Source: a virus. Taken from it: a stretch of DNA of 26,363 bases. Shown here one piece after another: positions 1-26,363 of the stretch. The translations under genes were made by a program, and so were the position numbers. The DNA lies in the IMG/VR virus record IMGVR_UViG_3300005935_000109, positions 1 through 26,363 of that record; one strand, given 5' to 3'. The notes under the pieces were generated by a model. The model was given only the letters and a program-made list of their open reading frames with translations, was not told where the DNA came from and did no database searches. Positions within the stretch are counted from its first letter, which is position 1, and each line of letters begins with the position of its first letter.

Positions 1-692
1 ATTACTTTAACGACATTGACGCTTCAAACGGTTCACTTATATACGACGCTAAAAGAGGTTATATCTACTTTGCTTGCGCTCAGAACTCGAGCACAAACAA
101 TCTGGTTATAGCGATGAACATGAACACTTCAGAGAAACCTATCAGTAGATTCACAGGATTGAACGTATCAAGGTTCTTTGAAGACAGCCACAACATCTAC
201 GCAGGATCAGCAGTCAAATCTGTACTCTACAAGATGTTTACAGGCTACGACGACGACGGACTAGACATAGGGACTGATTACTACCAAGAGTTAAACATGG
301 GATCGCTTGAGACGCGCAAAACGCTCTTAGGGTGCTATGTACAAGGTTTTCTCTCTCAAAGCTCTACAATCAAGGTTAAATACGATATTTATGACACAAC
401 AGGCCGACCTATCACCGATAAAGTTAAGTTCTCATGGACTTCACAGTATAACTTGAATGGAAGTGACGGTTGGGGTACTGCGAAATGGGGAGGCAGCGCA
501 TGGGGAGGCGATCTAGATTATGGGAATTTGATCGAGAGTTTCGACGGATGTCGCCCAACAATAAGAAATTACATGAGAGTATCGATACATATTACTTGTT
601 CTGATACTAGCCCTCATATAATCAACTGGTTAAGTCTACAGGCGAAAGAAAAAGTCGCTATTCGTAGACGCAAGATGACAAAAATATCATAA
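1..692 (+). CDS. 3' end of a tail hub/nozzle-like virion protein (partial)
   Basis: The reading frame is open from base 3 with no stop, so the gene begins before the window; the ATG at 114 is internal, and at least 229 residues are visible. The sequence is rich in aromatic, Gly and Asp residues, looks all-beta, has a WGTAKWGGSAWGG segment, and ends in a basic tail (RRRKM). It has no signal peptide or membrane segment. It sits directly before a fibre-like gene and two ejection-like genes. In podoviruses that position is often held by the tail hub/stabilisation (P22 gp10-like) protein, whose beta-propeller chains look similar. That identity is inference from position and composition; virion structural protein is the safer call. 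Confidence 0.55.
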   Translation, partial: YFNDIDASNGSLIYDAKRGYIYFACAQNSSTNNLVIAMNMNTSEKPISRFTGLNVSRFFEDSHNIYAGSAVKSVLYKMFTGYDDDGLDIGTDYYQELNMGSLETRKTLLGCYVQGFLSQSSTIKVKYDIYDTTGRPITDKVKFSWTSQYNLNGSDGWGTAKWGGSAWGGDLDYGNLIESFDGCRPTIRNYMRVSIHITCSDTSPHIINWLSLQAKEKVAIRRRKMTKIS

Positions 693-711
693 TTATTAAC
701 TTAATAAAACT

Positions 712-2898
712 ATGGCCGACGCAACACAGCTTCCTAAGCTAACAGAGCTCCAATACTTTCAATGGAGTATACCAGCAGCACCTAATCCAAGGTTGTCTGC
801 ACCTATCAACTCAACAGCTACAACGATCTCTTTCACTTCCGCTCCTTTGGATGAGACGGGTGCAGTGATAACAGCTCCTTTCCTAATGGGTATAAGGAAC
901 TCGGATTCGTTTGTTGAAACAGTTTATTGTCCGAATGGAGCAGATGGAGCTTCTGGATTATCAGCTACAGGATGTATAAGAGGTATTGATCCTGCTGGAT
1001 TAGATTATACAGTAGGAGATACGAGCTTCGCAGCTTCACACGAACAAGATTCACCTATCTATTGTAATATCACAGCGGTTATTCAAGCGCTTATAGTCTC
1101 AACTTTACAGGGGGACGTTGCAACAGGTGGGAATGCTTTTGTAGGTGGAGACGCTACTGCTACTGACTTCGACATCGATGTTGAGAACGTGGCAGGTACA
1201 CAAAGATTTCTTAGAAGAAACGAAACAACAGGTAAGGCACAGTATTCAGACGACGGAATAACTCTTGCTAATATATCGGATTCGGTAGCAGGTAATCTAT
1301 CGCTTATAAGTGCGGTCGATACCACGGCAGGATATTTAGACGGCAAATTGGTAGCAGGAACTAATGTTACGCTTACTCCAAGTGGAGCGGGTAACGAGAC
1401 TTTGACGGTGATAGCAGATTCTAAACATACAGGGATAACAGAACATATAATTTACACACCTGCTTTCTTAACAGGTGACACTGGCGCTGAGGCTTTATGG
1501 AACAACTGGATCGTAGTAGCAGATGGATCATTTAGGATAACGGTAGACGGGACGGCGGTAAATGTAGATGCGATTGATTTCAGTACTGTTACTTCGATGG
1601 CGGATGTAGCTACCTTGATCCAAACAGCTTTAAACACTGCAACAGGTACTCTTGAGACTGTAGCGTGGAGCACAGATCACTTTATTATCACTTCAGCAGA
1701 TACAACTTCAACAAGTGAGGTTTCTGTACTAGAGACTTCAACAGGTACGGTTGGAACAGATATTTCAGGAGCAGGTGCTTCGGATTGGCTGGATGCTGAC
1801 GCTGGAAACGGTGTAGCAACTATCGCGGCTATTGATAGGACGCAAGATTCAGGAAAAGTAATCTTGTTAGAAGCTGACGGGGAGGTAAACCCTTCTATCA
1901 TGCAAAGACAGTTCGGCGGAGATGGGTCTGATGGTATTTTGATGGGAGGAACGACAATTGACTTAGGGTCGGCTGCTGTGGTTGTAAAAAATTATAGTTA
2001 CGTTGATATTAAAGCGGGTGAAACTGTTGACTTTACAAACGTAGCTGCAAGCGGAACTAAGGTAGTGTTTAAATGTTTAAATGATTTTATTGTCGCTGGA
2101 ACAATTGATGGTATTGGAGGAGGTGGTAGTGGTGGTGCTGCTGGAGTGGGTGGAGTTAGTGCGCCTCAAGCGGACGGGACTGATGGAACGGATGGAGGAC
2201 AAGCTGATGGGTACTTCCTAGATGGCGACACTCACAACGGTAGCCTGGGAGTGAAAGGGTCGGGTAGTGGTGTCGGTGGAGCTGGTGGTGCTGCTAGTAG
2301 TCAATATTCTTCAAGGAATGTTTATATAAACCAAGTCACGAAATCCATCATGCTTGTCCCTGGAGCTGGTGGAGGGGGTGGAGGAGGTGGTGAGGCCGGG
2401 GGTTCTAGTGGTGGAACTTTTGGAGCTGGAGGAGACGGAGGAGCTGGCGGGGATGGTGGTATTGCGTTATATGTAGAGGTAGGAGGCTCGCTAAACTTTA
2501 GTGGAACAATTGACGCATATGGAGGTGCTGGTGTCGCAGGAACTAATGGAGGAAATGCTATACCAGACGCAAGTGGTGGTGGTGGTGGTGGATCTGGAGG
2601 TGGTGGAGGCGGTGGTATGGTTGTTATTTTATACAACACTTTAATTGCAAACACGGGGTCTGTCGATATAACAGGTGGAGCAGGCGCAAGTGGCAGTACT
2701 GGTGGTACTGGTAGTGGTGGTGTAGCAGCTGGTGGTGGTGGAGCTGGAGGAGCTTCTGGATCCGGGGCATACTCAGGCGGGGCTGGCGCAGGTACGGCTG
2801 GTCAAAACACTAGTAGTTACTCAGGCGGAGCTGGTGGAGCTAGCACGGCTGGGAAGGATGGGGTTTATGCAATCGAACAAAATACGAATTTCGCTTAA
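712..2898 (+). CDS. Glycine-rich tail fibre/adhesin-like protein
   Basis: The protein has 728 residues. Residues 1-240 look like a structured N-terminal attachment part, residues about 240-465 are Thr/Ala/Asp-rich beta sequence, and residues about 468-715 are extremely Gly-rich with runs of GGGGG and GGAGGAS-type motifs split by short hydrophobic beta segments (for example MVVILYNTLI). Gly-rich tips of this kind in phage adhesins such as gp38 of T-even phages can form packed polyglycine-II helices that display receptor-binding loops. The gene starts 19 bases after the upstream stop, without an SD sequence. A receptor-binding role is inferred from composition and from its place between the hub-like and ejection-like genes. 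The poly-Pro open frame on the opposite strand is only its shadow. Confidence 0.6.
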   Translation: MADATQLPKLTELQYFQWSIPAAPNPRLSAPINSTATTISFTSAPLDETGAVITAPFLMGIRNSDSFVETVYCPNGADGASGLSATGCIRGIDPAGLDYTVGDTSFAASHEQDSPIYCNITAVIQALIVSTLQGDVATGGNAFVGGDATATDFDIDVENVAGTQRFLRRNETTGKAQYSDDGITLANISDSVAGNLSLISAVDTTAGYLDGKLVAGTNVTLTPSGAGNETLTVIADSKHTGITEHIIYTPAFLTGDTGAEALWNNWIVVADGSFRITVDGTAVNVDAIDFSTVTSMADVATLIQTALNTATGTLETVAWSTDHFIITSADTTSTSEVSVLETSTGTVGTDISGAGASDWLDADAGNGVATIAAIDRTQDSGKVILLEADGEVNPSIMQRQFGGDGSDGILMGGTTIDLGSAAVVVKNYSYVDIKAGETVDFTNVAASGTKVVFKCLNDFIVAGTIDGIGGGGSGGAAGVGGVSAPQADGTDGTDGGQADGYFLDGDTHNGSLGVKGSGSGVGGAGGAASSQYSSRNVYINQVTKSIMLVPGAGGGGGGGGEAGGSSGGTFGAGGDGGAGGDGGIALYVEVGGSLNFSGTIDAYGGAGVAGTNGGNAIPDASGGGGGGSGGGGGGGMVVILYNTLIANTGSVDITGGAGASGSTGGTGSGGVAAGGGGAGGASGSGAYSGGAGAGTAGQNTSSYSGGAGGASTAGKDGVYAIEQNTNFA

Positions 2899-2916
2899 AT
2901 AATTAACTAATACATA

Positions 2917-5466
2917 ATGGCAACAGATTTCACAGGATGGGCATCGTCTCTGCTCGAACAGGCTCGCGCGTCAGGTAAGACCGCTGCGGAGCTTGCGCCA
3001 GAGTTTACAACGGATAGCTCAATCCACCAAGACACTATAAGAAGTGTACAAGAAGCCCTGGACGCACCTCTTGCAGCTTCTCCAACAGATACAGGGACTA
3101 CAATAGCTGCTGCGACTACTTCTAGCGGATTGACCCGCACAGAGTATCAAGCAATGCTTCAATCTGATGCAACGCAGGCTCATGGTTACGCGTGGAGCCC
3201 TCAGACTGGACGGTACGAATATACGGATCCAGCAGGTGATACAGCGGGAACTTCTTTAGAGAGTCAAGCAGGCTCTATAGAGCAAAGTCAATATGACGAT
3301 GATGTAACAACAGAAGGAGAATACGGATTACCTGAAGGTACGGCTTATACAAGCGCGGAAGACTTAGTACAATCTCAACTGGCTAGTCAAGCTGCTTCTT
3401 TAGAGAGTGCAGAACTAACTGCGGGGGCAAATACTCAAGCGTCAGCTGTTTCTCTACAAGAGTTGCGGCTTGCTGCTACTACTAGTGCTGCCGCGGTGGC
3501 TGCTGATAAAGCTACTGCTCGTGAAGGGGTAGGGAGTTCAACAGGACAATCTATTTCAGATAGCTTTACTAGCAGGATGGAGGATCAAGTGGCGTCTGCT
3601 GAACAAAGCAGGAACGCGGCTCAGGTTGCTCAAGCTCTGGCTTTAACTAACTTAGAACAAGCACATAGATTACAGAACCAAGGCTTGATAGAGCGTTTCC
3701 AGCAAGAATACGACATGGCTTATCTGGAAGCACAGGCTGCAGATGTAGCGTGGATGGATTCAGCTAAAGCTTACACAGACTCACGAACCTCAGCGCAGAT
3801 AGCTCAAACTTCGGCCGTAACAAGTTTCCGAAGTGTAATTGACACAGGAGTTGAATTAACTACAGAAGGCATACAAAGTTTCGCTAGTCAGCTAGGAGTA
3901 GACTTTGATGTAGCATACGCATATTACAAAGGAGCAGAGAACATTAGAAACGATAAAACCTTAAGTGTTGAAGAGAAACAGATAGCAAACGACCAGGCGG
4001 CACAAGATTTGAACGATTCAATGACGGGAGGTGCTTTAAAAGAACAAAGGAAGATAGATTACTTTAGATCACAGGTTCAAAGCGGAGATTATTCCGACGC
4101 GGATATTGAAGCCCTGGCTGTTCTGCTAGACATTCCCGTCGCAGAAAACCCTGTGTACCAATCAGAGAAGGCGCTTGCTGATGCAGGTGTAGCGTACAAA
4201 GACAGTACGACTGCAAAGAACTATCAAGACTTATTAGAAGCACAAGCTGTATATAACGAAGAACACGGGACAACAGGAGGATATATACCAGAAAGCGATG
4301 TTTACACTGTGACTCAATCAGGGAACAGCATTGTTGTAGATGTAACAGACGGACAATCGTTAGACGACCCTGAGACCAGTAGAGACGAAGGACAATGTGG
4401 AGCGTTTGTAAACGATGTTGCGGGAACAACAATGGGGGACACTCTTGCTAGTAAATTGTTGTTCACAAATGATGCTATTACATCGCCTCAAGCTGGAATG
4501 TTCTTTGTTAGACCAGGAGGTTATGACCTGGATGAAGGAGATAGCGGGCATACAGGAATGATTGAGTGGGTTGACTTAGCTTCTGGAGAAATGGGAGTTG
4601 TTGACGTGAACCTAAACGACAACGGAATGGTGAGTAGGTACACAACAACAATCACAAATGATATGAAGTTTGGAGTGCCTGTGAATGGTACTGCGATGTC
4701 TGGCGGAGATGATTTAGCTAGGTCTCTGGCGGAGTCGATAATGGACCCGACTTCTAACGCCAAACTGTCAGACTTAACAGCTACGAGAAAAGAAGAAGTA
4801 CTACCTATGTTAAACGAACTTAAGAACGAAGCACTTGGAAACGGTGATTTCTACGGAGTCATGGCTGCTTCTGCTGGTGGATCAAATCCAGATTCTACCT
4901 TCAAAACTTCGATGGCAAAGGCTAGCACGGTAGTCTCTCAGTTAGAGTTGTTATCGCAAAAAATGGTAGAAAAGGGCGTCATGGATAGTGATAGTGTGTT
5001 GTGGGATTTATCACCTCTAAGCGGTTGGTTAGCCGAGAAAAACCCTTGGAGCACTGATGCTCAGGAGATGAAAGCGATATTGCAAGGTACTGTTCCTAAC
5101 TTGGCTCGTGGTGTATTCGGAGAAGTTGGTGTTTTGACCGACCACGATATAGAATTATACATGAAGACTTTGCCGAATCTGCAACAAACTGACGACGTTA
5201 AGCTTGCTGTTACCGCGCTAACAATGAAGGTGATACAAGACTCCATTGAGAACCAGATCGGTTTGCAGGCAGCAGGTGGAACAGATATGAGTGGGTATTC
5301 GTCTTACTACAAAGCGCTTGATGACCAGATCACGTCAATCGAGTCGCAACTAGGTATTAATGACGGGGAAGGAACGGCTGTGGAGGAAATTGACGAAGAC
5401 TCGAACCTACACGAGCGCGCACTCCTTCAAGAGCAACAAGACGCTATATGGGAAGACGCTCAATAA
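2917..5466 (+). CDS. Large virion/ejection protein with an internal CHAP peptidase domain
   Basis: The protein has 849 residues. Residues about 130-290 are Ala/Gln/Glu-rich and predicted to be helical coiled coil. Residues about 488-600 look like a CHAP cysteine amidase/endopeptidase: GQCGAFVND carries the candidate nucleophile C494, GHTGMIEWVD carries H545, and VVDVNLN supplies a plausible third polar residue. The C-terminal 240 residues are helical. CHAP enzymes cut peptidoglycan peptide or amide bonds. In a very long helical virion protein such a domain would open the wall during DNA ejection. This fits a position between the fibre and another ejection-like gene and away from the lysis cassette. 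The domain call rests on motif spacing; start at ATG 2917, no SD. Confidence 0.65.
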   Translation: MATDFTGWASSLLEQARASGKTAAELAPEFTTDSSIHQDTIRSVQEALDAPLAASPTDTGTTIAAATTSSGLTRTEYQAMLQSDATQAHGYAWSPQTGRYEYTDPAGDTAGTSLESQAGSIEQSQYDDDVTTEGEYGLPEGTAYTSAEDLVQSQLASQAASLESAELTAGANTQASAVSLQELRLAATTSAAAVAADKATAREGVGSSTGQSISDSFTSRMEDQVASAEQSRNAAQVAQALALTNLEQAHRLQNQGLIERFQQEYDMAYLEAQAADVAWMDSAKAYTDSRTSAQIAQTSAVTSFRSVIDTGVELTTEGIQSFASQLGVDFDVAYAYYKGAENIRNDKTLSVEEKQIANDQAAQDLNDSMTGGALKEQRKIDYFRSQVQSGDYSDADIEALAVLLDIPVAENPVYQSEKALADAGVAYKDSTTAKNYQDLLEAQAVYNEEHGTTGGYIPESDVYTVTQSGNSIVVDVTDGQSLDDPETSRDEGQCGAFVNDVAGTTMGDTLASKLLFTNDAITSPQAGMFFVRPGGYDLDEGDSGHTGMIEWVDLASGEMGVVDVNLNDNGMVSRYTTTITNDMKFGVPVNGTAMSGGDDLARSLAESIMDPTSNAKLSDLTATRKEEVLPMLNELKNEALGNGDFYGVMAASAGGSNPDSTFKTSMAKASTVVSQLELLSQKMVEKGVMDSDSVLWDLSPLSGWLAEKNPWSTDAQEMKAILQGTVPNLARGVFGEVGVLTDHDIELYMKTLPNLQQTDDVKLAVTALTMKVIQDSIENQIGLQAAGGTDMSGYSSYYKALDDQITSIESQLGINDGEGTAVEEIDEDSNLHERALLQEQQDAIWEDAQ

Positions 5467-5488
5467 TTCATAATTTAATTTTTAAATA

Positions 5489-7150
5489 ATGCCAACTTAC
5501 ACGGATTATACAGATCAAGACGTAGCCTTTATCAAAGCTCTCAAGGCAAAGGGCGTATCGAAAGAAGCCTCTTTCAGGAGGCTAGATGCTGTCAAAGCAC
5601 TGCCTGTGTCAGAGCCAGGCCTCACAGGCCTTAAACCTGCCAGTCCCCCGAAAGAAGAACCGGGAACGGTAGACGCATTGGCAGGGAAGATAAAAGAAGG
5701 TGCGGCGGAAGAGCCAAGTATTATAGAAGAAATTGTCCAAGGGGAAGCCCAAGGGCTTACAGACATACAAAGGGGCGTTGAGGGGATTAAAAAGACTGTA
5801 TCTGAGGGAATAGCAGAAGACGGGTTGCTTGGTGCAATACCAGAAGAGGTTGAGAACAAAGGTCTTATAAAAGGGACGGCCAGCGGGATGAAGAAGAATT
5901 TAACAATGGCCTTAGGAGAGTACGTCCCCGCGTTAGGAGCTGATGTAATAGATGTCGCTAGTGGAGTGTTTGAAACTCTTTTCACGATCCCAATGACAAT
6001 TGCAGAAGAAGTACCTGGTGTTGAGCCTGCGTTTGCGTTTATTGGTGAAAAGGTCGGCAGCATGTCTGGCGATATAACAGAGTTAGTAGCTCCAGACGCT
6101 ACCCCAGAAGAAAAAGAATCAATGATTAAAGGCCTTAGTAACGTAATCATGATTGGAGCTCTCTCATTAGGAGGCAGAGCAGGAGGGAAGGTGGCTGAAA
6201 AAGTGGGTGGGGCTACGAAGAAGGCGGGCGAAGTTGCATTTGAAAGTGCTGTTAAACCTTCTACCAGAGAGGCTGAGTTTGTACAGAATTATGACTCCGC
6301 TGTTAAATTAGCGAAGGATGACATTAAAACAGCTAAGAGTAATAAAGACCCTGCTGCTATAGAAGTGGCAACTGGTAAACTTGAGCACTTAAAAGAATCT
6401 GAACCTGTTACAGTAGCGAAAACAGGGGCTAAGTTTGGCGTGTCTGGCCGAGAGAAAACGGTAGGCGTAGAGGCTAGGGTCGAAAAGACAAAACTATGGA
6501 GAGACAAAATAGAACCAGCTCTTGAGCAATCCACGGAGGTAATACAGAAAGCAGATATGTTTAAGAAGATGGAAGAGTACATAGAGTCTCGAAAAGAGCC
6601 AGGAAGAAAAGCCGATCTACAGAAAGCCATGGACGCCATCAAAAAAGACTACGCGAATTACGAAGAATTTCCCCTTATAGAGGCGCAGAACATTAAGTCT
6701 GGACTAGACGAGTTCACCCCTAATAAATACTGGAAGGGGCAAGACATCGCCAGTGCGTATAAGCAAATGAAAGCAGAGATGGCTCACCAACTAAGGACAG
6801 GCATACACGAGAAGCTCGCAGGCGTAGACATTAAAACTGCGTACTTAGACTGGGCTAATTTAAAAGCCTTAGAAAAGGTTGGGATCAAAGGCAGGACTCT
6901 TGGTGGACTAAAAGGAGGAACGGGTACTTTTGTAAGTACAATATGGGATCTTGTTACCACCCCTATTAAAACAACTGCTGGTAAATATCTTTATAAAGCA
7001 GGTGACTTCATGGAGTTTGTATCAGGAAAAAAGGATATAAAAACCGTTGGGGAATTTCTTAAGTCTCAAGGGGTAACGCCAGAAGGGCTAGAGAAGATAC
7101 TGGTTTCTACTGCCGTAGGGGAGAATCTTAAAGATCAACAAACAGAATAA
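5489..7150 (+). CDS. Putative DNA-ejection/internal virion protein
   Basis: I do not recognise this 553-residue protein as a named family. Residues 1-35 form a short folded N-terminus with an aromatic start, followed by a Pro/Glu-rich linker. Residues about 125-265 contain amphipathic and hydrophobic stretches (for example LSNVIMIGALSLGGRAGG and FETLFTIPMTI) interrupted by Gly and Lys, and the rest is charged helix. Long helical proteins with membrane-active central stretches, encoded between the tail and lysis genes, are typical of podovirus ejection proteins, so that role is inferred. The 3' end overlaps the antisense peptide gene at 7128-7229. Confidence 0.45.
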   Translation: MPTYTDYTDQDVAFIKALKAKGVSKEASFRRLDAVKALPVSEPGLTGLKPASPPKEEPGTVDALAGKIKEGAAEEPSIIEEIVQGEAQGLTDIQRGVEGIKKTVSEGIAEDGLLGAIPEEVENKGLIKGTASGMKKNLTMALGEYVPALGADVIDVASGVFETLFTIPMTIAEEVPGVEPAFAFIGEKVGSMSGDITELVAPDATPEEKESMIKGLSNVIMIGALSLGGRAGGKVAEKVGGATKKAGEVAFESAVKPSTREAEFVQNYDSAVKLAKDDIKTAKSNKDPAAIEVATGKLEHLKESEPVTVAKTGAKFGVSGREKTVGVEARVEKTKLWRDKIEPALEQSTEVIQKADMFKKMEEYIESRKEPGRKADLQKAMDAIKKDYANYEEFPLIEAQNIKSGLDEFTPNKYWKGQDIASAYKQMKAEMAHQLRTGIHEKLAGVDIKTAYLDWANLKALEKVGIKGRTLGGLKGGTGTFVSTIWDLVTTPIKTTAGKYLYKAGDFMEFVSGKKDIKTVGEFLKSQGVTPEGLEKILVSTAVGENLKDQQTE

Positions 7151-7229
7151 CAGCTATTACACTGACCACTAATCCCGCCTTCCACGAGACGATACCAATG
7201 AGGCCTATAATCACCAGGATCCCGTACAT
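7128..7229 (-). CDS. Antisense 33-residue membrane peptide
   Basis: On the minus strand, ATG at 7229 opens a 33-codon frame ending in TAA at 7128. Nearly every residue is hydrophobic: starting MYGILVIIGLIGIVSW, then KAG, then a second hydrophobic run ending ILFVDL. It is a one- or two-pass membrane peptide. A promoter-like TTGACT-N17-TAAGAT lies on the same strand just upstream (7281-7253), leaving a leader of about 17 bases. The gene runs against the late genes and its end overlaps the ejection-like gene, directly before the holin. An antiholin or lysis-timing role is possible but is only inferred. The frame is short and could be chance; the matching promoter is the main support. Confidence 0.4.
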   Translation of the reverse strand: MYGILVIIGLIGIVSWKAGLVVSVIAVILFVDL

Positions 7230-7252
7230 ATTCAATTTATTAAAGTAAGCAC

Positions 7253-7281
7253 ATCTTAAGTGCAATCAAACAAAAAGTCAA
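7253..7281 (-). promoter_or_regulatory. Minus-strand promoter of the phage family
   Basis: Read on the minus strand this is TTGACT, 17 bases, TAAGAT. The spacer begins TTTTG and ends CACT, resembling the rightward promoter at 12620 (TTGACT, TTTG..., GCT, TATGAT). It points away from the holin, toward the antisense peptide gene at 7229. Confidence 0.5.
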
Positions 7282-7302
7282 TAACACCTCACACCTCTAC
7301 TC

Positions 7303-7731
7303 ATGATACTCAAAATCTCTGGACTGATCGAATCGATAGGAGCGAAAGCCTTGCTTGCGTTTATCTTCACCGCGCTTGCTACTGCAATTGGGCAGAATCT
7401 TTTGGCGTATGAAGTACTTTTTATCCTGGTCATTCTGGACACGATTACAGGAGTGATGAAAGGGTTCAAACACAAAAACCTCAACTCTCGAAAATTCAGA
7501 GATACCGCACACAAGATCATACTATATTCCATCCTAATTATTTCAGCTCACCAGCTTGTCAGGCTGACACCGATGCTTCAATGGTTTGAAGATTTCGTCG
7601 TGGTTTACTTGGCAGTCACAGAAGTTCTTAGTATAATAGAGAATGCCCACGTCTTAGGAGTCGTACTCCCAGAATGGGTTAGTGAAAAGTTATGTCGCTA
7701 TTTGGGCCACGAGGCGCCTGCTAGCAAATAA
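7303..7731 (+). CDS. Holin, phage holin family 4 (toxin secretion/phage lysis type)
   Basis: The protein has 142 residues. The diagnostic segment is ILDTITGVMKGFKHKNLNSR followed by KFRDTAHKIILYSILI, the hallmark of the phage_holin_4 family, in which a membrane helix ends in LD-x-I-TG and a basic loop leads into the next helix. I count three to four hydrophobic segments at about residues 12-33, 36-53, 72-90 and 96-118, with a short charged tail. Holins form holes in the inner membrane at a set time so that the endolysin can reach the wall. The endolysin gene follows 16 bases downstream, giving a normal lysis cassette. There is no SD; the start is the first ATG of the frame. Confidence 0.85.
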   Translation: MILKISGLIESIGAKALLAFIFTALATAIGQNLLAYEVLFILVILDTITGVMKGFKHKNLNSRKFRDTAHKIILYSILIISAHQLVRLTPMLQWFEDFVVVYLAVTEVLSIIENAHVLGVVLPEWVSEKLCRYLGHEAPASK

Positions 7732-7747
7732 ATCTTAAACACACAAT

Positions 7748-8365
7748 ATGGCAAACAAACGCGAGTACGTTATCGTACATCACAGTATCACCCCGCGTGA
7801 TCTCAACGCGAATATCACCGAGAGTTCTTTTAATAATTCCCACAAACGCAGGGGATTCCCAAAATCTACCAAGGGCTGGTACATAGGCTACCACTTCGTT
7901 GTATTTGGCGATGGGGAGGTCAGACAATACCGCAAGGATAACGAGACAGGAGCACATTGCAGAGAAGGATCAATGAATTTTAAGGGTGTCGGGATCTGCA
8001 TGGTTGGAAACTTCGATAAAGAAGTCCCATCTAAAGAACAGGCACTTGCAACGCTCAAGTTAATCAAGCAACTCCAAAAGGATTACAAAATCCCTTCCAC
8101 CAACGTCCAAGGACATCGCGAATACGCAACCTACAAGAGTTGTCCAGGTAACAATATCCCAGACGACATTATAGGCTATCTAGCGTCGTTTGATGAGGAC
8201 GAACCGTCTGAGTGGGCAAAAGGCTTCATAGACGAGGCTAAAGCATGGGGGGTATCGAACGGAAAGCGCCCTCTCGACAATATAACACGCGAAGAGGCTA
8301 TAACTATGGTCATGCGCGCGGTAGAGGCCTTAGAAGGCGTTATAGACGATAAATCTAATTCTTAA
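7748..8365 (+). CDS. Endolysin: N-acetylmuramoyl-L-alanine amidase (Amidase_2/PGRP fold) with SLH-like tail
   Basis: The protein has 205 residues. Residues 6-145 form the zinc amidase: YVIVHHS gives ligand H11, NVQGHREY gives H123, and KSCPG gives C132, with GYHFVV (residues 47-52) as the usual beta strand next to the active site. It cleaves the bond between muramic acid and L-Ala in peptidoglycan. Residues about 155-194 (EWAKGFIDEAKAWGVSNG, then NITREEAITMVMRAVE) match the pattern of an S-layer homology or wall-binding repeat: W-A...A...G, a turn, ITR.E....... That suggests anchoring to secondary cell-wall polymer. There is no signal peptide, which fits holin-dependent release. Confidence 0.88.
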   Translation: MANKREYVIVHHSITPRDLNANITESSFNNSHKRRGFPKSTKGWYIGYHFVVFGDGEVRQYRKDNETGAHCREGSMNFKGVGICMVGNFDKEVPSKEQALATLKLIKQLQKDYKIPSTNVQGHREYATYKSCPGNNIPDDIIGYLASFDEDEPSEWAKGFIDEAKAWGVSNGKRPLDNITREEAITMVMRAVEALEGVIDDKSNS

Positions 8366-8375
8366 TTTACAAACA

Positions 8376-8615
8376 ATGAACATCACATTCGAGTTACCTG
8401 TTTTTATCTTCGGTATCGTGCAGGTTGTAAAACAACTGGGGCTACCTTATATCTCTAGTTCAAAAGTCCTGCCTCTTTGGGCTGTCGTGCTTGGTGGAGT
8501 CCTGAATCCTGTTTACATGACAGCATGGACACCAGAAACTATTTTGACTGGAGCTTTCATCGGTCTAGTTACAACTGGGATCGTCGCTGGAGCTGATAAG
8601 TATGTAGGAGTTTAA
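8376..8615 (+). CDS. Small membrane protein of the lysis cassette (second holin candidate)
   Basis: The 79-residue protein has hydrophobic segments at about residues 5-22, 31-50 and 56-74 and few charges (K18, K29, a DK pair near the end). It follows the amidase by 10 bases, so it is probably co-transcribed with holin and endolysin. An accessory holin or antiholin role is inferred from topology and position; I do not recognise a family. Its stop overlaps the stop of the converging minus-strand gene by four bases (TTAA at 8612-8615). Confidence 0.6.
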   Translation: MNITFELPVFIFGIVQVVKQLGLPYISSSKVLPLWAVVLGGVLNPVYMTAWTPETILTGAFIGLVTTGIVAGADKYVGV

Positions 8616-8791
8616 CTTTCCCACTCTATAATCACAACCTGGGAGATCTTAGGCGCAACAAGCGCTTTGTTCCGCGAACCTAGTCTAAAGGCAGTACGCC
8701 TTTCTATTCTAGACCAGTGTTTTAGAACATGATCTATGTACGACATATTGTCCCTAGCAGGTAGTAGAGATTTAGGTCTTGAGATGGTCAT
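8612..8791 (-). CDS. 59-residue hypothetical protein, last gene of the leftward operon
   Basis: The frame runs from ATG at 8791 to TAA at 8612 and starts MTISRPKSLLPARDNMSY. It is basic in its first two thirds, with a helical RIERRTAFRLGSR stretch, and has a beta-like hydrophobic end (ISQVVIIEW). It begins 13 bases after the stop of the preceding gene and ends tail-to-tail with the last late gene, sharing TTAA. Its position fills an otherwise empty gap in the operon, which supports coding. No function can be given. Confidence 0.55.
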   Translation of the reverse strand: MTISRPKSLLPARDNMSYIDHVLKHWSRIERRTAFRLGSRNKALVAPKISQVVIIEWES

Positions 8792-8804
8792 ATATATGAA
8801 GTTA

Positions 8805-8969
8805 CTATTTCAGTAGTCTCTCCAGGTGCGGGATCACTTTTGGGTTGAGCGTTCGCTCGCTAATCGGCTTCTCCAAGTCTCCATCGCGCCATAGATTCCA
8901 CGGGCTTAGTTGGTTTACCCAGCTTAAAAACCGCTTCCACTCCTTTAAGTTTTCTATCTTTTCAGGCAT
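8805..8969 (-). CDS. 54-residue hypothetical protein
   Basis: I place the start at ATG 8969, giving MPEKIENLKEWKRFLSWVN at the N-terminus. A longer frame opens at 9029, but its extra residues would lie wholly inside the alpha-CTD-like gene. With the short start the overlap with that gene is 16 bases. The protein is Trp-rich (four Trp in the first 30 residues) and charged, with a helical start and a C-terminal HLERLLK. I recognise no family. Confidence 0.5.
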   Translation of the reverse strand: MPEKIENLKEWKRFLSWVNQLSPWNLWRDGDLEKPISERTLNPKVIPHLERLLK

Positions 8970-9172
8970 AGCCCCTGTTTTTTTAATGCTTTTTTGATTT
9001 GATCGACTGCGTATGGACCGATACTCCATTTAGTAAGAAGCTCTTTCCTAGTTAAAGCAGTCAAAGTCGGTATATCACCAATGCCATTATACACCAATGC
9101 GTTGTAAATGCGATTGGGAAGGTATAGCAACTCGATTGGATGATAGCCTTTTTGTATTTGATCCCAGCCCAT
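8954..9172 (-). CDS. Stand-alone RNA polymerase alpha-subunit C-terminal-domain-like protein
   Basis: All 72 residues fit the bacterial RpoA C-terminal domain, a helix-hairpin-helix fold. Residues 13-26 (IELLYLPNRIYNAL) match the alpha-CTD start helix, with R21 and N24 in the positions of the E. coli DNA-contact residues R265 and N268. GIGDIPTLTALTRKELL matches the second helix, WSIG (G52) the G296 turn, and DQIKKALKKQGLCLK the last helix and GLSL end. The positions of K298 and S299 differ. In the host the domain binds UP-element DNA and activators. A free phage copy could bind DNA upstream of promoters or compete with the host domain; that is inference. The upstream gene stops 3 bases before its start. 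Confidence 0.7.
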   Translation of the reverse strand: MGWDQIQKGYHPIELLYLPNRIYNALVYNGIGDIPTLTALTRKELLTKWSIGPYAVDQIKKALKKQGLCLKR

Positions 9173-9174
9173 GG

Positions 9175-9321
9175 TTAAGGTTTAAATTTAGTTTTAATAG
9201 CCAAAGCGCACTCAATTCCAATCAAACGCATCACCAGCTCGGCGCGGTTCTTAGTACCGAACCTCCCTGACAATACGTCCTCTATCAGTGAATCTAGCAG
9301 TTCTGTTACTTGTTTATTCAT
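9175..9321 (-). CDS. 48-residue hypothetical protein sharing its N-terminus with the gene at 9993-10334
   Basis: ATG at 9321 to TAA at 9175 encodes MNKQVTELLDSLIEDVLSGR and a helical remainder ending KTKFKP. The first ten residues are nearly identical to MKKQVTELLDKLF of the 113-residue gene in the same operon, and the DNA is too (9294-9321 versus 10307-10334). The gene overlaps the 3' end of the hexapeptide-repeat gene by 8 bases and ends 2 bases before the alpha-CTD-like gene. It could be a small DNA-binding or adaptor protein; nothing in it decides this. Confidence 0.55.
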   Translation of the reverse strand: MNKQVTELLDSLIEDVLSGRFGTKNRAELVMRLIGIECALAIKTKFKP

Positions 9322-9952
9322 TTATTAGATTTGGTGCTATTGCGGACTCTCGACTGATTTCTGTTTTCTTGCCTTCGTATTCTATTGTTACTGTGTCAGA
9401 TTTATCAACATCGATACCAGTATGCCATTTAAATAATTCTGCATCGAACTCATCCATACTCTTGATGTGGTCTATCATTTCTTGCGGCATATCATCCCAC
9501 ATATTCTCTTTCTTTTTGATTTTACTTGCGTCTACCTTCGACCAGTCTGAACCTCCTTTGAGGTACAAGTCAAAAGCTGTATTAGCCCTGGGCTTCCAAC
9601 CAAAACCATTCTTGAGTTTATTTAGTACTTCGCTGTATTTTTTTTTTGACACCTCTTTCCCGAATATAGTAGGCTTGTCTTCTTTCTTCGGTCCGAATAT
9701 AGCCTTGAAAACTCCTTTAGATTCTTTCACGCCATACGAGCAGGACACGCCATCCGAGTAGGACACGCCATCCGAGTAGGACACGCCATTCGAGTAGGAC
9801 ACGCCATCCGAGGAGTACACGCCATCCGAGTAGGACACGCCATTCGAGTAGGACACGCCATACGAGCAGTACACGCCATCCGAGCAGTACACGCCATACG
9901 AGCAGTACACGCCATTCGAGCAGTACACGCCATTCGAGCCTTGGTTTGTCAT
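9314..9952 (-). CDS. Protein with twelve xGVxxS hexapeptide repeats and a conserved-looking C-terminal domain
   Basis: The protein has 212 residues. Residues 7-78 are twelve consecutive six-residue repeats of the form [N/Y/D]-G-V-[Y/S]-[C/Y/S]-S. A GVFKAIFG boundary follows, then a charged domain (residues about 85-212) with FGKEVSKKKYSEVLNKL, WKPRANTAFDLYLKGG, MWDDMPQEMIDHIKSM and a C-terminal EISRESAIAPNLINE. I recall similar repeat-plus-domain proteins among phage hypotheticals but know no function. The period of six with V, S and G at fixed phase would suit a small beta-solenoid, which is inference. It belongs to the leftward operon. Confidence 0.75.
   Translation of the reverse strand: MTNQGSNGVYCSNGVYCSYGVYCSDGVYCSYGVSYSNGVSYSDGVYSSDGVSYSNGVSYSDGVSYSDGVSCSYGVKESKGVFKAIFGPKKEDKPTIFGKEVSKKKYSEVLNKLKNGFGWKPRANTAFDLYLKGGSDWSKVDASKIKKKENMWDDMPQEMIDHIKSMDEFDAELFKWHTGIDVDKSDTVTIEYEGKKTEISRESAIAPNLINE
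9729..9944. repeat. Exact-period 18-bp tandem repeat, 12 copies
   Basis: The word acgccat recurs every 18 bases from 9729 to 9927 without a single indel. Between copies lies a variable cgag(c/t)a(g)(g/t)ac segment. Each unit encodes one hexapeptide of the gene above. High nucleotide identity between units, beyond what the protein needs, points to recent expansion by slippage or recombination. Confidence 0.95.
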
Positions 9953-9992
9953 GGTGTTATTTGTTAAAGTTTAAATATAGGTTTAGTTTCTG

Positions 9993-10334
9993 TTACAAGT
10001 CTAGTGATAATATAAATTCTATTAATGCTTGTGCTTTTGGGTCTACTAGAACTTGAACCATGTAATTAGTTTCGCCCTCTTTACAGGAAATGTTTTTTGG
10101 TTCTTCCATCCACCCGCTAGTCTCGATTATCTGCTGTAGGCTCTTGGTGAAGCCGCATAATTTCCAAAGTCCTATACATTTTTCCATTTCTTCTCCTGCC
10201 CAAGTTTCAGGGATACGAGTAATTTTATCAGTAGCATCTTTTTCGACTATCCTCTCAAGCACATCACCAATCATAAGGGGGCGTTCCTGTTTTGAAAATA
10301 GCTTGTCCAGTAGTTCTGTTACTTGTTTCTTCAT
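9993..10334 (-). CDS. 113-residue hypothetical protein
   Basis: The protein starts MKKQVTELLDKLFSKQERPL and continues with a helical acidic segment (IGDVLERIVEKDATDKITRI). Near the middle is GLWKLCGFTKSLQQIIETSG, and the end is PKAQALIEFILSLDL. It is soluble and mostly helical, with three Cys that do not form a clear metal site. Its N-terminus is shared with the gene at 9175-9321. The leader taaccaaataaacct directly precedes the ATG and resembles that of the gene at 10707. I recognise no family. Confidence 0.65.
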   Translation of the reverse strand: MKKQVTELLDKLFSKQERPLMIGDVLERIVEKDATDKITRIPETWAGEEMEKCIGLWKLCGFTKSLQQIIETSGWMEEPKNISCKEGETNYMVQVLVDPKAQALIEFILSLDL

Positions 10335-10338
10335 AGGT

Positions 10339-10707
10339 TTATTTGGTTAAGAGGTATCCACTTTCTATCAATGTATCTTTCATTTCTTGCGTCAATCTTT
10401 TAACTTTTTCCCATTTTGCATGAGTTCTATCTTCGCTAACATAAATACACCTTTTTAGTGAGAACGGTATTGACATAGTACCTCCCCCAAATGTTTTCAA
10501 GCTTTCTTGAAAGCATGTAATTTTAGTTTTCCAATCCCATTGCGAAATTACGAAAAGCTTTAAAACACCAACCTTGATGTCGTTTTTTTCTATGTATTCC
10601 GTTGACCCATATATCTTTTCTATCTTTTTATCACATTGGCCACAACTACAATCACGAAGCACACTATCATCGTAATAGCTTTGGCATTTGTATTCTTGTT
10701 TATTCAT
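10339..10707 (-). CDS. 122-residue hypothetical protein with an N-terminal Cys cluster
   Basis: Residues 8-25 hold C8, C20, C22 and C25 in a short segment (DCSCGQCDKK), compatible with a small zinc site. The remainder is alternating beta and helix, with a Gly patch (FGGGTMSIPF) and a basic C-terminal helix. The start overlaps the stop of the preceding 52-residue gene as ATGA, so translation is probably coupled. Four bases separate its end from the next gene. Function unknown. Confidence 0.65.
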   Translation of the reverse strand: MNKQEYKCQSYYDDSVLRDCSCGQCDKKIEKIYGSTEYIEKNDIKVGVLKLFVISQWDWKTKITCFQESLKTFGGGTMSIPFSLKRCIYVSEDRTHAKWEKVKRLTQEMKDTLIESGYLLTK

Positions 10708-10862
10708 AGGTTTGTTTGGTTATCGCCCTGGGGCTGGGCTTTATTCTGTTTCGCGCACTCCCCACATATGACACGAGGCTTATTAAACATCTCCCACATT
10801 GCCCTGGCAATATCATCTTGTGATATTTCCTTTTTGCACACTTCGCAGGTTGGCTTAATCAT
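10704..10862 (-). CDS. 52-residue zinc-ribbon-like protein
   Basis: ATG at 10862 to TGA at 10704. The protein begins MIKPTCEVCKKEI and later has VICGECAKQ, giving two CxxC pairs (C6/C9 and C33/C36) 24 residues apart. That is a typical treble-clef or zinc-ribbon spacing, with a Gln/Asn-rich tail. Small proteins of this type in phages often bind nucleic acid or host proteins, but no target can be named. It overlaps the next gene by the four bases ATGA. Confidence 0.65.
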   Translation of the reverse strand: MIKPTCEVCKKEISQDDIARAMWEMFNKPRVICGECAKQNKAQPQGDNQTNL

Positions 10863-10886
10863 AACTAGGTTTTATTAGATGGATTG

Positions 10887-11132
10887 TTAGTTAGGCTGTT
10901 CTGGTAAAAAACTGTCAAACCCTTCTATTACGTCTATATCCCCGAGTGCTTCGATAAAACGGAATACAATACTCGTATAATCGTCGTCAATGTAAACCGG
11001 TATAGAGACAATCTTCTCGAGAGGTTGACCCGCTACCCCTCCACTGTCGCGGAACTCTTCGCCCGTGTTGATTTTCGGACTAGGGCTACTCATAAGCTCA
11101 AGTAGTTGTTCTTTGATGTTTTTTTTGTTCAT
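10887..11132 (-). CDS. 81-residue acidic hypothetical protein
   Basis: The protein starts MNKKNIKEQLLELMSSPSPK, followed by a Gly-containing loop and an acidic, hydrophobic C-terminal half (IVSIPVYIDDDYTSIVFRFI, then EGFDSFLPEQPN). The N-terminal M-N/K-K...LLELM pattern echoes the KQVTELLD starts of two other genes in this operon. Leader gataaccaaaaaaacaac precedes the ATG. I recognise no family. Confidence 0.6.
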   Translation of the reverse strand: MNKKNIKEQLLELMSSPSPKINTGEEFRDSGGVAGQPLEKIVSIPVYIDDDYTSIVFRFIEALGDIDVIEGFDSFLPEQPN

Positions 11133-11149
11133 GTTGTTTTTTTGGTTAT

Positions 11150-11177
11150 CTATACATAGCCTACTAGCTATCTATAG
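11150..11177. repeat. Inverted repeat between leftward genes
   Basis: CTATACATAGC (11150-11160) and GCTATCTATAG (11167-11177) are inverted repeats with one central mismatch and a 6-base loop. On the plus strand a TTTTT run follows, so it could stop rightward (antisense) transcription. On the minus strand it lies in the leader of the 81-residue gene and could be an operator or RNA-processing hairpin. Confidence 0.5.
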
Positions 11178-11196
11178 TTTTTGATGCTTTCTTTAC

Positions 11197-11535
11197 TTAT
11201 ACCCCCAGCGCGTTTCTCCAGGCGATTTTGTTGATATTGCGCTTCCTAGCCACTTCCCACGTCGTAGGCAACCAGAACCCGTCTTCGTTCTGTATCTTGC
11301 GTCTCCAGCGAGATACATTGTCTGCTCGTGGAAGTTTTTGCATGTCTCTGAGCTGAACACTCCAAACATCCTCTTGATTCTTAAACAAGTCCTTCTCTTG
11401 GAATTTAAACCATACCAAACAAGTTAGCCTCATATCGCAATCCCTAGCCTGTTTGTCGTTCAGAAGGACATAGGCGACTTTATCCTTAAGATTTTTGATC
11501 TTGTGAATCCGTAGTTCGTACTTTTCTTGAGTCAT
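11197..11535 (-). CDS. 112-residue basic hypothetical protein, first gene of the leftward operon
   Basis: The sequence is basic and helical, starting MTQEKYELRIHKIKNLKDKV. Its C-terminal half contains LPRADNVSRWRRKIQNEDGF and WLPTTWEVARKRNI, a pattern I associate with small phage hypotheticals in which an Arg-rich helix is followed by a LPT turn. DNA or RNA binding is plausible from charge. The ATG lies about 18 bases from the predicted start of transcription and directly after the palindrome at 11546-11560, so it should be the most tightly regulated gene of the operon. Confidence 0.65.
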   Translation of the reverse strand: MTQEKYELRIHKIKNLKDKVAYVLLNDKQARDCDMRLTCLVWFKFQEKDLFKNQEDVWSVQLRDMQKLPRADNVSRWRRKIQNEDGFWLPTTWEVARKRNINKIAWRNALGV

Positions 11536-11545
11536 TCTAAAAGTG

Positions 11546-11560
11546 TTAGGTACGACCTAA
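11546..11560. promoter_or_regulatory. Operator-like palindrome at the leftward promoter start site
   Basis: TTAGGT-acg-ACCTAA is a perfect 6+6 inverted repeat with a 3-base centre. It overlaps the last base of the leftward -10 box and is centred on the predicted +1 (about 11553). This is the classic place for a repressor. Candidate binders are the HTH proteins at 12673, 16181 or 17971. Confidence 0.55.
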
Positions 11561-11588
11561 GTATAAGCCAAGATTAAGCCTGTGGCAA
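11560..11588 (-). promoter_or_regulatory. Leftward operon promoter
   Basis: On the minus strand: TTGCCA, 17 bases, TATACT. Spacer positions 4-9 are GCTTAA and the spacer ends GGCT, as in the other phage promoters. It should drive the ten genes from 11535 to 8612. Confidence 0.65.
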
Positions 11589-11607
11589 TAGAATATTTGC
11601 TTTGTGG

Positions 11608-11635
11608 TTGACAAGTTGCTTTAGGCAGGTATGAT
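11608..11635 (+). promoter_or_regulatory. Rightward promoter for the replication initiator
   Basis: TTGACA, 16 bases, TATGAT: a consensus -35 and near-consensus -10, back to back with the leftward promoter (the -35 boxes are 19 bases apart). Predicted start is about 11642, leaving a 110-base leader. Confidence 0.65.
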
Positions 11636-11643
11636 TGCTTTGC

Positions 11644-11750
11644 ACGACAAGCGCGATATATCAATCTTCACAGCCTATTCACCATAAGTCTTGTCGGGCT
11701 TCCTTGAAAGGGGATGTTGGTGGATGGGCCCTGAAGGCTAACGACAAGAC
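11644..11750 (+). promoter_or_regulatory. Leader with two mutually exclusive hairpins
   Basis: The segment gtcttgtcg (11688-11696) can pair perfectly with cgacaagac (11742-11750), which ends two bases before the initiator ATG. Its cttgtcg core can instead pair with cgacaag (11645-11651) near the 5' end of the transcript. The first pairing would bury the start region and the second would free it, so this could be a translational switch. Alternatively the three copies are protein-binding sites. The 218 bases between 11535 and 11753 hold no gene. Confidence 0.45.
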
Positions 11751-11752
11751 AA

Positions 11753-12520
11753 ATGGAAGGATGGATCAAATTACACAGGCAGTTTACTAAATGGGAGTGG
11801 TACAACGACATCAATACCTGTCGTTTATTCCTGCATTTACTTATTATTGCGAACCACGAAGACCAGAAATGGAGGGGGATTGTTATTAAACGAGGGCAAA
11901 GATTAACTAGCTTAGGGCACTTGGCGAAAGAAACTGGGCTGACAGTGCAAAATGTAAGGACTTCAATAAAAAAGCTAAAATCAACAAGCGAACTAACAAG
12001 CAAACCAACAAACAAAAACACCCTTATTACAATCTGTAATTACGATAAATATCAAGACAAGGTAACAAACAAACTAACAAGCCAGCTAACAAACGACCAA
12101 CAAACAACTAACAAACAACTAACAACAAACAAGAATGTAAAGAATGTAAAGAATGATAAGAAGAAAGAAAAAATATATAAAAAAGAAGATTCCGATAATC
12201 CTTTATGGCAGGGGTTTTGTGGTAACTGTGAAATGCTTGAGCTGAAGAACAGGGTAAAACCTGACCTTTATCTACAGGCCATACAAGAGTTCTCAAAGAA
12301 AGGGAGTGCGACTAAACAGGTTAAAGAGTGCCTTGTATGGTGTAAAGCGAACGACAAGAAGATCGTTACTATTATGAGAATACGCAACTGGTTGAATAAC
12401 TGGGTAGCGTTCAACAAAACGAAAGAACTGAAGCAGATGACAGAGAGGCAAGATAAAAAGATGACGCAAAAAAATTTTACAAAACCTAACTTAACTCCTA
12501 AATGGACACCTCCAACCTAA
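11753..12520 (+). CDS. Phage replication initiation protein (winged-helix N-terminus)
   Basis: The protein has 255 residues. Residues 1-100 follow the pattern of phage replisome organisers: GWIKLHRQFTKWEWYND, then FLHLLIIANHEDQKWRGIVI, KRGQRLTSLGHLAKETGL and NVRTSIKKLKSTSELTSK, which form a winged helix. Residues about 80-130 are a Thr/Asn/Lys/Gln linker encoded by repeated ctaacaaac-like words. Residues 150-225 form a helical C-terminal domain (ECLVWCKANDKKIVTIMRIR, then NWLNNW). The family binds the phage origin and loads host helicase. It is the first gene behind the rightward promoter, as expected for an early replication gene. Confidence 0.75.
   Translation: MEGWIKLHRQFTKWEWYNDINTCRLFLHLLIIANHEDQKWRGIVIKRGQRLTSLGHLAKETGLTVQNVRTSIKKLKSTSELTSKPTNKNTLITICNYDKYQDKVTNKLTSQLTNDQQTTNKQLTTNKNVKNVKNDKKKEKIYKKEDSDNPLWQGFCGNCEMLELKNRVKPDLYLQAIQEFSKKGSATKQVKECLVWCKANDKKIVTIMRIRNWLNNWVAFNKTKELKQMTERQDKKMTQKNFTKPNLTPKWTPPT
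11991..12190. other. Candidate replication origin inside the initiator gene
   Basis: About eight degenerate direct repeats of (c/g)(t/c)aacaa(a/g) lie at 11991-12014 and 12061-12128. They are followed by three gaatg repeats (12133-12155) and a purine-rich, AT-rich stretch ending aaaaaatatataaaaaagaa. Iterons followed by an AT-rich unwinding region inside the initiator gene is the lambda O arrangement. The repeats also encode a low-complexity Thr/Asn linker, so the origin reading is inference. Confidence 0.5.
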
Positions 12521-12651
12521 AACACATATCTTTTATGGGTACAGAAAGCCCTATAGAGGAAAAGATGACGGTGATACTACAACGGTTTGGATTAAAACCA
12601 GTGCGTATCCAGAATAACATTGACTTTTGCTTAAACTTCGCTTATGATTAA
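12502..12651 (+). CDS. 49-residue protein resembling the start of a DUF559/Vsr-type endonuclease (possible remnant)
   Basis: ATG at 12502 overlaps the initiator gene by 19 bases and the frame stops at 12651. After a short lead comes TESPIEEKMTVILQRFGLKP, then VRIQNNIDFCLNFAYD and stop. This resembles the first strand-helix-strand of DUF559/Vsr-like nucleases (SPIE..L...L...G....Q..I..Y..DF), ending just where the catalytic core should begin. It is either a tiny independent gene or a truncated relic. Its last codons contain the promoter at 12620-12648. An internal ATG at 12535 is an alternative start. Confidence 0.5.
   Translation: MDTSNLKHISFMGTESPIEEKMTVILQRFGLKPVRIQNNIDFCLNFAYD
12620..12648 (+). 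promoter_or_regulatory. Promoter of the Cro-like gene
   Basis: TTGACT, 17 bases, TATGAT, with GCTTAA at spacer positions 4-9 and GCT before the -10. Predicted start is about 12655, 18 bases before the HTH gene. The initial transcribed region holds gtaaccaaatc (12659-12669), nearly repeated at 12977-12987. Confidence 0.7.
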
Positions 12652-12672
12652 AACCGAAGTAACCAAATCTTT

Positions 12673-12894
12673 ATGAAAATCAAAAAAAACTACATCGAGA
12701 ACTTTAGACACAAGAAAGGTTTAGTGATGGGTAGAAAGTTTTTACAAAAGGAAGTCGCTGAACATGTTGGCGTAAGTCTAACTACAATCACCCTCTGGGC
12801 ATCGCAAACAACTCAACCTAGTGTAGAGAACCAAGCTAAGTTGATGGCTTTATTCGGTGTAGAAGCAGAAGACTTGTTTGATTACGAGACATAA
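12673..12894 (+). CDS. Cro/CI-type HTH transcription regulator
   Basis: The 73-residue protein is essentially one XRE domain. FRHKKGLVMGRKFLQKEVAE gives helices 1-2, HVGVSLTTITLWASQTTQPS the recognition helix and turn, and VENQAKLMALFGVEAEDLFD the last helices ending in the usual DLFDYE. No dimerisation or cleavage domain is attached, so it is Cro-like rather than CI-like. It has its own promoter and is followed by a terminator at 12920, so it forms a single-gene unit. It is the best candidate for the palindrome at 11546-11560. Confidence 0.8.
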   Translation: MKIKKNYIENFRHKKGLVMGRKFLQKEVAEHVGVSLTTITLWASQTTQPSVENQAKLMALFGVEAEDLFDYET

Positions 12895-12919
12895 AAGAAT
12901 CATAGGTCAAGATTAAAAG

Positions 12920-12950
12920 AGCAATACGCTGTAAAATGCTATTGCTTTTT
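12920..12950 (+). terminator. Rho-independent terminator after the Cro-like gene
   Basis: AGCAATA (12920-12926) pairs with TATTGCT (12940-12946), followed by TTTT to 12950; an inner GC/GC pair may extend the stem. The right arm and T-run contain the -35 box of the next promoter. Confidence 0.6.
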
Positions 12951-12970
12951 ACTTAATACAGGCTTATGAT
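12942..12970 (+). promoter_or_regulatory. Promoter of the recombination/small-gene operon
   Basis: TTGCTT, 17 bases, TATGAT, with ACTTAA at spacer positions 4-9 and GGCT before the -10. The start is near 12977, 19 bases before the ATG at 12996. The -35 is embedded in the upstream terminator. Confidence 0.65.
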
Positions 12971-12995
12971 AAGAACGTAACCTAATCAATTAAGT

Positions 12996-13145
12996 ATGAT
13001 CAAATTAGAACTCACCACGGCTCAAGTACTCGACCTAACAGATCTTTTAAACGCAGAGGTTCTAAAGGATTCGTCACCACGCATTGTTACAAGACTGTAC
13101 GCTGGATTGCGAGACGAAATAGAAACCCAATTCATTAACCAGTAA
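12996..13145 (+). CDS. 49-residue hypothetical protein
   Basis: The frame runs from ATG 12996 to TAA 13143-13145 and begins MIKLELTTAQVLDLTDLLNA. It is helical and acidic, with an amphipathic second half (PRIVTRLYAGLRDEIETQF). Small phage proteins of this type (ELT..QV..L...L) are common and unassigned. It is the first gene behind the promoter at 12942. The same frame stays open for another 33 codons after the stop (see 13150-13247). Confidence 0.6.
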   Translation: MIKLELTTAQVLDLTDLLNAEVLKDSSPRIVTRLYAGLRDEIETQFINQ

Positions 13146-13149
13146 AACC

Positions 13150-13247
13150 ATGAGTGTCGAGAATACTTCTATCTATATCCCGTATGTGGAGTAGAGGAAC
13201 CCGATATTAACGAGGCCATGGATTACGACAACTTTTATAACCGCTAA
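13150..13247 (+). pseudogene. Small gene with an apparent frameshift
   Basis: ATG at 13150 opens only 14 codons (MSVENTSIYIPYVE). One frame over, from about 13152 to the TAA at 13245, the DNA reads CREYFYLYPVCGVEEPDINE followed by AMDYDNFYNR, which looks like real protein but has no start codon. One lost or gained base near 13152 would join ATG to this frame. It is also in frame with the preceding gene after its TAA, so readthrough is an alternative. Either a decayed gene or a sequencing indel. Confidence 0.4.
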
Positions 13248-13259
13248 CCCCATCTTATT

Positions 13260-13370
13260 ATGGTGACAAAGCAACAACTACGCAGCGAACCGAGGAACTG
13301 GCAGTACATGTCGATCTCCCTAGTTATTTCTGCGGCAATCACGTTGGGAATTATTCTATTCGTTAATTAA
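13260..13370 (+). CDS. 36-residue single-pass membrane protein
   Basis: ATG 13260 to TAA 13368. It has a charged N-terminus (MVTKQQLRSEPRNW) then one hydrophobic helix (SISLVISAAITLGIILFV). By the positive-inside rule the N-terminus would be cytoplasmic. It is spaced 12 bases from the previous stop and 7 bases from the next ATG. Function unknown; one of several tiny membrane proteins in this operon. Confidence 0.55.
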   Translation: MVTKQQLRSEPRNWQYMSISLVISAAITLGIILFVN

Positions 13371-13377
13371 AAAACAC

Positions 13378-13536
13378 ATGAAATTCTTAAAATGGTACAC
13401 CACGATCATGGTCACTTTCTCGTGCGTATTGGTATTCGCAGAAGGAATGTCTACGGGAGATGAAGCCTCGGTATGGGCATTCATCTTATATCTACCAGCT
13501 TCAGTTTACCTGTGGCTATGTATTTACAAGAAATAA
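13378..13536 (+). CDS. 52-residue two-pass membrane protein
   Basis: ATG 13378 to TAA 13534. The first helix is WYTTIMVTFSCVLVFAEGM, then an acidic loop (STGDEAS), then a second helix (VWAFILYLPASVYLWLCIY) and a KK end. It is clearly a small hairpin membrane protein. No family is recognised. It follows another membrane gene by 7 bases and precedes a soluble gene by 11. Confidence 0.6.
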   Translation: MKFLKWYTTIMVTFSCVLVFAEGMSTGDEASVWAFILYLPASVYLWLCIYKK

Positions 13537-13547
13537 CCCCAAACACT

Positions 13548-13715
13548 ATGTCTCATTCAGGATCGGTAATTTATGACGACGCGATGTCAGCAGTAAAGCT
13601 CCTTGAAGATATGGCGTACGAGGGGAGTGACATTGCAAAGGAAGAATTAAACCAAGTACATTTACGCCTAACAGTAATAATCGACAAACTTCTTAAATCT
13701 AAAGTAAATGAATAA
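13548..13715 (+). CDS. 55-residue helical hypothetical protein
   Basis: I choose ATG 13548 (MSHSGSVIYDDAMSAVKLLE) over the upstream in-frame ATG at 13473, because the extra 25 residues lie inside the membrane-protein gene. The protein is an acidic helical hairpin (LLEDMAYEGSDIAKEELNQV, then HLRLTVIIDKLLKS). It overlaps the next gene's start by 8 bases, suggesting coupled translation with the annealing protein. Confidence 0.55.
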   Translation: MSHSGSVIYDDAMSAVKLLEDMAYEGSDIAKEELNQVHLRLTVIIDKLLKSKVNE

Positions 13716-14205
13716 AGTTAAAACAATGAAGGTAGGCAGTGCTGATTACGCTAAGGTGGCGGAAAGGCTTAAACTGTTCCGAAAAGAATGTCCGAACGGA
13801 CTGATTGAAACCAAGTTTGAAATGACCGAGACACATGTAGTTTTCAAAGCTCGTGTAATCAAGAGCAAGCAAGACGAATCGTCTGCGGAAGCAACTGGTC
13901 ATGCTATAATGGATATTCCTGCTAGCAAAAAACTCAAAGCGTTTGAGAAGCTTGAAACTATCAGTATAGGTAGAGCCTTAGCAACATTAGGCTATCTAGC
14001 ATCTGGTGAAATAGCCTCTAGCAAGGAAATGGAAGAGTATTACAAAGCTAAGTATGACAAACTTATCGACGAACTCGAAGCGATTGAGAACCCGAAAGAT
14101 CTAAAAGTGTTTTGGGAGAAGAACCAAGGAAAAGGAAAAGAGTTGATGGCGTTGATCGTAGAAAAAAAACAACAACTAACTCAATCTACAAATGAAAGTG
14201 TATAA
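13708..14205 (+). CDS. Single-strand annealing/Rad52-like recombination protein (ERF-type)
   Basis: The protein has 165 residues. The core (residues 9-105) matches a phage annealing-protein pattern: DYAKVAERLKLFRKECPNGL, IETKF, VVFKARVIKS, EATGHAIMD, and the signature KLETISIGRALATLGYLASG (residues 81-100) followed by EIASSKEMEE. The rest is a charged helix. Such proteins bind ssDNA and pair complementary strands with an exonuclease partner; here the YqaJ exonuclease gene overlaps its 3' end. An alternative start at 13726 (MKVGSADY) is possible. The exact subfamily is uncertain. Confidence 0.65.
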   Translation: MNKVKTMKVGSADYAKVAERLKLFRKECPNGLIETKFEMTETHVVFKARVIKSKQDESSAEATGHAIMDIPASKKLKAFEKLETISIGRALATLGYLASGEIASSKEMEEYYKAKYDKLIDELEAIENPKDLKVFWEKNQGKGKELMALIVEKKQQLTQSTNESV

Positions 14206-14791
14206 CATGGAGCAACAAACAGAAGAGTGGTTTGCTGTGAGACGTGGCAAGATGTCTGCTAGCCACGCAACCGCAATCGGAGCCAATGGCAAAGGACTTC
14301 AAACATACATCCTTGAGATGATGTCCGAGGCTTATTCATCAGCAGAGAAAGAGCATTATTCTAACGCAGATACAGAGAGAGGGAACGAGCTAGAAGGTGA
14401 TGCTAGGGAGTTGTACGAACTAGAGACAGGGTCGGTTGTTAAAGGGGTAGGGTTTGTAGAACTAGATGATTACTCTGGGTGTAGTCCTGACGGGTTAATC
14501 GGAGACGATGGGCTGGTGGAGATAAAATGTCCGAACGATAAAAACTACTTCAAGTTCTTACTAGACGGCAAGGTCGATTCTAAGTATATCTGGCAGGTGC
14601 AAATGCAAATGCTTGTGACTAAAACAGAATGGTGTGATCTTGTTTATTTCAATCCCAACTTTAAGCCAAGTATAAAAATTACCAAGGTACGGCTTGATCC
14701 TGTAGCCCAGGAGAAACTAATGATCGGGCTTGGGGCAGGTAGGTTGATGATTAAAAGTATGCAGGATAAATTCAAATCAGTAACCCAATAA
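14192..14791 (+). CDS. YqaJ-type (lambda exonuclease-like) recombination nuclease
   Basis: The 199-residue protein has the complete PD-(D/E)xK core. EEWFAVRRGKMSASHATAIG is the DNA-entry helix (R17 region), RGNELEGDARELYE holds E66, CSPDG holds D100, LVEIKCP holds E110 and K112, and YIWQVQMQM holds Q135. It degrades one strand of DNA ends 5' to 3' so that the partner annealing protein can pair the remaining strand. It overlaps the annealing gene by 14 bases; a start at 14207 (MEQQTEEWF) is equally possible. Together they form a Red-like recombination pair. Confidence 0.88.
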   Translation: MKVYNMEQQTEEWFAVRRGKMSASHATAIGANGKGLQTYILEMMSEAYSSAEKEHYSNADTERGNELEGDARELYELETGSVVKGVGFVELDDYSGCSPDGLIGDDGLVEIKCPNDKNYFKFLLDGKVDSKYIWQVQMQMLVTKTEWCDLVYFNPNFKPSIKITKVRLDPVAQEKLMIGLGAGRLMIKSMQDKFKSVTQ

Positions 14792-14795
14792 AACA

Positions 14796-15746
14796 ATGAA
14801 CGATCTAAACATAGAGAAGTTCTCTCCCCAAAGAGCGGAACTAACAAAGTTGGCTGATAAATACAGCTCCCTGGAAATCACAGGCATTGATGATGTGACA
14901 GGTTATGCGATGGTTGATGTTGCACGGAAGGATCTAAAAACTAAAAGGGTCGCAATCAAACACACGGGTAAAGAGTTGAGACAGGAGGCAATAGACTTCC
15001 AGAAAGGAGTTATTACCCTAGAGAAAGAATTAATTGCTATAATCGAACCTCTTGAGCAGGAGCTTAAAGCGAAGCAGGATAAAGTCAAAGAAGAGAAGGT
15101 TAAGATCGGGCGACAAGCCGTATTACCAGAACGCAAAGAGAAACTTGAAAAAATCGGGGTTGAGGTTGCAAATGACGAACTACTACTTATGTCCCCAGAG
15201 ATATTCCAGGAGTTTTACAATGAGAAAAATTCAGAATACTTAGAGGAGGAGAAGCGAAAACTAGAAGAGGAAAAAGCTAAGATTGCCAGAGAGAAAGAGC
15301 TTGAAGAGGCTGCTAAAAAAGCCAGGATTGAAGCAGAGAAGCAGGCAAAGAAAGATGCAGTGCGTAAAGCTAAAGAAGTGAAAGAGAGAGAGGAGCAGCT
15401 TGAAAAAGACGCAAAAGAGCGCGAGAAAAACATCAAACTCCTTGCGCTAGAGAGAGAGGCTAGGTTGAAAGATGACGCAGAGAGAGATAGACAAAAACTT
15501 ATCGACGATCAAAAAAAGAGGGAGCAAGACGGGCTCGATGCCAAACAGGCCGAGGAAGACGAAGCTGCGCGAGTCGCTAAAAAGCAAGAAGAAGAGAGGG
15601 CGAAGATGGAGAAGAAGAAACAATATGTGCAGTTCTTAGGGGACAACGGATATACTGACGCGAACCAAGCAGAGTTCCATAAAGAGGTCACGGAGACAGA
15701 AGTCATTCTGTATAAAAGAATAGCAACCTTTAACTTTAAGAAATAG
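14796..15746 (+). CDS. Long coiled-coil protein linked to the recombination pair (DUF1351-like)
   Basis: The protein has 316 residues. Residues 1-85 include ITGIDDVTGYAMVDVARKDL, KTKRVAIKHTGKELRQEAID and a helix, in the style of DUF1351-type phage proteins that accompany annealing and YqaJ genes. Residues about 145-275 are almost pure Glu/Lys/Arg/Ala coiled coil. The end (QYVQFLGDNGYTDANQAEFH, then KEVTETEVILYKRIATFNF) is a small folded tail. A role as host-nuclease inhibitor or recombination accessory is inferred from neighbours. Its stop TAG shares G with the GTG start of the next gene. Confidence 0.6.
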   Translation: MNDLNIEKFSPQRAELTKLADKYSSLEITGIDDVTGYAMVDVARKDLKTKRVAIKHTGKELRQEAIDFQKGVITLEKELIAIIEPLEQELKAKQDKVKEEKVKIGRQAVLPERKEKLEKIGVEVANDELLLMSPEIFQEFYNEKNSEYLEEEKRKLEEEKAKIAREKELEEAAKKARIEAEKQAKKDAVRKAKEVKEREEQLEKDAKEREKNIKLLALEREARLKDDAERDRQKLIDDQKKREQDGLDAKQAEEDEAARVAKKQEEERAKMEKKKQYVQFLGDNGYTDANQAEFHKEVTETEVILYKRIATFNFKK

Positions 15747-16165
15747 TGGTCCAAATAAAATTACAATTCTACGGCAACGTCACGGAAGACGGGAAGCTGG
15801 TTATCGACAACCGCGAAGGTTTCGACGATTACGTCACGCAATTCTCTAGTCAAAAGATCAGGATCAATATCTCTAGGCTCAAGGACAGCAGGAGTAGCAA
15901 CCAGAACCGATATTACTGGGGTGTGCTGATCCCTGTGTTCGCTGACTACTTCGGCATGACAAACGAAGAAACACACGAAGCTCTAAAATGGGAGCATCTA
16001 AAAAAGACCATCATCGATCACGAAGGAAACCCACGGCAAACAGTCAGAAGTACAGCTTCGATGAAAACAGACGGATTTGAAGAATACATGACTCTCTTAA
16101 GGCGCTGGGGAGCTATGCAATTCGGGCTAAACATACCCGAGCCAAACGAAGTGCCGTTCTGGTAA
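15746..16165 (+). CDS. NinB/Orf-like recombination mediator
   Basis: The 139-residue protein starts at GTG 15746, overlapping the upstream TAG. Its pattern fits lambda Orf (NinB): SSNQNRYYWGVLIPVFADYF, GMTNEETHEALKWEHLKK, a short loop (DHEGNPRQTVRSTASMKTDG), FEEYMTLLRRWGAMQFG and a C-terminal IPEPNEVPFW. Orf proteins bind SSB and ssDNA and help load recombinases in place of RecFOR. Its place between the exonuclease/annealing pair and a NinG-type protein supports this. Confidence 0.7.
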   Translation: MVQIKLQFYGNVTEDGKLVIDNREGFDDYVTQFSSQKIRINISRLKDSRSSNQNRYYWGVLIPVFADYFGMTNEETHEALKWEHLKKTIIDHEGNPRQTVRSTASMKTDGFEEYMTLLRRWGAMQFGLNIPEPNEVPFW

Positions 16166-16180
16166 TTAAAAACAAACACC

Positions 16181-16780
16181 ATGACAAACATACAAAACCG
16201 CAGAGTCGTAAACGGATGGAGTCGTAAAGACCTCGCCGAGAAAACTGGGCTAACTGTAGGTCAGATTCAAACAGTTGAAAACGACGGTAGGTACACATGG
16301 GAAACTATCAAGGCTCTATCTCAAGCGTTCAATCTAAGCTACACGTCTCTAGGTCTCAACATTCCTACCGCTAGGGAGATGGATAATAAACTATGGACAA
16401 CATTCGGAAGATATATCCGACTCAGAGATTCAAGAGGTGGAGAGATAGGGTTGTGCATAAGTTGTGGAAAGATGGTGCATTACAAAGACGCTGACGCTGG
16501 ACATTACATATCCCGAAATTACAAAGCCGTAAAATACAACGAGAAGAATGTTAATCTCCAATGCAAAAGATGTAACAAGCATATGTACGGAAACATCGTA
16601 AGCTACAGGAAAGGATTATGTAAAAAAATCAGTACATCTGCCGTGGAGAACTTAGAGAAGATTATGGACGCACCGAACCCGCTAGACCGCGACCTACTCT
16701 GGGAAATGACTAAATTCTACAAAGAGGAAGTCAAACAAATGGAAGCAGATCAATCTTATTCACCTAAGTCTTTTAACTAA
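16181..16780 (+). CDS. HTH-NinG fusion: XRE domain joined to a NinG/Rap-like zinc nuclease domain
   Basis: The protein has 199 residues. Residues 4-58 form an XRE helix-turn-helix (RRVVNGWSRKDLAEKTGLTV, then GQIQTVENDGRYTWETIKAL). Residues 64-185 match NinG/Rap: ARE.....W..FGRYIRLRD, LCISCGK (C92, C95), DAGHYISR (H108), YNEKNVNLQCKRCNKHMYG (C128, C131) and a helical tail with WEMTKFYKEEV. Lambda NinG acts as a structure-specific endonuclease in Red recombination. The frame is continuous, with no stop or ATG between the parts, so a true fusion is likely. The HTH may target the nuclease to sites or regulate the operon. Confidence 0.75.
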   Translation: MTNIQNRRVVNGWSRKDLAEKTGLTVGQIQTVENDGRYTWETIKALSQAFNLSYTSLGLNIPTAREMDNKLWTTFGRYIRLRDSRGGEIGLCISCGKMVHYKDADAGHYISRNYKAVKYNEKNVNLQCKRCNKHMYGNIVSYRKGLCKKISTSAVENLEKIMDAPNPLDRDLLWEMTKFYKEEVKQMEADQSYSPKSFN

Positions 16781-16785
16781 ACACC

Positions 16786-16914
16786 ATGAATAAGAAATGC
16801 GAAGTATGTGGCGGAGAACTACAAATAAATTGTCCAGGGCAAATAGTCCGGTTTTGCAGTAAGGATTGCAGGGCGTTAAGGTGTAACAAAAGATACAACC
16901 AAAAACAAACATGA
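16786..16914 (+). CDS. 42-residue Cys-rich zinc-binding protein
   Basis: ATG 16786 to TGA 16912. MNKKCEVCGGEL provides C5 and C8, INCPG C16, and RFCSKDCRALRC C24, C28 and C33, followed by a basic tail (NKRYNQKQT). The CxxC...FCSxxCR pattern is the treble-clef type found at the ends of HNH nucleases and in small phage proteins; here it stands alone. Its stop overlaps the next ATG as ATGA. Confidence 0.65.
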   Translation: MNKKCEVCGGELQINCPGQIVRFCSKDCRALRCNKRYNQKQT

Positions 16915-17126
16915 AACACTACCCACCAACACAAAGACCAAGCAAGACCAGCGCACTCCTTAGCGCAGCAATAGAGCTGATCCCGTGGTTTCTAATGCTA
17001 GTCATGGTACTGAGCCTAGTCCTGTGGAACTTGTCTTTACGAACTCAAGTGCTAGAATTATCTCTAGAGAAAGCATATCTAACCGAACAACTCAGTGAGC
17101 AAGACCATTCTTTCGGGGTTTACTAG
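16911..17126 (+). CDS. 71-residue single-pass membrane protein with coiled-coil end
   Basis: A basic N-terminus (HYPPTQRPSKT) leads to a membrane helix at about residues 22-43 (LIPWFLMLVMVLSLVLWNLS) and a short amphipathic helix (LELSLEKAYLTEQLSEQ). The shape resembles Rz-like spanins and other type II membrane proteins, but it lies far from the lysis genes and no lipobox partner is seen, so a spanin call is not justified. Start coupled to the preceding gene by ATGA. Confidence 0.55.
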   Translation: MKHYPPTQRPSKTSALLSAAIELIPWFLMLVMVLSLVLWNLSLRTQVLELSLEKAYLTEQLSEQDHSFGVY

Positions 17127-17292
17127 AAGAAGAGATCTTGTTGAAGGAGATTCGAGTGCATGGGAGACAAGAGAAGACCCAAAAGGTAAATACTGGATTA
17201 TGAACACAGAAGAAGCTCAAGCGATTAGAAGGAAGTTAGAAGACTCAAGAATACAAAAATTATTACAAATACATGAAAGATCCAAACATTAA
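17095..17292 (+). CDS. 65-residue basic hypothetical protein
   Basis: The best start is GTG 17095 (MSKTILSGFTRRRDLVEG), inside the end of the membrane-protein gene; no ATG is available upstream. The middle (DSSAWETREDPKGKYWIMNT) and the C-terminal charged helix (EEAQAIRRKLEDSRIQKLLQ) look like a real small protein. It overlaps the next gene by 20 bases. Function unknown, start uncertain. Confidence 0.45.
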   Translation: MSKTILSGFTRRRDLVEGDSSAWETREDPKGKYWIMNTEEAQAIRRKLEDSRIQKLLQIHERSKH

Positions 17293-17473
17293 GAACAACT
17301 TCGATAGACTCGCCAAGCTAACATGCCTAATTCTATCGTTAAACGACACTAGCGCGACGCAAATGACAAAAGTAGTGGAGCAAGGCGGTGATACTTACAA
17401 AGTCGTTCTAACAGCCGATAAAGTGGTAAAACGCGGACCAGACGGTTCGGCAGCGTGTCTTTCGGGTATGTAG
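17273..17473 (+). CDS. 66-residue hypothetical protein
   Basis: The N-terminus is a helix (IKNNFDRLAKLTCLILSLND) and the second half is beta-like (KVVEQGGDTYKVVLTADKVV), ending near two small residues, a Cys and GM. It overlaps the preceding frame by 20 bases and is followed by a 24-base gap. No family recognised. Confidence 0.5.
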   Translation: MKDPNIKNNFDRLAKLTCLILSLNDTSATQMTKVVEQGGDTYKVVLTADKVVKRGPDGSAACLSGM

Positions 17474-17497
17474 CACATTTAAAGCAAATATAACATC

Positions 17498-17701
17498 ATG
17501 GACAAAATACCAATCTTCAGTAGACGCACTGGACTACCTCACAGGAGGGATGAGTTGCTTGAAATAGGCGATGTGATAGCCGACGAGGAAAACACCTGGA
17601 TCATCAAAGGAATAACCAGAAGAGGGGATGGCACGCCAAGCATAGAGATCAAGAGTTTCTGCCGAAGAATGAATCAAAAACTATTAATGACTTTACAATG
17701 A
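17498..17701 (+). CDS. 67-residue hypothetical protein, small beta fold
   Basis: The sequence MDKIPIFSRRTGLPHRRDEL leads into LEIGDVIADEENTWIIKGIT, which reads like a small beta-barrel (GD-x-I...E...W-x-I-x-G), then a basic C-terminal segment. Its stop overlaps the next ATG as ATGA. No function can be assigned. Confidence 0.55.
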   Translation: MDKIPIFSRRTGLPHRRDELLEIGDVIADEENTWIIKGITRRGDGTPSIEIKSFCRRMNQKLLMTLQ

Positions 17702-17892
17702 AAATCTTCCCATACGAGAAATGTCGAGAACTATGTCCAGAGGGAGAGGACTGCGAATACGCTCAGATCCCTGCTTGCACAATAGCGAGTATCTACGAAA
17801 GCTGCTGGCTCTACAAACGCAGGATGCTGGAAATAGCCGAGGGGAAAGACCCTCTTGCAGATAAGATGGATCGGTTCAAAGGTTTTTGCTAA
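17698..17892 (+). CDS. 64-residue Cys-rich hypothetical protein
   Basis: It contains C9, C13, C19, C27 and C36 in the first half (EKCRELCPEGEDCEYAQIPA, then CTIASIYESCWLYKRRM) and a final C64. The spacing suggests a small metal-binding or iron-sulphur fold, but no exact motif is recognised. The gene is the last before the promoter at 17900. Confidence 0.55.
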   Translation: MKIFPYEKCRELCPEGEDCEYAQIPACTIASIYESCWLYKRRMLEIAEGKDPLADKMDRFKGFC

Positions 17893-17899
17893 AATACCC

Positions 17900-17928
17900 T
17901 TGCTTTTTGCTTAAGACTAGCTTATATT
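17900..17928 (+). promoter_or_regulatory. Promoter for the membrane-HTH transcription unit
   Basis: TTGCTT, 17 bases, TATATT. The spacer starts TTTGCTTAA and ends AGCT, matching the promoters at 12620 and 12942 almost base for base outside five variable positions. Start near 17935. Confidence 0.65.
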
Positions 17929-17929
17929 T

Positions 17930-17949
17930 AAATCACACAGGGTGTATTT
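17930..17949. promoter_or_regulatory. Operator-like imperfect palindrome
   Basis: AAATcACAC-agg-GTGTATTT has inverted ACAC/GTGT and AAAT/ATTT arms with one extra base on the left. It covers the predicted start of transcription of the membrane-HTH gene, so it may be that protein's own operator. Confidence 0.4.
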
Positions 17950-17970
17950 AATTTCTAACTAAAGATCCCC

Positions 17971-18453
17971 ATGAGAAAACCATCTTTTATGTCTAAGCTG
18001 ACAATATCCTTTTGGGCAATATTGATGCTCGCAAGTTATATATTGGGCAGAATACTTGTCACCACAACTACAGGCGCGATAGCCGTAACTAGCTTGTTTG
18101 TAGTCGGAATGATCCTTGTCTTTGTATCAGAGGCGAATTATAACAAACACCAGGCGTTACAATACATGTACTTAGGGGTTGAGACGTTTATGGAGGCTCT
18201 AGGACAGGCTTCAAAACATGTTACTAAGGTAATAAAGAGAGCCGAGAAAGAGGCTATGCGTCCTAAAAACACCTTACGCAAAGTAAGACGATCTCTTGGG
18301 CTGACACAAAAACAGTTGGCTGAAAGAGCTGGTCGGACTCAAAGCGGGATCAGTGTCATCGCTAGAGGTGCATGTACTCCCACTCTAGCGACTCAGGCTG
18401 CTTTATCTGAAGCGTTGGGCGCTAAGGCAAGCAAGTTATTCCCTAAACAATAA
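17971..18453 (+). CDS. Membrane-anchored HTH (XRE) regulator
   Basis: The protein has 160 residues. Two hydrophobic segments at about 11-30 and 34-53 form an N-terminal membrane hairpin; residues 55-98 are a helical, basic linker. Residues 100-158 are a full XRE domain: TLRKVRRSLGLTQKQLAERA, GRTQSGISVIARGACTPTLA, then LSEALGAKASKLFP. With both termini inside, the HTH would face the cytoplasm at the membrane. Such tethering is uncommon for phage regulators. It has its own promoter and a palindrome at the start site, suggesting autoregulation. Confidence 0.7.
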   Translation: MRKPSFMSKLTISFWAILMLASYILGRILVTTTTGAIAVTSLFVVGMILVFVSEANYNKHQALQYMYLGVETFMEALGQASKHVTKVIKRAEKEAMRPKNTLRKVRRSLGLTQKQLAERAGRTQSGISVIARGACTPTLATQAALSEALGAKASKLFPKQ

Positions 18454-18457
18454 CACA

Positions 18458-18529
18458 ATGTCTGATCTTGGACTGGTTCTAATCGGAGCGTTTGTGGCAT
18501 TCTACATCTGGGCATTACTAAGTTCTTAA
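18458..18529 (+). CDS. 23-residue membrane micropeptide
   Basis: ATG 18458 to TAA 18527, five bases after the membrane-HTH stop. It encodes MSDLGLVLIGAFVAFYIWAL and three more residues (LSS), a single hydrophobic helix. It is very short and supported only by spacing and composition, but it resembles the other membrane peptides of these operons. Confidence 0.4.
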   Translation: MSDLGLVLIGAFVAFYIWALLSS

Positions 18530-18541
18530 AAACACACAATT

Positions 18542-19429
18542 ATGGAATGGTCAGAAAACAAAAAAATAGCAGAAACGTTAAAGCACGGTGATAGCGTGAC
18601 TTGTACTATTGACGGGAGGAAAATCACGGACGCCAAAGTGAATATGCAGTACTGGGAAAATTATAAAAAGCTTTATATTTGCCAGAATGAACAAGAAGGA
18701 TATTCTTGCGATGATAAGCTTGGGTATAAGTATTCGTGGGTAATGTACGACTACATTTCTGACTGTGTAGCTTCCTTTAAAAAAGTAGAATCAACAGAAC
18801 CAACCACCAAGTTCAAAGTCGGCGATAAAGTTAGGGTCATACAGACTCCAGTAGCCGTGGCAAAAAAACACATTGGAGATGTTTTTACTATATCCAGGAT
18901 AAACCTCCTCTCGTCTTGCCCCTATTGTACAGACGACAACGACAACTTCTATGCCTGGGCAGATAAAGAGCTGGAGCTGGTAACAGAACCAATTAAAAAG
19001 ATTAAGACGGGAACTTACAGCAAGGGCGTAAAAGAGTTAAGCGAAGAGATGGACAAGGCATTAAAGGACCACGGACTAGACTCTCAACCGTGGTATTACC
19101 GCGTTGCAGGCACAGGGTTATCGTGTCAACAAGTGACAGACTGTATATATACAAAAGTAATAAAAAATAGCCGCGCATATTATATGCCACCATTAATCAA
19201 TAAATTTACCAAACCATTAACCAAAAAAACAATGGATTTCAAAAAAACATGGAAGACAATCACTCGCAAAGATCCTGAAAAAACTTTTGTAGAAACAGGT
19301 ATCCTCGACGAGAACGAAACGCTAACAACTCTTGGACAACAGTTGGTAATAGAGGAGGCGTACGAGCTGGTCAAAGACGCTCTGCTTGTAAAAGCCAAAC
19401 AAGTTAAAAAAGCTCAAGACAAGAAATAA
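18542..19429 (+). CDS. 295-residue hypothetical protein with SH3-like segment
   Basis: Residues 1-80 include DGRKITDAKVNMQY, YICQNEQEGYSCDDKLGYKY and SWVMYDYISDCV, a beta-rich module with several Cys. Residues about 90-150 start KFKVGDKVRVIQTPVAVAKK, typical of an SH3-like barrel, with a CPYC pair. Residues 231-295 begin MDFKKTWKTI and form a helical module (FVETGILDENETLTTLGQQL). The ATG at 19232 could start a separate translation product of that module. No function recognised; the frame overlaps the next gene by one base (TAATG). Confidence 0.6.
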   Translation: MEWSENKKIAETLKHGDSVTCTIDGRKITDAKVNMQYWENYKKLYICQNEQEGYSCDDKLGYKYSWVMYDYISDCVASFKKVESTEPTTKFKVGDKVRVIQTPVAVAKKHIGDVFTISRINLLSSCPYCTDDNDNFYAWADKELELVTEPIKKIKTGTYSKGVKELSEEMDKALKDHGLDSQPWYYRVAGTGLSCQQVTDCIYTKVIKNSRAYYMPPLINKFTKPLTKKTMDFKKTWKTITRKDPEKTFVETGILDENETLTTLGQQLVIEEAYELVKDALLVKAKQVKKAQDKK

Positions 19430-19533
19430 TGCACACAACCCTCCAAATAATATTTTTAATCACGTTCTCAGCCTCGATACTCTCTTTCGCTGGCATGATG
19501 ACATTCGCAATATTCTGTATGTACGGACAATAA
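19429..19533 (+). CDS. 34-residue membrane peptide
   Basis: ATG 19429, sharing its A with the preceding TAA, to TAA 19531. It begins MHTTLQIIFLITFSASILSF and continues with a Met/Phe-rich hydrophobic run ending MYGQ. One membrane helix, probably co-translated. Function unknown. Confidence 0.5.
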   Translation: MHTTLQIIFLITFSASILSFAGMMTFAIFCMYGQ

Positions 19534-19540
19534 AACAAGT

Positions 19541-19735
19541 ATGAAACTTTTTAACGACTACATCCAGGAACGTCTAAAGAAGGATGGCCAATCATACCAC
19601 AAGAGCGTCACTGCCGAGTTCCTAGACGATCTAGCCAAGAAATCAGAAGAACAAGACAAGAGGCTGGATGCGTTGGAGAAAAGAGTGTGGGATTTACCTA
19701 ATGACGTCGTACTTAATAACCCCAAACAAAAATGA
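19541..19735 (+). CDS. 64-residue coiled-coil hypothetical protein
   Basis: The central helix (FLDDLAKKSEEQDKRLDALE, then KRVWDLP) has heptad spacing of Leu and would form a short coiled coil; the ends are polar. It overlaps the next gene by four bases (ATGA). No family recognised. Confidence 0.55.
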   Translation: MKLFNDYIQERLKKDGQSYHKSVTAEFLDDLAKKSEEQDKRLDALEKRVWDLPNDVVLNNPKQK

Positions 19736-19983
19736 CATATAACAATATGGAGGAGTACTGGGATTTCTTATGCTCTACTCTTGAAATACTACAAGACAAA
19801 GAAAAGAAAGACGCCATACGGGAGTACGGCAGGAGGAAAGAACAACAAGCCCGCGCCCGGGTTATTGCTGGCGTTGAAGACGAAATAATGGCAGCGATGG
19901 ACACAACGTACGAGCGCGACGAAGAGAAGACGTTTGATGCCTTGGCAGAGCTGTTAGTAAAACTAAGAAAATTACCAGAATAG
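19732..19983 (+). CDS. 83-residue charged helical hypothetical protein
   Basis: The protein is almost entirely charged helix (EYWDFLCSTLEILQDKEKKD, then REYGRRKEQQARARVIAGVE, ending LAELLVKLRKLPE). It could start at ATG 19732 or at ATG 19747. It is coupled by ATGA to the upstream gene. Function unknown. Confidence 0.55.
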   Translation: MTYNNMEEYWDFLCSTLEILQDKEKKDAIREYGRRKEQQARARVIAGVEDEIMAAMDTTYERDEEKTFDALAELLVKLRKLPE

Positions 19984-20017
19984 GACCAGATATAGACATT
20001 TAATAACAAACTAACCT

Positions 20018-20395
20018 ATGAGAGAAATCAAATTTAGAGCGTGGGAGAAGTTAAGAGAGGAGCACGGCGAAACTTACGGAGGAGAGATGTTCTACTCCGA
20101 AGAGGCTGATATTAAAAGGGCCTGCGGGTTTGTTATCGAGACGGACAGTGGTTACTCAAACGACGATTTTATCTGGATGCAATACACAGGCCTCAAAGAC
20201 AAGAACGGCAAGGAGATTTACGAGGGGGATATTTTGCAGACGACAGACGGGGATATTGGGGTTATCGAGTTTCAGAGTGGCTTGTTTGAGGCACACATTC
20301 CAAACAAAAAAGGCATGAGACTTTATTTATGGCGAAAAGGCGAAATAATAGGAAACAAGTACGAGCACCCAGAGCTACTGAACATTAAAAACTAG
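20018..20395 (+). CDS. YopX family protein
   Basis: The 125-residue protein has the family's two signatures: the start REIKFRAWEK and the core WMQYTGLKDKNGKEIYEGDI (residues about 53-72), followed by the beta-strand IGVIEFQSGLF and the ending KGEIIGNKYEHPELL. YopX proteins are common in phages and prophages and form a beta-barrel; their role is not established. It is the last gene of the early/middle block. Confidence 0.88.
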   Translation: MREIKFRAWEKLREEHGETYGGEMFYSEEADIKRACGFVIETDSGYSNDDFIWMQYTGLKDKNGKEIYEGDILQTTDGDIGVIEFQSGLFEAHIPNKKGMRLYLWRKGEIIGNKYEHPELLNIKN

Positions 20396-20403
20396 AACTT
20401 TAA

Positions 20404-20496
20404 GGGGAGGAGTAGTGGTAACCAGTCGGGTGTTAATCTCGTTAAATAAAGGCCACGCAGGAGTGATACTGGCACTCGGACGCCTGCCTCCTCCCC
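20404..20496 (+). other. Structured non-coding region upstream of terS (cos/pac or RNA element candidate)
   Basis: ggggaggag (20404-20412) pairs perfectly with ctcctcccc (20488-20496). Inside, gcag/ctgc (20457-20460 with 20484-20487) and gagtg/cactc (20461-20465 with 20473-20477, loop of 7) stack into a second hairpin. The 162 bases between 20395 and 20558 hold no convincing gene. Position at the start of the packaging genes suits a terminase recognition site; an RNA element or boundary between transcription units is also possible. Confidence 0.45.
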
Positions 20497-20520
20497 CTAG
20501 AGCCCTAGCCAAGCTGAACA

Positions 20521-20548
20521 TTGCATTATGTTTAGCTTGTGATACAAT
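20521..20548 (+). promoter_or_regulatory. Promoter of the packaging/head operon
   Basis: TTGCAT, 16 bases, TACAAT; spacer positions 4-9 are GTTTAG, a weaker version of the family's GCTTAA. Only nine bases separate the -10 from the terS ATG, so the transcript may be almost leaderless. Confidence 0.55.
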
Positions 20549-20557
20549 ATACTTGAT

Positions 20558-20896
20558 ATGGTTACTACAAAACAAAAAAAGGCTGTTCAGAGAATCATTG
20601 AAAACCATGGAAACGTATCTAAGGCGATGCGCGAAGCTGGTTATACAGATGCTACTGCAAAGAATCCATCTAATTTAACTGAGTCTAAAGGTTTTAAAAA
20701 AGCCTCCGATCCGTTTGTTCAACAGATGATAGCAGAACGCCAGAGGTTGATCGACTCCTTGAAGACAGAAGAGCTGAACGAGATTAGGTACAAAGATAAA
20801 ACAGACGCGCTAGACAAGCTGACCAAGAACATCCAACTACTATCAGGTGAAGAGACCGACAAAGTAGGACACAGTGTGAAGGTTGAGTTTGTGTAG
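20558..20896 (+). CDS. terS: Terminase small subunit
   Basis: The 112-residue protein begins with the HTH of small terminases: TTKQKKAVQRIIENHGNVSK, then AMREAGYTDATAKNPSNLTE. A basic-acidic helical oligomerisation part (VQQMIAERQRLIDSLKTEEL) and a short beta C-terminus (HSVKVEFV) follow. Small terminases bind the packaging site and deliver it to TerL, encoded 97 bases downstream. The size is at the short end of the family. ATG 20558 is the first start after the predicted promoter. Confidence 0.75.
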   Translation: MVTTKQKKAVQRIIENHGNVSKAMREAGYTDATAKNPSNLTESKGFKKASDPFVQQMIAERQRLIDSLKTEELNEIRYKDKTDALDKLTKNIQLLSGEETDKVGHSVKVEFV

Positions 20897-20993
20897 CCCT
20901 TGACAAAATTAATGGGGAAAAGGCAAAACCCCGTGATTTTCGTGCCTCTCCTCGGTTCGCACCCCAGTTAGACCTGCACTATAACATAATAAC
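20897..20993 (+). other. Non-coding gap between terS and terL
   Basis: The 97 bases contain a gggg/cccc hairpin (20914-20917 with 20928-20931) and C/G-rich words, unlike the usual tight spacing here. No ORF or convincing promoter is seen: a TTGACA at 20900 lacks a -10 at proper distance. It could hold part of a packaging site or a processing signal. Confidence 0.35.
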
Positions 20994-23222
20994 TTGACCA
21001 CTGTAAGCATACCAAAGGTGTTTGATAGGATGTTTGAGCCTTCTCGGTACAAAGCTTCTTACGGAGGAAGAGGTAGTGCTAAATCTCATAGTTTCGCACA
21101 GGCTCTAGTTTTAAAGGGTGCTGAGAAGCCTATGCGGTTCTTGTGTTGTAGGGAAATCCAGAAGTCGATCAAGGACTCTGTTAAACAACTGCTAGACGAC
21201 AAGATACGAGATAGTGGATTAGGATGGTTTTATACTTCTACACAGGGCGAGATTAGAGGGAAGAACGGTACTGTTTTCTTGTTTGCGGGTTTAAGGAACA
21301 ATCCTGAAGCTGTGAAGTCAATGGAGAATATCGATGTTTGCTGGGTCGAGGAAGCCAGTACGGTTTCACGAAGGAGTTTAGATCTATTGATACCAACTAT
21401 CCGTGCTGAAGAATCAGAGATATGGTTCACCTGGAATCCTGACAGTGAGTATGATCCTGTAGATGTTATGTTTAGAGGAGAGAAAGGGCCACCACCTGAC
21501 TCAATCATCATACCTGTATCTTATGAAGAGAATCCGTATTTCCCTAAAGTTCTGATGAAAGAGCTGGAGTACGATAAAGAAGCTGACAACGGGAAGTATT
21601 TGCATGTTTGGAAAGGAGACTACGCTGACGCTCAAGACGGGAAGATGTACCCTAGCGAGATCCTGGAATGGCAGAAACAGTTCCTTGAAGATGGTACTAA
21701 GGTTGGAGATTGGACTGTGTTCGCTAACTTCAACAGGAAACATACTTACGTTATGGCAGCAGATGTTGCGGAGGGAGTCGGGTTAGATAGCTCAACAGCT
21801 CACATCTTAGACCTTACAGACGGTGAAGTGGTAGCAGAGTTCGTTTCAAATATTATAGAGCCTGATTTGTTTGGTCATGAGTTGTACAACTGGGCTAACA
21901 AGTACGGAGGGTGTTTGATCGCACCTGAACGCAACAGTTGTGGACTGGCTACAGTCATCAAGCTAAAGGAGTTAGGAGCCATTGTATATTTTGAAGAAGA
22001 GAAAGAAAGTGGTACAAACAAGGTAACTAAAAAACTAGGTTGGAGAACAACAAGCAAGAGTAAGCCGTTGATGCTGTATGATTTAAAAGATGCTTTAACA
22101 GAAAAGCTAATTAAAGTCAAGTCTCGAGGATTGTATAAAGAATTGAAGACTTACAACCCTGAAGATTTACGACAGATACGGTTCGATCCAGAGCAGACTC
22201 GTCACTGGGATCGGGTGATGTCATGTTTTGTAAAAGGAACGTCGGTGTTGACTGACAAAGGGCAGAGGCCGATTGAGTCAATTAAGGTAGGGGATAAAGT
22301 TCTTACGAGAGAGGGGTACAAAAAGGTTATAGCGACTTGTGGCCATGTAAAAGAAGTAACAACAAACATTGGGCTTACAGGGACGCTAGATCATCCTGTC
22401 TTCTGTAACGACAACGAAATAAAAGACTTGTCATACGTTAGCACTTGCGATAAGCTGTACGCATGGGACTCAAAAGCACAAAAAATAGAGAGACTATCAC
22501 ATACAGAGATGTCAAATACCACAGATACCCTGATGCAACTAGACAAAACCACCGAGTTTACTACAGAGGAGGGGCGAAATGGAAAAAAGAAGGCGTTTAC
22601 CTGCATAGGCAAATCTGGATTGATGATTTCGGGGACATTCCAGAAGGATATGTTGTCCATCATAAAGACCATGACCCGAGCAATAACAAGCTCGAAAACC
22701 TTGTGTGTATGTCAAAAACAGAGCACAACAAGCTCCACGGCAATACTCCCGGGGCAAAAGAAAGGGGAAGAGAGTTGGCCAATAAAAACAGGCAAAAGCT
22801 CACCGAAGGGCTACGAAGGTATCACAAAAACAAAGAAGGGAAAGATACTGAGTGCGTTCTTTGTGGACAAGTCTTTAAAAGTGCTACTTGGAATGCAAAG
22901 TTTTGTTCTAGGTGGTGTCTCCAGAAAAGCAATAACGCAAAACGACGGAATCCAAAGAAAGAAAAAACATGCTCTATCTGTAAGAAAAAATTCAAAACAA
23001 GCATCCCTCATCAAGAAAGATGTTCAAAAGAGTGTCATGCCCTTAGAAGAAGGAAGCACTTACCAGACGGTTTATAACTTGCAAGTGCAGGGTTGCCCAG
23101 AGTACTTTGCTAACAACGTGCTGGTCCATAACTGTGCTATCACCTGGCAAATGAGAGACAAGTTTGTAAGAAGAGACGATAAAGAGCTTGAGAAGGCTAT
23201 TGACAACTATATTTATTCTTAA
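20994..23222 (+). CDS. terL: Terminase large subunit precursor, interrupted by an intein
   Basis: The 742-residue precursor splices to 439 residues, a normal TerL length. ATPase: Walker A GGRGSAKS (24-31), Walker B IDVCWVEEAS (113-122, catalytic E119/E120), coupling motif FTWNPDS (145-151). RNase H-like nuclease: AADVAEG (D257), IAPERN (E312) and HWDRVM (D406). The intein is residues 411-713, so the mature joint reads HWDRVMS-CAITWQMRDKF. TerL pumps DNA into the prohead and cuts concatemers, so packaging depends on splicing. The start is TTG 20994; an in-frame stop at 20982 excludes longer starts and there is no SD. An HNH gene overlaps it in another frame (22463-23077). Confidence 0.92.
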   Translation: MTTVSIPKVFDRMFEPSRYKASYGGRGSAKSHSFAQALVLKGAEKPMRFLCCREIQKSIKDSVKQLLDDKIRDSGLGWFYTSTQGEIRGKNGTVFLFAGLRNNPEAVKSMENIDVCWVEEASTVSRRSLDLLIPTIRAEESEIWFTWNPDSEYDPVDVMFRGEKGPPPDSIIIPVSYEENPYFPKVLMKELEYDKEADNGKYLHVWKGDYADAQDGKMYPSEILEWQKQFLEDGTKVGDWTVFANFNRKHTYVMAADVAEGVGLDSSTAHILDLTDGEVVAEFVSNIIEPDLFGHELYNWANKYGGCLIAPERNSCGLATVIKLKELGAIVYFEEEKESGTNKVTKKLGWRTTSKSKPLMLYDLKDALTEKLIKVKSRGLYKELKTYNPEDLRQIRFDPEQTRHWDRVMSCFVKGTSVLTDKGQRPIESIKVGDKVLTREGYKKVIATCGHVKEVTTNIGLTGTLDHPVFCNDNEIKDLSYVSTCDKLYAWDSKAQKIERLSHTEMSNTTDTLMQLDKTTEFTTEEGRNGKKKAFTCIGKSGLMISGTFQKDMLSIIKTMTRAITSSKTLCVCQKQSTTSSTAILPGQKKGEESWPIKTGKSSPKGYEGITKTKKGKILSAFFVDKSLKVLLGMQSFVLGGVSRKAITQNDGIQRKKKHALSVRKNSKQASLIKKDVQKSVMPLEEGSTYQTVYNLQVQGCPEYFANNVLVHNCAITWQMRDKFVRRDDKELEKAIDNYIYS
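22224..23132 (+). other. Intein in TerL (303 residues)
   Basis: Block A begins at C1: CFVKGTSVLTDKGQRPIESI, then KVGDKVLTREGYKKV. Block B is GTLDHPVF (T54, H57). Strand NDNEIKDLSYVSTCDKLYAW ends the N-terminal half near residue 81. Block F is VYNLQVQGCPEYFANN (283-298) and block G is VLVHN, with N303 followed by C+1. All residues needed for standard splicing are present (C1, H57, H302, N303, C+1). Between residues 80 and 285 the frame is open but shows no LAGLIDADG or HNH motif; composition is Lys/Ser/Thr-rich and irregular, because that DNA encodes the HNH nuclease in another frame. Confidence 0.9.
22463..23077 (+). CDS. HNH homing endonuclease nested out of frame inside the terL intein
   Basis: The 204-residue frame lies one base before the terL codon frame. 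Residues 10-60 are the typical phage HNH lead (KYHRYPDATRQNHRVYYRGG, then GVYLHRQIWIDDFGDIPEGY). The HNH core is VVHHKDHDPSNNKLENLVCM plus SKTEHNKLH (H66/H67, N75, H88/H92). Residues 126-195 hold two zinc modules: C131/C134/C148/C152 and C170/C173/C187/C191. ATG 22463 lies in the codons for A80-W81 of the intein, and TAA 23075 lies in the block F codons for Y-N; an in-frame TAA at 22451 blocks a longer start. It presumably cuts intein-free terL. No SD, as in the rest of the genome. Confidence 0.88.
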   Translation: MGLKSTKNRETITYRDVKYHRYPDATRQNHRVYYRGGAKWKKEGVYLHRQIWIDDFGDIPEGYVVHHKDHDPSNNKLENLVCMSKTEHNKLHGNTPGAKERGRELANKNRQKLTEGLRRYHKNKEGKDTECVLCGQVFKSATWNAKFCSRWCLQKSNNAKRRNPKKEKTCSICKKKFKTSIPHQERCSKECHALRRRKHLPDGL

Positions 23223-23233
23223 CCATAAACATT

Positions 23234-23557
23234 ATGGAAAAGCTAGAACTACCTGCGGTCATGTACCAACCTGAAGAAATAGGTACAGAAGGGATGAACT
23301 GGTACGAAGTTAAGTTTGAGGGTTGCGAGACAATCTATACTCACGGTCTAAAAAGAGACAAAGATCTAGGTTACTGGGTCGAGTTGCGCGCTGACTCCAA
23401 AGTGGTTTCTTACCTTATAGAGAAGAAATGTATGGAGTGGTCAACTATGCCAGTCAAACTACCAACACCAAAAGAAGAGAAGACTTTTGAACCTGAAGGC
23501 AAGAAGGATAACAAGGTTGAAGTTAAGCTAAGTGATCTTATAAAGAAGAAGAAGTAA
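23234..23557 (+). CDS. 107-residue hypothetical protein between terL and portal
   Basis: Residues 1-65 look beta-rich (NWYEVKFEGCETIYTHGLKR, then DLGYWVELRADSKVVSYLIE); residues 66-107 are a Pro/Lys/Glu linker ending KLSDLIKKKK. It starts 11 bases after terL. Short proteins in this place are common in phages and unassigned. Confidence 0.6.
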   Translation: MEKLELPAVMYQPEEIGTEGMNWYEVKFEGCETIYTHGLKRDKDLGYWVELRADSKVVSYLIEKKCMEWSTMPVKLPTPKEEKTFEPEGKKDNKVEVKLSDLIKKKK

Positions 23558-23562
23558 ATTTC

Positions 23563-23591
23563 TTGACCTTTCTTGGGACTTATGGTAGTAA
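23563..23591 (+). promoter_or_regulatory. Weak promoter candidate before the portal gene
   Basis: TTGACC followed after 17 bases by TAGTAA. The -35 is good and the -10 poor, and the GCTTAA spacer element is absent. The portal start is about 25 bases further on. Confidence 0.3.
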
Positions 23592-23621
23592 GAATACGAA
23601 CGTCAAAATTAAAACTTGTAT

Positions 23622-25469
23622 ATGGCATCTTCCTCAACTTCGCATGGTGATACTTTGGATCCAACGCCTAATCCGAATCCTGTTGATAACAAAGATAACA
23701 GGGCTGTTAAGTCAGCTTTGAAACTGTTAGCAGAGAACTACGACTACAAAAGCGAGCGGGACGGGAAGAACGAATCGATCAAAGATTTTATTGAGGACGG
23801 GTTTAATGTTCACGACGCTAGCGGACCGAGGAAGGTTAATAGTAAGAAACCTCAACAGGCGTACTGGAAGACTGCTTCTAGGATGAAACCTCTTGATGCT
23901 GTTATCCACGGAGCACAGAGACCGCCTTGGATGGAGAAGATCGTTACTGACGGCATGTCTACAGTTCTGAGGAAGAGCGGATATATCCAGGCTTTACGAG
24001 ATAAAGGTGGTGTTTTTCAATTCCAATTAGCTTACGGAGACGGGTTTATGATGTTTGGTACTAATGAGAAAGGGAAAGGGTTCCCTTTCAAGTTTATGCC
24101 TATCGCTAACAACAATCTTTATGTAGATGAGAAAGCTACTTCGATGAGAAGTGGTAGCAAGCCTGTCAACAAGGCTGCTGTTGTCACTACTTACACTTGG
24201 GGAGAGTTCATAGCTCTTTATCCTAAGATGAAAAAGAAAGCTGGACTAGGTAAGATCCCGAGAGATTACAATTATTTACAAGATTTAGATCAACAAGATT
24301 ACAGGAACAGCGAAGAGGAAGACATTGTTGAAGTTTGTTTCTTCTTCGATCTAGCGAATCAGCACTATATAGTGTTCGCAGGATCATCTTGTACAGTTAT
24401 AGAAGAGAAGAAAGGTAAGAACTACCCTTACATCTTCAAAGATAAGTTCTCTAAAGTAGAGGAAGCTTATATCCCGATCATGCAACTAATCTGTATGGAA
24501 TCGTTTGAAGGGTTCTATAACCACGGACTAATAGAAGCGATTTATGATTTATCACTAGAGTACCAGAGACTTCTTAACATGGGATTGTCTCATGCAGAAG
24601 ATAACACCTACCCTGATACGTTCTTGAATGTACCACAAGGTAAATCTGCTGAGGTTGTCAATCAGATAGCTAAAGCTCGGGAAGCTCGCAAACAAGGTAA
24701 GAAACCTATCATCACAGTCGAATACAATTCTTCTGGCACTAATCAAGTAGGTTTACAATCAATCACAAGCCAAAACAATATAGGGGAGACACAGTTGATG
24801 TGGGACATGATCGACAGGGAGTGTAAACGACTTGGGATCCATCTTGACGAATTAGAGGCTTCTAACGTGACTGCAACGCAGATATTGAGTGATGAAGAGA
24901 ACGCAAACGCTTTTGTTAAGCAAATGATGGAGAAGAACGCTTCTGAGTTCGAGTTCCTATATAAGATCCTACTAGATCAGATCCCTAAAGTTATCTCTAA
25001 GAAAGACAAAACACCTTTGCAGATCACAACAACAGTAAATGTACCAGTCTCAGAGGTAGGAGATCCTGAAGCTCAACAGAAGTTCAAAGACAACGGTATC
25101 AATGAAGTAGCTATGAAGATAAGAGGCAACGAGAAATTCCCTGAAGGGATCACGCTAGGTTTCTTGTCGGAAGAGCTTGCGGAGTACGATTACTTTGTAA
25201 AGGTCAACGCTAGAAGCGGAGCAGATATGAGTAAGCTTAAGAAAGCACAGCTAGTAAATATGTTGAACTTAGCCGCGCCAGGTAGTCAGGCTAGGTCAAA
25301 GATCACGAACCAATTATCACAACTTAACGATGTTGATATACCAGGAGAAGAGTATGGTATGCCTCAACAACAAGCAGCTCCACCTCAAGCAGCGCAACAA
25401 GAAGCACCTGCTAGTACGGAGAGACAATCAATAAACGTCAGGGCTACAGAGCCAACAGCAATATTCTAA
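23622..25469 (+). CDS. Portal protein (P22-like, podovirus type)
   Basis: The protein has 615 residues from ATG 23622; the TTG six bases upstream is less likely. After a polar N-terminus come the wing/clip segments (GGVFQFQLAYGDGFMMFGTN, IANNNLYVDEKA, CFFFDLANQHYIVF). The long helices follow: YNHGLIEAIYDLSLEYQRLL and ASNVTATQILSDEENANAFV, then EFEFLYKILLDQI, a pattern seen in large podovirus portals. The tail is Gln/Ala/Pro-rich. The portal is the dodecameric ring at the head vertex, docking TerL and later the tail. Gene order terS-terL-portal agrees; the family call rests on pattern and size. Confidence 0.75.
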   Translation: MASSSTSHGDTLDPTPNPNPVDNKDNRAVKSALKLLAENYDYKSERDGKNESIKDFIEDGFNVHDASGPRKVNSKKPQQAYWKTASRMKPLDAVIHGAQRPPWMEKIVTDGMSTVLRKSGYIQALRDKGGVFQFQLAYGDGFMMFGTNEKGKGFPFKFMPIANNNLYVDEKATSMRSGSKPVNKAAVVTTYTWGEFIALYPKMKKKAGLGKIPRDYNYLQDLDQQDYRNSEEEDIVEVCFFFDLANQHYIVFAGSSCTVIEEKKGKNYPYIFKDKFSKVEEAYIPIMQLICMESFEGFYNHGLIEAIYDLSLEYQRLLNMGLSHAEDNTYPDTFLNVPQGKSAEVVNQIAKAREARKQGKKPIITVEYNSSGTNQVGLQSITSQNNIGETQLMWDMIDRECKRLGIHLDELEASNVTATQILSDEENANAFVKQMMEKNASEFEFLYKILLDQIPKVISKKDKTPLQITTTVNVPVSEVGDPEAQQKFKDNGINEVAMKIRGNEKFPEGITLGFLSEELAEYDYFVKVNARSGADMSKLKKAQLVNMLNLAAPGSQARSKITNQLSQLNDVDIPGEEYGMPQQQAAPPQAAQQEAPASTERQSINVRATEPTAIF

Positions 25470-25481
25470 CCAAAATCAATT

Positions 25482-25787
25482 ATGGCACGAAGCAAACCTT
25501 ATCCTTTCAACGGAGTGATGATCAATGAAGCACCTAAACATTTCACTCAACCTAAGATCATGGCTCTAGATGATAAAGGTAATAAAGTGGCACTAGATAG
25601 AGTGCAAGACATTGATAAGAAACATTATTTCCCAATACCTAAGACTGCTGTAATAGAGACAGTTGAGACTACTATAGAAGCACCGAGTATTGATCAGTTA
25701 CGTTTCGCTGAGTTGAAAGCTCAAAGAGCGTGGTTGAAGAGTGATCTAAAAGAGGAGTACAAAGAACTTAAAGCAAAACTAGCATAA
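25482..25787 (+). CDS. 101-residue hypothetical protein after the portal
   Basis: The N-terminal half is short beta strands (PKIMALDDKGNKVALDRVQD), followed by a Thr/Glu linker and a charged C-terminal helix (LRFAELKAQRAWLKSDLKEE). It ends with TAATG shared with the next start. A head-assembly role is possible from position only. Confidence 0.6.
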   Translation: MARSKPYPFNGVMINEAPKHFTQPKIMALDDKGNKVALDRVQDIDKKHYFPIPKTAVIETVETTIEAPSIDQLRFAELKAQRAWLKSDLKEEYKELKAKLA

Positions 25788-26035
25788 TGGACGAATCGAA
25801 ATATCAGGATGTTTTAGGAACGCATCAAGCTAAAGGGCTTGGGGTATTCTACGGGAACAACCTTGATGTTATCAAGAAACTTAGACAGCATATCCTATTC
25901 TCGTATTGTGAGAACTCTAACTTTACAAGCCAGGAATACGAAGCGTTTAGGGAGGGAGCGATGAGTTGGGAACTAGCAATGGCGAAGTGTTTAGAGGAAC
26001 TAGAAGCTGAAGAATCACTGACAGAGGACGAATAA
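25787..26035 (+). CDS. 82-residue acidic hypothetical protein
   Basis: A helical acidic protein: KYQDVLGTHQAKGLGVFYGN, VIKKLRQHILFSYCENSNF and an Asp/Glu-rich end (CLEELEAEESLTEDE). Its ATG overlaps the upstream TAA. No family recognised. Confidence 0.55.
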   Translation: MDESKYQDVLGTHQAKGLGVFYGNNLDVIKKLRQHILFSYCENSNFTSQEYEAFREGAMSWELAMAKCLEELEAEESLTEDE

Positions 26036-26048
26036 TCGTCCTTTGAAA

Positions 26049-26063
26049 GAGGTATTTCACCTC
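26049..26063 (+). other. Small hairpin before the last gene
   Basis: gaggt-atttc-acctc, a 5-bp stem with a 5-base loop, within the 52-base gap before 26088; an outer aaag/cttt can add pairs. There is no T-run, so it is probably not a terminator. Confidence 0.35.
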
Positions 26064-26087
26064 ACTTTGACCCTTAACATATCGAAC

Positions 26088-26363
26088 ATGTCAGACCAGA
26101 AGCACGGCCAAGATGAGCTTTTCACTTCAAAAGCCACTGACGCCGATGACTCCAGCGAAGACGCTGTGAGTAACACCTATGAGAGTGAGCAAAAGCCAGT
26201 CTCAAAGGATGAAGAAAACAAACAAGGCCTCGAACCTGCTGAAAAAGCTAGAGACGAGTTTAAGAACGCGGCTATCAGAGACATCAAATCAGGTGTTAAA
26301 ACCTTAGGAGATTACGCTGATAAACCCTGGCTCCAACAACTTGTTTCACAAGACTTAGCGGCA
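26088..26363 (+). CDS. Start of a scaffold-like or head protein (partial)
   Basis: ATG 26088 opens a frame that runs off the window after 92 codons. The first 55 residues are acidic, Ser/Asp/Glu-rich and disordered (MSDQKHGQDELFTSKATDAD), followed by helix (RDEFKNAAIRDIKSGVKTLG). Highly charged N-termini after the portal gene are typical of scaffolding proteins, so that is the likely role. Confidence 0.55.
   Translation, partial: MSDQKHGQDELFTSKATDADDSSEDAVSNTYESEQKPVSKDEENKQGLEPAEKARDEFKNAAIRDIKSGVKTLGDYADKPWLQQLVSQDLAA

What the first reader, a model, noticed from the sequence alone, without database searches (positions are those of the whole stretch)
22224..23132. Intein in terL with its homing endonuclease encoded in a different, overlapping reading frame
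Usually an intein's endonuclease is an in-frame domain of the precursor. Here splicing blocks A, B, F and G are in the terL frame, while a complete HNH nuclease with its own ATG, stop and two zinc modules sits one base out of frame. It fills the gap between the two splicing halves: ATG at intein residue 80, stop within block F. The intein frame has no stop over the 205 nuclease codons; at 61/64 per codon, chance survival is about 1 in 10,000, and the third frame has a stop at 22486. So the DNA appears dual-coding: spacer of a cis-splicing intein and a free-standing nuclease. The nearest known arrangements are split inteins separated by a free-standing nuclease gene and intron-nested HNH genes. 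I know of no described out-of-frame nested version.
Basis: partly seen in the sequence, partly recalled or inferred. Interest (0 to 1): 0.95.

Follow-up and report, generated by a model that had tools for sequence, protein, structure and literature searches.

The report
TerL inteins with out-of-frame homing nuclease
In a phage DNA-packaging gene, a self-removing protein insert (an intein) carries its DNA-cutting enzyme hidden in a different reading frame of the same DNA, and the same always-one-base-shifted design recurs in scores of unrelated phages, so it is a widespread, recently mobile element that annotation pipelines mostly miss.

Summary
terL (20994-23222) contains a class 1-like intein (22224-23132). 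A complete HNH nuclease gene (22463-23077) lies in its -1 frame and fills the gap between the splicing halves. It is not unique. Searches recovered 94 non-redundant loci (about 160 in all) with the same layout, in phages of Acinetobacter, Tetrasphaera and Rhodobacteraceae and in contigs binned with Bacteroides and archaea. The phase is always the same, and no HNH of this family is in frame. Across the 94 loci the intein frame holds 0 stops over the nuclease, against 244 expected from synonymous-codon shuffling. Nuclease relatives without an intein hold 163 stops against 165 expected. Substitutions in the overlap follow the HNH codons, so the intein's middle is a tolerated 'shadow' translation. 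Predicted structure agrees: splicing domain and HNH protein fold confidently, the shadow mostly does not. Acinetobacter phage Highwayman and the intein-free Acba_21 differ by exactly one 981-nt element plus flanking co-conversion, a homing footprint. Mini-inteins and split inteins at the same site look like loss and fracture products. The nearest published case is the ShiLan element: an out-of-frame HNH in a methylase gene, without an intein. Splicing, nuclease translation and cleavage remain untested.

The parts
20994..22223 (+). terL N-extein (ATPase and most of the nuclease domain); insertion falls in the C-terminal nuclease motif (...HWDRVMS | CAITW)
   Evidence: Terminase_3 2.7e-37; open frame
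22224..23132 (+). intein, 303 aa in the terL frame, first residue Cys, last residue Asn
   Evidence: Hint_2 2.2e-9, Intein_splicing 1.7e-5; Foldseek best hits are inteins, gp41-1 E 3e-5
22224..22451 (+). N-terminal splicing half with block A and block B (T-L-D-H at 22383-22394)
   Evidence: alignment A9; pLDDT 91-97 over residues 1-40
22463..23077 (+). HNH homing endonuclease gene, 204 aa, own ATG and stop, -1 frame relative to terL/intein
   Evidence: HNH_3 3e-17; phrog_15471 2e-25; AF2 mean pLDDT 87
22595..22729 (+). HNH_3 catalytic domain (HNH residues 45-89)
   Evidence: invariant H48, H66, N75, N79, H88, H92 in alignment A8
22853..22918 (+). zinc module 1 of the HNH protein (C131, C134, C148, C152)
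   Evidence: invariant columns of A8
22970..23035 (+). zinc module 2 of the HNH protein (C170, C173, C187, C191)
   Evidence: invariant columns of A8
22464..23069 (+). 'shadow': intein-frame reading of the HNH gene, open but not conserved as protein
   Evidence: no stop in the terL frame; pLDDT about 40 over most of residues 87-275; substitution pattern in relatives
23070..23132 (+). C-terminal splicing half, blocks F and G (VYNLQVQGCPEYFANNVLVHN)
   Evidence: HintC profile 74.5 bits; pLDDT 85-93
23133..23222 (+). C-extein of terL beginning with the +1 Cys nucleophile, and stop

Best explanation
The element is a mobile intein whose homing endonuclease is a separate gene, nested out of frame. 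terL mRNA is read straight through. The intein's two Hint halves fold together, the roughly 200-residue shadow between them loops out, and the intein excises itself to restore TerL (inferred). Ribosomes also start inside the intein at the HNH start codon, shifted by -1, and make a free-standing HNH nuclease with two zinc modules (inferred from start codons, Shine-Dalgarno enrichment and conservation). The nuclease cuts intein-free terL at its catalytic motif, and repair from the occupied copy installs the whole intein+HNH block with flanking co-conversion (footprint shown, cleavage inferred). Selection holds the HNH frame as protein. In the intein frame it holds the splicing blocks and, across the overlap, only the absence of stops (shown). 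The phase is probably fixed because the other out-of-frame phase is full of unavoidable stops.
For: Same layout in 94 non-redundant loci, all with intein frame = HNH frame +1. Stops in the intein frame over the HNH: nested 0 against 244 expected; no-Hint 163 against 165; split inteins 87 against 94. An HNH-blind scan by the N-terminal Hint half gave 67 nested HNH, all the same phase, 11 mini-inteins and no in-frame HNH. In the overlap 49% of substitutions fall on HNH third positions, which are intein second positions, while in Hint and extein 53% fall on intein third positions. Shine-Dalgarno match at HNH starts, median -5.8 kcal/mol against -2.9 and -2.0 in controls, p 7e-11 and 1e-9. AF2: Hint ends 85-97, shadow about 40, HNH 87. 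Highwayman against Acba_21: terL 2283 nt against 1302 nt (a 981-nt difference), all 15 flanking differences within 163 nt upstream and 13 nt downstream of the site, none in the other ~2600 nt, and +1 Leu changed to Cys. L107/L108: element 85-100% identical per 100 nt, flanks mostly 50-76%. Mini-inteins L279/L280 match L273 except for a clean 573-nt loss of the HNH gene at an 8-bp repeat.
Against: No splicing, translation or cleavage was measured. The window's own HNH start has no Shine-Dalgarno match (-0.7 kcal/mol). One 36-residue helix inside the shadow is predicted at about 80 pLDDT. The window's HNH is a long branch in the tree. 'Nested' loci were partly defined by an open intein frame, which the HNH-blind scan mitigates.
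Confidence: 0.88

Rival explanations
1. The HNH is expressed as a fusion to the intein N-half by programmed -1 ribosomal frameshifting rather than from its own start codon.
For: The HNH is always in the -1 frame relative to the intein, which is the phase a -1 frameshift would give.
Against: Slippery heptamers occur near the HNH entry in only 17 of 94 loci, 0.68% of positions against 0.40% in a control region. HNH starts are enriched for Shine-Dalgarno matches. Free-standing relatives such as BP10 start at the same N-terminus. Phase is also explained by stop content: the other frame averages about 21 stops per gene.
Confidence: 0.07
2. It is really a split intein: the open frame between the halves is coincidence, and TerL is made by trans-splicing or not at all.
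For: Relatives with true stops between the halves exist (L151, L170, L187, L191, L205 and others).
Against: In those relatives stops occur at the neutral rate (87 seen, 94 expected) and the phases of the halves vary. In the nested class there are 0 stops against 244 expected and one phase only. terL is one continuous ORF here.
Confidence: 0.03
3. Artefact: an in-frame HNH intein shifted by paired sequencing or assembly indels.
For: Single metagenomic contig in the window.
Against: Identical in two other assemblies and the same in sequenced phages TJE1, Highwayman and LS06-2018-MD07. The HNH has its own start and stop.
Confidence: 0.01
4. The nested HNH is a domesticated packaging nuclease that helps terminase rather than a homing enzyme, and only its gene happens to sit in the intein.
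For: Free-standing relatives lie beside terL/terS, and HNH proteins near terminases are known to aid packaging in some phages (cited in PMC12613952, its reference 24).
Against: Homing footprint with co-conversion. Patchy occurrence: of 42 records sharing Highwayman's terL, only Highwayman carries this element's DNA. Recent loss of the HNH with TerL kept. Some free-standing copies carry relics of the terL target motif. Nearest solved structure is the homing enzyme I-HmuI.
Confidence: 0.06

Closest known systems
ShiLan element (Mycobacterium phage ShiLan gp65; Arsenault, Gosselin and Gogarten 2025, PMC11855218)
   Same: Out-of-frame HNH gene with host reading frame kept open; same phase (host frame = HNH frame +1); patchy, homing-like distribution.
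   Different: Inserted directly in a methylase gene with no intein splicing domain. HNH of a different architecture, weak match only (31.6 bits against 245 for the window's HNH on a similar profile). Here the HNH sits inside an intein in an essential packaging gene.
Fractured genes: split inteins separated by a free-standing endonuclease gene (Dassa et al. 2009, recalled)
   Same: HEG with its own start and stop between Hint halves; relatives of this HNH occur in exactly that arrangement in terL.
   Different: Here the intein frame is continuous over the HNH, so splicing is expected in cis.
Mycobacteriophage TerL inteins (PMC5050341)
   Same: Inteins in phage terL; shown there to splice and, for two of them, to cut intein-free alleles.
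   Different: Those two cutting inteins carry in-frame LAGLIDADG domains, and the insertion sites are in the ATPase domain; ours are mostly in the C-terminal nuclease motif.
I-HmuI and other HNH homing endonucleases of phage introns
   Same: Nearest solved structure by sequence (1u3e, E 0.0046) and by fold; a free-standing ORF inside a splicing element.
   Different: Intron ORFs need no host-frame readthrough; here both frames must be translatable.

Membership tests
Class 1 intein | Cys/Ser at position 1, TxxH in block B, C-terminal Asn followed by Cys/Ser/Thr | tested here: met
   C1, T54-L-D-H57, H302-N303, +1 Cys
Class 1 intein | Hint fold continuous with the host ORF | tested here: met
   Pfam Hint_2/Intein_splicing; Foldseek gp41-1 intein; single ORF
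Class 1 intein | Protein splicing | not testable with these tools
   needs expression
Canonical bifunctional intein with in-frame homing endonuclease | Endonuclease domain in the intein reading frame | tested here: not met
   HNH in the -1 frame; intein-frame interior has no endonuclease match
Split intein with free-standing HEG (fractured gene) | Stop or break between the N and C halves of host gene and intein | tested here: not met
   terL frame has 0 stops over the HNH; met in relatives such as L151 and L205
HNH homing endonuclease | HNH catalytic domain with conserved residues, zinc modules, own start and stop | tested here: met
HNH homing endonuclease | Element found in one allele and absent from a near-identical allele, with co-conversion | tested here: met
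   for the Highwayman/Acba_21 relative, not for the window's own element
HNH homing endonuclease | Site-specific cleavage of the empty allele | not testable with these tools
   needs a cleavage assay
ShiLan-type hidden HNH | HNH out of frame with open host frame | tested here: met
ShiLan-type hidden HNH | No splicing domain around the HNH; HNH of the same family | tested here: not met
   Hint halves present here; ShiLan HNH 31.6 bits, no Hint around it

The most novel reading that the evidence does not exclude
Out-of-frame nesting is the normal form of a large, overlooked family of phage terL homing inteins: a dual-coding selfish element in which the intein's interior is a non-functional shadow of its own endonuclease gene, the phase is fixed by stop-codon statistics, and decay of the open frame produces mini-inteins and split inteins.
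Probability: 0.75. Interest if true: 0.88.

Novelty: new variant of a known kind. Interest (0 to 1): 0.84.

Why it matters
It shows that an intein can carry its homing enzyme as an overlapping gene instead of a fused domain, which lets a nuclease gene with its own stop codon ride inside an essential protein. It supplies a large natural set for studying overlapping genes: one frame selected as protein, the other only for the absence of stops. Intein-free, nested, mini and split forms occur at the same terL site, so the homing cycle and the origin of split inteins become testable. Annotation pipelines label these loci simply as terminase and miss the nuclease.

Tried and rejected
Paired-indel artefact: rejected by identical independent assemblies and by sequenced phages with the same layout. 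In-frame HNH relatives: none of this family; the only 'inframe' flags (L177, L185) had HNH scores of 47-50 bits and weak Hint matches, and were not followed. Programmed frameshifting: no useful enrichment of slippery sites. Empty site for the window's own terL: no alignment reached the C-terminal site in L004-L068, so the empty-site test rests on the Highwayman relative. DNA alignment of mini against nested intein with MAFFT misplaced the gap and was redone by prefix/suffix comparison. First Hint alignment A9 was too diverse to scan with. First accession tried for ShiLan was another phage. HNH tree: too weakly supported to root or count origins; only >=3 changes are forced for the nested state.

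Full report
Check of the observation. The terL ORF 20994-23222 is open. Its product matches Terminase_3 (2.7e-37) and, at residues 411 onward, Hint_2 and Intein_splicing. The intein is 22224-23132: Cys1, T54-L-D-H57, block F/G VYNLQVQGCPEYFANNVLVHN and a +1 Cys. The ORF 22463-23077 encodes 204 aa with HNH_3 at 3e-17 and phrog_15471 at 2e-25, one base out of frame. Its upstream stop lies 3 codons before the ATG; the third frame has 16 stops. Two other IMG/VR records carry an identical 912-nt element.

Recurrence. A terL relative of only 47% identity (L027) showed the same layout. tblastn of the HNH against phage records then found Tetrasphaera phage TJE1 and Acinetobacter phage Highwayman, and with the Highwayman HNH as query also Rhodobacteraceae phage LS06-2018-MD07, all annotated only as terminase large subunit. 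Alignment-based scans of viral contigs and of prokaryote genomes (contigs binned with Bacteroides, Parabacteroides, Thermoplasmatales, Methanomethylophilaceae and Methanimicrococcus) were classified with profiles of the two Hint halves. After dereplication at 90% there were 133 HNH loci: 94 nested in a continuous intein, 14 with split or broken inteins, 22 without Hint, 3 truncated. All 94 have the same phase. A scan that used only the N-terminal Hint half, blind to the HNH, gave 67 nested HNH loci, all in that phase, 11 mini-inteins and none in frame. The scans keep only the best 80 loci each, so these numbers are lower bounds.

Selection on the two frames. Shuffling synonymous codons within each HNH gene keeps protein and codon usage. 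For the 94 nested genes it predicts 244 stops in the intein frame; none is seen. In 22 no-Hint genes 163 are seen against 165 expected; in 14 split loci 87 against 94. The other out-of-frame phase shows no such departure in the nested class (2017 against 2079), where it averages about 21 stops per gene, which explains why only one phase is used. Across 20 pairs of nested loci, substitutions in the overlap fall 29/22/49% on HNH codon positions 1/2/3, and the shadow reading is no better, and usually worse, conserved than the HNH reading. In Hint and extein DNA they fall on intein third positions (53%). So the overlap is conserved as nuclease, and in the intein frame only as 'no stop'.

Structure and expression. 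AlphaFold2 of the window's intein-frame protein gives 85-97 pLDDT for most of the two Hint halves and about 40 for most of the shadow; its best PDB matches are inteins (gp41-1, E 3e-5). The HNH frame gives 87; its nearest solved relative is I-HmuI. 91 of 94 nested HNHs have a start codon near the conserved N-terminus, with Shine-Dalgarno pairing well above two controls (p 7e-11 and 1e-9). The window's own start lacks it. Slippery heptamers are not notably enriched.

Mobility. The insertion lies in terL active-site motifs. Most are at the C-terminal nuclease motif NH|C-x-D-A-x-R-Y within a few residues; a few are at the first RNase H motif or Walker B, the motif names being my reading of the sequence. 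Highwayman is the only one of 42 records with similar terL that carries this element's DNA. Against Acba_21 its terL is longer by exactly 981 nt, the 327-codon intein. All 15 flanking differences lie within 163 nt upstream and 13 nt downstream of the site, and the residue after the site is Cys instead of Leu. This is the footprint of homing with co-conversion. L107 and L108 share an element that is mostly 98-100% identical in flanks of mostly 50-76%. Mini-inteins L279/L280 equal nested L273 (terL flanks 593-598 of 600 nt identical) minus 573 nt, with GCAAAAAC at both ends of the lost stretch, so the HNH and its shadow are dispensable for keeping the intein. Of the 22 no-Hint loci, the ten listed include nine in which an intact terL directly precedes the HNH gene; four loci (L102, L133, L201, L225) show a second copy of the D-x-x-RY target motif just upstream of the HNH, and L077 a single one there. 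This suggests that the same nuclease family also homes on its own to terL.

Known and new. Papers searched (open-access PMC only) hold one close precedent, the ShiLan element: an out-of-frame HNH in a phage methylase, same phase, without splicing domain, and with a different HNH architecture (PMC11855218). The two mycobacteriophage TerL inteins shown there to cut have in-frame LAGLIDADG domains (PMC5050341). Split inteins separated by an endonuclease gene are known (recalled: Dassa 2009), and relatives here show that state too. I found no report of an intein with its endonuclease in another frame, but subscription journals and preprints were mostly not searchable.

What is shown and what is inferred. 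Shown: architecture, recurrence, single phase, purging of stops, frame-specific conservation, an insertion/co-conversion footprint, and loss and split forms. Inferred: cis-splicing past the shadow, internal initiation of the HNH, cleavage of empty terL, and the direction nested to split.

Noticed in passing
window 9728-9939 (within the minus-strand ORF 9314-9952): 18-bp tandem repeat, 11.8 copies, encoding a run of 6-residue SNGVYCS-like repeats at the N-terminus of an uncharacterised protein.
   Followed up: no
L151 2000-4700: terL and intein fractured around the same HNH: Hint halves still in the nested phase but with 12 stops over the HNH, and the C-half has its own ATG; looks like a step from nested to split intein.
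   Followed up: partly
L131 2900-3740: HNH gene behind terL, followed by a second copy of the terL C-terminus; the intein-phase frame over this HNH is still open although no Hint halves are detectable.
   Followed up: partly
L102 about 625-650, L133 about 147-171, L225 about 3016, L201 about 3372: Short relic copies of the terL LDAxRY target motif directly upstream of free-standing HNH genes, in the HNH frame.
   Followed up: partly
L127 3209-3451: Record in which the N-terminal Hint half is out of frame with the rest of the intein: pseudogene or sequencing error.
   Followed up: no
L293, L294, L298, L300, L315-L317, L319, L322: Same intein/out-of-frame HNH design at other TerL motifs (apparently first RNase H motif, Walker B region), with shorter or more distant HNH genes.
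   Followed up: no
L240 6786-9668: ShiLan methylase re-read here: hidden HNH frame 8510-9101 is in the same relative phase as all terL cases.
   Followed up: yes
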